A DNA stretch of 64,000 nt from Sphingomonadales bacterium. GTDB lineage: Bacteria; Pseudomonadota; Alphaproteobacteria; Sphingomonadales; Sphingomonadaceae. A model generated the notes under the pieces. That model ran no database searches. It was not told the DNA's origin and saw nothing but the letters and a program-made list of their open reading frames with translations. Shown in pieces: positions 1 to 64,000 of this stretch. A program made the position numbers and the translations under genes. Position 1 is the stretch's first letter, and each line of letters starts with the position of its first letter. The stretch spans positions 1-64,000 of the forward strand of contig SEFZ01000023.1 of assembly GCA_004173185.1 (NCBI GenBank). Direction: 5' to 3'.

Positions 1-75
1 CGGACCTTTGGGAGCGCCATGAGGGCGCTCGGGTCAAGTCTCCCTCTGGTGCGCGGCAACAGAAGGAAGAATGAC

Positions 76-471
76 ATGAACGTCATCCAGACGATCGAGG
101 CGGAAAACATCGCCAAGTTTTTTGAATCGAAGAAGATTCCGGATTTCCGCCCGGGCGACACCCTCAAGGTCGGCGTGAAGGTCGTCGAAGGCGAGCGTAC
201 CCGCGTGCAGAACTATGAAGGCGTGTGCATCGCCCGCTCGAACAAGGGCATGGGCAGCAACTTCACGGTTCGCAAGATTTCGTTCGGTGAAGGCGTCGAG
301 CGCGTTTTCCCGCTTTACTCGCCGAACATCGACAGCATCGAAGTCGTCCGTAAGGGCGTCGTGCGTCGTGCGAAGCTCTATTATCTGCGTGGCCGCACCG
401 GCAAGTCGGCGCGTATCGCAGAGCGCCGCGATCCCCGTCCTGCGAAGGACGCGGTTACCGCAGCAGAATAA
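76..471 (+). CDS. rplS: 50S ribosomal protein L19
   Basis: Translation [54 protein letters not shown] is a typical L19; start placed at ATG 76 inside the longer ORF. Confidence 0.97.
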
Positions 472-500
472 ACTTTCGGGCGAGAGCCCAGAGGTAATGA

Positions 501-532
501 GGGCGCGGAGGCTTTGGCTTCCGCGCCCTTTT
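501..532 (+). terminator. Rho-independent terminator after rplS
   Basis: GGGCGCGGAggctttggcTTCCGCGCCC followed by TTTT. Confidence 0.75.
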
Positions 533-547
533 CGTTATGCTACCGAA

Positions 548-907
548 ATGGATCGCATCGGCCGCAAGAGTTTCTGGATTTGTGTCGCGCTGTGCGCAGC
601 GTTGTACGCCCTCCTCAGGGTTTTCAGCCCTTATTACGGCGTCGGCGGTATTGCCGCGGCGGTTGTGCTGATCCTGCGGCCCAGACTGCATGACATCGGG
701 CGGAGCGGCTGGTGGAGCATCATCCCGTTCGGAATCGCGATAGCGATGCTGGCGCTGCTGGGCACGAACCTGCTGTCAGACGCGCTTGCCCTGCAATTGT
801 TCATCGCTGCGGGCGTCGTTCTTGCGCTTGCGATTGTGATAGCGGGCGCGATCCCCGGACAGCCGGGGCGCAATCGCTATGGCGGACCGGCAGGCAGGAC
901 CTTTTGA
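548..907 (+). CDS. DUF805-like small membrane protein
   Basis: MDRIGRKSFWICVALCAALYALLRVFSPYYG...RLHDIGRSGWWSII matches the DUF805 pattern (RLHDxGRSGWW). Confidence 0.8.
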   Translation: MDRIGRKSFWICVALCAALYALLRVFSPYYGVGGIAAAVVLILRPRLHDIGRSGWWSIIPFGIAIAMLALLGTNLLSDALALQLFIAAGVVLALAIVIAGAIPGQPGRNRYGGPAGRTF

Positions 908-982
908 GCCGCAATAGTGTATTAGTGTTGTAATTCACTCAGTCAGTTGCTATCGATCCTGCGATCAACAGGGAAGATCGCT

Positions 983-2338
983 ATGGCTGAGGATGGGATT
1001 GCGCGAGCAGACGAGCCCGATGGTGCACCGCGTATAGCAGTGCTCGATATCCTGCGGGGGCTGGCGATCCTCGGCATCCTGTTCATGAATATCAACGACA
1101 TGGGCGCATCGTTCCGCGCGGGCAGCGACATCCGCCATTTCGGCTGGACTGCGATCGACCAGCAGGCGTGGTGGCTGCGCGAAGTCTTCGCCAATGGCAC
1201 CGCGCGCTGCCTGCTCGAAATGCTGTTTGGCGCGGGCATGGTGATCCTGACCGAGCGCGCGGCACGGACTGCGGACAAATGGACGGTGTTTCGGCGCTAT
1301 TATGTTCGCAACCTTGTGCTGTTGGGGTTCGGGCTGGCGCATATGTTTTTGCTGCTGTGGGGCGGGGATATTCTGCACACCTATGCGGTTGCGGCGCTGG
1401 TCGTGTTCTGGGCGCGCAACTGGCGGCCGCGCTGGCTGATCAGCCTGGGGCTGGTGATGGCGATGCTCCAGCTCGTCGGCGGCGGCTATTTCGGATATTA
1501 TTCGGGCATGCAGCGGGCTGAGAAGGTCGCCGCGGCGCAGGCCAAGGTAACCGCGCACCAGACGCTGAGTGCGGACGAAACCAAGCTGCTCGCCGAAGTC
1601 AAAGAGAACCAGGCCAAGCGCGCCAAGCGCGACGCCGAGCGCAAGGCCGAACTCGCCAAGGAAGATCACGACCGTTCGACCACGACCGCGGCATGGGTTG
1701 GCGAACAGACCCGGATGAGCGCGGAGCGCCTGCTCGGTTTTGGCGAGCTTTTCGCGATCTGGGAATCGGCAAGCCTGATGCTGATCGGTGCCGCGCTGTT
1801 CAAGCTGGGCATCATCCAGGGGCGGCGATCCTGGCTATACTATCTCGGCTTCACCGTCCTGACCTACGCGATCGGCGGCACGGCGCGGGTGATCGGCGCG
1901 AACGAGATGATGGCGTTCGACAATATGCCCAAGAGCATCTGGGCGACGCAGGAAGTGGCGCGCATCGCGATGACGCTGGGCCATCTCGGGCTGGTAAACC
2001 TGATCGTGAAGAGCGCGCTCGGCGCATGGCTGTTGCGACCGCTGGTGGCCGCGGGGCGCACCGCGCTGACAATCTATGTGCTCCAGACGATCATTTGCCT
2101 GTGGGTGCTGTATCCGCCCTTCGCGTTGGGCCTGTATGGCGAGAGCGGCTGGGCGGCGATGATGGCGACTGCGGTGGCGATCAATCTGGTGCTGCTGGTG
2201 CTGGCAAATTGGTGGATGACGCGCTTCACGATCGCGCCGGTGGAGTGGCTCTGGCGCTCGCTGGTCGAGTGGCGGATGTTGCCGTGGCGCGCGAACAAAC
2301 CCGCTGCCGAAATACCGGGTCCTGTCGCGCTGGCTTGA
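983..2338 (+). CDS. DUF418 / YeiB-like integral membrane protein
   Basis: RIAVLDILRGLAILGILFMNI N-terminus and C-terminal DUF418-like region; ATG start at 983. Confidence 0.85.
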   Translation: MAEDGIARADEPDGAPRIAVLDILRGLAILGILFMNINDMGASFRAGSDIRHFGWTAIDQQAWWLREVFANGTARCLLEMLFGAGMVILTERAARTADKWTVFRRYYVRNLVLLGFGLAHMFLLLWGGDILHTYAVAALVVFWARNWRPRWLISLGLVMAMLQLVGGGYFGYYSGMQRAEKVAAAQAKVTAHQTLSADETKLLAEVKENQAKRAKRDAERKAELAKEDHDRSTTTAAWVGEQTRMSAERLLGFGELFAIWESASLMLIGAALFKLGIIQGRRSWLYYLGFTVLTYAIGGTARVIGANEMMAFDNMPKSIWATQEVARIAMTLGHLGLVNLIVKSALGAWLLRPLVAAGRTALTIYVLQTIICLWVLYPPFALGLYGESGWAAMMATAVAINLVLLVLANWWMTRFTIAPVEWLWRSLVEWRMLPWRANKPAAEIPGPVALA

Positions 2339-2372
2339 GGGATATTTGGAGCTTCCGGCCCGTTAGGGTAAG

Positions 2373-2771
2373 GTGGCAAACATGCAGAAGAGCGGAACAG
2401 CGATCGGCAGGATGGGGCAGCTTCGGCTGTTCGTAGCCTCGCTGTGGCTGACGCTGGCGACTGCATTGTTCTGCGCGGTGATGCCCGCCGGGCTGCCGCA
2501 CAGCGCGAAACACGGCTCGGCATTCAGCCCTGCCAACAGCGTTGTCTCGTTGCAGGCGCCGTCTTCGGGCAATCGCGCAGTGCTTCGCCGCGCTGCCGAG
2601 GGCGAACCGGCAATCGGCGCGTCCGGATCCGATCTCGTTGCACCAAGCCCTGCTGCGGCAGTGGCTGCACCGGTGGCAGTTGCGGGCCTTCCCGCAGTCA
2701 TCCTGCCCATCGCATTCGCGGTTTCGAAACCTCTTGAGGCCCGTTACCCGCGCGGCCCTCCAACCGCCTGA
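2373..2771 (+). CDS. Hypothetical protein with N-terminal hydrophobic segment
   Basis: 132-aa ORF with signal-like N-terminus; no recognised domain. Confidence 0.4.
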   Translation: MANMQKSGTAIGRMGQLRLFVASLWLTLATALFCAVMPAGLPHSAKHGSAFSPANSVVSLQAPSSGNRAVLRRAAEGEPAIGASGSDLVAPSPAAAVAAPVAVAGLPAVILPIAFAVSKPLEARYPRGPPTA

Positions 2772-2842
2772 CTTCCCGCCGCGGCCGTCGCGCCGCTTTC
2801 TGGAACTGTGAGCCTTTACGGCTCCGCATCCGGGGAAGTTCT

Positions 2843-2953
2843 ATGGAGAATTCTCAGCAGCGTCCCCCATGGTGGTTCGGTACCGCCATCTGGGCGGGGA
2901 TAGCCGGATCGGCAGCGGCACTTGCCGCGATCGTCGGCGCGACTGCGGAATAG
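2843..2953 (+). CDS. Putative 36-aa single-TM microprotein
   Basis: ATG...TAG encoding MENSQQRPPWWFGTAIWAGIAGSAAALAAIVGATAE, upstream of the Kef-like gene. Confidence 0.4.
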   Translation: MENSQQRPPWWFGTAIWAGIAGSAAALAAIVGATAE

Positions 2954-3019
2954 CCGCAAAATAAAAGCCGTCGGACGGGAGCGATCCTGTCCGGCGCACT
3001 AATCATTTTCAGGAGTTTT

Positions 3020-4633
3020 ATGCATCATACCCCTCTGATCGCCACCATCGTCGCCGGTCTTGTCATCGCATTCGTGATGGGTGCCATTGCGCACCGGCTG
3101 AAAGTGTCGCCGATCGCGGGCTATTTGCTGGCGGGCGTGGTTGTTGGCCCGTTCACGCCGGGTTTCGTCGCGGATGCCAATCTTGCCAGCGAACTGGCCG
3201 AGATCGGCGTGATCCTGCTGATGTTCGGCGTCGGGCTGCACTTTTCGCTCAAGGATTTGCTGGCGGTGCGCAAGGTCGCGATCCCCGGCGCGGTGGTGCA
3301 GATCACAGTGGCTACGCTGATGGGTATGGGGCTTGCGTGGTGGATGGGGTGGAACCTGCTGGCCGGGTTCGTCTTCGGCCTTGCGCTGTCGGTCGCCAGC
3401 ACGGTGGTGCTGCTCCGCGCATTGCAGGGTGCGAACCTCATCCAGACCGAACGCGGACGGATCGCCGTCGGCTGGCTGATCGTCGAGGATCTGGTGATGG
3501 TCTTCGCGCTGGTGCTGCTGCCGGCGCTCGCGGGCGCGGTGAACAGCGCTGATGGCGCGAGCTTCGGAGCGCTGGCGGCGCCGATCGCGAACACGGTGTT
3601 CAAGGTTGCCGGGTTTGTCGTGCTGATGCTGATCGTCGGGCGGCGCGTGATCCCATGGGCGCTGCAATGGGTGGTCGATAGCGGCTCGCGTGAGCTTTTC
3701 CGGCTGGCAGTGCTGGCGATCGCGCTGGGCGTGGCGTTTGGCGCGGCCTTCGTGTTTCAGGTCTCGTTCGCATTGGGCGCGTTCTTCGCAGGCATGATCC
3801 TGGGTGAGACCCCGCTCAGCCGACAAGCGACGGAGGAGACACTGCCGCTGCGCGACGCCTTTGCGGTGTTGTTCTTCGTCTCGGTGGGCATGTTGTTCGA
3901 TCCCAACGTATTGATCGAGCAGCCGCTGCCGCTGCTGGCGACCGTCGCGATCATCCTCGTCGGCAAGTCGCTCGCGGCCTATGCGATCGTTCGAGCGCTC
4001 AAACATAATGGTCGAACGGCGATCACCGCGGCGATCAGCCTCGCGCAGATCGGCGAATTCTCGTTCATCCTCGCCAGCCTGGGCACGAGCCTCGCCATCC
4101 TGCCTGCCGAAGCGCGCGACCTGATCCTCGGCGGCGCGATCCTGTCGATCTTCGTCAATCCTTTCCTGTTCACGCTGCTGGTGCCCAAGCGCCAGGAGAA
4201 GCCCGAAGCCCCGGAAGCGCCCGAACCGCGCCGTCAGGCCGGCCATGTCGTGCTGATCGGCTATGGCCGGGTAGGGCGGCTGATCGCGAGTGACCTGAAA
4301 GCCAAGGGGCAAAGCTTCGTGCTGATCGAGGACCAGAGCGACATCGCGCGCGAGGCCGAGGAAGCCGGGATCGAACTGGTGCGCGGCAATGCGCTCGAGG
4401 CCGATACGCTGGTCGCCGCGCATATCGACAGCGCGAGCCGTCTGCTGATCGCGATCCCCGAAGGCTTTGAGGCCGGTGTGATCGTGAAGAAGGTGCGCGA
4501 GCTGAACATGGGGCTGCGCATCATCGCGCGCGCCCATTCGGACGCCGAAGTCGAGCATCTGCGCAAGATCGGCGTGCCGGAGGTAGTGATGGGCGAGCGC
4601 GAGATCGCCACGCGTATGCTCTCGCTCTGCTAA
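3020..4633 (+). CDS. CPA2 family monovalent cation:proton antiporter (Kef/YbaL/RosB-like) with TrkA-N domain
   Basis: N-terminal Na/H exchanger helices; C-terminal VVLIGYGRVGRLIASDLKAKGQSFVLIEDQ Rossmann/TrkA-N motif. Confidence 0.92.
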   Translation: MHHTPLIATIVAGLVIAFVMGAIAHRLKVSPIAGYLLAGVVVGPFTPGFVADANLASELAEIGVILLMFGVGLHFSLKDLLAVRKVAIPGAVVQITVATLMGMGLAWWMGWNLLAGFVFGLALSVASTVVLLRALQGANLIQTERGRIAVGWLIVEDLVMVFALVLLPALAGAVNSADGASFGALAAPIANTVFKVAGFVVLMLIVGRRVIPWALQWVVDSGSRELFRLAVLAIALGVAFGAAFVFQVSFALGAFFAGMILGETPLSRQATEETLPLRDAFAVLFFVSVGMLFDPNVLIEQPLPLLATVAIILVGKSLAAYAIVRALKHNGRTAITAAISLAQIGEFSFILASLGTSLAILPAEARDLILGGAILSIFVNPFLFTLLVPKRQEKPEAPEAPEPRRQAGHVVLIGYGRVGRLIASDLKAKGQSFVLIEDQSDIAREAEEAGIELVRGNALEADTLVAAHIDSASRLLIAIPEGFEAGVIVKKVRELNMGLRIIARAHSDAEVEHLRKIGVPEVVMGEREIATRMLSLC

Positions 4634-4740
4634 CCCTGTATCCTCCCCCGGAAGGGGGAGGGCTAGGCTGTAGACTCACAAAATCTGCCACTCCGCTACC
4701 GACCCATTGCGGACTTTCGTGAAGCGAGTAGCTTGCTGAA

Positions 4741-5103
4741 GTGAAACTCCTCTCGGCGCTCTTGATAATTTTGGTAAGCTGCGGCCCGGCAGATAATCCG
4801 CAGGAAGCGAAGCCCGAAATAATACGAGGGTTATCAAGCAACTTTGAGGAGGGCACCGCTCAACTGACGAAGCGTGCTCAAGTGGCCTTTCCTACTGACT
4901 CATCGGAAAACAATTTGCTTGAGCGACTCAAACGTCAAGGATTTACAGAGTTTTCAAGCGACTCTGATGAGCAAGGCGTTTGGCACGCTGCCGAGTTTGA
5001 AGAACGCCGCTTCCCCTGCATCACAGGCTGGTCAATTCGGTGGCGAAGCAAAGACAAGCGGATAACAGATGTTTGGGCTGTTTTCGGCGCCGCCTGCCTC
5101 TGA
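4741..5103 (+). CDS. Hypothetical putative lipoprotein
   Basis: MKLLSALLIILVSCGPADN has a lipobox-like LVSC; local base composition more AT-rich than flanks; no recognised domain. Confidence 0.5.
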   Translation: MKLLSALLIILVSCGPADNPQEAKPEIIRGLSSNFEEGTAQLTKRAQVAFPTDSSENNLLERLKRQGFTEFSSDSDEQGVWHAAEFEERRFPCITGWSIRWRSKDKRITDVWAVFGAACL

Positions 5104-5186
5104 TTGCTCACGGCAGCTTTCCACCCATTTTTGGACGTTCGGCCGTTATACCGATAGCGGTCATTTATGGGTTCATGACCTAGCCG

Positions 5187-5639
5187 TTACGCCACTGCGG
5201 CAAGCGATTCCTTGAGCGCCTTGGTGCGGTCATGCCCGTGCACGACCGAATCGAAACAGGCGCGGATCACGCCGTTGGTGCCGGGCGAGATGTTATCGTC
5301 GGCAAGGGCGCGCTCAAATTCTTCCTTGAGGTAATCCTCGCCGCGTTCGATCTCGCTGAGGATCGCCTTGTCGCCGCCGCCCAGTGCGACGCGCAGATCC
5401 TCGATGCGGCGATGGACGGTCGCGGCGGTCGAGCCATAGTCGGCCGGCGTACCGCCCAGTTCGCGGCTGCGCGCAGACAGCGCCTCGACGACCCGGCGGC
5501 GTTCGCTGGCCATGGCGATGAAGAATTCGGTGTAGCGGTCGCGATCGGCGCGTTCGGCCGAATGCTCATAACCCTTGATGCTGTCGATCGTGGTGACGAT
5601 CAGATCGTCCAGCTTCGAAATGTCGGTATTGTCGGACAT
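5187..5639 (-). CDS. PA2169 family four-helix-bundle protein (DUF2383)
   Basis: DDLIVTTIDSIKGYEHSAERADRDRYTEFFIAMASERRRVVEAL typical of DUF2383. Confidence 0.85.
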   Translation of the reverse strand: MSDNTDISKLDDLIVTTIDSIKGYEHSAERADRDRYTEFFIAMASERRRVVEALSARSRELGGTPADYGSTAATVHRRIEDLRVALGGGDKAILSEIERGEDYLKEEFERALADDNISPGTNGVIRACFDSVVHGHDRTKALKESLAAVA

Positions 5640-5815
5640 GTCGGTTCTCCTATGATTGGAAGCAGAACCGGGAACCGCCTTTTAGGTTGCAGCTATTGAG
5701 GGTTAGCAAGGGGTTACTGCGTGCTCCGGCTGCCGAGCGCCTACAATCCAGTCACATCTGAAACCTTTACCGCGGCGACGTGCCCGGCCATATCACCTGC
5801 CAAGGAGACTATGGG

Positions 5816-8020
5816 ATGCGTAAATGGCTGGTCGGATTGGCTTTGTTGGGAACTCCGCTGATGGCGAGTAAAGCTGTCGCGCAAGCGCAGGATCTGCCGC
5901 TCGAGCGCGTCTTCGCCAGCCCCGAGCTGGCCGGCCCCGCGCCGCGCTTGCCCCGGCTTTCGCCCGATGGCTCGCTGCTGACATTGCTGCGCAACCGCGA
6001 GGACGAGCGCAACCGCTTCGATCTGTGGGCGATGGATACCGCCACCGGCCAATGGCGGATGCTGGTCGATTCCAAGAAGGTGGGGACGGGCGCCGAGCTT
6101 TCGGAAGCCGAGAAGATGCAGCGCGAGCGCGCCCGCATCACCAACGCGCGCGGCATCGTCACCTATAGCTGGTCGAGCGATAGCAAGAGCATCATCGTGC
6201 CGCTGGATGGTGACGTCTATCTCGCGGGCGTCGACGGATCGGTGCAGCGGCTGACCAATACCGCCGATGGCGAGCTGAACCCGATCATCAGCCCCAAGGG
6301 CAATTATCTCAGCTTCGCGCGCGGCCAGAATTTCTGGGTTCAGTCGCTCAAGGGCGGCGAAGCGAAGCAACTCACCGATGACGGCAAGGACACCGTGCAT
6401 TGGGGCGAGGCACAGTTTGTCGAGCAGGAGGAAATCCACCGCTATGACGGCTATTGGTGGTCGCCCGACGAGCAGTATATCGCGGTCGAGCGCTTCGATG
6501 AGGCGCGCGTCGGCGTGGTCAGCCGCGCGGCGATCGGCGCGGACGGCACGCGGGTCTATTCGCAGCGTTATCCGATGGCGGGCACCGCAAATGCCGTGGT
6601 CGAACTCTATGTGATGAAGCCCGATGGCTCGGCCCGCGTGAAGGTCGATCTGGGCGCGAATGACGACATCTATGTCGCGCGGGTGACCTGGGCTCCGGAC
6701 GGCAAGGCGCTCTACGTGCAGCGCCAGAGCCGTGACCAGAAGGCCCTCGACATGCTCAAGGTCGATCCGGTGACGGGCGCATCGAGCGTGGTCTTCACCG
6801 AAAAGGGCAAGAGCTGGATCAACATCACCGATGCCTATCGCTTCCTGAGCGACGGCAGCCTGATCTGGGCGTCCGAGCGCGACGGCTATCGCCACCTCTA
6901 TCATTTCAACAAGGGCAAATGGCGGCAGCTGACCAAGGGGCAGTGGGTCGTCGGCGGCCTGAGCGGAGTCGATGAAAAGAACGGCAAACTCTATTTCACG
7001 GCGAACAAGGATACGCCGCTGGAGATGCAGCTTTATTCGATCGACCTGAAAAAGCCCGACGCGATCACGCAATTGACCGAGAGCGGCTATTTCAACGGCG
7101 CGGTGATGAACAAAACCGCGACGCGCTTCATCGTCAGCCGTTCGAATGCGACCCAGCCGTCGCAATCCTATCTCGCCGACGCGACGGGCAAGCGCCTGGC
7201 GTGGATCGAGGAGAATGCGCTGAAGGAGGGGCATCCTTATTATCCCTACCTCGCCAGCCATCGCCCGGTGAAATACGGGACGATCAAGGCCAAGGACGGC
7301 TCGACGCTATATTGGTCGATGATCACCCCTGAACTGGAGCCGGGCAAGAAATACCCGGTCTTTGTCGAATATTATGGCGGGCCGGGCACCGGGCAGCAGG
7401 TCGCGCACAAGTGGCAGAACCCGCTGACCCAGCACATCGTCGATCGCGGATATATCTATTTCCAGATCGACAATCGCGGCTCGAACTTCCGCGGCAAGGC
7501 GTTTGAGGATCAGCTGTTCCAGAAGCTCGGCACCGTCGAGGTCGAGGATCAGATTGCGGGCGTCGATTTCCTGAAGACGCAGGCGTTTGTCGATCCGAAC
7601 CGGATCGCGGGCTATGGCTGGTCCTATGGCGGGTTCATGACGCTCAAGCTGCTTGAGAAGCATCCGGGCGTGTTCGCGGCCGCCGTATCGGGTGCGCCGG
7701 TGGTGAAATGGGGTCTCTATGACACGCATTATACCGAGCGTTATCTGGGCGATCCGAACAAGGATCCGAAGGCCTATGCGGACGCGGACACGATCGAGGA
7801 CGCGGTGAAGATCAGCGATCCGCTGATGCTGATCCATGGCATGTCGGACGATAATGTCGTGCTCGACAACGCGACCGCGCTGGCGGCCAAGCTACAGGCT
7901 GCGAACAAGCCGTTCGAGATGATGCTCTATCCGGGCAAGGCGCATAGCGCGCCGCGTGACATCCATGTGTGGACGACCGTGCTCAATTTCTTCGACCGCG
8001 AGGTGATGAACAAGCGCTGA
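5816..8020 (+). CDS. S9 family peptidase (dipeptidyl-peptidase IV-like), exported
   Basis: Signal peptide, DPPIV beta-propeller, GYGWSYGGFMTLKLL (GWSYGG nucleophile motif), HGMSDDNV, KAHSAPRD. Confidence 0.93.
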   Translation: MRKWLVGLALLGTPLMASKAVAQAQDLPLERVFASPELAGPAPRLPRLSPDGSLLTLLRNREDERNRFDLWAMDTATGQWRMLVDSKKVGTGAELSEAEKMQRERARITNARGIVTYSWSSDSKSIIVPLDGDVYLAGVDGSVQRLTNTADGELNPIISPKGNYLSFARGQNFWVQSLKGGEAKQLTDDGKDTVHWGEAQFVEQEEIHRYDGYWWSPDEQYIAVERFDEARVGVVSRAAIGADGTRVYSQRYPMAGTANAVVELYVMKPDGSARVKVDLGANDDIYVARVTWAPDGKALYVQRQSRDQKALDMLKVDPVTGASSVVFTEKGKSWINITDAYRFLSDGSLIWASERDGYRHLYHFNKGKWRQLTKGQWVVGGLSGVDEKNGKLYFTANKDTPLEMQLYSIDLKKPDAITQLTESGYFNGAVMNKTATRFIVSRSNATQPSQSYLADATGKRLAWIEENALKEGHPYYPYLASHRPVKYGTIKAKDGSTLYWSMITPELEPGKKYPVFVEYYGGPGTGQQVAHKWQNPLTQHIVDRGYIYFQIDNRGSNFRGKAFEDQLFQKLGTVEVEDQIAGVDFLKTQAFVDPNRIAGYGWSYGGFMTLKLLEKHPGVFAAAVSGAPVVKWGLYDTHYTERYLGDPNKDPKAYADADTIEDAVKISDPLMLIHGMSDDNVVLDNATALAAKLQAANKPFEMMLYPGKAHSAPRDIHVWTTVLNFFDREVMNKR

Positions 8021-8271
8021 TAGGTCAGATTGCGGGCGGGCGTGGTTTTGTTTCGCAAAACCCGCTCGCCACGCAGCTTTCGTTCTGTTAGAGGCGCGCA
8101 CATGCTTTGCAAACGAACTAGCAAACGAATTACCGCCCGCCCGTGATCCGGGCGTAGGCAATCGTTTTGCCGCGAAGCACAGGAATGCACTGGCGTTCCG
8201 CAACCTCCACAAACTAAAGGGCATCCTCGTCGCCGCGTTTCACGCGCCGGCTGGAGCGAAAAGGACCGAAA

Positions 8272-9297
8272 ATGGGCTACCGTGTCGTCGTCGCAGGCGC
8301 CACCGGCAATGTCGGGCGCGAAGTGTTGAACATTCTGGCCGAGCGGGAATTCCCGATCGACGAAATCGCCGTGCTGGCGTCTTCGCGCAGCCAGGGCAAC
8401 ATGGTCGATTTCGGCGACACCGGAAAACAGTATAAAGTCCAGAACATCGACAATTTCGATCCGACGGGCTGGGATATGGCGATCTTCGCGATCGGCTCGG
8501 CAGGATCGGCGCTCCACGCCCCGCGCTTTGCCGCGGCGGGCTGCACGGTGATCGACAATGCTTCGCTCTACCGCATGGAGCCGGACATTCCGCTGATCGT
8601 GCCCGAGGTGAACCCCGAGGCGATCGACGACTATAAAAAGCGCAACATCATCGCCAACCCGAACTGCTCGACCGCGCAGATGGTGGTGGCGCTCAAGCCG
8701 CTGCACGACAAGGCGACGATCAAGCGCGTCGTCGTCGCGACCTACCAGTCGGTTTCCGGCGCGGGCAAGGCCGGCATGGACGAGCTGTTCGAACAGTCGC
8801 GCAACATCTTCGTGGGCGACCCCGCTGAGCCGCGCCTGTTCACCAAGCAGATCGCCTTCAACGTGATCCCGCATATCGACAGCTTCCTCGACGATGGTTC
8901 GACCAAGGAAGAGTGGAAGATGGTGGTCGAGACCAAGAAGATCATGGGCTCGAAGATCAAGGTAACCGCGACCTGCGTGCGCGTGCCGGTGTTCGTCGGC
9001 CATTCGGAAGCGATCAACATCGAGTTCGAAGACGAGATTTCGGCCGAGGAAGCCAAGGACATCCTGCGCGAGGCGCCCGGCGTGATGCTGATCGATAAGC
9101 ATGAGGATGGCGGCTACATCACCCCGATCGAATGCGTCGGCGAGTTCGCGACCTTCATCAGCCGTGTCCGCGAGGATTCGACGATCGAGAACGGCCTGAA
9201 CCTGTGGTGCGTCAGCGACAATCTCCGCAAGGGCGCGGCGCTCAACGCAGTGCAGATCGCCGAACTGCTCGGGCGGCGGCATCTGAAGAAAGCATAA
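8272..9297 (+). CDS. asd: Aspartate-semialdehyde dehydrogenase
   Basis: MGYRVVVAGATGNVGREVLNILAEREFPIDEIAVLAS ... NPNCSTAQMVVALKPLHD. Confidence 0.96.
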   Translation: MGYRVVVAGATGNVGREVLNILAEREFPIDEIAVLASSRSQGNMVDFGDTGKQYKVQNIDNFDPTGWDMAIFAIGSAGSALHAPRFAAAGCTVIDNASLYRMEPDIPLIVPEVNPEAIDDYKKRNIIANPNCSTAQMVVALKPLHDKATIKRVVVATYQSVSGAGKAGMDELFEQSRNIFVGDPAEPRLFTKQIAFNVIPHIDSFLDDGSTKEEWKMVVETKKIMGSKIKVTATCVRVPVFVGHSEAINIEFEDEISAEEAKDILREAPGVMLIDKHEDGGYITPIECVGEFATFISRVREDSTIENGLNLWCVSDNLRKGAALNAVQIAELLGRRHLKKA

Positions 9298-9324
9298 GCG
9301 CTTTCGCCACGTGCCGAAACATGA

Positions 9325-9353
9325 AGGGCCGGAGCATCATGCTCCGGCCCTTT
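9325..9353. terminator. Bidirectional Rho-independent terminator between convergent asd and MFS genes
   Basis: AGGGCCGGAGCatcatGCTCCGGCCCTTTGTTTT. Confidence 0.8.
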
Positions 9354-9359
9354 GTTTTG

Positions 9360-10961
9360 TCAGTGCCCTGCCGCCGCAGGATCATTTTCCATCTTGCCGT
9401 CTGGTTTCCTGAGCAGCACGACAAGCGGCACGCTGATCGCGGTTACGATCGCCATTGCCCAATAATCGTTGAGATAGGCGATCATCGCCGCCTGGCGGTT
9501 CACTTCGGCATCGATCATCGCGATTACGGTCGTGCCGGTAGTGCCCAGCGCCTGAGCGATCGTGTCCATGCCGTTGAGCGTGCCCGAGGTGACATGCTCC
9601 CCCAGATATTGGTGGCTCGTCTGGATATTGCGCGCCAGCATTGCCGTGACGATCGAGATGCCCACCGATGCGCCGATGCTGCGCGACAGGTTGAGCAGGC
9701 TCGCCGCTTCGGTGCGGTATTGCGGGGGCAGCCCGGCAAAGGCGAGGCCGTTGAGCGGCATGAACACCAGACCAAGGCCAAGGCCCTGGATGAAGCCCGA
9801 GATGATGAAAGGCGTGCTGCCCATCACCAAGGTCCATTGCGACATTTCCCACAGCGAAGCGGCCGCGATGGTCAGGCCGATGCCGACCGACCAGCGCGGA
9901 TCGAACCAGCCGCGCGCAATCATCTGCGAACCAAACAACATGGTGAGCAGCACGCCCAGACCGCGCGGCATCAGCAGCAGCCCGGCATCGAACACCGAAT
10001 AGCCATAGAGCGTCTGGAGCATCGGTGGCAGCAGCGCCATCGTCGCCATCATCACCAGCCCGATGACGAGCATGAAGAAGATCGCGGTGATGAGGTTGCG
10101 ATTGCCCCACAAAGCGCGCTCGAACATCGGGTTCTTCGCAGTGAACATATGCACCACGAACATCCACAGCGCGATGACCGCGGCGAGCATCTCGATCCAC
10201 ACTTCGGTGGACGAGAACCAGTCCTTCTCCTGCCCGCGATCGAGCATCAGCTGGAGCGACGCGATGCCAATCGCCAGCAGCGAAAAGCCAAGTATGTCGA
10301 ACTGGCGCTTGCGGATCGGCTTGCTTGGCAGCAGCCACCACAGGATCGCAAACGTCACCACGCCCACCGGAAGGTTGACGTAGAACACCCAGCGCCAATC
10401 GAAATTGTCGGTCAGATAGCCGCCGATCACTGGCCCCATGATCGGCCCGATCATGATGCCCATGCCCCAGATCGCCATCGCCTTGGGCTGGTCCTTGGGC
10501 GCGTTGATGTCGAGCATCACCGTCTGGCTGAGCGGATTGAGGAACGCTGCGGTGATCCCCTGGAGAATGCGGAACGCCACCATCTCTTCGAGGCTCGTGG
10601 CCGCGCCGCACATCGCCGATGCGACGACGAAGCCGACGGTGGAGATCAGGAACAGATTGCGCGAGCCCACCCGGTCGGAGAGCCAGCCGGTGATCGGGAT
10701 CGCGATGGCCGATGCGACGATATAGCTGGTCAGCACCCAGTTGATCGTGTCGCGCGTCGCGCCGAGCTGTGACTGCATGTGCGGGATCGCGACGTTCGCG
10801 ATCGTCGTGTCCAGGATCTGCATGATCGTCGCCATCATGACGCCGAGGGTCAGCAGCCCCTTATATTTTACCGGAAGCGCAGCGCCGCCGTCCGGGGCTG
10901 GGGCTGGGGGCAAAGCGGGTCCCGCCTCCGCCCCGGCGCTGCCGGTGGCTGCCGTCGCCAT
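9360..10961 (-). CDS. emrB: DHA2 family MFS efflux transporter (EmrB-like)
   Basis: 14-TM DHA2 type; LDTTIANVAIPHMQSQLGATRDTINWVLTSYIVASAIAIPITGWLSDRVG. Confidence 0.92.
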   Translation of the reverse strand: MATAATGSAGAEAGPALPPAPAPDGGAALPVKYKGLLTLGVMMATIMQILDTTIANVAIPHMQSQLGATRDTINWVLTSYIVASAIAIPITGWLSDRVGSRNLFLISTVGFVVASAMCGAATSLEEMVAFRILQGITAAFLNPLSQTVMLDINAPKDQPKAMAIWGMGIMIGPIMGPVIGGYLTDNFDWRWVFYVNLPVGVVTFAILWWLLPSKPIRKRQFDILGFSLLAIGIASLQLMLDRGQEKDWFSSTEVWIEMLAAVIALWMFVVHMFTAKNPMFERALWGNRNLITAIFFMLVIGLVMMATMALLPPMLQTLYGYSVFDAGLLLMPRGLGVLLTMLFGSQMIARGWFDPRWSVGIGLTIAAASLWEMSQWTLVMGSTPFIISGFIQGLGLGLVFMPLNGLAFAGLPPQYRTEAASLLNLSRSIGASVGISIVTAMLARNIQTSHQYLGEHVTSGTLNGMDTIAQALGTTGTTVIAMIDAEVNRQAAMIAYLNDYWAMAIVTAISVPLVVLLRKPDGKMENDPAAAGH

Positions 10962-10962
10962 G

Positions 10963-12069
10963 TTACTTGCACGGTCCTTCGAAGATCACCTTCACGTCGG
11001 ACGAGAGCCCGGCGATCATCTCGCGCGGGGCCTTGTCGTCGATCGCGATGCGCACCGGCACGCGCTGGGTGACCTTCACCCAATTGCCGTTGGCGTTCTG
11101 CGCGGGGAGGATCGAGAAGGTCGATCCGGTGCCCGCACCCAGCGATTCGACATGGCCCTTCAGCTTCAGGTGCGGATAGGCATCGAACTCGACGATCGCG
11201 CATTGGCCGACCCGCATGCGGTCCAGATCGGTTTCCTTGAAGTTGGCATCGACCCAGGCCGGCTTGTTCGAAACGATCGTTACCGCGGGCAGACCACTAA
11301 CCATCTGCTGGCCGACCTGCAGGCTCTTGGTCTGGCTGATGATGCCGTCGCTCGGCGCGCGCACTTCGGTGCGGCTGAGGTCAAGCTGCGCCTTGGCGAG
11401 CTGGACCCGCGCGGCGGCAAGCTGCGGGTTCTCGCCGATCGAGCCGGTCGAGAGCTTCGAGCGTGCCTCGGCGGCATCGGCCGCTGCGCGGTTGATAGCG
11501 GCGCGGGCCTGTTCGAGGCCGTGCTCGGACTGTTCGAGGCGGGCGCGGGTGGTGAAGCCCTGCTTCATAAGCGCTGTCTGGCGCGCAACATCTTGCTGCG
11601 CCGCCAGCAGCGTATCGCGCGCAGCCTGCATATCTGCCCCGGTGCCGGCATAGCTGGTCTGGAGCGTCTGAACGTTGACCTGCGCGGCGGCGATGGCTGC
11701 CTGCGCCGAAGCGACAGCGATGCGATAAGGCTCGGGATCGACGCGGAACAGCACGTCGCCGGCCTTGACGACCTGGTTCTCCTTGACCCCGACAAAGATG
11801 ATGCGCCCGGCAACGTCGCTCGAAACCGATACCTTGTCCTGCTGGACATACGCGTTGTCGGTCGAAATCGAATTGCCGCCGGTGAAGTAGAAATAGCCGA
11901 CGATCGCGAGCAGGATCGCAGGCACGCCGAACATCAGCAACGGGCGCAGCCAGCCGCGCTTCGGCTTTTCAGTCGTGATTTCGGCTTCGGGCGCGGTGGT
12001 TGCGGCAACCGGCTCGGCCATTGGCGCATCCTCGGGCTGCTTCTCGATCTTCGAATTGGCGTCAGCCAT
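10963..12069 (-). CDS. emrA: HlyD family periplasmic adaptor (EmrA-like)
   Basis: STDNAYVQQDKVSVSSDVAGRIIFVGVKENQVVKAGDVLFRVDP; directly upstream of the DHA2 pump. Confidence 0.92.
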   Translation of the reverse strand: MADANSKIEKQPEDAPMAEPVAATTAPEAEITTEKPKRGWLRPLLMFGVPAILLAIVGYFYFTGGNSISTDNAYVQQDKVSVSSDVAGRIIFVGVKENQVVKAGDVLFRVDPEPYRIAVASAQAAIAAAQVNVQTLQTSYAGTGADMQAARDTLLAAQQDVARQTALMKQGFTTRARLEQSEHGLEQARAAINRAAADAAEARSKLSTGSIGENPQLAAARVQLAKAQLDLSRTEVRAPSDGIISQTKSLQVGQQMVSGLPAVTIVSNKPAWVDANFKETDLDRMRVGQCAIVEFDAYPHLKLKGHVESLGAGTGSTFSILPAQNANGNWVKVTQRVPVRIAIDDKAPREMIAGLSSDVKVIFEGPCK

Positions 12070-12508
12070 TGGCGGCCTCTTTGTCTTCTTGGGTGTGGGT
12101 CAAATTTGCGCGGATTACGTTGAGCGATCCGACCAACTCGTCGCGCTGTTTCGGGCTCAGCCCGGTAAGCGCACCTTCAAACATATGGGTGGCGACGTTG
12201 TGGAGATCGTCGAGCACCGGCCGGGCCTTGTCGGTCAGATAGATTAGCCAGGCACGGCGATCGGCGGGATCGCGGCGGCGCTCGACCAGCCCGGCATCCT
12301 CCAGCCGATCTATCATCCGGCAGGCGGTAATCGGCTCGACCTCAAGCTCCTCGGCCAGCTGGCCCTGGTTCAGCCCCTCGCGGCGCTGCAGGATTTTGAG
12401 CGTGCGCCATTGCGGGCCGGTCGCGCCGCTGCTGCGCGCGCGCTCATCGAAACGGCGGCGCATCAGGCGCGAGACATCGCTCATCAGGAAGCCTAGAGTC
12501 TCGGTCAT
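12062..12508 (-). CDS. MarR family transcriptional regulator
   Basis: LKILQRREGLNQGQLAEELEVEPITACRMIDRLEDAGLVERRRDPADRRAWLIYLT; overlaps the emrA-like start. Confidence 0.92.
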   Translation of the reverse strand: MTETLGFLMSDVSRLMRRRFDERARSSGATGPQWRTLKILQRREGLNQGQLAEELEVEPITACRMIDRLEDAGLVERRRDPADRRAWLIYLTDKARPVLDDLHNVATHMFEGALTGLSPKQRDELVGSLNVIRANLTHTQEDKEAANG

Positions 12509-12593
12509 AGCGCGCACATAATAAGCATAGTTATCAATTGCAATCCGCAACCAGATTGCGTTGTGCGGCGCAGCAATTGCATCGGAGGCAAGC

Positions 12594-13037
12594 GTGAGCG
12601 AGGAAATGACCGGCGGGTGCCAGTGCGGGCGGGTGCGTTACCGCGTGACCATCGAGAATGATGACGCCTATCTTTGCCATTGCCGAATGTGCCAGCGCGC
12701 CACCGGCGGCGTTTCGATAGCGTTCAAGGGCGTGAAAAAGGCGGACGTGGCGTGGAATCGCCCGCCCGACATCCATGCCTCGTCGCCGATCGCCGAGCGC
12801 GGCTTTTGCCGGGAATGCGGCACGCCGCTGACCTTTGCCTATCCGGACAGCAAGACCATGGACCTGACCATCGGCAGCTTCGATGCGCCTGAGCGCTTCA
12901 AGCCCACCCACCATTTCGGCGTGGAAAGCTGGCACCCCCAATGGCTCGACACCAAAGCCCTGCCGACCTATCGAACCGACGAACACAAGCCGCTTGTCGA
13001 TCGCTGGACCGAGGCGACGGGCGCGATGCCGGAGTGA
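12594..13037 (+). CDS. GFA family (glutathione-dependent formaldehyde-activating-like) protein
   Basis: GGCQCGRVRYRV...CHCRMCQRATGGV...GFCRECGTPLTF cysteine motifs; GTG start at 12594. Confidence 0.9.
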   Translation: MSEEMTGGCQCGRVRYRVTIENDDAYLCHCRMCQRATGGVSIAFKGVKKADVAWNRPPDIHASSPIAERGFCRECGTPLTFAYPDSKTMDLTIGSFDAPERFKPTHHFGVESWHPQWLDTKALPTYRTDEHKPLVDRWTEATGAMPE

Positions 13038-13039
13038 CC

Positions 13040-13786
13040 ATGAAGACCGAGCGTTTCAAAAGCACCGATGGCGTCGAACTGGCCTGGACCGAGACGGGTG
13101 AGGGTAGGCCGGTGGTGCTGATCCATGGCTATTTCTCCACCGCGGCGGTGAACTGGATCAAATACGGCCATGCTGAAAAGCTGGCCGCCAGGGGCTTTCG
13201 CGTGATCATGCCCGATCTGCGCGGGCATGGCCTGAGCGACAAGCCGCATGACGTGGCGGCCTATCCTGCCGATGTGCTGATGCGCGACGGTTTCGCGCTG
13301 ATCGAGCATCTCGGGCTCACCGATTATGATCTGGGCGGCTATTCGCTGGGCGGGCGCACGACGCTGCGGATGCTGGTCAATGGCGCGACCCCGCGCCGCG
13401 CCGTGCTTTGCGGCATGGGGCTGGCGGGGCTCACCCACACGCAGGGTCGGGGCGATTATTTCCGCCGGGTGCTCACCAATCTCGGCAGCTTCGAGCGCGG
13501 CAGTTCCGAATGGATGACCGAGGCGTTCCTAAAGACGACCAAGGGCGACCCGCAGGCGCTGCTGAATATCCTTGAGACGTTCGTGGACACGCCTGAGGCG
13601 GAGATCGCGGCCATTCAAGTGCCAACGCTTGTCGTCACCGGCGTGGACGATGACGACAATGGATCGGGCGAGGCAGTCGCGGAACTGCTGCCGCACGGCA
13701 GTTTCCAGTCGGTGCCGGGCAATCATATGAGCGCGGTCACCCGGCCCGAATTGGGCGATGCGATCGCTGATTTTCTGAGCGCATAA
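13040..13786 (+). CDS. Alpha/beta hydrolase
   Basis: PVVLIHGYFSTA...LGGYSLGGRTTLRML, C-terminal GNHMSA histidine. Confidence 0.9.
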   Translation: MKTERFKSTDGVELAWTETGEGRPVVLIHGYFSTAAVNWIKYGHAEKLAARGFRVIMPDLRGHGLSDKPHDVAAYPADVLMRDGFALIEHLGLTDYDLGGYSLGGRTTLRMLVNGATPRRAVLCGMGLAGLTHTQGRGDYFRRVLTNLGSFERGSSEWMTEAFLKTTKGDPQALLNILETFVDTPEAEIAAIQVPTLVVTGVDDDDNGSGEAVAELLPHGSFQSVPGNHMSAVTRPELGDAIADFLSA

Positions 13787-13873
13787 CCGCAATCCTTCAT
13801 CCCGGCGAAAGCCGGGATCTCACGGCGGCTCCAGCCCCGTCCTCGCTGCACGCAATCCGGGATGACGGTCTGG

Positions 13874-13998
13874 CTTGCAATGTAGGATTTGGCCTGCTTG
13901 GCTGAGAGCGCTTCATGCTCTGGCGGCACTGGCGCAGGCTCTTTGAGATCACCGGTCCGAACGGCCCTTGGTCAGTGCGAACATTTGGGAACATTCGC
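13874..13998. repeat. Copy A of a 125-bp intergenic repeat (second copy at 35313-35437)
   Basis: Begins CTTGCAATGTAGGATTTGGCCTGCTTGGCT and ends CAGTGCGAACATTTGGGAACATTCGC; same length and same ends as copy B. Confidence 0.85.
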
Positions 13999-14246
13999 GC
14001 GGGCAGCGGTGCTTGACGGGTGTTCGAGCGGCGCGCAGTCTCGCGCAAATCAAGAATCCTCAGAGGCTCCCCCGATGATCCGTACCGCCATCTCGACGCT
14101 GGTGCTGGCCGCCGCTCTGGAAGGGGGCCGGGGCATCGCTGCTCTTTCTACGGCAACAAGGAAGTCCGCGCGTCCAAGCCAAGGCTATAAACAGAATAAG
14201 GGTCAGCCCAAGGGCTGGTAAGACTGAATCAACAGGGAGTTCGATA

Positions 14247-14987
14247 ATGATCCGTTACGCAATTGCCGCTGCGCTGATGATCGCGCCGGCCAGCGCCCTC
14301 GCGCAGACCGCCCCCACGCCGGTGACGGTCGAGATTGTCGCCGCGGGCGAAGTGACCGTTCCGGCGCAGCGTTTCCGCTTCTCGGTAACGCTTTCCGCCA
14401 AGGGCGAAACCGAGGATGCCGCAAAGGCGAAGCTGGCGGCAGAGCGGGCGAAGTTCGTCCAGTCGATGGCCGCGTCAAACATCCGCGAGTCGCTGCCTAG
14501 CGCGGGGCCGGGCGACAATTCGTTCATGAGCCTGTTCGCCAGCATGGCGGGGCGCTCGAAGCCGACGGTCAGCCTCGATACGTTCAGCGAAGATCCGGAC
14601 GCGAAGCCCGAAGCGACCGCCCGGGAGACGGTCCAGTTCGATGCGCCGTCACGCGCAGCGGCAATGGGGGCACGCAAGGTGGCCGAGGCATCGGGCGGCA
14701 CCTCGGCCGACGAAGTGATCGGCCTGCTCGACGATTATGCCGGGGCATCGGCCAAGGCCAAGGCGGACGCGCTGGTCAAGGCACGTGCGCAGGCTGCTGC
14801 TTACGGCGATGCGCTGGGCCTGCGTTCGGCAGCAATAACCCGCATCAGCGAGAAGCAGGATATCATCGGCGGTACGATGAACCTCATCACTCAGGTCGTC
14901 GGCATGTTCGCGCCAAAGTCCGGCACCGAGACCAACGACGTGACCATCCGCGAGACGCTGACGGTGGAGTTCAAGCTCTCGCGTTGA
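14247..14987 (+). CDS. SIMPL domain (DUF541) periplasmic protein
   Basis: Signal peptide plus PVTVEIVAAGEVTVPAQRFRFSVTLSAKGETEDAAKAKL. Confidence 0.8.
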   Translation: MIRYAIAAALMIAPASALAQTAPTPVTVEIVAAGEVTVPAQRFRFSVTLSAKGETEDAAKAKLAAERAKFVQSMAASNIRESLPSAGPGDNSFMSLFASMAGRSKPTVSLDTFSEDPDAKPEATARETVQFDAPSRAAAMGARKVAEASGGTSADEVIGLLDDYAGASAKAKADALVKARAQAAAYGDALGLRSAAITRISEKQDIIGGTMNLITQVVGMFAPKSGTETNDVTIRETLTVEFKLSR

Positions 14988-14998
14988 TCTGTGGTCGC

Positions 14999-15030
14999 TG
15001 CGTCATCCCGGTGTTTGCCGGGATGACGCA
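14999..15030. repeat. REP-like palindrome between convergent genes
   Basis: TGCGTCATCCCGGtgtttgCCGGGATGACGCA; related palindromes at 13797, 26326 and 40801. Confidence 0.75.
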
Positions 15031-15056
15031 GGGGGCGATCAGCGGAACGGGGACGA

Positions 15057-16496
15057 TCAGCGGAACGGCGGCTCGTTGAACGCGCGCAGCTTGCGGCTGT
15101 GCAGCTTGGCGCCTTCGCGGCGGAGCTCCTCGCAGGTCTCGATACCGATCTTGAGATGCTCGGCGATGGCGCGCTCGTAAAACAGATTCGCCTGACCGGG
15201 CAGCTTGAGTTCGCCGTGGAGCGGCTTGTCCGAAACGCAGAGCAGCGTCCCATAGGGCACGCGGAAGCGATAGCCCTGTGCGGCAAGCGTGGCGCTCTCC
15301 ATATCGACGCCAACCGCTCGGCTGAGCGAGAAGCGCAGCGCGGATTGCGAATAGCGCAGCTCCCAGTTGCGATCGTCGGTCGTGACGATCGTGCCGGTGC
15401 GCAGCCGCCGCTTGAGTTCGTCGCCCGTCTGGCCCGAAACCGTTTCCGCAGCCCGAGCGAGCGCGAGCTGGACTTCGGCAATCGCCGGGATCGGGATTTC
15501 GGGCGGCAGCACATCGTCCATGATGTGATCGTCGCGCAGATATGCGTGGGCGAGAACGTAATCGCCGATCCGCTGGCTAGGGCGCAGACCGCCGCAATGG
15601 CCGATCATCAGCCATGCCTCGGGCCGCAGCACCGCAAGGTGATCGGTGATCGTCTTGGCGTTGGACGGGCCGACGCCGATGTTGACCAGAGTGATGCCGG
15701 TGCCGTCGGCCGCCATCAGGTGATAAGCGGGCATCTGGTGCCGCCGCCATGCCGAACTGTCGTTGAGCAGGCGATCGGTATCGTCGCCTGCCTCGATCAG
15801 GATGCCGCCTGCGCCGGAGACGCTGGTGAAGCGGCTGCCTTCGCCCAGCTGATCGACTGCCCAGCGGACGAACTCGTCGACATAGCGGTGATAGTTGGTG
15901 AACAGGATATATTGCTGGAAATGCTCGACCGGCGTGCCGGTATAGTGCCGCAGGCGGGCGAGCGAGAAATCGGTGCGCAGCCCGTCGAACAGCGCCAGCG
16001 GGCGGACGTCGTCGGTCGAAACCCATAGTCCGTCGGCAATCTCGTCGCCGATATGCGCGAGTTCGGTGGCGGGGAAATGCCGCGCCAGCTCGGTGACCGT
16101 GATCTGCTCCATGCTCTGGATGTGGCTGGGATCGAGGACGTAGGGAAAGGGGATTTCCTGCCGCCCGGTGACGGCATGGACCTCGACGTCATAGTCTTCG
16201 ATCAGGAAAGTGAGCTGCTCGGTCAGATAGTCCGCGAACATTGCGGGCTTGGTGACGCTGATGCGATATTCGCCTTCCTCGACCAATCGGCCGAAGGAGC
16301 GCGGAGGCACCGGACGGTCAATCCCGCCACGATACGTGATGCGCAATTCGGGATAGGCGAAGCTGCCATCGGTGCGATCTTCGGGATCGGGCGCAACGCC
16401 CTCGCTGATGTAGCGGGTGAGCGCAGCACGAAGGCGCTCGATCGAGGCACAATAGAGGCGGTCGAGCTGGGCGACGATGTCAGAAGCTTGGGTCAT
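15057..16496 (-). CDS. amn: AMP nucleosidase
   Basis: FQQYILFTNYHRYVDEFVRWA...GVGPSNAKTITDHLAVLRPEAWLMIGHCGGLRPSQRIGDYVLAHAYLRDDHI. Confidence 0.93.
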   Translation of the reverse strand: MTQASDIVAQLDRLYCASIERLRAALTRYISEGVAPDPEDRTDGSFAYPELRITYRGGIDRPVPPRSFGRLVEEGEYRISVTKPAMFADYLTEQLTFLIEDYDVEVHAVTGRQEIPFPYVLDPSHIQSMEQITVTELARHFPATELAHIGDEIADGLWVSTDDVRPLALFDGLRTDFSLARLRHYTGTPVEHFQQYILFTNYHRYVDEFVRWAVDQLGEGSRFTSVSGAGGILIEAGDDTDRLLNDSSAWRRHQMPAYHLMAADGTGITLVNIGVGPSNAKTITDHLAVLRPEAWLMIGHCGGLRPSQRIGDYVLAHAYLRDDHIMDDVLPPEIPIPAIAEVQLALARAAETVSGQTGDELKRRLRTGTIVTTDDRNWELRYSQSALRFSLSRAVGVDMESATLAAQGYRFRVPYGTLLCVSDKPLHGELKLPGQANLFYERAIAEHLKIGIETCEELRREGAKLHSRKLRAFNEPPFR

Positions 16497-16580
16497 CTAC
16501 GAGGGCTAATGCGCCCAGATGACGCTGGCAAGACCCCCGGGCCGCTCTCTGAGAGGACCGGGGACCTGCCGATATGCGAT

Positions 16581-16859
16581 TTACTTTTTCTTGGGTGCCG
16601 GCTTCGCGGGCTCGCTGCCGCCCAGATGGGTCGCGGCGTAGACCGCTCCACCTACCGCTGCGGCGGCGCCCGCTGCGATCGCGGCGGCCGCGACGGGATG
16701 CTCTTTCACAGCTTCGACAGTCGCGTCGACTGCGTCACTGATCGCTACCTGCGCGGTTTCGAACAAGGACTTCGCAGTTTCCAGCGCACTATCGATCGCG
16801 CCTTCGGCTGCTGCAACGGTTTCGGTGGTGTTATCAGTGGGTGCGGTGTCGGTGACCAT
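16581..16859 (-). CDS. Hypothetical small Ala-rich protein with one TM segment
   Basis: 92-aa ORF with a KEHPVAAAAIAAGAAAAVGGAVY C-terminal segment. Confidence 0.55.
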   Translation of the reverse strand: MVTDTAPTDNTTETVAAAEGAIDSALETAKSLFETAQVAISDAVDATVEAVKEHPVAAAAIAAGAAAAVGGAVYAATHLGGSEPAKPAPKKK

Positions 16860-16931
16860 GGTAGAATTCCCTTCCAGAATGACTGGAAATCAACTCCACC
16901 ATGGCCCGCCGGTTCCGTTACGTGCCCGTGA

Positions 16932-17414
16932 TTACAGCTTACCGAGCATATAATCAGCCGAGCTGACGTCGAATTGGCCCGGAGCCTCGACGTTGAGCTG
17001 CTCGACCACGCCATCATTGACCACCATCGAGAAGCGCTGGCCGCGATTGCCCATGCCGAACTTCGACCCGTCCATCGTGAGGCCAACTGCCTCCGGGAAC
17101 GCGCCATTGCCGTCTGCGAGCATCGTCACCTTGCCTTCGACGCCCGATGCCTTGCCCCATGCGCCCATCACGAACGCGTCGTTGACGGCGGTGCAGGCGA
17201 TCTCGTCCACACCCTTGGCCTTCAGCTCATCGGCCTTTTCGACGAAGCCCGGCAGGTGCTTGGCCGAGCAAGTCGGGGTGAATGCACCGGGGACCGAAAA
17301 GATAGCGACCTTGCGGCCCGCGAAATATTCCTCCGAACCGACCGGCTCAGGGCCAGCTTCGGTCACCTTGATGAACGTCGTGCTCGGAATGCGTTCGCCA
17401 ACCTGGATCGTCAT
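16932..17414 (-). CDS. Peroxiredoxin (Prx5-type)
   Basis: MTIQVGERIPSTTFIKVTEAGPEPVGSEEYFAGRKVAIFSVPGAFTPTCSAKHLPGF. Confidence 0.93.
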   Translation of the reverse strand: MTIQVGERIPSTTFIKVTEAGPEPVGSEEYFAGRKVAIFSVPGAFTPTCSAKHLPGFVEKADELKAKGVDEIACTAVNDAFVMGAWGKASGVEGKVTMLADGNGAFPEAVGLTMDGSKFGMGNRGQRFSMVVNDGVVEQLNVEAPGQFDVSSADYMLGKL

Positions 17415-17513
17415 ATCAGTCTCTCCTCAAAAATACTTGTAGCTCCAATCGGCATGCGCGACGGCTTTTTCAAGCGTGGCGGAGCCGAAACGAGGCGAGT
17501 AAGTTGTTGAGCA

Positions 17514-18074
17514 ATGGATTCGCCACCTTTCCTCACCGGACAATTCCTACTCGCGATGCCCGGCATCGGCGATCCCCGCTTCGAACGCGCCGTCATCGCG
17601 ATGTGCGCGCATGACGATGAGGGCGCGCTGGGCATCGGAATCGGCGAGACGATCGAAGGGCTGAGCCTCCACGATCTCTTCCGCCAGTTCGATATCGAGC
17701 CCGGCGATGCGCCCGACGCGGCGGTGCATTTCGGCGGACCGGTCGAGCCCCGGCGCGGCTTCGTGCTGCATTCTACCGATTGGGACGGGCAGGACACGGT
17801 CGACGTCGGCGGGCGCTGGGCGCTCTCGGGCACGATCGACGTGCTGCGCGCGATTGCCGAGGGGAAGGGGCCTAGCCAATGGCTGGTCGCGCTCGGCTAT
17901 GCTGGCTGGGGCGAAGGGCAGCTCGATGCCGAAATGACCCGGCATGGCTGGTTCAACACCGAATCGACGCCCGGCTTGCTGTACGATGTCGATGCCGAGG
18001 ATCGCTGGGTCGTCGGCTTCGCAGGCGCGGGGATCGATCCCCGGATGCTGGCGAACAGCGCGGGAACCGCCTGA
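17514..18074 (+). CDS. YqgE/AlgH family protein
   Basis: FLTGQFLLAMPGIGDPRFERAVIAMCAHDDEGALGIGIGETIEGLSLHDL. Confidence 0.93.
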   Translation: MDSPPFLTGQFLLAMPGIGDPRFERAVIAMCAHDDEGALGIGIGETIEGLSLHDLFRQFDIEPGDAPDAAVHFGGPVEPRRGFVLHSTDWDGQDTVDVGGRWALSGTIDVLRAIAEGKGPSQWLVALGYAGWGEGQLDAEMTRHGWFNTESTPGLLYDVDAEDRWVVGFAGAGIDPRMLANSAGTA

Positions 18075-18137
18075 AAAATACCCTCTCGCATTTGTACGAG
18101 TTAGCGCTAACATTCTGCCAAAATAGCAGGAGGGGAT

Positions 18138-19646
18138 ATGAGGCATTTGCTTGCCGCGCTGGCGCTGTTCGCCGCGCCCGCCACCGCGCAGACGGTTGGC
18201 GTGTTCCAGAACCATGCCGATATCGGGGAGGTCTACACGCCCGGCAGCGTGACGCATGCCGATGGCAGCTACCGGATCACCGCGAGCGGCGCGAATATCT
18301 GGGGCACGAAGGACGCGTTCCATTATGCCTGGACGCAGAAGTCGGGCGATTTCCACATCGCCGCCGACATCGCCTGGGAAGGCAAGGGCGTTGATTCACA
18401 CCGCAAGGCCGGGCTGATGATCCGCCAGAATGCCACGCCCGGATCGCCTTATGCCGATGTGATGGTACATGGCGATGGGATGACCGCGCTGCAATATCGC
18501 GAGGTTCAGGACGGGCCGACCTGGCAGATCATCTCCGCCGTCTCGCACCCCAAGCGGGTGCGGCTGGAGCGCGAAGGCGATTATGTGTGGTTCTCGGTCG
18601 CGGGCGCGGACGGCGTGCTGCGCCATGCCGGCGGCAATTACCGGATCGCGTTTCAGGCACCCTATATGGTCGGCCTCGGCGTCTCTGCGCATAATGACAG
18701 CGTCACCGAAACCGCGACCTTCTCAAACGTCGAGATGAAAGTGCCGAGCCTCGCTTACGTGCCGGACACGGGATACCCGGCGAAGGTCGAGAGCAGTCTT
18801 GAGGTGATGGAGGTAAGCGGCATCCAGAGCCGCCGGATCGTGCGCACCTTCGATGGCAAGATCGAAGCGCCCAATTGGACACGCGATGGCAAGGCATTGC
18901 TCTACAATGGCAGCGGCAAGATCTGGCGCGTGCCGGTCGAGGGTGGCGAACCGGTGGCGATCGATACCGGCAAGCACATCAAGAACAATAATGACCACGG
19001 CATCTCGCCCGATGGCACGCAATTGATCATCTCGGATCAGATCGAGGCGGATAATCTCTCGCGGATATTCGTGCTGCCGATCGGTGGCGCTGCGACCCCC
19101 AAATTGGTCTCCAGCTATCCCGATGCGCGGTCTTACTGGCATGGCTGGTCGCCCGACGGGAAGACGGTCGCCTATGTCTATGTCCACACCACCAACGGCG
19201 CGTACGACATCTACACGCGCAACATCGACGGTACGGATGAGAAGCCGCTGATCGTCGGGCCGGGGGTGGACGATGGCCCCGAATATTCGCCCGATGGCAA
19301 ATATATCTATTTCAACTCGACCCGCAGCGGCGCGATGCAGATCTGGCGCGCTAACGCCGATGGCTCGAACCCCGAGCAGCTTACGCACGACCCCAATTTC
19401 CGCGACTGGTTCCCGCATTTCTCGCCCGACGGGAAATGGATCGTGTTCATCTCGTTCGGACTCGATGTCGCGCTGACCGATCATCCGCCGAACCGCGATG
19501 TGATCCTGCGCATCATGCCGGCGGACGGCAGTGCGCCGCCCAAGGTGCTGACGCGACTGTTCGGTGGGCAGGGGACAATCAACGTGCCGAGCTGGTCGCC
19601 GGATGGGAAATCGATCGCGTTCGTGAGCTATCGGATGGTGCGCTGA
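18138..19646 (+). CDS. Exported TolB-like/PD40 beta-propeller protein with N-terminal concanavalin-like region
   Basis: Signal peptide; repeated SPDGK motifs typical of PD40; N-terminal GKGVDSHRKAGLMIRQNATPGSPYADVMVHGDG. Confidence 0.8.
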   Translation: MRHLLAALALFAAPATAQTVGVFQNHADIGEVYTPGSVTHADGSYRITASGANIWGTKDAFHYAWTQKSGDFHIAADIAWEGKGVDSHRKAGLMIRQNATPGSPYADVMVHGDGMTALQYREVQDGPTWQIISAVSHPKRVRLEREGDYVWFSVAGADGVLRHAGGNYRIAFQAPYMVGLGVSAHNDSVTETATFSNVEMKVPSLAYVPDTGYPAKVESSLEVMEVSGIQSRRIVRTFDGKIEAPNWTRDGKALLYNGSGKIWRVPVEGGEPVAIDTGKHIKNNNDHGISPDGTQLIISDQIEADNLSRIFVLPIGGAATPKLVSSYPDARSYWHGWSPDGKTVAYVYVHTTNGAYDIYTRNIDGTDEKPLIVGPGVDDGPEYSPDGKYIYFNSTRSGAMQIWRANADGSNPEQLTHDPNFRDWFPHFSPDGKWIVFISFGLDVALTDHPPNRDVILRIMPADGSAPPKVLTRLFGGQGTINVPSWSPDGKSIAFVSYRMVR

Positions 19647-19654
19647 TAAGCCTC

Positions 19655-19674
19655 ATATAAAGATATCTTTATAT
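19655..19674. promoter_or_regulatory. Perfect 20-bp palindrome upstream of ahcY, candidate ArsR-family operator
   Basis: ATATAAAGATATCTTTATAT. Confidence 0.6.
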
Positions 19675-19772
19675 CTCACTTGCGCTGGATCGGCGAAGCC
19701 TGTATCGGGCCTCGCAGATGATCGCTGGGCATGTGCCGCGATCCGCAATTCTATGCCAATGGAGACCAGTCA

Positions 19773-21191
19773 GTGGCTACCGTGCTCGACAAGAAGAACG
19801 ACTATGTGATCGCGGACATCGCGCTCGCCGATTTCGGCCGCAAGGAAATCGAGATCGCTGAGACCGAAATGCCGGGCCTCATGTCGCTGCGCAGCGAATT
19901 CGGCGCAACGCAGCCGCTCAAGGGCGCGCGCGTCACCGGTTCGCTCCACATGACGATCCAGACCGCCGTGCTGATCGAGACGCTGACCGCGCTCGGCGCG
20001 GATGTCCGCTGGGCGACCTGCAACATCTTCTCGACCCAGGATCACGCTGCTGCTGCAATCGCCGCGACCGGCGTGCCGGTGTTCGCCGTGAAGGGCGAGA
20101 GCCTGGCCGATTATTGGGACTATGTTGGCGACATCTTCACCTGGGACGGTGAAGTCGAAGGTCAGACCTCGAACATCATCCTCGACGATGGCGGCGACGC
20201 CACGATGTTCGCACTTTGGGGTGCGAAGCTCGAAGCCGGCCACACGATGCCCGAGCCCGAGAATGAGGAAGAAGTCGAGATGCAGCGCGCGCTCAAGGCG
20301 TTCATCGCCAAGAAGCCGGGCTATCTGACCGAGACCGTCAAGAACCTGAAGGGCGTTTCGGAAGAGACCACCACCGGCGTGCACCGCCTGTACGAGATCG
20401 CAAAGAAGGGCGAACTGCCTTTCCCCGCGATCAACGTGAATGACTCGGTGACGAAGTCGAAGTTCGACAACCTTTATGGCTGCAAGGAATCGCTGGTCGA
20501 CGCGATCCGTCGCGCTACCGACGTGATGCTCGCCGGCAAGGTCGCTTGCGTCGCCGGTTTCGGCGATGTCGGCAAGGGTTCGGCCCAGTCGCTCCGCAAC
20601 GGCGGCGCGCGCGTGATGGTCACCGAAGTCGATCCGATCTGCGCATTGCAGGCGGCGATGGAAGGCTTTGAAGTCGTGACGATGGAAGAGGCCGTGAAGC
20701 GCGCGGACATCTTCTGCACCGCGACCGGCAATGCCGACGTCATCACCGCAGAGCATATGGCTGCGATGAAGCCGATGAGCATCGTCTGCAACATCGGTCA
20801 CTTCGACAGCGAGATCCAGATCGCGGCTCTCTCGAACTATGAGTGGGACGAAGTGAAGCCGGGCACCGATCTGGTGAAGTTCCCCGATGGCAAGCAGATC
20901 ATCATCCTCGCCAAGGGCCGCCTGGTGAACCTCGGCTGCGCCACCGGCCATCCGTCGTTCGTGATGTCGGCTTCGTTCACCAACCAGACGCTCGCGCAGA
21001 TCGAGCTTTGGACCAAGGGTGAGCAGTATGAGAACCGCGTCTACGTGCTCCCGAAGCACCTCGACGAGAAGGTCGCGGCGCTGCACCTCGAGAAGCTCGG
21101 CGTTCAGCTCTCGCAGCTGACCCCGAAGCAGGCCGGTTACATCGGCGTGCCGGTTGAAGGTCCGTTCAAGCCGGATCACTACCGCTACTAA
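19773..21191 (+). CDS. ahcY: Adenosylhomocysteinase
   Basis: [30 protein letters not shown]...[18 protein letters not shown] start chosen at 19773. Confidence 0.96.
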
Positions 21192-21216
21192 ATCCTGCGT
21201 CTTGCGCAGTTGAAGG

Positions 21217-21249
21217 GGCCGCGTTTCCGAAAGGAGACGCGGCCTTTTT
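21217..21249 (+). terminator. Rho-independent terminator after ahcY
   Basis: GGCCGCGTTTCCgaaaGGAGACGCGGCC followed by TTTTT. Confidence 0.8.
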
Positions 21250-21252
21250 CTG

Positions 21253-21633
21253 TTAGCTCCCCTCCCTGAAAGGGAGGGGTTGGGGGTGGGTGGACGCCCG
21301 CGATACCGCTGCAAGAATTTCCTTCATCACCCCGTCTACATTCGACAGTACATCGTAATTTGAGAAGCGAAGTACCTGCCAGCCATCTTCCACAAGATAT
21401 GCGGTGCGCAAGGCATCTGCTTCGATTTGCCGGTAGTGTTGCCCACCGTCGATCTCGATAGCGATACGAAGAGACCGACAGGCAAAGTCGAGAATGAAAT
21501 GGCTTACAACTAGCTGGCGGGTGAACCGCGGACGGACTGTACGCAAATATTCCCAAAGGCGGCGTTCTGCATCCGTGCTTCCACTTCTGAGCGCGCGAGC
21601 GGCTGCTTTCAGTTCGGGCGGGATGCGTTGCAT
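21253..21633 (-). CDS. DUF559 (Vsr/endonuclease-like fold) protein
   Basis: ARALRSGSTDAERRLWEYLR...FILDFACRSLRIAIEIDGGQHYRQIEADALRTAYLVEDGWQVLRFSNYDVLSNVDGVMKEI; C-terminus encoded inside a repeat. Confidence 0.9.
   Translation of the reverse strand: MQRIPPELKAAARALRSGSTDAERRLWEYLRTVRPRFTRQLVVSHFILDFACRSLRIAIEIDGGQHYRQIEADALRTAYLVEDGWQVLRFSNYDVLSNVDGVMKEILAAVSRASTHPQPLPFREGS
21254..21294. repeat. Left 41-bp inverted repeat flanking the DUF559 gene
   Basis: TAGCTCCCCTCCCTGAAAGGGAGGGGTTGGGGGTGGGTGGA; reverse complement matches 21666-21706 at 39/41. Confidence 0.9.
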
Positions 21634-21665
21634 GGGCTCACAAGTATCCGAACGTGTTGCGGGCT

Positions 21666-21706
21666 TCCACCCACCCCCAGCCCCTCCCTTCCAGGGAGGG
21701 GAGCTA
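21666..21706. repeat. Right 41-bp inverted repeat flanking the DUF559 gene
   Basis: TCCACCCACCCCCAGCCCCTCCCTTCCAGGGAGGGGAGCTA. Confidence 0.9.
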
Positions 21707-21797
21707 ATTGGCGCTGGCGTCGCAATCATCTTCCCGCAGCGCATGGCTTTGCCTAAGGACGGGGGATGACCAGTAATACTGGCCGCGAGCACGTGGC

Positions 21798-24134
21798 TTG
21801 ATCCTTATTTCGCAAAGCTCGGCGGCGCTGGCCGGTGTGGCGTTGGCGTTGCTTGTCATCGGCGCGACCTGGGCGCTGTGGACGGGCTTGCGTGCGCGTG
21901 CCGATGCGGCGGCGATGGCGGAGGATAACACCCGTTTCTCGACGCTGGTTTCGGGTTCGCCGGCACAGGCGATGATCGTCCGCGCCGATGGGCGGATCGA
22001 ATTACCGCGTCGGCTGGCCGATTGGCTGGGGCTGCAGCAAATTCCGCGCGAACTCGATGCGCTGGCGGGCGGCGAGGGCGGGCTGATGCCCGAGGATGCC
22101 GATACGCTCGCGGTGCATGTTGCCGCCGCGCAGAAAGCGGGCAAGCCGTTCAGCCTGTCGGTGCGCGCCAAGGGTTCGGAGCGGGCGTTGCTCGTTGTCG
22201 GCGAGCGGGCGCATGAGGCGCTCAATACGCCGGGCGGCGTGGTGCTCTGGTTCCTCGACGCAACCGAGAGTCAGGACGAGATCAATCGGCTCCAGCGCGG
22301 CAGCACCCGGCTGCGCGCCGCGTTCGATGCGCTCACTGCGCTGATCGAGGCGGCGCCGATGCCGATGTGGTATCGCGGGCCTGATCTCAAATTGCTGATG
22401 GTCAATTCGGCTTATGTGGCTGCGGTCGAGGGTAGCGACAGCGAGGATGTCGTCGCGCGCGGGCTCGAACTGGTCGAGGGCGCAGGGCTGGGCGGGCCGC
22501 TGGCCAATGCCGCGATCGCCCGCGACACCGGCGAGCCCCAGACCGCCGCGATGCCCGCGACGATCGGCGGCACGCGGCGGATGCTGCGGCTGCATGACGT
22601 GCCACTGCCGACCGGCGGCGTGGCGGGCTTTGCGGTCGATATCGAGGATCTGGAACAGGCGCGCGGCGGCCTCAAGCGCTTCGGCGATGCCCAGCGCGCG
22701 ATGCTCGATCGGGCATCGGCGGGCGTGGCGCAATTTGGCCCCGATCGCGGCCTGATCTTCTGCAACCAGCCGTTCCGCCGCATGTTCGCGATGCGCAATG
22801 AGTGGCTGTCCGACCGTCCCGAATTCGATCGCGTGATCGAGCGGATGCGCGAAGCCAAGCGCTTGCCCGAGACGCGCGACTTCCCGGCATGGAAGGCCGA
22901 ACGCCGCGAATGGTTCACCGCGCCCGAGGCGGTCGAGGAAAACTGGCACGTCGGCGCCACGCATCTGCGCGTCGTCGCCCAGCCGATGCCCGAGGGTGGC
23001 TTGCTGCTGCTGTTCGAGGATCGCACCCAGCAATTCCAGCTCCAGCGCGAGCATGGCGAGATGCAGCAGGTCCGCACCGCGACGCTGGACAGTCTTGCCG
23101 AAGCCGTGGGCGTGTTCGGCAAGGGGCGGCTCCAGCTGTGGAACCGCAAGTTCCGCCAGGTCTGGGGCTTTGAGGATCCCTTCCTCGATTCGCATCCGCA
23201 GATATTGGCGCTGGTGAAGGCGGCGGGGCCGAAGCTCGCCAATCCGGCCAAGGCCGATGTGATCGGCGATCTGGTCCGGCTCGCTTCGCAGGATCGCCAG
23301 CAGCGCGGGGCGAGCATCGTGTTCGCCGATGGCCGCCATTTCGATTTGAACGCAGTGCCTCTGCCCGATGGCAATGCGCTGGTGACGATGCTCGACGTGA
23401 CCGATCAGCACCGGGTCGAGCGTGCGCTGCGCGACCGCAACGACGCGCTGGAGGCCGCTGACCGGGTGAAGACCAGCTTCGTCGCCAATATGAGCTATGA
23501 ACTGCGCACGCCGCTGACGTCGATCAAGGGCTTTACCGAGATGCTGCATGGCGGCTTTGCGGGGAAACTCAGCGAGAGCGGGACCGAATATTCGGAGGCG
23601 ATCCTCGTCTCGGTCGAGCGGCTGGGCGCGCTGATCGACGATGTGCTCGATCTCACGCAGAGCGAAGACGCCACGCTGGAGAAAAGCGCGGTCGATATCG
23701 AGATGATCGCGCAAGGCGCCGCTGAAGCCATCGCGCCGCTCGCCAAGGAAAAGGCGATCGACCTGGTCGTGGAGAATGCCGGGAGCGCAGGCATCGTATC
23801 GGGCGATGCGCGGCGGTTGCGGCAAATTATCGAGCATCTGCTGCGCCATGCAGTGGCGGGCACGCCCTCGCAGGGTCGCGTGCTGCTGCATCTCGATGGC
23901 AATGCCAAGGTCGCGCGGATCATCGTATCGGATGACGGCCCGGGGATGAGCGCGGAAGCTGCGGCCAGCGCGTTCGATCGGTTCGCCCAGGGCGGCGGGC
24001 GCAATGCCGAGCGCGCGCTTGGGCTGGGGCTTCCGCTGGCGAAGCAATTCGTCGAGGCGCATGGCGGCCGGATCGAACTGATTTCCGAGCGCGGCGAGGG
24101 CACGCTGATCACCGTGGAATTGCCGCGGGGATGA
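21798..24134 (+). CDS. divL: DivL-like atypical sensor kinase (Tyr in place of the phosphoacceptor His)
   Basis: N-terminal TM, PAS-like regions, FVANMSYELRTPLTSIKGF H-box with Tyr, HATPase domain VSDDGPGMS...ALGLGLPLAKQFVEAHGG. Confidence 0.82.
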   Translation: MILISQSSAALAGVALALLVIGATWALWTGLRARADAAAMAEDNTRFSTLVSGSPAQAMIVRADGRIELPRRLADWLGLQQIPRELDALAGGEGGLMPEDADTLAVHVAAAQKAGKPFSLSVRAKGSERALLVVGERAHEALNTPGGVVLWFLDATESQDEINRLQRGSTRLRAAFDALTALIEAAPMPMWYRGPDLKLLMVNSAYVAAVEGSDSEDVVARGLELVEGAGLGGPLANAAIARDTGEPQTAAMPATIGGTRRMLRLHDVPLPTGGVAGFAVDIEDLEQARGGLKRFGDAQRAMLDRASAGVAQFGPDRGLIFCNQPFRRMFAMRNEWLSDRPEFDRVIERMREAKRLPETRDFPAWKAERREWFTAPEAVEENWHVGATHLRVVAQPMPEGGLLLLFEDRTQQFQLQREHGEMQQVRTATLDSLAEAVGVFGKGRLQLWNRKFRQVWGFEDPFLDSHPQILALVKAAGPKLANPAKADVIGDLVRLASQDRQQRGASIVFADGRHFDLNAVPLPDGNALVTMLDVTDQHRVERALRDRNDALEAADRVKTSFVANMSYELRTPLTSIKGFTEMLHGGFAGKLSESGTEYSEAILVSVERLGALIDDVLDLTQSEDATLEKSAVDIEMIAQGAAEAIAPLAKEKAIDLVVENAGSAGIVSGDARRLRQIIEHLLRHAVAGTPSQGRVLLHLDGNAKVARIIVSDDGPGMSAEAAASAFDRFAQGGGRNAERALGLGLPLAKQFVEAHGGRIELISERGEGTLITVELPRG

Positions 24135-24580
24135 TCCTGTCCGATCCGCAGGCATCGCATGTCCTCGGCGAGCGCCTCGCAGCGCTGGCCCAACCCGGCG
24201 ACGTCATCGCGCTCTCCGGCGAACTCGGCGCGGGCAAGACCAGCATCGCGCGCGGCCTGCTCGCGGCCCTCGGTCTCGAAGGCGAAGCGCCGTCGCCCAG
24301 CTTCGCGATCGTCCAGCCTTATGAGCCGCCCGAAGTCCGCTTTCCCGTGCTGCATGTCGATCTCTACCGGATCGAGCATCCGGACGAGACCGAGGAACTG
24401 GGCCTCGACGATGCCCGCGCCGATTCGCTGCTGATCGTCGAATGGCCCGAGCGGCTGGGCGATGCGGCATGGTCCGATGCGCTGTGGTTGTCCCTGGAAG
24501 TTACACCGGATGGCGCGCGGGAGTTGACAGCGAGGGTGCCGGCGGCATGGAGAGAGCGATGGTCCCAAATCCTCCGATGA
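24131..24580 (+). CDS. tsaE: tRNA threonylcarbamoyladenosine biosynthesis ATPase TsaE
   Basis: GDVIALSGELGAGKTSIARGLLAALG...SPSFAIVQPYE...HVDLYRIE. Confidence 0.94.
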   Translation: MILSDPQASHVLGERLAALAQPGDVIALSGELGAGKTSIARGLLAALGLEGEAPSPSFAIVQPYEPPEVRFPVLHVDLYRIEHPDETEELGLDDARADSLLIVEWPERLGDAAWSDALWLSLEVTPDGARELTARVPAAWRERWSQILR

Positions 24581-25566
24581 TCGACATGAACCCGCATCCC
24601 GATGCCCCGGCCTTTCTCGCCGCGGCGGGATGGGAAGGTGCGCAGATATTGCCGCTCGCCGGCGATGCTTCGTTCCGCCGCTATTTCCGCGTGGTCGAGC
24701 ATGAGCGTACGGCCATCCTGATGGATTCGCCGCCCGACAAGGGCGAGGACCCGAAGCCCTTCATCCATATCGCGCGCTGGCTGACCGAGCGTGGCTTTGC
24801 CGCGCCCGAGATTCTGCACGAAAATCTGGAGATCGGCCTCGTCCTGATCCAGGATTTCGGCGATGCCCGGATGCGCGAAACCGTGGATGCTGCGCCCGAG
24901 AGCGAATTGCGGCTGTACGAAGAGGCGGTCGACCTGCTGATCCGCCTGCGCGATCATCCTGCGGCGGATGACATCGGCCCCTATAGCCCCTCGCAATATC
25001 ACCGCGAAGCGCGGCTGCTCACCGAATGGTATTGCCCGGCGCTGGGGCTGGAGCCCGATGCCGATGGCTATAACGATGCGTGGAACGCCGCGCTCGAGCC
25101 GGTGCTCGTTGGTCATGAACCCGTCACGGTGCTGCGCGATTACCATGCCGAGAATATCATGTTGATCGAAGGCAGTGAGAGTTTGGGGTTGCTCGATTTC
25201 CAGGACGCATTGGCGGGGCACCCGGCTTATGATCTCGTTTCGTTGTTGCAGGACGCGCGGCGCGACGTGCCGGTCGAGCTCGAGACTGCGATGCTCGATC
25301 GCTACAAGCGCGTGACCGGCGCGGGCGACGATTTCGACGTCGCTTATCATGTGCTCGGCGCACAGCGGAACGCGAAGATCATCGGCATCTTCACCCGCCT
25401 TTGGAAGCGTGACGGCAAGCCGCGTTATCCGGGCCTGTGCCCGCGCGTCTGGGGCTATCTGGAGCGCGATCTGAAGCATCCGGCGCTCAAGCCCGTTGCC
25501 GATTGGTTCGATGCCAATGTCCCCGCCCATCTGCGCGGCGATCCGATGACGCTTGCCGGCGAATGA
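24577..25566 (+). CDS. amgK: Phosphotransferase, probable anomeric MurNAc/GlcNAc kinase
   Basis: GDASFRRYFRV...VLRDYHAENIMLIEG...LGLLDFQDALAGHPAYDLVSLLQDARRDV; adjacent to murU-like gene. Confidence 0.88.
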   Translation: MIDMNPHPDAPAFLAAAGWEGAQILPLAGDASFRRYFRVVEHERTAILMDSPPDKGEDPKPFIHIARWLTERGFAAPEILHENLEIGLVLIQDFGDARMRETVDAAPESELRLYEEAVDLLIRLRDHPAADDIGPYSPSQYHREARLLTEWYCPALGLEPDADGYNDAWNAALEPVLVGHEPVTVLRDYHAENIMLIEGSESLGLLDFQDALAGHPAYDLVSLLQDARRDVPVELETAMLDRYKRVTGAGDDFDVAYHVLGAQRNAKIIGIFTRLWKRDGKPRYPGLCPRVWGYLERDLKHPALKPVADWFDANVPAHLRGDPMTLAGE

Positions 25567-26315
25567 CGGTGTATTCCTTGCGCCCGCAGCCCGACGCGCT
25601 CGTTCCCGAAACTGCGATGGTGATGGCGGCGGGGCTGGGCAAGCGCATGCGCCCGCTCACCGCGACGCGACCCAAGCCTTTGGTCAATGTGGCGGGCAAG
25701 ACCCTGCTCGATCACACCTTCGATCATCTCCGCGAAGCCGGAGTGAAGCGCGCGGTGGTCAACGTCCATTACCTTGCCGACCAGATCGAAGCGCATCTCA
25801 AGGCGCGCGTGAAGGACATGCAGGTCCTGATCTCCGACGAGCGCCAGCAATTGCTGGAGACCGGCGGCGGCGTCGTGAAGGCGCGCGAGATGATCGGCGA
25901 CAAGCCGTTCTTCTGCGTCAACAGCGACAATCTATGGGTCGATGGCCCGACCGATGCGCTGCGCCAGTTGGCGGCGGCATGGGACGACGACAAGATGGAC
26001 GCGCTGCTGCTGCTCGTCCCGCTGGCCCGCGCGAACTGCCATCGCGGTCAGGGCGATTTCCGGCTCGATCCGTTTGGCAAGATCATCGAGCGGCGCAAGC
26101 CCGGCCGACTGGCACCGTTCGTCTATATCGGCATCCAGATCCTCTCGCCGCGCGTGATCCGTGATTGGCCGGAGGGAGCGTTCTCGACGAACCTGTTCTG
26201 GGACCGCGCAATGGCGCAGGGGCGCCTGTGGGGCGTCGTGCATCAAGGGTTGTGGTTCGATGTCGGCACGCCTGCTGCGGTCGGCGAATCGGAGGCCATA
26301 TTGGCCGAGATGTGA
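25563..26315 (+). CDS. murU: Nucleotidyltransferase, probable MurNAc-1-P uridylyltransferase
   Basis: AMVMAAGLGKRMRPLTATRPKPLVNVAGKTLLDHTFDHL; tsaE-amgK-murU order. Confidence 0.88.
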   Translation: MTVYSLRPQPDALVPETAMVMAAGLGKRMRPLTATRPKPLVNVAGKTLLDHTFDHLREAGVKRAVVNVHYLADQIEAHLKARVKDMQVLISDERQQLLETGGGVVKAREMIGDKPFFCVNSDNLWVDGPTDALRQLAAAWDDDKMDALLLLVPLARANCHRGQGDFRLDPFGKIIERRKPGRLAPFVYIGIQILSPRVIRDWPEGAFSTNLFWDRAMAQGRLWGVVHQGLWFDVGTPAAVGESEAILAEM

Positions 26316-26325
26316 CGGCTTGGTC

Positions 26326-26351
26326 GTAATCCCGGCTTTCGCCGGGACGAC
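26326..26351. repeat. REP-like palindrome
   Basis: GTAATCCCGGCTTTCGCCGGGACGAC. Confidence 0.6.
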
Positions 26352-26376
26352 GATTGGCTCTAGAGTGTCACGGTAC

Positions 26377-29313
26377 ATGCCCGAACGCCTCCACCTCTTC
26401 ACCATACCGACCCACCGCGCGTTCGCTGACGCACTTGCGGCCGGCCTGATCGCGCGCTTTGGCGGCGATGCGCTGGGGTTGGCGCGCGGCACGGTGCTGG
26501 TGCCGAACAACCGTGCCAAGCGCGCGATTCAGGATGCGTTCGTGCGCGCCAGTGGCGGCGGGCTGCTGCTGCCGCGATTGGTAGCCATCGGCGATCCGGA
26601 ACTGGATGAAGCGGTGTTCGAGGCCGTGGAGGATACTGACCCGGTGCCGCCCGCGGTCGATCCGTTGCAGCGCCGGATGATCCTCGCACGGTTGATTCAG
26701 GAAAGCGGCGCGCAAGTCGACGCGGCGGAAGCGGTGCGGCTGGCGGGCGAACTGGCCTCCACCCTCGATCAATTGCTGATCGAGGAAGTGCAGCCACAGG
26801 CGCTCAAGGATTTGGATCTCGGCGATCTCTCGGCCCATTGGGAGCGCTCGCTGGCATTGTTCGAGATTGTGCTCAAACGCTGGCCGGTCGAATTGGCCGG
26901 GCTGGGCCGCGTCGATCTGGCGGAGCGGCGGACGCGGCTACTCGCCAAGGTCGCGAAGCGCTGGCGTGACGCTCCACCGCAGGGCTTTGTCTGCGCGGCA
27001 GGCATTGCCGCAAGCGCACCGGCGATTGCGCGGCTGCTGCGCGTCGTGGCGGAGATGCCGCAGGGCATGGTCGTGCTGCCGGGACTTTCGACGGGCATCA
27101 GCGAGGGCGAATGGTCGTCGCTCGGCCCGCACGATCCCGATCCCGATCCCGCCACCGGGCGGCGCAAGCGGGCGATGGAGACGCATCCGCAGTTCCAACT
27201 CAAGCTGCTGCTTCAACGGATGAGTGTGAACCGCAGCGAGTTTGCCGACTGGCAGGGAGAAAGCGCGCCCGACGCGATCCCGGCGCGTAGCAAGGCGATT
27301 GAGACCGCAATGGCGCCGCCCGAGCTGACGAAGGAATGGAGCGCGCTGCCGGAGTCGGAGCGGACGCTCGACGGCGTGCGCGTGCTGGAGGCGGCGACTC
27401 CCGCCGATGAGGCGCAGGGCATTGCGCTGGCGTTGCGCGAAGTGCTGGAGACCGAGGGCAGAACGGCTGCGCTGGTGACCCCGGACCGGGCGCTCGCCCG
27501 CCGCGTCGTCGCGCATCTCGCGCGCTGGGACATCGCCATCGACGATTCGGCGGGGCAGGCGCTTTCGGTGTTGCCGCCGGGAACGTTGCTGCTCGCTTTG
27601 GCCGAGGCTGCCGCGCAGGATTTCGCGCCGCTCGCATTGCTCAGTTTGCTCAAGCATCCGCTGGTGCAGCGCGAAGCGCGGCTCGAATGGCTTGAGGGCG
27701 CGCGCTTGCTCGACCGTGCCTTGCGCGGGCCTCGGCCCGCGCCGGGGCTGTCGGGGGTCGATCGGCATCTAGCCGAACAGGACGGGCGCGACGGCGGGCT
27801 GCGGCGCGCGGCGCAAGCATGGTGGATCGAAGCGCGGCCGCTGCTGGAGCCGCTGGAAGCGGTGTTCGCCGCCGGGCCGCAATCGCTGCCTGCAATGCTC
27901 GCCGCGCTGCGCGAAACGGCGCAGGCATTGGGAGGCGATGGCCTGTGGAGCCGTGCCGAGGGGCGCGCCGCCGCAGATCTGCTCGATTCGCTGGAGCGCG
28001 AAGCTGCGTTCGGTCCGCCGCTTGCCGATCCCGCGAGCCTCGCGCCGTTGCTGCGCACGTTGATGGACGAGACGGCGGTGCGTCCGCCACAGGGCGGGCA
28101 TCCGCGCCTCGCGATCCTGGGGCTGATCGAAGCGCGGTTGCACAATGCCGATCTGATGATCCTGGGCGGGCTAAACGAAGGCGTATGGCCGGGACTTCCT
28201 GCGCCGGATCCGTGGCTCGCGCCGCGCATCCGCGCCGAGCTGGAACTGCCGGGGCTGGAGCGTCGCATCGGGGTTTCGGCGCATGATCTCGCCGGCGCGC
28301 TGGGCGCGCGCGAAGTATTGCTCACCCGCGCGCGCCGCGATTCCTCTGCGCCAACGATTGCCTCGCGCTTCTGGCTGCGGCTGGAAGCGCTGTCGGGCGG
28401 GCTGGAGCGCGCGCATGATCTCGCGGCATGGGCGCGCGCCATCGATGAGCCGGGCCGCCACGAACCCGCCGAGCGCCCCGAACCGTCGCCGCCGGTCGCG
28501 GATCGGCCCAAAGTAATTTCGGTCACCGAAGTCGATCGGCTCAAGGCCGACCCCTATGCGTTCTACGCCAAGCGCATGCTACGGCTTGCGCCGCTCGATC
28601 CGGTCGATGCCGATCCGAGCGCCGCGTGGCGCGGAACGGCGGTGCACGACGTGCTCGAACAATGGGCGCGGCACGATGATTGCCGGCCGGACAAGCTCCA
28701 CGAACGCGCGCTGGCGATGCTGGCTGACGAGCGCACCCATCCGATGATGCGGGCGCTGTGGCAGCCGCGCTTGATGGAAGCGATTGATTGGATCGCGCAG
28801 GAGATCGCTGCGCAATCCGCCGATGGACGCCGGGTGTTGGGCGTCGAGCAGGATGGCCAGATCCAGTTCGCGGGCGTCACGCTCAAGGGCAAGTTCGATC
28901 GGATCGACCGGCTCCCCGATGGCACGCTGGCGGTGGTCGATTACAAGACCGGCCAGCCGCCCAGCGCCAAGGCTGTGCGCGCGGGATACAGCCTCCAGCT
29001 CGGGCTGCTCGGGCTGATCGCGGAGGAAGGCGGTTTCGAGGGGATCAGCGGCGATGCGCGCGGCTTCGAATATTGGTCGCTGGCGCGCAAGGGCGGCAGC
29101 TTCGGCTATATCGATTCGCCCACCTCGTCACGAAAGCGCGATCCGATCCCGGCGGAGGAATTCGTCTCGATCGCGGGCGGCAATTTCCACGAAGCGGTGC
29201 AGGATTGGCTGACCGGCGGCCGCGCCTTCACTGCCAAGCTCGTTCCCGAATATGCGCCTTATGCAGAGTATGACCAGCTGATGCGTCGCGACGAATGGTA
29301 TGGCCGTGAATAA
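26377..29313 (+). CDS. addB: Double-strand break repair protein AddB
   Basis: FTIPTHRAFADALAAGL...LLTRARRDSSAPTIASRFWLRLEAL...VTEVDRLKADPYAFYAKRML...GKFDRIDRLPDGTLAVVDYKTG. Confidence 0.93.
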   Translation: MPERLHLFTIPTHRAFADALAAGLIARFGGDALGLARGTVLVPNNRAKRAIQDAFVRASGGGLLLPRLVAIGDPELDEAVFEAVEDTDPVPPAVDPLQRRMILARLIQESGAQVDAAEAVRLAGELASTLDQLLIEEVQPQALKDLDLGDLSAHWERSLALFEIVLKRWPVELAGLGRVDLAERRTRLLAKVAKRWRDAPPQGFVCAAGIAASAPAIARLLRVVAEMPQGMVVLPGLSTGISEGEWSSLGPHDPDPDPATGRRKRAMETHPQFQLKLLLQRMSVNRSEFADWQGESAPDAIPARSKAIETAMAPPELTKEWSALPESERTLDGVRVLEAATPADEAQGIALALREVLETEGRTAALVTPDRALARRVVAHLARWDIAIDDSAGQALSVLPPGTLLLALAEAAAQDFAPLALLSLLKHPLVQREARLEWLEGARLLDRALRGPRPAPGLSGVDRHLAEQDGRDGGLRRAAQAWWIEARPLLEPLEAVFAAGPQSLPAMLAALRETAQALGGDGLWSRAEGRAAADLLDSLEREAAFGPPLADPASLAPLLRTLMDETAVRPPQGGHPRLAILGLIEARLHNADLMILGGLNEGVWPGLPAPDPWLAPRIRAELELPGLERRIGVSAHDLAGALGAREVLLTRARRDSSAPTIASRFWLRLEALSGGLERAHDLAAWARAIDEPGRHEPAERPEPSPPVADRPKVISVTEVDRLKADPYAFYAKRMLRLAPLDPVDADPSAAWRGTAVHDVLEQWARHDDCRPDKLHERALAMLADERTHPMMRALWQPRLMEAIDWIAQEIAAQSADGRRVLGVEQDGQIQFAGVTLKGKFDRIDRLPDGTLAVVDYKTGQPPSAKAVRAGYSLQLGLLGLIAEEGGFEGISGDARGFEYWSLARKGGSFGYIDSPTSSRKRDPIPAEEFVSIAGGNFHEAVQDWLTGGRAFTAKLVPEYAPYAEYDQLMRRDEWYGRE

Positions 29314-32300
29314 TCTCCGTCCGCTCCATCCGCTGAAGGGCAATCAGCGCGCGGCGAGCGATCCCGCGCGGCATATCTGGCTGTCGGCGTCCGCGGGCAC
29401 CGGCAAGACCCAAGTGCTTGCCGCCCGCGTCTGGCGGCTGTTGCTCGGCGGCACCGATCCGGGGGCGATCCTGTGCCTTACCTTCACCAAGGCCGGTGCG
29501 GCGGAAATGTCCGAGCGGATCACGTCGCGGCTCGCCAGCTGGGTGCGCGCCGACGACGAGGCGTTGTTTGCCGATCTGGAAGCGCTGGGCGAGGAGTCCG
29601 GGCCTGAGGCGCGGGCTCGGGCGCGGACCTTGTTTGCCAAGGTGCTGGATGCGCCGGGCGGCGGCCTGCGCATCCAGACGATCCATAGTTTTTGCCAGAC
29701 CCTGCTCTCGGCCTTCCCGGTCGAGGCCGGTTTGGTGCCCGGCTTCCGCCCTCTTGATCAGCGCGAGGAGGCCGTGCTTGCCCGCGAGGCGCTGGCCGAG
29801 ATGCTGGTCGATGCCGAGCGCGAAGGACGTATGGGCCTGATCGATGCGGTCGGCGCGCTTAGCTTGCGGCTGGGCGAGGGGCAGGCCGAAGCGTTTCTGC
29901 GCCGCTGTGCCGGAGCGGGCGAGGCGCTGGCGGCCTTGCCGACGGGCGTACAGCCCTTCCTGCGCCGCGCGATGGATTTGCCGAGCGGCGATGTGGATGC
30001 CGAACTCGCGCGCTGCTGCGCCGACGAAGCGTTCGATATTGCCGGGCTGCGCAAGGTCGTCGCGGCCAATCGCCAATGGGGCACGGCGACAGGGATCAAT
30101 GCCGCCGAGGCCATCGGGGATTGGCTCGCCGCGAAGGACCGCGTTGCGGGGCTGGAAGCGCTCGGCCTCGTCTTCCGCACCAAGACCGGCGATCCGCGCA
30201 AAGTCTCGCCAAAGCTGATCGCCGCCGAGCCCGATTATGAAGGGCTGGCCGTGCGGATCGGCGGGCGCTGCGCCGAATTGCTCGCCATGAAAGTTCAGGC
30301 CGAATATGCCGATCTTCTCGCACAGGGGCTTACGGCGGGGCGGATTTATGCCGAGACCTATGCCCGCGCCAAGCGCCGGGTGGGTGCAGTCGATTTCGAC
30401 GATCTGATCCGCGCGGCGGTGGCGCTGCTGGCGCAGGAGGGCATGGGCGATTGGGTGCGCTTCAAGCTCGATCAATCGACCGAGCATGTCCTGATCGATG
30501 AGGCGCAGGATACCAACCTCAAGCAATGGACGATCGTTCGCGCGCTGGCCGATGAGTTTTTCGCCGGGCGCGGCACGCGGGCCGAAGGCGTGCGCACGCT
30601 GTTCACCGTGGGCGATTACAAGCAGGCGATCTTCGGGTTTCAGGGCACCGATCCGATCTTCTTTCGCGCCGCGCACGATTATTTCGACGCCAAGGCCAGG
30701 CTGGCCGAAGATTTCGAGACAGATGCGCGCGAGCTGGAATCGCTGTCGCTCACCCACAGCTTCCGCTCGACCCGTCCGATCCTCGAATTCGTCGATGCAG
30801 CGCTGGCGCAATTGCCGGTGCCGGGCATGGGCGAACTGAGCGAGGCCGAGCCGCATGCCAGCGAAGTCTCCGGCCCGGGCACGGTAACGCTCTGGCCGCT
30901 CACCACCGAGGGCGGCACCGAGGCCGACGAAGAGGAATGGGTGCTCGACGCCACGCGCGAGCATGCCAAAAGGATTGCGCGCGGGATCAAGGCGTGGACC
31001 GACGGCAGCGTGCTCAAGCGCGACGGCACGCCGCTGGCTGCCGAAGATGTGATGGTGCTGGTCAAGCGCCGCGGCGAACTCGCTTCGCTGATCGTTGCGC
31101 GGCTATATGCCGAGGGGGTGCCGGTGGCGGGGGTCGATCGCTTGCGGCTCAATGCGCCGCTGGCGGTGCAGGATCTGCTCGCCGCGATCCGCTTCGCGTT
31201 GCAGCCCGAGGACGATCTGTCGCTCGCCAGTCTGCTGGTGTCCCCGCTGATCGGGTGGACGCAGGACGAGCTGATGGCCGGTGCGGTGCGCGAGCGCGGC
31301 GGGCTGTGGCGGCATCTGCGCGGCACGCAACCGGCGGAGAAATTGCACCCGCTCGAGCAATTGCTGGCGGCTGCGGATTTCACCACGCCCTATCGTTTTC
31401 TCGAGGCGATCCTCTCGGGTGAGATGGATGGGCGGCGCAAGCTCTTGCTGCGGCTTGGCGAGGAAGCCCGCGATCCGATCGAGGAATTGCTCAGCGCCGC
31501 GCTCAATTTCGAAAGCGTAGCGACGCCGACGCTCCAGCGCTTCCTCGACTGGTTCGATCGCGGCGATGTCGAGATCAAGCGCGAGGCCGATCAGCCGCGC
31601 GGTGCCGTCCGGGTGATGACCGCCCACGGTGCCAAGGGGCTGCAAGCGCCTTTGGTGATCCTCGCCGATGCCACCGCCGATCCCACCAAGAGCCCGCGCG
31701 ATTTCCTCGGCTGGCAGCCCGAGGGGCATGAAGGCGAGGCGTTCCCGATCTTCCGCCCCCGCGCGGCGGAGCGCGGCGGGGCGCTCGATACGCTAGTTGT
31801 CGAGACCGACGAGCGCGAGATGCAGGAGCATTGGCGGCTCTTTTATGTCGCCGCGACCCGCGCCGAGGAGCGGCTGGTGATCGCCGGTTCGCTCGGGCCG
31901 ATGGCAAAGGGTGAGGCCCCGGCGGCAAGCTGGTATGCAGCGTGCGCTCGCGCGTTCGAGGCTTTGGGCGCGGAAGGCGAGTTTCACGGCATCGTGCCCC
32001 CCGCGCCGGTCACGGCGAAGAAGGTCGAGGACGTCGCGCCCGTCGCGAAGCCAGCGCTACCGCTTTGGGTCACTGCGCCCGCGCCACAGGAAGCGCGCCC
32101 GCCGCGTCCGCTGGCACCTTCGTCGCTGGGCGATGACGCCGTAGCCGATCCGCCACCCACCCCCGCGATGCGGCTCGCCGCCGAGCGGGGCCGCTTGCTC
32201 CACGCCTTGTTCGAGCGTCTGCCGGGCGTTGCGCCCGATAAGCGTGCCGAAGCGGCGGACCGCTGGCTGGCCGGGGCAGGGGGCGTCGAGGACGCTGCCG

Positions 32301-32710
32301 CACGCGGCGAATTGGTGCGTGCCGCGCTGGCCGTCACCGAAGACCCGCGCTTCGCCGAATTGTTCGGCCCCGACTCGCTGGGCGAAGCGCCCATCGCTGC
32401 GGTCGTCGGCGATGGCGTGGTCGTATCGGGCACGGTCGATCGCCTGCTGGTCATGCCCGATCGCATCCGCGTGATCGATTTCAAGACCGGCCGACGCGCG
32501 CCCGCGTCGATCGAAGATGTCCCAAATTACCACCTGCGTCAGATGGCCGCTTATGCCGCCGCGCTCGCGGTGATCTTTCCGGGCAGGCAGATCGAAGCGG
32601 GTTTGCTCTATAGCGCAGGCCCAATTCTCCACGAACTCACCCCGGAACTACTCGCAGCGCACAAGCCCGGCTTCTTGGCCCCGGAGCAAAGCTTGGCCTC
32701 GCGCGCTTGA
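29300..32710 (+). CDS. addA: Double-strand break repair helicase AddA
   Basis: WLSASAGTGKTQVLAARVWRLLL (Walker A), LIDEAQDTN, nuclease motif VIDFKTGRR. Confidence 0.95.
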   Translation: MAVNNLRPLHPLKGNQRAASDPARHIWLSASAGTGKTQVLAARVWRLLLGGTDPGAILCLTFTKAGAAEMSERITSRLASWVRADDEALFADLEALGEESGPEARARARTLFAKVLDAPGGGLRIQTIHSFCQTLLSAFPVEAGLVPGFRPLDQREEAVLAREALAEMLVDAEREGRMGLIDAVGALSLRLGEGQAEAFLRRCAGAGEALAALPTGVQPFLRRAMDLPSGDVDAELARCCADEAFDIAGLRKVVAANRQWGTATGINAAEAIGDWLAAKDRVAGLEALGLVFRTKTGDPRKVSPKLIAAEPDYEGLAVRIGGRCAELLAMKVQAEYADLLAQGLTAGRIYAETYARAKRRVGAVDFDDLIRAAVALLAQEGMGDWVRFKLDQSTEHVLIDEAQDTNLKQWTIVRALADEFFAGRGTRAEGVRTLFTVGDYKQAIFGFQGTDPIFFRAAHDYFDAKARLAEDFETDARELESLSLTHSFRSTRPILEFVDAALAQLPVPGMGELSEAEPHASEVSGPGTVTLWPLTTEGGTEADEEEWVLDATREHAKRIARGIKAWTDGSVLKRDGTPLAAEDVMVLVKRRGELASLIVARLYAEGVPVAGVDRLRLNAPLAVQDLLAAIRFALQPEDDLSLASLLVSPLIGWTQDELMAGAVRERGGLWRHLRGTQPAEKLHPLEQLLAAADFTTPYRFLEAILSGEMDGRRKLLLRLGEEARDPIEELLSAALNFESVATPTLQRFLDWFDRGDVEIKREADQPRGAVRVMTAHGAKGLQAPLVILADATADPTKSPRDFLGWQPEGHEGEAFPIFRPRAAERGGALDTLVVETDEREMQEHWRLFYVAATRAEERLVIAGSLGPMAKGEAPAASWYAACARAFEALGAEGEFHGIVPPAPVTAKKVEDVAPVAKPALPLWVTAPAPQEARPPRPLAPSSLGDDAVADPPPTPAMRLAAERGRLLHALFERLPGVAPDKRAEAADRWLAGAGGVEDAAARGELVRAALAVTEDPRFAELFGPDSLGEAPIAAVVGDGVVVSGTVDRLLVMPDRIRVIDFKTGRRAPASIEDVPNYHLRQMAAYAAALAVIFPGRQIEAGLLYSAGPILHELTPELLAAHKPGFLAPEQSLASRA

Positions 32711-32762
32711 GCAGCGGGCATGCAGCACATAGATAGTCATCCAACACACAGGAGATTTCCCG

Positions 32763-33083
32763 ATGGCCACCAAGGCAGTCACCGACGCCAGCTTCGCAAG
32801 CGATGTGCTGGGATCCGATAAGCCCGTTCTCGTCGATTTCTGGGCGGAATGGTGCGGACCGTGCAAGATGATCGGACCGTCGCTCGAAGAGCTCGGCGCG
32901 GAAATGGCCGATCAGGTCCAGATCGTGAAGGTCGATATCGACGAGAACCCCGAGGCACCCGGTAAATATGGCGTGCGCGGCATTCCCACGATGATTCTCT
33001 TCAAGAACGGCGTGCCTGCCGCCACCCAGGTCGGCGCGCTGGCCAAAAGCGGCATCAAGCAGTTCATCGAGAGCAATCTCTGA
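32763..33083 (+). CDS. trxA: Thioredoxin
   Basis: VDFWAEWCGPCKMIGP active site. Confidence 0.97.
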   Translation: MATKAVTDASFASDVLGSDKPVLVDFWAEWCGPCKMIGPSLEELGAEMADQVQIVKVDIDENPEAPGKYGVRGIPTMILFKNGVPAATQVGALAKSGIKQFIESNL

Positions 33084-33179
33084 GACTGAAGACTGGCTAA
33101 AGGGGCGCGCCGGCAGGCTGCCGGTGCGCTCAAGAGGATTGACGCTTGCCAAGGCGAGCGCTTTTCCACAACTGGCACC

Positions 33180-34286
33180 ATGTCCCTGTTCCCGCCCGCC
33201 ACTTGCCCGCGCCTGATCGTCAAGATCGGCTCGGCGCTGCTCGTCGATCCAGATGGCAGCGTGCGGCGGGCATGGCTGGAGGGCATCGCCGCCGACATCG
33301 CCGAGCGCACCCGCGCGGGACAGCAGATCGCGGTGGTATCCTCGGGCGCGATCGCGCTGGGCGCCCGCCGCCTCAATCTCCCCAAGGGTGGCCGCGCCAG
33401 CCTTGAGGATGCGCAGGCCGCCGCCGCTACCGGCCAGATCGCGCTCTGCCAGGTCTGGGCCGAAACCCTTGCCGCCGAGGGCCTCACGGCGGCGCAGATG
33501 CTCGTCACGCTCGACGATCTCGAAGACCGTCGCCGATATCTCAATGCCGCCGCGACGCTGGATCGTTTGTTGGGCTTGGGCGTCGTCCCGGTGATCAACG
33601 AGAATGATTCGGTCGCTACCGAGGAAATCCGCTTCGGCGACAATGATCGCCTCGCCGCGCGCGTCGCTCAGGCGGCAGGCGCGCAGGGCGTCGTCCTGCT
33701 CAGCGACGTCGATGGCCTGTACGATCGCAACCCGGCGCTTCCGGACGCGCAGCATATCGCACGGGTCAAGCGGATCGACGCTACAATCGAAGCGATGGCA
33801 GACCGGGGCTCTGCATCGGGCATGGGTTCGGGCGGCATGGTTTCCAAGATCGCCGCCGCGCGCATCGCCAATGCGGCGGGCGCGCACCTTGCCATAGCAT
33901 CGGGCCGGATCGATCGTCCGCTCTCCACCGAGGCGCGCCACACGCTGTTCGCCGCAGAGAAATCCGCGCCTGCGCGCAAGGCATGGCTGGCCGGTGGGCT
34001 CACCGCCAAGGGCCAAATCCATGTCGATGCCGGCGCCGCCCGCGCGCTCACCCGGGGGAACAGCCTGCTCGCCGCCGGTGCCACCCGCATCGAGGGCAGC
34101 TTCGTGCGCGGCGATCTGATCGTCATCCTGGGGCCGGACGGCGCAGCGCTCGCGCGTGGCCTGTCGGAATATCCCAGCGAAGACGCGGCGCAACTGACCG
34201 GCAAGCGCAGCGAAGAACATGCCGAAATCCTCGGCTACGCACCCCGCTCGGCGCTGGTCCATCGCAGCCATATGGCGTTGCTGTGA
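33180..34286 (+). CDS. proB: Glutamate 5-kinase
   Basis: RLIVKIGSALLVDPDG...VVSSGAIALGARRLNLP...PVINENDSVATEEIRFGDND; C-terminal PUA-like region. Confidence 0.95.
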   Translation: MSLFPPATCPRLIVKIGSALLVDPDGSVRRAWLEGIAADIAERTRAGQQIAVVSSGAIALGARRLNLPKGGRASLEDAQAAAATGQIALCQVWAETLAAEGLTAAQMLVTLDDLEDRRRYLNAAATLDRLLGLGVVPVINENDSVATEEIRFGDNDRLAARVAQAAGAQGVVLLSDVDGLYDRNPALPDAQHIARVKRIDATIEAMADRGSASGMGSGGMVSKIAAARIANAAGAHLAIASGRIDRPLSTEARHTLFAAEKSAPARKAWLAGGLTAKGQIHVDAGAARALTRGNSLLAAGATRIEGSFVRGDLIVILGPDGAALARGLSEYPSEDAAQLTGKRSEEHAEILGYAPRSALVHRSHMALL

Positions 34287-34307
34287 TGTCGGAATGCACC
34301 CCCAACC

Positions 34308-34359
34308 CCGCTCGTGCTGAGCTTGTCGAAGCACCCTTCGACAGGCTCAGGGTGAGCGG
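34308..34359. repeat. 52-bp palindromic dispersed repeat, copy 1
   Basis: CCGCTCGTGCTGAGCTTGTCGAAGCACCCTTCGACAGGCTCAGGGTGAGCGG; inverted relative to 35809-35860. Confidence 0.85.
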
Positions 34360-34371
34360 GAGGGGTGCGCG

Positions 34372-35277
34372 ATGACTGTCCTCGCCATCACCGGCGCCAC
34401 CGGCTTTGTCGGCAAGCGCACTGTCGATCTCGCACTCGCCGCCGGGCACAAGGTCCGTGCGCTCACCCGGCGTGCCCAGCAGCCCCGCGAAGGCGTGGTC
34501 TGGGTCGATGGCAGCCTCGAGAGCGCAGACAGCCTTGCGCGGCTCGCCAGTGGCGCGGATGCGGTGTTGCACATCGCCGGGGTAGTCAACGCGCCCAATC
34601 ATATCGGCTTCATTCGCGGCAATGTGGAGGGCACCGAGCGCATGCTCGCCGCCGCTGCGTCGATGGGCGTCCAGCGCTTCGTGATGGTCTCGTCGCTGTC
34701 CGCTCGCGAGCCGCAGCTCTCCAATTATGGCCGGTCGAAAGAGCGCGCCGAAAGCCTCGTCCGCAAATCCGCGCTTGATTGGACGATTGTGCGCCCGCCC
34801 GCCGTTTATGGCCCCGGCGACATGGAAATGCTCGATCTGTTCAAGCTGGCCAAGCGCGGCCTCGCCTTGCTGCCACCCGGCGGCCACATGTCGGCGATCC
34901 ATGCGGATGATCTCGCACGGCTGCTGATCGCGCTGGCGGCCAGCGATGTCGGCCGCGAGATATTGGAGCCGGATGACGGTGTCGTGGGCGGCTGGAGCCA
35001 TGAAGGTTTCTCGCAGGCAGTCGGCGATGCGGTTGGCAAAAGGATTCGCGCCTTCGCCTTGCCCCGCACGGTCCTCAACATCGGCGCAATGCTCGACGGG
35101 CTGTTCCGCCGCTCCGGTGCCAAGCTCACCAAGGACCGCGTCGCCTATTTCTGCCACCCCGATTGGGTGGTCGATCCGGCCAAGCGCCCGCCCGCCAATC
35201 TCTGGACCCCGCAGATCGAGACCCGCGCCGGGTTGAAGACGACGGCGGAATGGTATCGCGGGCAGGGGCTGCTTTAG
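34372..35277 (+). CDS. NAD(P)-dependent epimerase/SDR, candidate CerR-like reductase of bacterial sphingolipid synthesis
   Basis: AITGATGFVGKRTVDLALAAGHKVRALTRR...YGRSKERAE; located beside acp and spt. Confidence 0.75.
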   Translation: MTVLAITGATGFVGKRTVDLALAAGHKVRALTRRAQQPREGVVWVDGSLESADSLARLASGADAVLHIAGVVNAPNHIGFIRGNVEGTERMLAAAASMGVQRFVMVSSLSAREPQLSNYGRSKERAESLVRKSALDWTIVRPPAVYGPGDMEMLDLFKLAKRGLALLPPGGHMSAIHADDLARLLIALAASDVGREILEPDDGVVGGWSHEGFSQAVGDAVGKRIRAFALPRTVLNIGAMLDGLFRRSGAKLTKDRVAYFCHPDWVVDPAKRPPANLWTPQIETRAGLKTTAEWYRGQGLL

Positions 35278-35312
35278 CCTTCTTCCTCTCCCCTCAAGGG
35301 GGAGGACTAGGA

Positions 35313-35437
35313 CTTGTAATGTAGGATTTCGCCTGCTTGGCTAAGCCGCCGAAATTCCCTGGCATCACTGCCGCTGGCTCTTTGAAATCGCCGGTGCGAA
35401 ACCCCCATGGGCAGTGCGAACATTTGGGAACATTCGC
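35313..35437. repeat. Copy B of the 125-bp intergenic repeat
   Basis: Begins CTTGTAATGTAGGATTTCGCCTGCTTGGCT and ends CAGTGCGAACATTTGGGAACATTCGC. Confidence 0.85.
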
Positions 35438-35559
35438 GGTGCAGAACCCGTGCATTGGTCTAAACTTCGCCTAAACGTCCGCGCCGCCATCGCCCCGCTG
35501 CCACCGCGTTTCCGCCGCATTCGCTTGGCAGTGGCATAGGATAGCACTAAGGACCCGCC

Positions 35560-35802
35560 ATGACCGACCACACCGAAATCTTCGACAGCATCGCCCCGCT
35601 GATTGAGCGCTTCAACAAGAAGGGCGTCGCCATCAGCGACAGCACTACCTTCGCCGGCGACCTTGAGTGGGACAGCCTGACCGTCATGGATTTCGTCGCC
35701 GAGATCGAGGACGAATTCGACATCATCATCACGATGAACATGCAGGCCGAGATCGAGAATGTCGGGCAGCTTGTCGATGCCGTCGCCAAACTGAAAGCGT
35801 GA
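35560..35802 (+). CDS. Acyl carrier protein linked to serine palmitoyltransferase
   Basis: FAGDLEWDSLTVMDFVAEIEDEFDIIITMN with phosphopantetheine DS motif. Confidence 0.88.
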   Translation: MTDHTEIFDSIAPLIERFNKKGVAISDSTTFAGDLEWDSLTVMDFVAEIEDEFDIIITMNMQAEIENVGQLVDAVAKLKA

Positions 35803-35808
35803 GATTTT

Positions 35809-35860
35809 CCGCTCACCCTGAGCGTGTCGAAGGGTGCTTCGACAGGCTCGGCACGGGCGG
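35809..35860. repeat. 52-bp palindromic dispersed repeat, copy 2
   Basis: CCGCTCACCCTGAGCGTGTCGAAGGGTGCTTCGACAGGCTCGGCACGGGCGG; reverse complement matches copy 1 at 48/52. Confidence 0.85.
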
Positions 35861-35875
35861 TTTAGGGAATATGGA

Positions 35876-37138
35876 ATGACTGAATCCCTCCAAACATCCG
35901 ATGCGCTGCCGGAAAACCCGGTAACGGTGGCACCAGAGCGCGATCTGATGTCGAAGTTCGACGGGCTGATCGCCGAGCGTCAGGCACTGATCGATACCGG
36001 CGTCACCGATCCGTTTGCGATCGTGATGGAGCAGGTCAAATCGCCGACCGAGGCGGTGATCGCGGGCAAGGATACGATCCTGCTCGGCACCTATAATTAT
36101 ATGGGCATGACCTTCGATCCTGACGTGATCCAGGCGGGCAAGGACGCGCTCGACCAGTTCGGTTCGGGCACCAACGGCAGCCGCATGCTCAACGGCACCT
36201 TCCGCGACCATATGGAAGTCGAGGACGCACTGCGCGAATTTTACGGCGTCTCGGGCGCGATCGTGTTTTCGACCGGCTACATGGCCAATCTGGGCATGAT
36301 CTCCACGCTGGTCGGGAAGGGCGAATATGTCATCCTCGACGCGGACAGCCATGCCTCGATCTATGACGGCTGCAAGCAGGGCAATGCCGAGATCGTCCGC
36401 TTCCGCCACAACGACATCAACGATCTCGACAAGCGGCTTGGCCGCCTGCCCAAGGAAGCCGGCAAGCTCGTGGTGCTCGAGGGCGTCTATTCGATGCTCG
36501 GCGACATCGCGCCGCTCAAGGAAATGGTCGCCGTCGCCAAGAAGCATGGCGCCATGGTCCTCAGCGACGAAGCCCATTCGATGGGTTTCTATGGCCCCAA
36601 TGGCCGCGGCGTGTATGAGGAACAGGGCTGCGAAGGCGATGTCGATTTCATCGTCGGCACCTTCTCCAAATCGGTCGGCACCGTTGGCGGCTTCTGCGTC
36701 TCGAACCACCCCAAGTTCGAAGCGATCCGGCTGGCCTGCCGCGCCTATATCTTCACGGCGTCGCTGCCGCCTTCGGTGGTCGCGACCGCTGCGGCGTCGA
36801 TCCGCAAGCTGCAATATGCCCATAACAAGCGCGCGCATCTGTGGGAAAATGCCCGCACGCTGCATGGCGGGCTCAAGGCGATGGGCTTCGAGCTTGGCAC
36901 CGAAAAGCCCGATAGCGCGATCATCGCGGTGATCCTGAAGGATCAGGAGCAAGCTGTCGTGATGTGGCAGGCGCTTCTCGATGCCGGCCTCTACGTCAAC
37001 ATGGCGCGCCCGCCCGCAACGCCTGCTGGCACGTTCCTGCTGCGCTGCTCGCTGTGCGCGGAGCATACGGCTGAGCAGATCCAGAAGATACTTGGTATGT
37101 TCAAAACTGCCGGACAGGCTGTTGGCGTGATCGCCTGA
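35876..37138 (+). CDS. spt: Serine palmitoyltransferase (alpha-oxoamine synthase family)
   Basis: YNYMGMTFDPDVIQAGKDALDQFGSGTNGSRMLNGTFRDHMEVED...VLSDEAHSMGFYGPNGRGV...FSKSVGTVGGFCV. Confidence 0.93.
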   Translation: MTESLQTSDALPENPVTVAPERDLMSKFDGLIAERQALIDTGVTDPFAIVMEQVKSPTEAVIAGKDTILLGTYNYMGMTFDPDVIQAGKDALDQFGSGTNGSRMLNGTFRDHMEVEDALREFYGVSGAIVFSTGYMANLGMISTLVGKGEYVILDADSHASIYDGCKQGNAEIVRFRHNDINDLDKRLGRLPKEAGKLVVLEGVYSMLGDIAPLKEMVAVAKKHGAMVLSDEAHSMGFYGPNGRGVYEEQGCEGDVDFIVGTFSKSVGTVGGFCVSNHPKFEAIRLACRAYIFTASLPPSVVATAAASIRKLQYAHNKRAHLWENARTLHGGLKAMGFELGTEKPDSAIIAVILKDQEQAVVMWQALLDAGLYVNMARPPATPAGTFLLRCSLCAEHTAEQIQKILGMFKTAGQAVGVIA

Positions 37139-37160
37139 CCAAGCTAGAGTCCCTCGGACA

Positions 37161-39122
37161 ATGAGCGAGGGCCTCACCGCATTGGAGCGCGCGGTTCGGG
37201 ATACGAACTGGCGCTTTCGCTTGCTCGGCGTACTGGCGGTGCTTGGCATTGTGGTGCTCGCGGCGCTGATCCTCGTCCAGCAGCGCACCGATAATGCCCG
37301 CGATCGCGCCATCGCGCGCCAGCAGCACACGTTTGAAGTCATCATGCGGGCGAACCAGCTGTCGGGTGCGATCTCCTCAGCAGAGGCGGCGCTCGGCCGC
37401 TATGTGGTGAGCGCGGACAAGACGCTCGGCCGGCAGTATACCGATCAATGGGCGCGTGCGGGCGAGCAGCTCGATCGGCTCCGTCAGCTCACCGCTGACA
37501 ATCCCGCGCAGCAGGTGCAGCTCACCGAACTCCGCAAGGCATTCGATGCGCGTGGCAAGGAACTCAACGACACCGCGCTCTATTCCTCGTTCCAGCGGCA
37601 CCGCGACGCGTGGGGCAGCTATTATAATGTCCGCGCCAGCGATGCCCGAACGCGCGTCGAGGCGACCCTCGCCAAAATGGTCGAGAGCGAACGGCTACTG
37701 CTTCAGCAGCGTACCCGTGACGCGGTTCAGCTGATCGAGAATTCGAGCATGGCCTCGCGCATTCTCACTGGCTTCGGCCTGTTGATCGTGTTCGGTGCGG
37801 TGATCCTCGGCTGGATGACGATCGAGGCGCAGGGCGAGCGTGCGGTCGCCGATGCCGAAGCCAGCAGCGAGCGCGAGCGCGCCGGCGACCTCGAACGCGC
37901 GGTATCCGAGGCGACCGCGCAGCTTCGCGCCGAGGTCCATGAGCGTATCGTGGCGGAGGAGCAGCTTCGCCAGGCGCACAAGATGGAGGCAGTCGGCCAG
38001 TTGACTGGGGGAATCGCGCATGATTTCAACAATATGCTTGCAGTCGTTCTGGGCGGGTTGGAACTTGCCAAGCGCCAGATGCACATTGGCGGCCCCGATG
38101 CCCAACGGCATATCGAGAATGCGATGGAGGGTGCCAATCGCGCCGCGGCGCTCACCCGGCGGCTGCTCGCTTTCTCGCGGTCTGAACCGTTGCTTCCCGA
38201 ATCGGTCGAGCCTGGCAAGCTCATCGAGGGGATGAGCGACCTGCTCGATCGCACGCTGGGCGACACGATTGCGGTCGAGACCCGGTCGGGCGAGGGCGAC
38301 TGGCGGATCTGGGTGGATCGCCATCAATTGGAGAACGCGCTGCTCAACCTCGCGGTCAACGCGCGTGACGCGATGAACGGGCGCGGGATACTGACGATCT
38401 GGTCGGGTTCGCGCGCGCTGGCCATGGGCGAGATCGGCGAATGCGCGGCTGGCGATTATTGCACGATCGCGGTCGCAGATACCGGCTCGGGCATGACGCA
38501 GGAAGTGCTCGAGCGCGTATTCGAGCCGTTCTTCACTACCAAGCCGGTCGGCAAGGGCACCGGGCTGGGGCTCAGCCAGATCTTCGGCTTTGTCCGCCAA
38601 TCGGGCGGCGAGATCGGCATCGACACCCAAGTGGGGCAGGGGACGACGGTAACGCTCTATCTGCCGCGCTATCTGGGCGATGCGGTGCCGGAAACCATCG
38701 AAGCGACGACCGAAGCCGAAGCTCCAATAGCCCGCCGCTTGTCGATCCTCGTTGTTGAGGACGATCCTCGGGTGCTCGCCGCCACGATGGGCGCACTGGA
38801 GGAACTGGGCCACCATGCCACCGGCTGCGAAGACCCGTTCGAGGCGATGCAGAGGATCGATGGGCTGGAAGCGCTCGACGCCATCGTCTCCGACGTGCTG
38901 ATGCCGGGGCAGACTGGCCCCGAGATGATCGCTGCTCTGGGTGAGCGGATTGAAGGCGTCGCGGTGCTGTTCGTCACCGGTTTTGCAGGCGAAGTCGATG
39001 CCGAAGTCTTCCGGGGCCACCCGGTGCTGCGCAAACCGTTCACGATGGCCGCGCTGGCCCGTGGATTGGATGAAGCGGTCGATCAGGCAGCCCGGCGAGT
39101 CCCGCGCGAAGCGGTGGATTAG
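37161..39122 (+). CDS. CHASE3-type hybrid sensor histidine kinase with C-terminal receiver domain
   Basis: GGIAHDFNNMLAVVLGGLELAKRQ H-box; HATPase; receiver ILVVEDDPRVL...IVSDVLMPGQTGPEM. Confidence 0.9.
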   Translation: MSEGLTALERAVRDTNWRFRLLGVLAVLGIVVLAALILVQQRTDNARDRAIARQQHTFEVIMRANQLSGAISSAEAALGRYVVSADKTLGRQYTDQWARAGEQLDRLRQLTADNPAQQVQLTELRKAFDARGKELNDTALYSSFQRHRDAWGSYYNVRASDARTRVEATLAKMVESERLLLQQRTRDAVQLIENSSMASRILTGFGLLIVFGAVILGWMTIEAQGERAVADAEASSERERAGDLERAVSEATAQLRAEVHERIVAEEQLRQAHKMEAVGQLTGGIAHDFNNMLAVVLGGLELAKRQMHIGGPDAQRHIENAMEGANRAAALTRRLLAFSRSEPLLPESVEPGKLIEGMSDLLDRTLGDTIAVETRSGEGDWRIWVDRHQLENALLNLAVNARDAMNGRGILTIWSGSRALAMGEIGECAAGDYCTIAVADTGSGMTQEVLERVFEPFFTTKPVGKGTGLGLSQIFGFVRQSGGEIGIDTQVGQGTTVTLYLPRYLGDAVPETIEATTEAEAPIARRLSILVVEDDPRVLAATMGALEELGHHATGCEDPFEAMQRIDGLEALDAIVSDVLMPGQTGPEMIAALGERIEGVAVLFVTGFAGEVDAEVFRGHPVLRKPFTMAALARGLDEAVDQAARRVPREAVD

Positions 39123-39126
39123 CCGC

Positions 39127-39711
39127 TTAGGGGTGGAGATCGGCGCGGAGCATCGCGTTTGTCGCCAGATCGCGTGCCTTATCGCGCGACAGGCCCAACG
39201 CCTTGGCCATCGGTGCGCCGAGCAGGGCATCGCCAAGCGCCATCAGCACCAGATGCAGCGTCTCTTCCTGTAGCGACATGCCCTCATGCGGATGATCGCG
39301 ATCGATCATGTCGACAAGCTTCTGGACCGATTCGAGGATCGGTTCGAGCACCTCATGATTGCCGGTGAGGATCATCCAGCTCGCCAGCGCGCCCGCACCC
39401 TGCTTGTCGAAAGCGTCAAAGGTGAGGTCGACGACTTCGCGCGGATTATGATCGGTCTCGCGCGCGCGCATGATCGCCAAGCCGATCTTCTCTGTCACGC
39501 CCACCGCGATGCTTGCCGCCAGCGCCTTTTGCAGCCCGGCGGCCGATCCGAAATGGTGGAGGAGATTGGCGTGCGTCCGCCCGACCCGCGCCGCGACTGC
39601 CTTTAGCGTCACCGCCTGCGGGCCCGATTCCAGCAACAAGGCGCGCGCTGCTTCCAGCGCCGCTTCGCGGGATTCTTCGGGTGACAAGCGTTTGCGTGGA
39701 GTTATTGACAT
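39127..39711 (-). CDS. TetR family transcriptional regulator
   Basis: REAALEAARALLLESGPQAVTLKAVAARVGRTHANLLHHFGSAAGLQKAL. Confidence 0.9.
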   Translation of the reverse strand: MSITPRKRLSPEESREAALEAARALLLESGPQAVTLKAVAARVGRTHANLLHHFGSAAGLQKALAASIAVGVTEKIGLAIMRARETDHNPREVVDLTFDAFDKQGAGALASWMILTGNHEVLEPILESVQKLVDMIDRDHPHEGMSLQEETLHLVLMALGDALLGAPMAKALGLSRDKARDLATNAMLRADLHP

Positions 39712-39750
39712 CAATGTAAGTAAACTTTATGCCCCGGATATACCGGCTTA

Positions 39751-40599
39751 GTGGAGAAAATCCCCGTGGGCAAAGCAAAGACTCCGACTGATCTGACGAT
39801 CACACCGCGCGATCGTCGCTTCGGGCGTGATACGGGGCAGGCGCGTTGGTGGATGGCGGGCGATCCAGTGGGCACCGCGTTCCACAATTCGCTGTCGATT
39901 ACTTTCCCCAAGGGCGAGGCCTTCTTCATCGAGAGCGTCAAGGCGTTCCGCGAAGGCGCATCGCCGCGGCTTGCCGAGGAGATCAAGGCCTTCACGTTGC
40001 AGGAAGTGATGCACAGCCGCGAGCATGTCGCGTTCAACAAGCGCGTCGTGGATGCGGGCTATGACCTCGCTCCGCTGGAAGAGGCGGTCGATGAAGTGCT
40101 GGCGGTTATCCGGCAGCGTCCGGCGATCGTGAACCTGGCGGCGACGATGGCGCTCGAGCATTACACCGCGATCCTCGCTTCGATGATCCTCAAGGACCCG
40201 CGCTATTTCGCGGGCGTCGACGCCGAACAGGCCGATATGTGGCGCTGGCATGCGATCGAGGAGTTGGAGCATAAGGGCGTCGCCTATGACACCTGGCTCC
40301 ATGCCACCAAGGATTGGAGCAAGTGGCGGCGCTGGAAGCTCAAGTCGATGATGATGCTGCTGGTCTCGATCAATTTCTGGCGCAAGCGCGTCGAAGGTGC
40401 AGTCGAACTGCTGCGGCAGGATGGGCTGGAGAAAGGCGCACGCCGCCGGGTCTGGTGGTATCTGCTCGGCAATCCCGGACTGCTGCGGCGGATATTGCCG
40501 GCGCTGGGCGCATATTTCCTGCCGGGTTTCCATCCGTGGAATCACGATGACCGGCATTTGATCGGCCGGGCCGAGAGCGAATATCGGATGGCGGCCTGA
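39751..40599 (+). CDS. Metal-dependent hydrolase (PF10118-like)
   Basis: TPRDRRFGRD...FTLQEVMHSREHVAFNK...ALEHYTAILA...WHAIEELEHKGVAYD; GTG start. Confidence 0.85.
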   Translation: MEKIPVGKAKTPTDLTITPRDRRFGRDTGQARWWMAGDPVGTAFHNSLSITFPKGEAFFIESVKAFREGASPRLAEEIKAFTLQEVMHSREHVAFNKRVVDAGYDLAPLEEAVDEVLAVIRQRPAIVNLAATMALEHYTAILASMILKDPRYFAGVDAEQADMWRWHAIEELEHKGVAYDTWLHATKDWSKWRRWKLKSMMMLLVSINFWRKRVEGAVELLRQDGLEKGARRRVWWYLLGNPGLLRRILPALGAYFLPGFHPWNHDDRHLIGRAESEYRMAA

Positions 40600-40800
40600 T
40601 ATTTTCGTTGGGGTGGGCATTTCGACATGCTCGCTGACGAATGTCGATAAAGCGGATCCCGCTGTTGGCATGCGTGCGGGTGAGTTCGCGACCGGCGCGA
40701 TCGAGGATGAAGCTTTCGAAGCGGAAACTGCCGGTCATGCACCCGCGTGTTCCGCGCAATGCGGCGGTGACAGCGTTATCCCGAGCACTCTTCGACGCCC

Positions 40801-40825
40801 GTCATCCCGGCGTTGCCGGGATGAC
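40801..40825. repeat. REP-like palindrome
   Basis: GTCATCCCGGCGTTGCCGGGATGAC. Confidence 0.7.
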
Positions 40826-40872
40826 GAAGGGAGAATGCGGGCAGTTAAAGCGGCTTCTTGTTCAAGCGTGCG

Positions 40873-41439
40873 TCACGCCGCCATTCGCGCGTCCGGATCT
40901 ATGCCCCCTAGATGGTCGTCCTCGGCGAGATCGAGGGCGTAGCGTGCAGCCGGAACCTCGGCACCGCGGCCGCGCGAATAGGTCGGCACGATCCGTCCGG
41001 TCGGGCGGAAGCCGAGCTTGCGCAGCACCCGGCCCGATGCGGGGTTGTCGATGAAATGGCCCGCCGTAACCCGCCGTACACCCGTCGCTTTGGCAGCACG
41101 CAGCACGCCGGCGGCTGCCTCGGTCGCATAGCCGCGGCCCCAGGCATCGGGAGTGATCCAATAGCCGAGCTCATGCGGCTCATCCTTGAGCGCGCTGACG
41201 CCCATGCCGCCGATCAGCCGAAGCTGGCCGTCAATATGCTCAAAGGCGAGGAACTTCGCCTCACCTGGATTGTCGAAGCTGCCGGCGAAAGTCTCCGCCG
41301 CTTCGATAGGGTAGGGCCAGGGCGCGCGTGCAAGATTGCACACCACTTCCTCATGCCCGATCGCCTGCGCCAATATCGGCGCATCCTCGGCCCAAGCGGG
41401 CCTTAACGTCAGTCTCTCCGTCCGCACGAACATGACCAT
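40873..41439 (-). CDS. GNAT family N-acetyltransferase
   Basis: VRTERLTLRPAWAEDAPILAQAIG...LGYWITPDAWGRGYATEAAAGVLRAA. Confidence 0.92.
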   Translation of the reverse strand: MVMFVRTERLTLRPAWAEDAPILAQAIGHEEVVCNLARAPWPYPIEAAETFAGSFDNPGEAKFLAFEHIDGQLRLIGGMGVSALKDEPHELGYWITPDAWGRGYATEAAAGVLRAAKATGVRRVTAGHFIDNPASGRVLRKLGFRPTGRIVPTYSRGRGAEVPAARYALDLAEDDHLGGIDPDARMAA

Positions 41440-41511
41440 TCTCCTTTGGTCTGCGGTGCCCCTTGGCGCGTCCCTATGACGCGCAGGTTGCACTGGCATT
41501 TCGTGGGAGAA

Positions 41512-41549
41512 ATAAAAAAAGGGAGCCGGGGTGACCCGTCTCCCTTTTT
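41512..41549. terminator. Terminator between GNAT gene and rpmA
   Basis: AAAAAGGGAGccggggtgacccgtCTCCCTTTTT. Confidence 0.7.
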
Positions 41550-41607
41550 CGGATTTCGTGTGAAATCCCGGATCACCCTGGTGGGCAACCCGGTTGGATG
41601 CCCGATG

Positions 41608-41877
41608 TTATTCGGCTGCTTCCGCAATCATGTCGACCGAACAGAATTTGCGGCCAAGCTTGCCCTGCTTGAACGACACGCGGCCGTCGGTAAGCGCGAA
41701 AAGGGTATGGTCCTTGCCCATGCCCACGTTCACGCCCGGATAAATCTTGGTGCCGCGCTGACGCACGATGATGTTGCCAGCGATGACTGCTTCGCTGCCG
41801 AACTTCTTGACGCCGAGGCGACGGCCTGCCGAATCGCGACCGTTGCGCGAAGAGCCGCCTGCTTTCTTATGTGCCAT
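41608..41877 (-). CDS. rpmA: 50S ribosomal protein L27
   Basis: [27 protein letters not shown]. Confidence 0.98.
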
Positions 41878-41894
41878 TTTGCTCTACTCCTCGC

Positions 41895-42278
41895 TTACGC
41901 TTCAGCGGCCGGGGCAGCAGCCTCGGCAGCAGGTGCGTCGGCCTTCTTCGCCTTGGGCGCGGCCTTCTTCTTTTCTTCCTGAGCACCGATAGCGGTGATC
42001 TTCAGGATCGTGTGCTGCTGGCGATGGCCGTTCTTGCGGCGATAGTTATGCCGGCGGCGCTTCTTGAAGATGATGACCTTATCGGCCTTCTGCTGCGCAA
42101 TGATCTCGGCGGAGACCGTGAGGCCCTCGACCGACTGCAGCTCGGAACCTTCACCTGCAAGCAGGATGTCGGTGAGCGCGATCGACGCGCCTGCTTCACC
42201 ATCGAGTTTCTCGACGACGATCTTGTCTCCAGCGGCAACGCGATACTGCTTGCCGCCCGTGCGCACGATAGCGAACAT
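41895..42278 (-). CDS. rplU: 50S ribosomal protein L21
   Basis: [25 protein letters not shown] plus Lys/Ala-rich C-terminal tail. Confidence 0.97.
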
Positions 42279-42689
42279 GGGTCTCTTCTCTAACAAATAC
42301 GTGTGCCCGCCAGGGTAACCCCGGCAGGAGGAAGGGCGCAGCTATGCGAAAGGCCCTCCGCTGTCAATTCCGAATCCCGGTTTTATAGGCTGTTTTACGC
42401 CTAAAACGACCGCGACACGCCCCAGTGCTGGCGAGGGTCTCATAGGCAGGATGCCATCGAACCCGCCGTCATTGGCTATCCGTAACAAAAAAGTCACAGC
42501 GAGCGACTTTCGTGCGGATGCGCTTACCACTGCAACCGGAATGGCTGAATATTACGTGTAACGTCATGAAATTGCAAGATTAGTGCATATTGTTTCCATT
42601 TATTGACAACGTATGTCTCTCGCGTAGCTTTGTCAGAGGAGCGGATGCCCGAATGGCGGTTTTTAAACCGATCAAAGGGGGTTCATCGC

Positions 42690-45341
42690 ATGCTTGCTCA
42701 GAACAGAACTCGACTTCATCGACGCGCGTGGTTCGCGTCGACGGCACTTGCAGCATCCTTATTCGCGAGCGACGTGGCCGTTGCGCAGGATGCAGATCAG
42801 GTCGTCACGGAAACGCCGCAGGGCGAGATCGTCGTTATCGGCACGCGCCGTACCGATCGCACCTCGACTACATCGGCATCGCCGGTGGACGTCATCAGCT
42901 CGGCGGAACTGGGGTCGCAGCCCGCTGCGAACATGATCGACGCGGTCAAGAACATCGTTCCTTCCTTCTACGTCGGCCAGAACTCGATTTCCGACGCATC
43001 CACCTTCGTTCGCTCGCCATCGCTGCGCGGCCTTTCGGGCGATCAGGTGCTCGTGATGCTCAACGGCAAGCGCTATAACCGTTCGGCGCTGGTCCAGGTC
43101 TATGGCGGCAGCGACACCGGCCTTGGCCGTGGTGCGCAGGGGCCGGATATTTCGGCGATTCCCTCGCTCGCGATCGGTAGTCTCCAGGTGCTGCGCGAAG
43201 GCGCGACGGCGCAGTATGGCTCCGACGCTATTGCGGGCGTGCTGAACTATGGTCTGAAGGAAGGTACCGGCTTCGAACTGGTGGCGCGTGCCGGCCAATA
43301 TTATGCGGGCGATGGCGAAAGCTATCAGATTGCCGGCAATGCTGGCCTCTCTGGCGATATCGGCTTCATCAACCTGACCGGCGAATATTATAAGGACGAA
43401 CAGACCAGCCGCGGCGTCACGCGGCCGTCTGCGGCGAATTTCGCCAACAATTTTCCGGCGCTCGCGGCACAATTGCCCAATTATCCGCTGCCGGTGCAGA
43501 TCTGGGGTTCGTCACCATCGGACGGCTATAAGCTGCTGCTTAACGCGGCGCTTAACGTCACCAGCGACAGCAAAATCTATCTCTTCGCCAATTATGCGAA
43601 GCTCAACGGCAATCAGAGCTTCAACTATCGCCCGTCGGTAACCAGCACGGCGACCGATTCGACCGGCGTGGTACGCAGCCAGGGCGCGAACGCGCTGTTC
43701 AACAACACCTTCTACCTGACGCCGTGCCCGACCGGGAACGCGACCTGCCCCACGGGCGGCTTCGTTACGAACGGCACCACCTTCCGGTTCAGCACGCTCT
43801 ATCCGGCTGGCTTTACCCCGCGCTTCGTAGGCGAAACCGAGCAGATGTATGGCGTGCTCGGCTATAAGGGCGAGACGGGCGACTTCACCTATGACCTGTC
43901 GGGAACGCTGGCGCGCAACAAGCTGTCGCTCTCAATGTATAGCTCGCTGAACGCTTCCTACGGCCCGGCGACCCAGACCAGATTCGAGTTTGGCGACCTG
44001 ATCCAGAAGGAGTTTAACCTCAATCTCGACACGACCTATGCGCTCGATGCCGGGCTCGCCAGCCCGATCACTTTCTCGCTCGGCGGCGAATTCCGCAAGG
44101 AAACCTATGAGCAGACCGCGGGCGATCCGCAGTCTTATGGCGCGGGCCCCTATGCCGTCGCACAGCGCCTATATGCGCCGACAGCGACTCCCGGCGTCTA
44201 TGTCGCCGCGGGCACGAGCAATGCCCAGGGCGTGGGCGCAAGCGGCTATGCCGGCACCAGTCCGGCCACCGCAGGCGCGTTCAGCCAGGAAAGCTATGGC
44301 GTCTATGCGGGCGTCGAAACCGACATCACCGATAGCCTGACCGTTGGTGCTGCCGGTCGTTACGAGCATTATAACACGTTTGGCAGCGCATGGGTCGGCA
44401 AGATCAACGGGTTGTTGAAGCTGGCTGAGCCGCTCTCGATGCGCGCCAGCTTTGGCACCGGCTTCCACGCGCCATCGCCGGGACAGTCGAACGTTTCGAT
44501 TGTCACCACCTCGTTCAACAACGGCGTGGCGTTTCAGGCGGGCACCTATCCGGTCAACACCGCGGTCGCGCAATATTACGGTGCGACCACGCTGACGCCG
44601 GAGAAATCCACCAACTATGGTATCGGCTATATCTTCGAGCCGCTGAGCACGATGACGATCACCGTGGATGCGTATCAGATCGACCTGAAGGATCGTATCG
44701 GCCTCACCTCGCCGCGTATTGTTACGGCGGCAGATCTGCTGGCGCAGCCTGCGCTTCTCGCAGTCGGTGTGGGAGGCCAGGTGCAATATTTCACTAACGG
44801 CTTCAACACGCGCACCCGCGGCATCGACGTCGTCGGCACGTGGCGCACTACGCTCGGCGAAGGGAACCTCAATTTCTCGCTCGCCTATAATTACAACAAG
44901 ACCAAGGTCACCAAGTTCGATCCCCGGGTGATCAGCGTAGCCCAGATGATCGACGCCGAGCATCTGGCACCGAACCATCGGATCGTCTTGACCGGCGGCC
45001 TCGTGCTGGGCAATTTCGCGTTCAACGTCCGCGAAAACTATTATGGCTCGTGGACCAGCGCGCAGGATTACGGCCAGACTGCCGGGGTCGCGAACCAGAC
45101 CTTCGGAGCGAAGTTCACCACCGACATCGATATCAGCTACACCTTCGCCGATGCGTATACGCTGACCGTTGGTGCGCAGAACTTTGGCGACGAGCATCCC
45201 GATCGCCTGAAGGCGACCGCGACGGTGCCGCTCTATCCGCTTACTGGCGGCACGGCGGACGGTCAGGTATATGCGCGTAACGGCGGCCCGTTCGGGTTCA
45301 ACGGCGGGTTCTATTACGCTCGGCTGCGCATCAAGTACTGA
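42690..45341 (+). CDS. TonB-dependent receptor
   Basis: Signal peptide, plug domain (SPSLRGLSGDQVLVMLNGKRYNRSALV), C-terminal aromatic-rich strand; ATG chosen at 42690. Confidence 0.92.
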   Translation: MLAQNRTRLHRRAWFASTALAASLFASDVAVAQDADQVVTETPQGEIVVIGTRRTDRTSTTSASPVDVISSAELGSQPAANMIDAVKNIVPSFYVGQNSISDASTFVRSPSLRGLSGDQVLVMLNGKRYNRSALVQVYGGSDTGLGRGAQGPDISAIPSLAIGSLQVLREGATAQYGSDAIAGVLNYGLKEGTGFELVARAGQYYAGDGESYQIAGNAGLSGDIGFINLTGEYYKDEQTSRGVTRPSAANFANNFPALAAQLPNYPLPVQIWGSSPSDGYKLLLNAALNVTSDSKIYLFANYAKLNGNQSFNYRPSVTSTATDSTGVVRSQGANALFNNTFYLTPCPTGNATCPTGGFVTNGTTFRFSTLYPAGFTPRFVGETEQMYGVLGYKGETGDFTYDLSGTLARNKLSLSMYSSLNASYGPATQTRFEFGDLIQKEFNLNLDTTYALDAGLASPITFSLGGEFRKETYEQTAGDPQSYGAGPYAVAQRLYAPTATPGVYVAAGTSNAQGVGASGYAGTSPATAGAFSQESYGVYAGVETDITDSLTVGAAGRYEHYNTFGSAWVGKINGLLKLAEPLSMRASFGTGFHAPSPGQSNVSIVTTSFNNGVAFQAGTYPVNTAVAQYYGATTLTPEKSTNYGIGYIFEPLSTMTITVDAYQIDLKDRIGLTSPRIVTAADLLAQPALLAVGVGGQVQYFTNGFNTRTRGIDVVGTWRTTLGEGNLNFSLAYNYNKTKVTKFDPRVISVAQMIDAEHLAPNHRIVLTGGLVLGNFAFNVRENYYGSWTSAQDYGQTAGVANQTFGAKFTTDIDISYTFADAYTLTVGAQNFGDEHPDRLKATATVPLYPLTGGTADGQVYARNGGPFGFNGGFYYARLRIKY

Positions 45342-45401
45342 GCGGGCCTCGCTTTCCCGGGAGTTCCCTGGAGCTTCCGGGAGGGTTTGGATCGGGAACG
45401 G

Positions 45402-45430
45402 AAAAGGGCGGCCGATTGGCCGCCCTTTTT
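45402..45430 (+). terminator. Terminator after TonB-dependent receptor
   Basis: AAAAGGGCGGCCgattGGCCGCCCTTTTT. Confidence 0.8.
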
Positions 45431-45455
45431 CATATTCGCGCTGTGGCGACTGGGA

Positions 45456-45836
45456 TTAGTGCCGGTGCTCGGGCCGCAGCGTGTAGCGGCCCGGCGCATA
45501 GCCATCGAACAGCCCGTCGATCGCCGGATGATCCACCGGATCCTCGCTGTCATCGGCCACCAGATTCTGCTGGCTGACATAAGCGATGTAGCTCGATTCC
45601 GAATTTTCGGCGAGCAGATGGTAAAAGGGCTGGTCCTTGCGCGGGCGGACATCCTCGGGGATCGCCGCATACCATTCGTCGCTATTCGCGAAGACCGGAT
45701 CGACATCGAATACCACACCGCGGAACTCGAAAAGCCGGTGTTTCACGACGTCACCGATTGCGAAACGGGCCGTTGCCACCGGCGGCATCGGCACCGATGC
45801 TTCGTAAGGGGCGGGGGACTCGGCGGGAACTGACAT
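45456..45836 (-). CDS. hspQ: Heat shock protein HspQ
   Basis: FAIGDVVKHRLFEFRGVVFDVDPVFANSDEWYAAIPEDVRPRKDQPFYHLLAENSESSYIAYVSQQNL. Confidence 0.92.
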   Translation of the reverse strand: MSVPAESPAPYEASVPMPPVATARFAIGDVVKHRLFEFRGVVFDVDPVFANSDEWYAAIPEDVRPRKDQPFYHLLAENSESSYIAYVSQQNLVADDSEDPVDHPAIDGLFDGYAPGRYTLRPEHRH

Positions 45837-45958
45837 ATCCCTAATCTAGTGTTTCTGCCGCGACGCACAAGGACTGCTTGCTCCCATCGAATCATTGCGC
45901 TAGAGGCCCCCGCTCTAACGACCAACGTGGCCTTCCAGGCAGCGTTTTATGACCTCGC

Positions 45959-46048
<90 letters not shown>

Positions 46049-46409
46049 TGGTCCTTCCGTATGGAAGGGCCCGGTCGCTAAGCAGCCTCTCGTAAACCCA
46101 CAGTGTTTTTGTTAGCGCTTCGGCCTGTCGGGCCGCGCGCGGGGGGGTGAATTCCCCCGTCTCCGGCATGTGGCTGCCATGGGCGAAGTCGCCCATTTTG
46201 ATGAGGGTGCACGCCATCGGCTGCCGCTCCCAGGATCGTCCGTTTTAAGCCTCAGGCTGGAATGCTAGCGGCAGAAAGGCTCGCGACGGTCACGGCCAGT
46301 AGTGAGTGCGGACAGCCCGCCTGTGGCTACCTCGCCTGCCTTTACGCCTTGCTCTTCGTCGAACCGGCAATCGCGTATCGGGCTTTTGCGGGTCGCGGTG
46401 GCGGCAACG

Positions 46410-46445
46410 AAAAAAGGCCGGAGGCTTTCGCCCCCGGCCTTTTTT
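46410..46445. terminator. Terminator downstream of rplA
   Basis: AAAAAAGGCCGGAGGCTTTCGCCCCCGGCCTTTTTT. Confidence 0.8.
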
Positions 46446-46467
46446 GTTTCGTAGCAGTCGAAAGAGC

Positions 46468-47160
46468 TTACGCCCCGGCGACGCCTGCGGTGTCGACCTT
46501 GACGCCCGGGCCCATCGACGAGCTCATCGCGACCTTGCGGACATACTTGCCCTTGGCGCCGGCGGGCTTCGCCTTGACCACTGCATCGACCAGAGCATCG
46601 AAGTTCTCGCGCAGATCAGCCGCCGAGAACGACGCCTTGCCGATGCCCGAGTGGATGATGCCGGCCTTTTCGACGCGATACTCGATCTGGCCGCCCTTGG
46701 CCGCCTTGACGGCGCCAGCAACGTCCATGGTGACCGTGCCCAGCTTCGGGTTCGGCATCATGCCCTTCGGACCCAGGATCTTACCGAGACGGCCAACGAG
46801 GCCCATCATGTCCGGGGTGGCGATGCAGCGATCGAAATCGATCTTGCCGCCCTGGATGGCTTCCATCAGGTCTTCTGCGCCGACAACGTCTGCGCCAGCT
46901 GCGGTGGCTTCATCAGCCTTCGCACCCTTGGCGAACACGCCGACGCGGACGGTTTTGCCGGTGCCCTTGGGGAGGGTGACCACGCCGCGGACCATCTGGT
47001 CTGCGTGGCGGGGATCGACGCCGAGGTTGAGCGCGACTTCGACGGTTTCGTCGAACTTGCTGGTTGCGTTCGACTTCACGATCGCGATCGCTTCGTCCAC
47101 GCCGTGGAGCTTGTCGGCCGCAACGGTCCAGGTCTTCTGCTTCTTGGTGATCTTCGCCAT
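46468..47160 (-). CDS. rplA: 50S ribosomal protein L1
   Basis: Typical L1 sequence including [15 protein letters not shown]. Confidence 0.98.
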
Positions 47161-47164
47161 GGTC

Positions 47165-47596
47165 TTAACCCTCCACAACCTGGAGGCCCATCGCGCGTGC
47201 GGAGCCTTCGATAATCTTGGTAGCGGCTTCGATATCGTTCGCGTTGAGATCCTTCATCTTCATCGTAGCGATTTCGGCCAGCTTCGAACGAGCGATGTTG
47301 CCCGCCGAGATCTTGCCCGGCTCCTTCGAGCCCGACTTGAGGTTTGCGGCCTTCTTGATGAGGTATGCCGCCGGCGGCGACTTGGTCTCGAACGAGAAGC
47401 TCTTATCGGCATAGACGGTGATCACGGTGGGGATCGGGACGCTCTTTTCGAGGTCACCGGTCGCCGCGTTGAACGCCTTGCAGAATTCCATGATGTTCAC
47501 GCCGCGCTGACCCAAAGCTGGGCCGATCGGGGGCGAAGGGTTTGCAGCGCCGGCTGGCACCTGCAGCTTGATATAGCCGGTAATTTTCTTTGCCAT
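47165..47596 (-). CDS. rplK: 50S ribosomal protein L11
   Basis: [46 protein letters not shown]. Confidence 0.98.
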
Positions 47597-47845
47597 GTGG
47601 CAACCTCACTCTGTTTCATGCGGCTTTGCGAAGGATCGCTGGGCCGGATCAAGTTTAGCGGTACAAGCGGCTACCCGAGGGCAACCTCCCGCAAATTCCA
47701 TTGCTGATGCGTTGGAAGGGCGCGCGGTTAGCGCAATTGGACATGCAATGCAAATTGCGGGGCTGCCTGGCCGCGATGTGAGCGCGTTTCGGGACGCCAT
47801 CCCCAAAAGCGGGTATTGAGGGAAATACCAGCGTCGCGGATCACT

Positions 47846-48097
47846 ATGACCTTTGGGGAATATATGATGCTCGCCGCGATGGTTTTCGCATTTGCCATGC
47901 AGACGCCGCCCTACAGCCTGGTCATCATCAGCGGTAACGGGGGCGTGGCGATCAACAATTATTCCAGCATCTGGCGCTGCGAACGGGCGCGCGATGCTCT
48001 GCTGGAAGAGGCCGTACTAGAGACCGCCAAGAAGAAGCCGAAGGGGCAGGCGATCGGGCAAGCGATCGAACTCAGGGCATTCTGCATCCCAGGCTGA
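47846..48097 (+). CDS. Hypothetical small protein
   Basis: ORF with N-terminal hydrophobic segment; no recognised domain. Confidence 0.45.
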   Translation: MTFGEYMMLAAMVFAFAMQTPPYSLVIISGNGGVAINNYSSIWRCERARDALLEEAVLETAKKKPKGQAIGQAIELRAFCIPG

Positions 48098-48136
48098 TGC
48101 CATCCTGTAGAGCATCGACGTTTCGGAGATAATATT

Positions 48137-48967
48137 ATGCCTGCTCGACAGTCCTCTCCCGGCGGTTTGATGCTGCGGCTGATAGTCTCGGCATGCGTGC
48201 TGGTGCTGATGCCCGTGGCCGCCGCTGCGCAGGAGGACGATACGTACGGCACCTATGAAGATGCTGAAACGATGCGGGCGGATCAGGGTATTGTGCGGTC
48301 CTTTCTCCAGGCGGGTGCTGCTGGCCTTGAGGCAGGCAATTGGACCAAGGCGCGCGAGAATTGTCGCAAGCTGAACGCGCATCTCGGCCGTTCGTCCTAC
48401 ATGGGCGAGGCGGCGAACAAGTCTGCGGCGGCGTTTGGCGTGGCATGTTATGCCGATGCACAGGCGATGCTGGGTGATATCGATTCCGCCTGCCGCACCT
48501 ATGCGGAGATCGACTATAAAGGGCTGATGGCCAGTATCGATCCGACGGCCGTGTGCGCCGTCTCGGCCTATCCAGCGCCGCCGAGCCGCGAGGAAGTGTT
48601 ACGCGCCGAAATGTCTCGACTGCGCGAGCAGATCGAACGGATGTTCGCGTTGAACACCAAATTGAAGCCGATGCCGGAAGGCGATCCCGAGCGGGCGGGG
48701 CTTCTGGGCGAACTCGCCACCTTGTGCGGCGCTTTCAGGACGCCGATCGGCATTTTCGAAGAAACGACCTCAGCGCTCTCATCGTACTGCAGGGGTTCGT
48801 ATCTGCGCCGCAGCGGGAGGGACGCCGAGGCATGTGCGCCGCTTCGCGAAGCGGCTGTGCGCTTCGATCGCATCGGGCAGCCCTGGCCGCGCGGCGTGCC
48901 TAACACGGACTATCTGGACATCATCCGCAACGTTATTCCAGAGTCGCTCAAGCTGGCCAAGTGCTGA
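48137..48967 (+). CDS. Hypothetical exported protein
   Basis: Signal peptide MLRLIVSACVLVLMPVAAAAQ; no recognised domain. Confidence 0.7.
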   Translation: MPARQSSPGGLMLRLIVSACVLVLMPVAAAAQEDDTYGTYEDAETMRADQGIVRSFLQAGAAGLEAGNWTKARENCRKLNAHLGRSSYMGEAANKSAAAFGVACYADAQAMLGDIDSACRTYAEIDYKGLMASIDPTAVCAVSAYPAPPSREEVLRAEMSRLREQIERMFALNTKLKPMPEGDPERAGLLGELATLCGAFRTPIGIFEETTSALSSYCRGSYLRRSGRDAEACAPLREAAVRFDRIGQPWPRGVPNTDYLDIIRNVIPESLKLAKC

Positions 48968-48983
48968 GCGGGCAGGGCGGAGC

Positions 48984-50453
48984 CTATCCTTTTGGAAATA
49001 TGGTGACGACGACGCGGCGATAGCGGCTGAGCGCGGGGGTGCCCTTGTCCGTCACGCGCACGATGAAATGGGCTTCGCTGGCGCTATCCACTTTCGGCGC
49101 GATGAAGCCGCGGGCGTAGAGATTTTCCGCGCCCCACATCTTGATCGCATCGGGATAGGTGCCGGCTTCGGGATATTGGAACCAATAATAGCTGAGATTG
49201 TCGCCGTCCGGATCGGTCGTGCCCAATGCGCTGAGCGGTACGGCGTCGCCGGAGCGCACGGTAAGGCGATCGGCATGGTCGAGGCGAACGATTGGGGCGT
49301 GGTTGGCATCGGCAACGCTGAGCGTTGTCCACCCGATCCGCGCGGCGAAATCATTCTGGAAATCGTCGCGCCAGCGCCACAGCGTTTCGCGAAACCCGGT
49401 GAAGGAGCGCCCGGCGGGGCCAGTGGCCTGGCCATGCGATCTGGCGATACGCGGGGTGAAAGTGTCGATCGCGTTGGTCCAGAAGGCGCGGGTTTCGACG
49501 GGCACCGGAACGCCGCCGGTAAAGCCCTTGGGATCGAGGCTGTTATGGTCTGGAAGGCGCAGCGCATAGCGGCCGCCCCAGCCACCCCAATCGGGGCGCT
49601 CCGGCACGTTCAAGCCATTCGGGATAAGGCCGAGAAAGGTGGGCGTGTCGCCCTCCATGCCATATGCGACATCGGGATAGGCCGCGCCGAACGGACCATG
49701 GCCCTGCTGGATATGCCGGGTCAGCCAGCCATTCGAGATGCTCTCATTGTCGACGCCCTCGATCACTGCGTTTATGCCGGTCCAGGTCGCGGCCCCATAG
49801 CCGCCGGGACTGACGACGTAAAAGAGATCGGGAAACTCCTTCCGGATCCATGGCCCGGTGTCGTCCTGATCGGAGATCGTATAGACCCGAAGCTTGGCGA
49901 TCAGCCGCTTTGCCTCTCGCGGCGAGCGCGTGGCGCGGATGGTCAGCAACGCCTGCGCCAGCGTGTTTGGCCCGCCCCATCCGGCAACCCATAAGGGGCG
50001 GGCGTCCTGCGCTTCCAAAGCGGCGATGATCCGCTTCGATCCGGCGCTGTCCTTGCCGGGGCCGATAGCGGCCATGCCGTAAGACGGTTGGCCATTGGCT
50101 ACGAGCCGTTGCAGCGAGCTTGCCGTTGGATAGTCGGGATCATGCAGCGCCAGATTGTCGCGGACCCGCGAATATTCGGCGATGACGCGCCGGATGGACT
50201 CGGGCGCGATGCGGGCTTTCTGATGGACGGATGTGGTTGCGACCAGTCCTTCGAGATCAATCTCGTTCGCATAAAGCAACAGGCGGATCAGCGATTGGGT
50301 GTCGTCCGGATCGGCTTCGATGTCGGTGAGCACCAGCAGCCGCGCTTTGGCACCGCTCGCCTCGGCCTGCGCCAATGCGGGTGCCGCCGCGCAGGCGCCG
50401 AACCCTAGCAAAGCGAGCGCCAGCCACGTTCTGCGCAGTCTCAATACTAGCAT
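48984..50453 (-). CDS. DUF1593 / nucleoside-hydrolase-like exported protein
   Basis: Signal peptide; ARLLVLTDIEADPDDTQSLIRLLLYANEIDLEGLVATTSVH. Confidence 0.88.
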   Translation of the reverse strand: MLVLRLRRTWLALALLGFGACAAAPALAQAEASGAKARLLVLTDIEADPDDTQSLIRLLLYANEIDLEGLVATTSVHQKARIAPESIRRVIAEYSRVRDNLALHDPDYPTASSLQRLVANGQPSYGMAAIGPGKDSAGSKRIIAALEAQDARPLWVAGWGGPNTLAQALLTIRATRSPREAKRLIAKLRVYTISDQDDTGPWIRKEFPDLFYVVSPGGYGAATWTGINAVIEGVDNESISNGWLTRHIQQGHGPFGAAYPDVAYGMEGDTPTFLGLIPNGLNVPERPDWGGWGGRYALRLPDHNSLDPKGFTGGVPVPVETRAFWTNAIDTFTPRIARSHGQATGPAGRSFTGFRETLWRWRDDFQNDFAARIGWTTLSVADANHAPIVRLDHADRLTVRSGDAVPLSALGTTDPDGDNLSYYWFQYPEAGTYPDAIKMWGAENLYARGFIAPKVDSASEAHFIVRVTDKGTPALSRYRRVVVTIFPKG

Positions 50454-50530
50454 CTCGCTCTCCCGTTAGCGCTATCATTTGGGACGGGGAGGGATTCGTC
50501 AACAGCAGGCCGCGTGGTTGTTGGTGGCGA

Positions 50531-51742
50531 ATGTTACAATCCATGCGAACTAGACTTGCGTACTTGTCACGAAATTGTAACGCGGGCTCCTCGTTCCTTC
50601 TCAACGCTTTCGGAGCCGTTCCCATCCGCCAGATTGCCGCCTTGCCCTATCGTACCGAAGGCACCGCGATTGATGCGCCCGTTCGGATCATGCTGGTCAC
50701 GTCGCGCGAAAGCGGGCGCTGGGTGATTCCGAAGGGCAATCCGATGGCGGGCATTGCTGCGCACAGCGCGGCCGCGATGGAGGCCAAGGAAGAGGCGGGG
50801 GTGATCGGGCTGGTCTGCCCGACTGCGCTTGGCTCTTATTGCTACCGCAAGAAGCGGCGGAACGGATCGGCGCTGATGATCGACGTCGATGTGTTTCCCC
50901 TCGCGGTGAACACCGAATTGGCGGCGTGGAAGGAGCAATCCCAGCGCGAGCGCCGCTGGTTCAGCCTGACCGAAGCCGCCGACGCGGTTGACGAGCCGGA
51001 CCTGCGCGATCTGATCCGCTCGTTCGGGCTATCCGAATTCAAGGCTGCGACACAGCGCACGGGCATTTTCGCCACGGTCGCGGAAAAATCGAAGGTAACG
51101 TCCATGTTTGCTTGGTTCCAGCGGCTGCTTCCCAAGACCGGCAATTTCTTCGAACTGTTTGAAGCGCATGCCGTGACGGTCTCGGCGGGCGCGGATGCGC
51201 TGGCGCGGCTGGTGCAGGACGGCAACCGCGATCATATCCGCGAAGTGATCGAGCGCGAGGGGGATGCCGACGAGATCATCCGCGAGATGCTGCGCACCGT
51301 GCGCGAGACGTTTCTCACGCCGTTCGACCGCGGCTCGATCACGTCGCTGATCGGATCGATGGACGATGCGATCGACGAGATGCAGGCGGCGGTACTGGCG
51401 ATCGACCTGTATGAAGTCACGAGCTTCGAGCAGGAAATGAAGGACATGACCGCGATCATCGTGGATGCCGCGCGGCTGACCGCCGAGGCGATGCCCTTGC
51501 TCCGCGATGTCGCTCGCAACGGCAAGCGCCTGCATGAACTGACCGAGCGGCTGGTGCGGATGGAGAGCCATGCCGATGAGATCCACCGCAGCGGATTGAA
51601 GCGCGCGTTCACCGAGCTGGCCCCGCACGATACGTTGCAATTCTCGGTGCAGCGCGAGGTGTATAAGCATCTCGAGCGGATCGTTGATGCGTTCGAGGAT
51701 GTCGCGAACGAGATCGACGGCATCGTGATCGACCACGCCTGA
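50531..51742 (+). CDS. In-frame fusion of a Nudix hydrolase domain with a DUF47/PhoU-like domain
   Basis: Nudix-like WVIPKGNPMAGIAAHSAAAMEAKEEAGVIG followed without a stop by MFAWFQRLLPKTGNFFELFEAHAVTVSAGADAL (DUF47); internal ATG at 51104 with GAAGGTAA upstream. Confidence 0.75.
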   Translation: MLQSMRTRLAYLSRNCNAGSSFLLNAFGAVPIRQIAALPYRTEGTAIDAPVRIMLVTSRESGRWVIPKGNPMAGIAAHSAAAMEAKEEAGVIGLVCPTALGSYCYRKKRRNGSALMIDVDVFPLAVNTELAAWKEQSQRERRWFSLTEAADAVDEPDLRDLIRSFGLSEFKAATQRTGIFATVAEKSKVTSMFAWFQRLLPKTGNFFELFEAHAVTVSAGADALARLVQDGNRDHIREVIEREGDADEIIREMLRTVRETFLTPFDRGSITSLIGSMDDAIDEMQAAVLAIDLYEVTSFEQEMKDMTAIIVDAARLTAEAMPLLRDVARNGKRLHELTERLVRMESHADEIHRSGLKRAFTELAPHDTLQFSVQREVYKHLERIVDAFEDVANEIDGIVIDHA

Positions 51743-51754
51743 CGCGCCCCGGAC

Positions 51755-52768
51755 ATGCATGAACTTGCTCTTCCGCTGCTGATCGGCCTGATCGTAATCG
51801 CGCTCGCGTTCGACTTTCTCAACGGGCTGCACGATGCGGCCAATTCGATTGCCACCGTGGTCGCGACGCGGCTGCTGAAACCGGTCCACGCGGTGGCCTT
51901 TGCCGCGTTCTTCAACTTCGCCGCTTACTTCCTGACGATCGCGATCCCGGAACTGCACAAGGTCGCGGAGACGATCGGCAAGGGGCTGATCGACAAGGAT
52001 CTGGTGACGCCGGCCGTGGTGTTTGGTGCGCTGATCGGGGCGATGTTCTGGAATGTCGTGACGTGGATCAAGGGCATCCCTTCGTCGAGCAGCCATGCGC
52101 TGGTCGGCGGGATGATCGGCGCGGGTGTGGCGCATGCCGGGTTTACCGGCGTCCAGTGGAGCGGGCTGAACAAGACTTTGATCGCGATCGTGCTGTCGCC
52201 GACGCTCGGCATGATCCTGGCGATGGGGATCATGCTGATCTCGAGCTGGGCGCTGAAGGGCGCGAGCGCGCGCGGGGCGGAGAAAAGCTTTCGCGTGCTG
52301 CACCTTATCTCGTCGGCCGCATATTCGCTCAGCCACGGGCTGAACGATGCGCAGAAGACGATGGGGATCATCACGGTTCTGCTCTATTCGACCGGCTATC
52401 TGCACGGCGATTTCGAAGTGCCGCACTGGGTGGCGATCAGCTGTTATATCGCCATCGCGGCGGGCACGCTGAGCGGCGGCTGGAAGATCATCGAGACGAT
52501 GGGATCGCGGATCACCAAGCTCTCACAGCATCAGGGGTTCAGCGCGTCGCTGGGTGGATCGATCATGGTGTTCACCGCATCTTTGCTCGGCATCCCGGTA
52601 TCGACCACGCACACGATCACCGGCTGCATCATCGGCGCGGGCACGGCGCGGCGAGCATCGGCGGTGCGCTGGGGCGTGGCGGGCAATGTGATGGTCGCCT
52701 GGGTCATCACGATCCCGGCCTCGGCAGCAGTGGGTGCATTGTTCTACATGCTGACGAAATTGTTCTGA
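51755..52768 (+). CDS. pit: PiT family inorganic phosphate transporter
   Basis: DFLNGLHDAANSIATVVATR...SSSHALVGG...YSLSHGLNDAQKTMG...GIPVSTTHTITGCIIGAG. Confidence 0.95.
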   Translation: MHELALPLLIGLIVIALAFDFLNGLHDAANSIATVVATRLLKPVHAVAFAAFFNFAAYFLTIAIPELHKVAETIGKGLIDKDLVTPAVVFGALIGAMFWNVVTWIKGIPSSSSHALVGGMIGAGVAHAGFTGVQWSGLNKTLIAIVLSPTLGMILAMGIMLISSWALKGASARGAEKSFRVLHLISSAAYSLSHGLNDAQKTMGIITVLLYSTGYLHGDFEVPHWVAISCYIAIAAGTLSGGWKIIETMGSRITKLSQHQGFSASLGGSIMVFTASLLGIPVSTTHTITGCIIGAGTARRASAVRWGVAGNVMVAWVITIPASAAVGALFYMLTKLF

Positions 52769-52780
52769 GCTCGGCCCCGC

Positions 52781-53005
52781 ATGGCGCTCCCCGATCCCGA
52801 CACGCCGGCCAAGCTGTTTCGATCGCGCGCAGCGTGGCGCGAGGAAATGCATCTCTACCCGATGGAAGAGATTGGCTGGGGCACACTTACCAAGATGGTG
52901 CGACTGGCGCTCAGCGACCCTGACGAGGCTTTATGGGCCTATTCGATCGAGGTGGCGGGGCAGAGCTTTGCCGGGGAAGCGATCCGCAGGCTCTCCCGCG
53001 TATGA
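52781..53005 (+). CDS. Hypothetical small protein
   Basis: 74-aa ORF close behind pit; no recognised domain. Confidence 0.55.
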   Translation: MALPDPDTPAKLFRSRAAWREEMHLYPMEEIGWGTLTKMVRLALSDPDEALWAYSIEVAGQSFAGEAIRRLSRV

Positions 53006-53016
53006 TGGAACATAGC

Positions 53017-53049
53017 AAAAAGGCCGGAGCTTTCGCCCCGGCCTTTTTT
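53017..53049. terminator. Terminator downstream of nusG
   Basis: AAAAAGGCCGGAGCTTTCGCCCCGGCCTTTTTT, near-identical to 46410-46445. Confidence 0.8.
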
Positions 53050-53075
53050 GTTTAGATGGTTGGAAGTCGCTAGCG

Positions 53076-53612
53076 TTACTTGATCCGCTCGACGTCTTCG
53101 AAGCCAAGCTCCAGCGGCGTGGCGCGGCCGAAGATCGAGATCGAGACCTTTACGCGGCTCTTGTCGAAATCCAGCTCTTCCACGACGCCCGAGAAGGTCG
53201 CGAAGTTGCCGCTGGTGACCTTGACCGTATCGCCAATGTCGTAATCGACGCTGACGCGTGCCTTGGGCGCTGTGGCGGCTTCTTCCTTGGTGTTGAGAAT
53301 GCGCGCGGCTTCGGCTTCGCTGATCGCCTGGGGCTTGCCCATGCTGCCGAGGAAGCCGGTTACCTTCGGCGTGTTCTTCACAAGGTGATAGACGTCGTCG
53401 TTCATGTCGAGCTTCGCCAGCACATAGCCGGGGAAGAACTTGCGCTCGGACTGAATCTTCTTGCCGCGGCGAACCTCGGTGACGGTCTCGGTTGGCACTT
53501 CGACCGATTCGACGAACGGCGTGAGCCCCATACGATTGGCGTCCGACAGGATCTGGTCGCGGACCTTGCCCTCAAAGCCTGAATAAGCGTGGATGATGTA
53601 CCAGCGCGACAT
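53076..53612 (-). CDS. nusG: Transcription termination/antitermination protein NusG
   Basis: MSRWYIIHAYSGFEGKVRDQI...GYVLAKLDMNDDVYHLVKNTPKVTGFLG...IFGRATPLELGFEDVER. Confidence 0.97.
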   Translation of the reverse strand: MSRWYIIHAYSGFEGKVRDQILSDANRMGLTPFVESVEVPTETVTEVRRGKKIQSERKFFPGYVLAKLDMNDDVYHLVKNTPKVTGFLGSMGKPQAISEAEAARILNTKEEAATAPKARVSVDYDIGDTVKVTSGNFATFSGVVEELDFDKSRVKVSISIFGRATPLELGFEDVERIK

Positions 53613-53630
53613 GTGGTTTCCTTGGAGCAA

Positions 53631-53828
53631 TTACTGAGCGAGGCTGAGCAGGAAGCGGACGAGCACGTCGAAGAACGTATCCACACCCATGAAGAACAGG
53701 CCAAGCAGCGTGGTCATGATGATCACCATCACGCCGGTCATGACCGTCTCGCGGCGCGACGGCCACACGATCTTCTTGCGCTCGGTCTGGACCTGCTTGA
53801 CGAACTCGATGGGACTGGTCTTCGCCAC
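53631..53828 (-). CDS. secE: Preprotein translocase subunit SecE
   Basis: SPIEFVKQVQTERKKIVWPSRRETVMTGVMVIIMTTLLGLFFMGVD; GTG start inferred at 53828. Confidence 0.93.
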   Translation of the reverse strand: MAKTSPIEFVKQVQTERKKIVWPSRRETVMTGVMVIIMTTLLGLFFMGVDTFFDVLVRFLLSLAQ

Positions 53829-54065
53829 TGATGGCCTCGCTTCCAAAATATCTGGTCCGCTGCGGGGCATGGGTCCGCTGCCGCTTCCTTCGAGGAGGAA
53901 CCGGCAAATACCCATTACGCTATCGGATTGGGCCGAATATCTAGCGATGCTTTCGCGTGCGCGCAAGCCGCGTCGTGGAGGGCGTGTCGAGGCCTGTCAG
54001 AAGGGGCGGCGCAGTTTTGCGCTGCATTGCACAACAAGGGTGCGGAAATGCGTGGGTGCAGTGCA

Positions 54066-54101
54066 AAATAAAAGGGCGCCCCGACCTTGGTCAGAGCGCC
54101 C
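54066..54101 (-). terminator. Terminator after the 54130-54360 small gene
   Basis: On minus strand GGGCGCTCTGACCAAGGTCGGGGCGCCC followed by TTTTATTTT. Confidence 0.65.
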
Positions 54102-54129
54102 AGTTATTGGCTAAGCTGCCGAGAGCCAA

Positions 54130-54360
54130 CTAGGGGCTGTCGGAGAAAACGTCGATCACGCCGGTCACTTCGGCCACGGCGACAGCGCCGACCAGGCCGA
54201 GAACGATGAACAGCGGGTTGATCGGGCCAGCCTGCTTGTTGGCCTTCTTCGTAACCGTCGCAGTGCGCAGGCTGAGGGCCGAAGCCGTACCAGCCTGAGC
54301 GGCAGTGGCCGAAACGACCAGTGCCGATGCAGCGGCGATCGCTGCAAATTTCTTGAACAC
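54130..54360 (-). CDS. Hypothetical small exported/membrane protein
   Basis: MFKKFAAIAAASALVVSATAAQAG signal peptide and one TM helix. Confidence 0.7.
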   Translation of the reverse strand: MFKKFAAIAAASALVVSATAAQAGTASALSLRTATVTKKANKQAGPINPLFIVLGLVGAVAVAEVTGVIDVFSDSP

Positions 54361-54460
54361 GATAAACCTCCCTATCGATAGTAGCGCATGTCGGAAGACA
54401 AGCGCTCGTAGAATTGTTAACAGAATTTGTCTGTCACTTCAACCCGCTACTGCAACATCG

Positions 54461-55033
54461 TTAAAGCAACGCTACCGCAGCAAAACCGCCGGCCAGCAAG
54501 ATCAGGAATCCCCATGCGAATAGGTTCAGCCGTTTTTCGATAAAGGCCTGAACGGGTTCACCGAAACGCTTGAGCAAGGCCGCGATCAGGAAGAAGCGCG
54601 CCCCCCGGGTAATGGTCGCCAGAAGTACGAACCAGAAGAAGGGAAAATGCGAAAGCCCGCTGGCGATCGTTACCAATTTGAACGGAATCGGGGTGAGCCC
54701 CTTAACCAGAATCAGCGCGGTGCCGTATTTGTTATAGGCGGCGGTAAAGTCCGCAAATGCGTTATGCCGGAAGAATTCGAGAATCTGCTGCGCCACATCG
54801 GTAAGGAAATAGCCGATCGCATAGCCAAACATGCCGCCGAACACCGACGCCACGGTGCAGATCGCCGCGATGCGATACGCCTGATCCCGCTTGGCCAGGA
54901 TCATCGGCACCATCATCACATCGGGGGGGACGGGAAAGAAACTGCTCTCGGCGAAGGCTACTACGGCAAGGGAACGATTCGCGTGGCGATGGTGCGCCAT
55001 GCGCAATACCCAGTCATACATTGCGCGAAACAT
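54461..55033 (-). CDS. YqaA family (VTT/DedA-like) membrane protein
   Basis: FAESSFFPVPPDVMMVPMILAKRDQAYRIAAICTVASVFGGMFGYAIGYFL. Confidence 0.9.
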   Translation of the reverse strand: MFRAMYDWVLRMAHHRHANRSLAVVAFAESSFFPVPPDVMMVPMILAKRDQAYRIAAICTVASVFGGMFGYAIGYFLTDVAQQILEFFRHNAFADFTAAYNKYGTALILVKGLTPIPFKLVTIASGLSHFPFFWFVLLATITRGARFFLIAALLKRFGEPVQAFIEKRLNLFAWGFLILLAGGFAAVALL

Positions 55034-55261
55034 GCTGGCCGGGTCCATTCTACAGAAGATTGCAGGCCATCGTGGATGACATTCGAACTTCCGTTTGGGA
55101 AGAGGCGGATGACATTGCCGGGCACCTGCTGAGTTTGAGGCTGGTCGGTGCACTGCCCTTTGCCGGGCACGATGTCGAGCGTTGAAGTGCCGGAATGCGG
55201 CAAGCTGCGCGTGGATAAGGCGCGTCTTTGCGGCTCGATTTCGGTGGCTGGGATCAAGCTT

Positions 55262-55849
55262 TCAGGCGTGCTCGTCTACGATATGAATCTTGACCGAGCG
55301 TCGAACCAGAAGCGCCGCGGCGACCGTTACGAGGATCAGCGCTCCGATCGCGAGCGCGACATGCTCGATCCGATGGAGCTGTCCAAAGGCGCGTTCGACG
55401 GTGTGGCCGAAGCCATAGCCCAGGCCGGTAATTGCGATGCTCCATACGATCGCGGCGGCTCCGTTCAGCAGGACGAAGCGGCTGGCGGGAATGGTCGTAG
55501 TGCCGATCGCAATGGGGCTGATGGTTCTGAGGCCATACAGGAACCGGAAGGCGAAGACGAATGCGACCGGATGCCGTTCGAGCATCGCGAGGACCCGCGC
55601 GAAAGCGGGCCGTTCCGTAATTCGGCGAATTCGCGGGTGCGCACCAAAGCGCCGTCCGAGAAAGAAGAAGATTTCGTCGGCGATGAACGAGCCGAGCGCC
55701 GCCGCGGCGATCACCCCGCCAAGCGGGAGAAGCTCCTGATGCGCGAGCAAGCCGCCGGTGAGGACGACGGCCTCTCCTTCAATCGCCGCGCCGACACCGA
55801 TTGCGAGCAATCCGAAGCGAGCGATCAGAGCTTCCAATATCATCGTCAC
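55262..55849 (-). CDS. DedA family protein
   Basis: GLLAIGVGAAIEGEAVVLTGGLLAHQELLPLGGVIAAAALGSFIADEIFFFLGRRFG. Confidence 0.9.
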   Translation of the reverse strand: MTMILEALIARFGLLAIGVGAAIEGEAVVLTGGLLAHQELLPLGGVIAAAALGSFIADEIFFFLGRRFGAHPRIRRITERPAFARVLAMLERHPVAFVFAFRFLYGLRTISPIAIGTTTIPASRFVLLNGAAAIVWSIAITGLGYGFGHTVERAFGQLHRIEHVALAIGALILVTVAAALLVRRSVKIHIVDEHA

Positions 55850-55912
55850 ACCCAGCCAAGTTTGGAGAAACGACAGGCGCTCGGACGCCTTGCTCTCCGC
55901 CGTCGGCCACTA

Positions 55913-56470
55913 TCAGCGCGTTAGCACGGAATAGACCATCCCCATCTTTCCGTCTTTCATCTGCCCATCGGCCAGATCGGCGGGGCAATCGCCGACGCGC
56001 TTGGCGACGATCTTCTGGTCATCGCCCTCAACGCTCAGATCGAGCACTTCGTCGAGCGTGTAGCCCGTCGCCACGTCGCCGGTGAGCGTGCCCTTGGTCG
56101 TCACCGGCTTCATGCCGGGCACGCCGCAGACGGTGACATAGCTATAGCCGGTCGCCGTCTTGGTGAAGGTGCGCGAGGTGCAATCGCCGCCATTGCCGAT
56201 CTGCCGGAAGGCCGAATAGCTCGCTTCGGACTTTTCGCCGACGCACAATCTGTCGGTCGACAGTTCGTCGCCATTGGCTGCCGTATCGGTGAAGGTCCAA
56301 AGCCCTGCCTGACGCTTCGGTGCCGCGATGTTGGGTGCGGCCTGGCTGCTGGTTGCGCCCGCAATCGCTTCGGCGGTGTCACTGCTGGGGACGACCATGT
56401 CGTTGGTGGTCGGCGCGGTGGAGCAGGCGGTTGTCGCCAGCAGGGCTGCGGTGATGAAGGAAATACGCAT
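55913..56470 (-). CDS. Putative exported lipoprotein, DUF3617-like
   Basis: Lipobox-like ATTAC; QAGLWTFTD...CVGEKSEASYSAF pattern. Confidence 0.6.
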   Translation of the reverse strand: MRISFITAALLATTACSTAPTTNDMVVPSSDTAEAIAGATSSQAAPNIAAPKRQAGLWTFTDTAANGDELSTDRLCVGEKSEASYSAFRQIGNGGDCTSRTFTKTATGYSYVTVCGVPGMKPVTTKGTLTGDVATGYTLDEVLDLSVEGDDQKIVAKRVGDCPADLADGQMKDGKMGMVYSVLTR

Positions 56471-56490
56471 CGTCTTTCTCCTGCAAGCGC

Positions 56491-57360
56491 TCAGCAGCCG
56501 CCGGGATTGTTGCTGGTTTTCTCGGCGGAATAATAGTCGGCAAAGGCGTCCCGCGCCGACGGGACATTTCCGCGCACGAGCCCGCGGAAGCCGCCGCGAC
56601 CATCCTGTTCGACCTGGAAAAAGCCGGTCCGGTACGTCTTGTCGCCCGATGAATCGGTTTCGATGATGTTGAGCTTCATCACCCGACCTATGACGGTGCC
56701 GGACACCTCGCCCTGCTGATAGGCGTAGCACCCGGTGACTTTGTCGCCCTCTTGCGAGATGTGCATGAAGCCCAGCCCGCTGCGCCCTTCATACGACCCG
56801 CTGAAATCAGGCATGTCTTCGCTCTGCGAGGTTACGCGGCCATACCCATGAAAGCCGGTCAGCGCAGTGTATTCCGCCCCATAATTGCCGGTGAGGGTCA
56901 GCCGCACCCAGCGTCCGGTGGGGCGATCCTCGGGCTTGAAGGCGAAGGACTGGCCGTTTGCGTTCATCCGCAGCGTGCCGGACAGCACTTGCTCGAACCC
57001 CGAACTGGCGGAAGTATTGGAGAGTTCGACGGTGAAGCCCTTGGGCGACTTGCGATCGATGCCGCCGGTATCGAATGCGATACGGCTGAGTTCGGTCTCT
57101 TCCGCCAGCTCGATCACGAACACCGCCCGATTGCCTTGGGCGGTCCAGTCCGTCGCGGGGGATTCGTCCATCAGGTTCAGCGCGCTGGACGACATTTGGG
57201 AGATCGATTCGCCCTCCGGATATTCGACCATGTCCGCGCCTGCGCGATAGCTGAACAAGTCCGTCCCCGCGGTCTGCGCATTTGCCTGTGCGGCGATCAG
57301 CATGGCCGCGCCGATCAAAGGGAATGTTGCGGCGAACCGGGCCTTACGAAGCGAGATCAT
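56491..57360 (-). CDS. Exported protein with discoidin (F5/8 type C)-like region
   Basis: Signal peptide; NLMDESPATDWTAQGNRAVFVIELAEETELSRIAFDTGG...GRWVRLTLTGNYG resembles an F5/8-C beta sandwich. Confidence 0.6.
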   Translation of the reverse strand: MISLRKARFAATFPLIGAAMLIAAQANAQTAGTDLFSYRAGADMVEYPEGESISQMSSSALNLMDESPATDWTAQGNRAVFVIELAEETELSRIAFDTGGIDRKSPKGFTVELSNTSASSGFEQVLSGTLRMNANGQSFAFKPEDRPTGRWVRLTLTGNYGAEYTALTGFHGYGRVTSQSEDMPDFSGSYEGRSGLGFMHISQEGDKVTGCYAYQQGEVSGTVIGRVMKLNIIETDSSGDKTYRTGFFQVEQDGRGGFRGLVRGNVPSARDAFADYYSAEKTSNNPGGC

Positions 57361-57390
57361 CGAGTTTCTCCCATCCTGAAATTCACGGAT

Positions 57391-57423
57391 GGCAAGACGA
57401 TGAAAGCCGGCGAAAGCGGACAG
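57391..57423 (-). promoter_or_regulatory. Candidate ECF sigma promoter upstream of the discoidin-like gene
   Basis: Gene orientation CTGTCCGCTTTCGccggCTTTcatCGTCTTGCC; 26/33 identical to 63821-63853; 30 nt from the start codon. Confidence 0.6.
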
Positions 57424-57490
57424 GCTGCGCGAAAGATTTTTCCTAACGACGTTTTCGGTGGACTTCGCCTATCCCTGCCATAGCGTGCAG

Positions 57491-59956
57491 ATGATCAGGG
57501 GGATCGGCGATATGCACGGTGTCAGCGCGAAGGACTGGGGTGCGATCCAGTCGTTGTTCGAAGAACTGGTCGATCTGCCAGCCGAGGAGCAGGGGCGCAG
57601 GCTCGATCGTTCCACCCAGCCTGCGGAGATTGTGAGCCAGACCACGGCGCTTCTCGCCGCCGCCCGCGCCGACGGTATTCTCGATATGGCGACGCCGTCG
57701 ATCGACGTGCCGAGCAGCCCGAGCGGGTACCGATCGCTGGCCGAGGGGCAAATCGTCGGCGGTTTCACTATCGATCGGCTGATCGGCCGTGGCGGCATGG
57801 GCGAGGTGTATCTCGCCCACCGTACGACACAGGATTTCGAGCAGCGCGTCGCGCTCAAGATGCTCCGCACCGAAGCGAGCGACCGGGGCGACATGTTCGC
57901 GCGCGAACGCCGCTTGCTCGCCCGGCTCGAACATCCCGGCATTGCCCGGCTGATCGACGCGGGAATCGCTGAAGACGGGCGCCCGTTCATGGCGATGGAA
58001 TATGTCGATGGTCCGGCGATCGACGTCTGGTGCCGCAGCCAAAAGGCCGACCTCGACACGCGCCTCAACCTGTTTCGCGACGTTTGCGAAGCAGTGGCCT
58101 ATGCCCATGGCCATCTCGTCATCCACCGCGACATCAAGCCTTCGAACATCGTGATCGAAGCGGGCGGGAAACCGCGCCTGCTTGATTTCGGCATCGCCAA
58201 ACTGCTCGACGACACGGCCGCAGTGCCGATCGTCACGCAGGCGATGCTGACACCCGATTATGCCGCGCCCGAACAGCTGGATGGCGACGAGGCCTCGGTC
58301 GCGACCGACGTCTATGGTCTTGGCATATTGCTTTACGAACTGGTGACCGGCGCCGGGCCGTGGCACCGCGAAGGCGCATCGGTGCCGGCCATCATCCGCC
58401 GGGTGCTGTATGAGGATCCTGCGCTGCCCAGCCGCGCGGCCGCTAGCGAAGACGCCCCAATCCCCGCTGCGCGGATCAAGGGCGATCTCGACGCGATCAT
58501 CCTGAAGGCGATGCGGCGCGCTCCGGGGGATCGCTATCGCAGCGCCACCGAATTGGCCGAGGATGTGGCGCGGCACCAGGCGCTCAAGCCCGTCCGCGCC
58601 CGCGAAGGATCGACCCGTTATGCGTTGGGCCGGTTCGTGCGGCGCTATCGCTGGGCCGTGGGCGCGAGCGTTGCGGCGCTCGCGGCATTGCTGATCGGCG
58701 CGGCCGGCATCGCCTGGCAGGCACGCCAGACCGCGATCGAACGCGACCTGGCGCTGGCGGAAGCACGACGCAGCGAAGCGATCCATCGGATGCTGACCGT
58801 GATGTTCCGCGACACTGCCGATAGCGATGAGGGCGAGGACGCGACGGTCAAACAGATGCTGGATCAAACTTCCGGCCGGCTGGTCGAATCGCTCGATACC
58901 AGTACCAAATCCGCCGAACTGATCCGCACCCTGATCGATCTCTACGCCAATCTGGAAGATATGGCGGGCGCGGATTCGCTGGCCACGCGCGCGCTCGCCC
59001 GGGGCATCGGCAAGGATGATCCGGTCGCCACCGCGCAATTGCAGATCCGCGCTGCCGGCACCGCCGCGATCGTTGGCAAGGCCGATCGGATCGCGCCGTT
59101 GCTCGACGCCGCCGAGCCGGTGTTTCGCCGCGATCCCGATCGCTTTGCGCTTGAACTGATCGATGTCGATCATGGCCGCGCGCAACTGCTGCACCGTACC
59201 GGCAAGCTTGACGAATCGATTGCTGCGCTGACCGAGTTGCTGCCGCGCGCCGATCGCATTCTGGTCGAGAACCATCGCGATCTGCTGACCATCTACAACA
59301 ATCTGCTGGTCTATATGATCGAAGCGAACAAGCTCGATGCAATGCCGGCGGTCTTAACCCGGGTCGATGCCGTGCTGAAACGCACCGGCCAGCAGGATTC
59401 CCAATTGGGCCTGAGCATCGCCCAGCTGAAAGGGCTGCGCCAGCTCAAGCTGAACCAGCCCGCCGCCGCCGCCGCGGTCTTCGCCGATATCGTCGCCAAG
59501 CGGCGGAGTTTTGGCCGCTCGGCGAGCCTGGCCGTCGATTTGATGCAACTCGGGCGTGCCCAGCTCGTGCTCGGCAAATATGCCGAGGCGGCCCGTACGC
59601 TCGCCGAATCCGAGGAGATCGCGATCGAGAAGCTGAGCCCGGCTGCGCCACCCACATTGGTGATCAGCGCCACATTGGCCGAGGCGCAGGCGGAAGCGGG
59701 CGATACCGCCGCCGCCAGCCATACGCTCGACCGGATCGAGCCGCTGGTGAAGGGAATGCCGGGACCCTTCCTGCCGATCGTGCTGCGCGCCCGCACGATT
59801 ATCCTGCTCAAACAGGGCAAGAAGGCCGAAGCGCTTGCCATATTCGACCAGGCCGAGCGATTGTTCCATGCGCTCGGCCCGGCGGGCGCGACCTATATCA
59901 AAGGACTGCCTGCACTACGCGCGCGTCTGACCAAGCTCCAGGACGCGAAAGGCTAA
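57491..59956 (+). CDS. Transmembrane serine/threonine protein kinase with C-terminal TPR-like region
   Basis: IGRGGMGEVYLAHR...VALKML, HRDIKPSNIVI, DFGIAKLL, APEQL; one TM helix; helical repeats to the C-terminus. Confidence 0.93.
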   Translation: MIRGIGDMHGVSAKDWGAIQSLFEELVDLPAEEQGRRLDRSTQPAEIVSQTTALLAAARADGILDMATPSIDVPSSPSGYRSLAEGQIVGGFTIDRLIGRGGMGEVYLAHRTTQDFEQRVALKMLRTEASDRGDMFARERRLLARLEHPGIARLIDAGIAEDGRPFMAMEYVDGPAIDVWCRSQKADLDTRLNLFRDVCEAVAYAHGHLVIHRDIKPSNIVIEAGGKPRLLDFGIAKLLDDTAAVPIVTQAMLTPDYAAPEQLDGDEASVATDVYGLGILLYELVTGAGPWHREGASVPAIIRRVLYEDPALPSRAAASEDAPIPAARIKGDLDAIILKAMRRAPGDRYRSATELAEDVARHQALKPVRAREGSTRYALGRFVRRYRWAVGASVAALAALLIGAAGIAWQARQTAIERDLALAEARRSEAIHRMLTVMFRDTADSDEGEDATVKQMLDQTSGRLVESLDTSTKSAELIRTLIDLYANLEDMAGADSLATRALARGIGKDDPVATAQLQIRAAGTAAIVGKADRIAPLLDAAEPVFRRDPDRFALELIDVDHGRAQLLHRTGKLDESIAALTELLPRADRILVENHRDLLTIYNNLLVYMIEANKLDAMPAVLTRVDAVLKRTGQQDSQLGLSIAQLKGLRQLKLNQPAAAAAVFADIVAKRRSFGRSASLAVDLMQLGRAQLVLGKYAEAARTLAESEEIAIEKLSPAAPPTLVISATLAEAQAEAGDTAAASHTLDRIEPLVKGMPGPFLPIVLRARTIILLKQGKKAEALAIFDQAERLFHALGPAGATYIKGLPALRARLTKLQDAKG

Positions 59957-60489
59957 GTCGCTGCCATCTCGTGATGGATCCACGCCCGCGCCTGAACCCA
60001 CCAGCGCCGCACCGTACGATCGCTGACGCCGAGGACGGCGGCGGTTTCGCGCTCGTCCATACCCGCGAAGAAGCGGCAATCGACGACTTGCGCGAGATTG
60101 GCATCGAACTGGGAGAGCTGCTTGAGCGCGTCCCCGAGCCGGACCACCTCGGCATCCTCTGGCGGAGCGGCGGCCAGCGAATCGAGGCTCTGGGTAAAGC
60201 TGTAGGTTGGCGCATTGCGTTTCGATGCCAGCCGCGCCCGCGCCGCATCGATCAGGATATGGCGGATCGCAGTGGCGGCGCAGCCGAGGAATTGCGACTG
60301 GCTTTCCCAGCCTTCACGCGAGCGCAGCTTCATATAGGCTTCATTGATCAATGCGGTGGGCTGCAATGTGTGCGGCGATCCGGCGCGGTAATGTTCGCGC
60401 CGCGCGATCATGCGCAGCTCGCTGTAGAGACCTTCGATCAGTTCGTCGGCGATCGCGGATTTGCTGTCCGCGTCGGTGATCTTGTCCAT
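59953..60489 (-). CDS. ECF RNA polymerase sigma factor (TIGR02999/ECF43-like)
   Basis: LYSELRMIARREHYRAGSPHTLQPTALINEAYMKLR...FLGCAATAIRHILIDAARARLASKR...VVDCRFFAGMDERETAAVLGVSDRTVRRWWVQARAWI. Confidence 0.92.
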   Translation of the reverse strand: MDKITDADSKSAIADELIEGLYSELRMIARREHYRAGSPHTLQPTALINEAYMKLRSREGWESQSQFLGCAATAIRHILIDAARARLASKRNAPTYSFTQSLDSLAAAPPEDAEVVRLGDALKQLSQFDANLAQVVDCRFFAGMDERETAAVLGVSDRTVRRWWVQARAWIHHEMAAT

Positions 60490-60501
60490 ACTTACGCGAT
60501 G

Positions 60502-60541
60502 CCCACGCTACGACCTGCATTTCATGCGGCGGTAGCGTGGG
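60502..60541 (-). promoter_or_regulatory. Long hairpin immediately upstream of the ECF sigma start codon
   Basis: CCCACGCTAC...GCATttcATGC...GTAGCGTGGG; 10-bp outer and 4-bp inner stem, ending 12 nt from the start codon. Confidence 0.6.
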
Positions 60542-60575
60542 GATAGCAAGTGCTCAGGGTTAACCGGAGCGCTGG

Positions 60576-63500
60576 TTATTTGATCGGCTTCAGCCCGCCT
60601 TGCTTCTTGAGCTGTCGCTGGGTTTCAAACGATTGCTCCAGTTTCTCGCGTACCTTGGAATCGTCGATCGCCTTCTGGAATTGCGGCGCATATTCCTTGT
60701 TGACCTGTTGGTTGATCCACTGGGTCGACATGGTTGGATAGGCCTTGCCGAGTTGCAGCCCGCGCGGCCCCATTTTCGCGGCCAGAGCATTCACCTCGTC
60801 AAAGCATTGCGCGTCCTTGCACTGCGGGGTCCAATAGCCCTGGGCAAATATCGCCATGGCGTTTGAGACCGCCTCGGATTTGCGGCCGCTGCTTTCGCTG
60901 ATCAGTGTGTAGGCCCGCTTGTCCGCCTCGGTGAGCTCGGCCTTCATCTGCGAAATGTTGAAGAGCGGGTAGGCGTCGTGACTGTGGTGGGCCGAGGACA
61001 TGACTTCCTCGCGGATCAGCCGCACGCCGGTCCGGCAAACCGCATCGAGGCATTTGGGCATCCAGCGCGCCGTGAAACCGGCCGCCCATTCCTCCAGATC
61101 GCCATCGAACTGCGATTGCGAGCCTTTTTGATTGAAGCGGAAATCGCGACTGCAGACGGTGCCGGCATGGCAGGAGAAATCGACGCCGCCGGGCGGCAGA
61201 TCGATCGCAAGCTGGGGGAACCAGATCGGCCAGTCCCAATGCGTGCCCCACACGGCCAGATCGATGAAGGCGCGCGCGGTGATGCCCGGAGTGATATTGA
61301 ATTTGAGATTGTAGACGGGGTTGTCGACCCGGAAGGTGCTCGATTTGTCGCTCGCTTTGATTGCCAGCGGCACATCCTGGCCGTCGTGATCGATGATCGT
61401 CGCACCACCGCCTGTGGTATCGTGCAGCGTCAGGTTCATCTTCTCCGAATTGAGCGTGACCTTGACCGCGGGGAACACCTGTCCGCCGAACACGCCGAAA
61501 TTGGCGCGGCCGCCGATCAGATCGAAATCGTCAAAGACCTTCACGAATTCGGGGTTGCTCTGCGACACGCCCGGCGTTGGCGGGGTGAACTGGCCGTGGG
61601 CGAGATCGCCGGTAAGCCCGTCGGTGAAGTCCTTGCCGATCTCGAGCTGGACCGGACCAAGCTGCCCGACGATCGGCAATTTGGCTGAAACCCCGGCATA
61701 GGCGCTGACTTCGGCGACCAGCTCCTTGCCGTCGAACAGCTTGGCATCTTCAAGCCCCGCCGCCCGATAATCGTCTACGTTGCCGTTGATCGGGGCGATA
61801 CGAACCTTGAGCCGGGCCTTCCCATCGGCATCAGGCTTGGGATTGTACGTGCCGCCGAACCGGATCGGGAAGCGCAGGCCGAAGCCATAGGAAAAGCCAG
61901 CGAACAGCTCTGCGTAATAGGTCTTCTTGCAGCCGACGAGGCACCATTTTATCGTCGTCTCGACGCGCTGCTTCCACTGATATTCCTTGCCGAGCGTGAA
62001 GCCGGTCAGGAACGTGTAGTTGCCGATATCATATTCGACATCGATCGGCACCGGCGGCTTATACGGTAGTTTCACCGGCATTTTGAGCGGCGTAAGGATG
62101 GGGCCCAGCGTTTCGAACGTGGGCATGAAGGCGACCTGCTCGACAACGCTCTCCGCCGAATTGGCCAGTTCGCCGGCCAGCGCCTCGTCGTCCAATGCTT
62201 CAAGCCGGTTGACCTCGGCATCGCCGAATTCCGCGACGATCTGTGCCCGCTGGGCGGGGTCCGCAATCTGCGCGCGGAACCCGGCCACGCTATTGTCGAT
62301 GTCGGCGGCAATTTTATCCGCCTGTGCGCGCGCCGCCGCGACGGCCCGAAGGCGCTGGCGCGGATCGCGGACATAGTGCGGATTGGCCGGATTTGAGAAA
62401 CCCGCCTCGCGCTCGACGTCGCTTTGCTTGGTGAAGCAGTTCACCCCGGACTCGGCAATTCTTCTGCGCCGAACGGCGTCGCGGCAACCGCCCGGGCGGA
62501 TCACGTAGCCGAGTACGCTGTGCACGATCAGGCCCTGCGGAACCTCGGTCGCTTCCAGGATGTCGACACATACATCGACCTGATCGGGGATCTGGCGCAG
62601 CTTCTGCGCGATGTTGACCAGCGCCTTCGGGTTTTGAACCATCGGCTTGAAATCGAAGCGGGTCTTGCCGATCGTCAGGATCGAATTCCCCCGCACCACC
62701 GATGCCGGAATCTGCCGAAGCGCGGGCAATGTCTTCATCAGATCGCCATGGCTGCCCGGGCGCAATGTCACCGAACCCGGTAGCGCCGGGGCAGTAACCC
62801 CAGCGGGGGGGATGATCGTGGCGAGCGACCCGTTCTGCGCCGACGATTGCAAGGTCGCAGAGAAGGTCCCACTCGGCATGCCGCAACGCCGCTGCGGCGC
62901 TAGCTGATACTGTCCGCCTAACGTGCCGACCGGATTGGGCTCGGGAAGCTCCACGACCGGCAACCGGCGGACCCGAACGGGCGTGGGATCGGCCAATTCG
63001 ACGGGGGGCGCACGACGGACGCGGACTGGTCCGGTATCCTGCGGCGGTGGTGTGGCCTCGACCGGGATGCGCCGGGTGCGCACCGGCGTGGCTTCGATCG
63101 GTTCGCGCGTATCCTGTCCCGGGGTGCGTCGGACGCGGACTGGCCCGGTCTCCTGTGGCGGTGGTGTGGCCTCGACCGGGATGCGGCGGGTGCGCACCGG
63201 CGTGGCTTCGATCGGTTCGCGCGTATCCTGTCCGGGGGTACGCCGGACGCGGACTGGCCCGGTCTCCTGCGGCGGCGGCGTTGCCTCGACCGGAATGCGC
63301 CGGGTGCGCACCGGCGTGGCTTCGGTCGTCTCGCGCGTATCCTGTCCCGGAGTGCGCCGGACGCGGACTGGCCCGGTCTCCTGTGGCGGCGGCGTTGCCT
63401 CGACCGGTATCCGGCGTTCGCGGACCGGCACGCTCTCGGACGGTGTGGAGGTATCGCCTGAGTCAAACGGGTCGCGCTCGCGGGGCGGCGTGGCTTGCGG

Positions 63501-63788
63501 GATGCGGCGTTCGCGCACGGGCCTGGCTTCGCGGGGGGCAGGGGTCGCGTCCTGCTCGCGGAGATCGACCGTGCGCGGGCCGGTCTGGCGCGGTGCAGGG
63601 GTTTCAGCCGCGGGCGAGCGCCGGATGCGCGTCGTGGACTGTGCCTGCGCAGGCGTTGGCGTAGGGCTCGGCACCACTGCGATGCGTTGCCGCGGCTTGA
63701 GCTGAGCTGGCATTTCCTGCGGGAAAGCGGGCCACGCAGCGGCTCCAAGCAGCACAGCACTCAATCCGAAAAGTCTCGCCATATCCAT
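60576..63788 (-). CDS. Large (1070 aa) exported protein with Pro/Arg-rich tandem repeats and a unique C-terminal region
   Basis: Signal peptide, N-terminal 38-aa tandem repeats, long non-repetitive remainder. Confidence 0.85.
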   Translation of the reverse strand: MDMARLFGLSAVLLGAAAWPAFPQEMPAQLKPRQRIAVVPSPTPTPAQAQSTTRIRRSPAAETPAPRQTGPRTVDLREQDATPAPREARPVRERRIPQATPPRERDPFDSGDTSTPSESVPVRERRIPVEATPPPQETGPVRVRRTPGQDTRETTEATPVRTRRIPVEATPPPQETGPVRVRRTPGQDTREPIEATPVRTRRIPVEATPPPQETGPVRVRRTPGQDTREPIEATPVRTRRIPVEATPPPQDTGPVRVRRAPPVELADPTPVRVRRLPVVELPEPNPVGTLGGQYQLAPQRRCGMPSGTFSATLQSSAQNGSLATIIPPAGVTAPALPGSVTLRPGSHGDLMKTLPALRQIPASVVRGNSILTIGKTRFDFKPMVQNPKALVNIAQKLRQIPDQVDVCVDILEATEVPQGLIVHSVLGYVIRPGGCRDAVRRRRIAESGVNCFTKQSDVEREAGFSNPANPHYVRDPRQRLRAVAAARAQADKIAADIDNSVAGFRAQIADPAQRAQIVAEFGDAEVNRLEALDDEALAGELANSAESVVEQVAFMPTFETLGPILTPLKMPVKLPYKPPVPIDVEYDIGNYTFLTGFTLGKEYQWKQRVETTIKWCLVGCKKTYYAELFAGFSYGFGLRFPIRFGGTYNPKPDADGKARLKVRIAPINGNVDDYRAAGLEDAKLFDGKELVAEVSAYAGVSAKLPIVGQLGPVQLEIGKDFTDGLTGDLAHGQFTPPTPGVSQSNPEFVKVFDDFDLIGGRANFGVFGGQVFPAVKVTLNSEKMNLTLHDTTGGGATIIDHDGQDVPLAIKASDKSSTFRVDNPVYNLKFNITPGITARAFIDLAVWGTHWDWPIWFPQLAIDLPPGGVDFSCHAGTVCSRDFRFNQKGSQSQFDGDLEEWAAGFTARWMPKCLDAVCRTGVRLIREEVMSSAHHSHDAYPLFNISQMKAELTEADKRAYTLISESSGRKSEAVSNAMAIFAQGYWTPQCKDAQCFDEVNALAAKMGPRGLQLGKAYPTMSTQWINQQVNKEYAPQFQKAIDDSKVREKLEQSFETQRQLKKQGGLKPIK
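63010..63430 (-). repeat. 114-bp (38-aa) tandem repeats, about four copies
   Basis: CCTCGACCGG recurs at 63056, 63170, 63284 and 63398, exactly 114 bp apart; encodes PVRTRRIPVEATPPPQETGPVRVRRTPGQDTREPIEAT. Confidence 0.9.
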
Positions 63789-63820
63789 GCTCCGTCTGCG
63801 CTGAAGATTGCGGCAATCCA

Positions 63821-63853
63821 GGCAAGACGGGAAAAGGGCACGAAAGCGGACAG
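63821..63853 (-). promoter_or_regulatory. Candidate ECF sigma promoter upstream of the 1070-aa exported protein gene
   Basis: Gene orientation CTGTCCGCTTTCGtgccCTTTtccCGTCTTGCC; 32 nt from the start codon. Confidence 0.6.
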
Positions 63854-64000
63854 CGCGGCGTGGCTAGCATGGCTGCGGGAGGAAACGCCGGTCGCGAACC
63901 GTTCGTTACGGGGCGCGAAGCTTCACCGGAATTTACGGGAAGCGCTTTGATATTCTTGTGGAAAATCTTGCGAGAGTTGGGCTGGGTGAGAATTGGCCGA

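Follow-up and report, generated by a model that had tools for sequence, protein, structure and literature searches.

The question raised by this locus is whether two similar 33-bp elements, each located upstream of a gene for an exported protein, serve as target promoters of the ECF sigma factor encoded between them, as was proposed in an initial annotation of the window (the complete 64,000-nt stretch of contig SEFZ01000023.1 from a Sphingomonadales bacterium that was analysed; features in Table 1). The comparison with related genomes speaks strongly for this proposal: it is very probable that the two elements are promoters of the neighbouring, kinase-linked ECF sigma factor, which would be activated by phosphorylation and would govern a small regulon of exported proteins.

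Table 1. Genes and predicted promoters of the kinase-sigma locus (positions in the window).
Feature	Position	Strand	Characteristics
DUF3617 lipoprotein-like gene	55913..56473	-	17 nt downstream of putative target gene 1; order kept in L003
Putative target gene 1, exported protein, 289 aa	56491..57360	-	Matches Sad1/UNC and, weakly, F5/8 type C (discoidin-like)
Predicted promoter 1	57395..57422	-	-35 TGTCCG 57417-57422, 17-nt spacer, -10 CGTCT 57395-57399; matrix 38.3 bits
Hanks-type Ser/Thr kinase	57458..59956	+	Single transmembrane helix (around residues 400-420); TPR region at the C-terminus
ECF sigma factor, 178 aa	59953..60489	-	PF07638, TIGR02999 above cut-off; ECF43-like; QPTA for DAED
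Putative target gene 2, exported protein, 1070 aa	60576..63788	-	Proline/arginine-rich N-terminal repeats; same strand as sigma
Predicted promoter 2	63825..63852	-	-35 TGTCCG 63847-63852, 17-nt spacer, -10 CGTCT 63825-63829; matrix 41.9 bits

The element pair and its genes

In gene orientation, the motif CTGTCCGCTTTCG-N4-CTTT-N3-CGTCTTGCC is matched exactly at positions 57391-57423 and 63821-63853; the two copies have the same internal spacing and are identical in 26 of 33 positions, as originally described. The recomputed gaps between motif and start codon (30 nt to the ATG at 57360, 32 nt to the ATG at 63788) likewise agreed with the initial annotation, and both downstream proteins start with a signal-peptide-like stretch. 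Since the flanking 30-nt blocks of the two copies had only 4-14 of 30 positions in common (versus 23 of 30 in the motif block), their surroundings are indeed unrelated. With up to three mismatches allowed, the window contained these two copies only (dinucleotide shuffles: zero), which bears out the claim that the motif does not precede other genes here; it was found neither before the kinase gene nor before the sigma gene's own start. A genome-wide search for the motif returned the same two copies from the genome of origin (5,071,242 bases in 140 contigs, up to three mismatches), the reversed-pattern control giving no match. Sigma-70-type promoters and intrinsic terminators did not exceed the shuffle level in the region, with none on the relevant strand.

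The kinase and sigma genes are convergent, their stops overlapping by 4 bp, and the co-oriented 1070-aa gene ends 86 nt (60490-60575) from the sigma gene. Homologues of the 289-aa protein (47-53% identity) were present in about ten further orthologous loci; the adjoining DUF3617 gene probably belongs to the same operon. No known family was matched by the 1070-aa protein in family searches and in a PDB sequence search, and its AlphaFold prediction from four sequences reached a pLDDT of 37.7, too low to inform on the fold. Its N-terminal part (window 63000-63450) contains near-identical tandem repeats of about PVEATPPPQETGPVRVRRTPGQDTREPIEATPVRTRRI.

Conservation of the element across related genomes

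A search with the sigma factor retrieved ten sphingomonad loci (70-90% identity), all ten of which contained the element. In 13 orthologous loci (245 kb), the pattern TGTCCG-Nn-CGTCT was matched 19 times at n=17, compared with 0.18 matches expected per spacing; every other spacer length from 5 to 30 nt gave 0-2 matches. This fixed 17-nt spacing supports the claim that the elements are target promoters of the sigma factor. In the logo of 21 sites, TGTCCG was invariant and CGTCT nearly so (CGT invariant), the spacer being variable; S-T-T was favoured after the -35 element, and a T before and a C three nucleotides after the -10 element, both outside the -35/-10 core, were conserved. According to these sites, the predicted consensus is TGTCCGSTT (-35) and CGTCT (-10), with a 17-nt spacer separating TGTCCG from CGTCT; the originally proposed TGTCCGC-N16-CGTCTT falls into the same registration as this cross-genome unit (TGTCCG-S-T-T...CGTCT). 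The sites thus consist of fixed-spaced -35 and -10 elements upstream of start codons, as is characteristic of ECF sigma-dependent promoters. The suggested comparison of orthologous loci accordingly revealed a 17-nt-spaced motif that accompanies the sigma gene across the Sphingomonadaceae: It was located at every close-orthologue sigma locus examined except that of genome G423. Cultured carriers exist, Sphingopyxis granuli being one of them.

Association with the sigma factor and held-out sites

The 11-bp core was rejected as a genome-wide marker (about one match per genome, no more than with the reversed pattern); longer patterns and a weight matrix were used because of this lack of specificity. 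In a genus represented by 80 genomes, a close sigma orthologue (E 3e-100 or lower) was encoded in 12; in a thirteenth carrier (G432), a contig of 1 kb contained a truncated sigma gene next to a site of 41.7 bits. The strict pattern TGTCCGSWY-N11-Y-N2-CGTCT-N2-C, on which the comparison of 13 with 67 genomes rests, was detected in 11 of 13 sigma-bearing and 6 of 67 other genomes of the genus (Fisher p about 8e-8). In both carriers without the strict pattern, the locus contained sites that nearly match it (G451: 27.2 and 22.5 bits; G443, locus L091: 32.1 and 29.1 bits, these being training sites as they are on the same contig as L005). Regarding the six non-carriers with the strict pattern, three have near-identical sequences, and those scored reached at most 16.3 bits.

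The matrix was built from 18 core-selected sites, for which reason the held-out sites alone are informative as a test. These scored 41.8 (G452), 31.1 and 30.4 (G454), 39.4 (G423) and, for G451, the values given above, i.e. a range of 22-42 bits versus at most 17 bits for chance pattern matches; the background maximum in the window was 13.1 bits. Three genomes contained sites unlinked to the sigma gene, and all of these sites preceded genes for exported or surface proteins: the G423 site lies 325 kb from the sigma gene before a trimeric autotransporter-like ORF of 1.78 kaa, and in G255 and G379, held-out sites that scored 25.7 and 24.9 bits precede a lipoprotein-like protein by 40 nt and an exported protein by 37 nt, respectively (other near-matches in both genomes: 17 bits or less). 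The proposed link between motif and sigma factor is reinforced by these unlinked exported targets and by the motif being largely absent from genomes of the genus without the sigma gene.

Target genes in relatives

That the putative regulon comprises exported proteins holds in the relatives as well. YadA-family adhesins were located downstream of the site in five loci (L003, L004, L006, L009, L010), homologues of the 1070-aa protein (41-43% identical) under the same motif in three (L005, L007, L090), and 289-aa protein homologues, encoded singly or as second or third gene of an operon, in many. In L003, which is the closest relative and whose sigma factor is 90% identical, the place of the 1070-aa gene is taken by an adhesin; the promoter has thus been retained with a different target. 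The 289-aa homologue of this locus (L003:13052-13388) appears to be a shorter version that retains the signal peptide and the C-terminus but lacks the middle. At L071:10255, the -10 element of the site is degenerate (CGTCC), and an integrase gene follows in place of a target gene or adhesin, possibly because a mobile element has taken the target's place.

Paralogous sigma factors and alternative assignments

Distant paralogous kinase-sigma pairs keep TGTCCG-N17 with another -10 element, either TGTTCT (L074:8546; L076:8852 and 8818, two divergent sites) or CGTTG (L073:10273; L075:9590), and these sites stand before exported genes, one of them adhesin-like. The paralogous sigma factors differ from the orthologues in residues of region 2.4 and retain RTVRR in region 4.2; at three loci with RTVER (L077-L079) no TGTCCG-N17-type site was found. 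The -10 changes appear to track the sigma clades, a correlation drawn from a handful of sites. YadA-like adhesin genes were also present near more distant kinase-sigma pairs (L075, L077, L079, L080, L097, L098), which suggests that the adhesin link extends more widely within the family.

Conservation alone cannot separate a promoter from an operator, and the conserved T and C outside the core would also suit a binding site of another regulator (e.g. of a two-component system) that controls the exported genes and is unrelated to the sigma factor. This reading is improbable in view of the two unequal half-sites, which always have one orientation to the gene and are exactly 17 nt apart, the CGTC-type -10 element, the sigma association across a genus and the -10 changes along the sigma clades. 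CGTC-type -10 elements are common to several ECF groups, and the genome of origin encodes further ECF sigma factors, one of which might have a similar specificity and own the promoters, the local sigma factor having other targets. The probability of this assignment is lower still, if only slightly: The sigma factor of the window is the only TIGR02999 member above cut-off in its genome, the strict sites track sigma factors of its type among the 80 genomes, and the sites are concentrated around the sigma gene. That the two copies match by chance or through a recent duplication and have no function, as the spacer letters CTTTCG and CTTT shared by both beyond the core might suggest, is scarcely credible given the zero count in shuffles and the unrelated flanks, and is already contradicted by conservation in diverged genomes with variable spacers. 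The elements are assigned to the local sigma factor because the same element accompanies it in about twenty related genomes, usually before adhesins or exported proteins; judged from this comparative evidence, they are almost certainly start sites used by the neighbouring sigma factor.

Sigma factor class and proposed mechanism

The sigma factor scored 167.9 bits against TIGR02999 (cut-off 126.15) and 116 bits against PF07638; a PDB sequence search yielded no match. A Hanks-type kinase gene adjoins the sigma gene, a pairing kept in the orthologous loci, and the kinase contains GRGGMGEVY, VALK, HRDIKPSN, DFG and YAAPE, its catalytic motifs being intact. The initial annotation had left out this kinase, which makes the sigma factor a candidate for phosphorylation-dependent control of the ECF43 type. 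The defining ECF43 motif is an uncharged, threonine-containing QTTA/STTA that replaces the acidic DAED (PMC13147305, PMC8999054); ten aligned orthologues have QPTA or QTTA in region 2.2 with T45 invariant in all ten, whereas other ECF sigma factors of the same genome carry acidic motifs (DIDD, EVED, ESED, EAED). By family assignment, adjacent kinase and QPTA with its invariant threonine, the sigma factor is classified as ECF43-like. In EcfP and EcfK the equivalent threonine is phosphorylated by the partner kinase, which in EcfP brings back the charge that binding to core polymerase requires (PMC8999054, PMC8103513, PMC13147305). Since the EcfK T51A mutant is still functional and linker sites matter too (PMC13147305), T45 is possibly not the sole phosphorylation site here.

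We infer that the sigma factor would be idle until the adjoining membrane kinase, on a presumed signal, phosphorylates T45; the phosphorylated protein would then bind core polymerase, and the resulting holoenzyme would read both 33-bp elements and activate a regulon that is very small and largely local, composed of the 289-aa protein with its DUF3617 neighbour and the 1070-aa protein. In its own genome, this regulon appears to comprise just two transcription units, both at the locus. Transcription of the 1070-aa gene may also continue into the sigma gene and result in positive feedback; such feedback would not be general, because in several relatives the adhesin gene is divergent from the sigma gene and the site there does not precede the latter. 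In the relatives, the same promoter would drive YadA-type trimeric autotransporter adhesins. Most likely, then, the kinase phosphorylates the sigma factor, which transcribes a tiny, mostly local surface-protein regulon, and surface or adhesion remodelling is the most likely output. There is about an even chance that the loci represent a minimal surface-display module, in which promoter, phospho-activated sigma factor and kinase are kept and the exported target is exchanged (adhesin, 1070-aa repeat protein or discoidin-like protein), with sigma feedback in some lineages.

Comparison with known systems

Kinase-linked ECF sigma factors (ECF43) are a known kind, and outputs are known for few ECF43 systems; no description of such a promoter consensus or of an adhesin-type regulon was found in the literature consulted, the published ECF43 promoter consensus lying outside the comparison. 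The present locus supplies a concrete predicted consensus, a candidate phospho-site (T45) and a putative two-unit regulon, whereby signalling from kinase to sigma factor to promoter becomes testable with a single reporter. In addition, kinase-associated sigma factors are linked to surface adhesins in environmental sphingomonads, and the paralogues, whose -10 elements are altered, provide natural variation with which sigma specificity could be mapped.

The locus resembles EcfP-PknT of Vibrio parahaemolyticus in the kinase gene beside the sigma gene and in the uncharged region-2.2 motif with threonine in third position (STTA in EcfP, QPTA here). It differs in output, which is polymyxin resistance in the former and would be exported proteins here and trimeric autotransporter adhesins in relatives. 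EcfK-PknS of Xanthomonas citri likewise combines an ECF43 sigma factor (motif QATE, T51) with a transmembrane kinase, part of which is extracytoplasmic; there the output is an anti-amoeba type VI secretion system, whereas none was seen in this locus. ECF41-type promoters read TGTCACA-N-CGTC, and ECF41 sigma factors carry a C-terminal extension. A fused regulatory domain of ECF41 is named in the title of PMC3426412. The promoters described here have the TGTC start of the -35 element and the CGTC core of the -10 element in common with the ECF41 type, but differ from it in the complete -35 element (TGTCCGSTT), and the C-terminal extension is absent from the 178-aa sigma factor.
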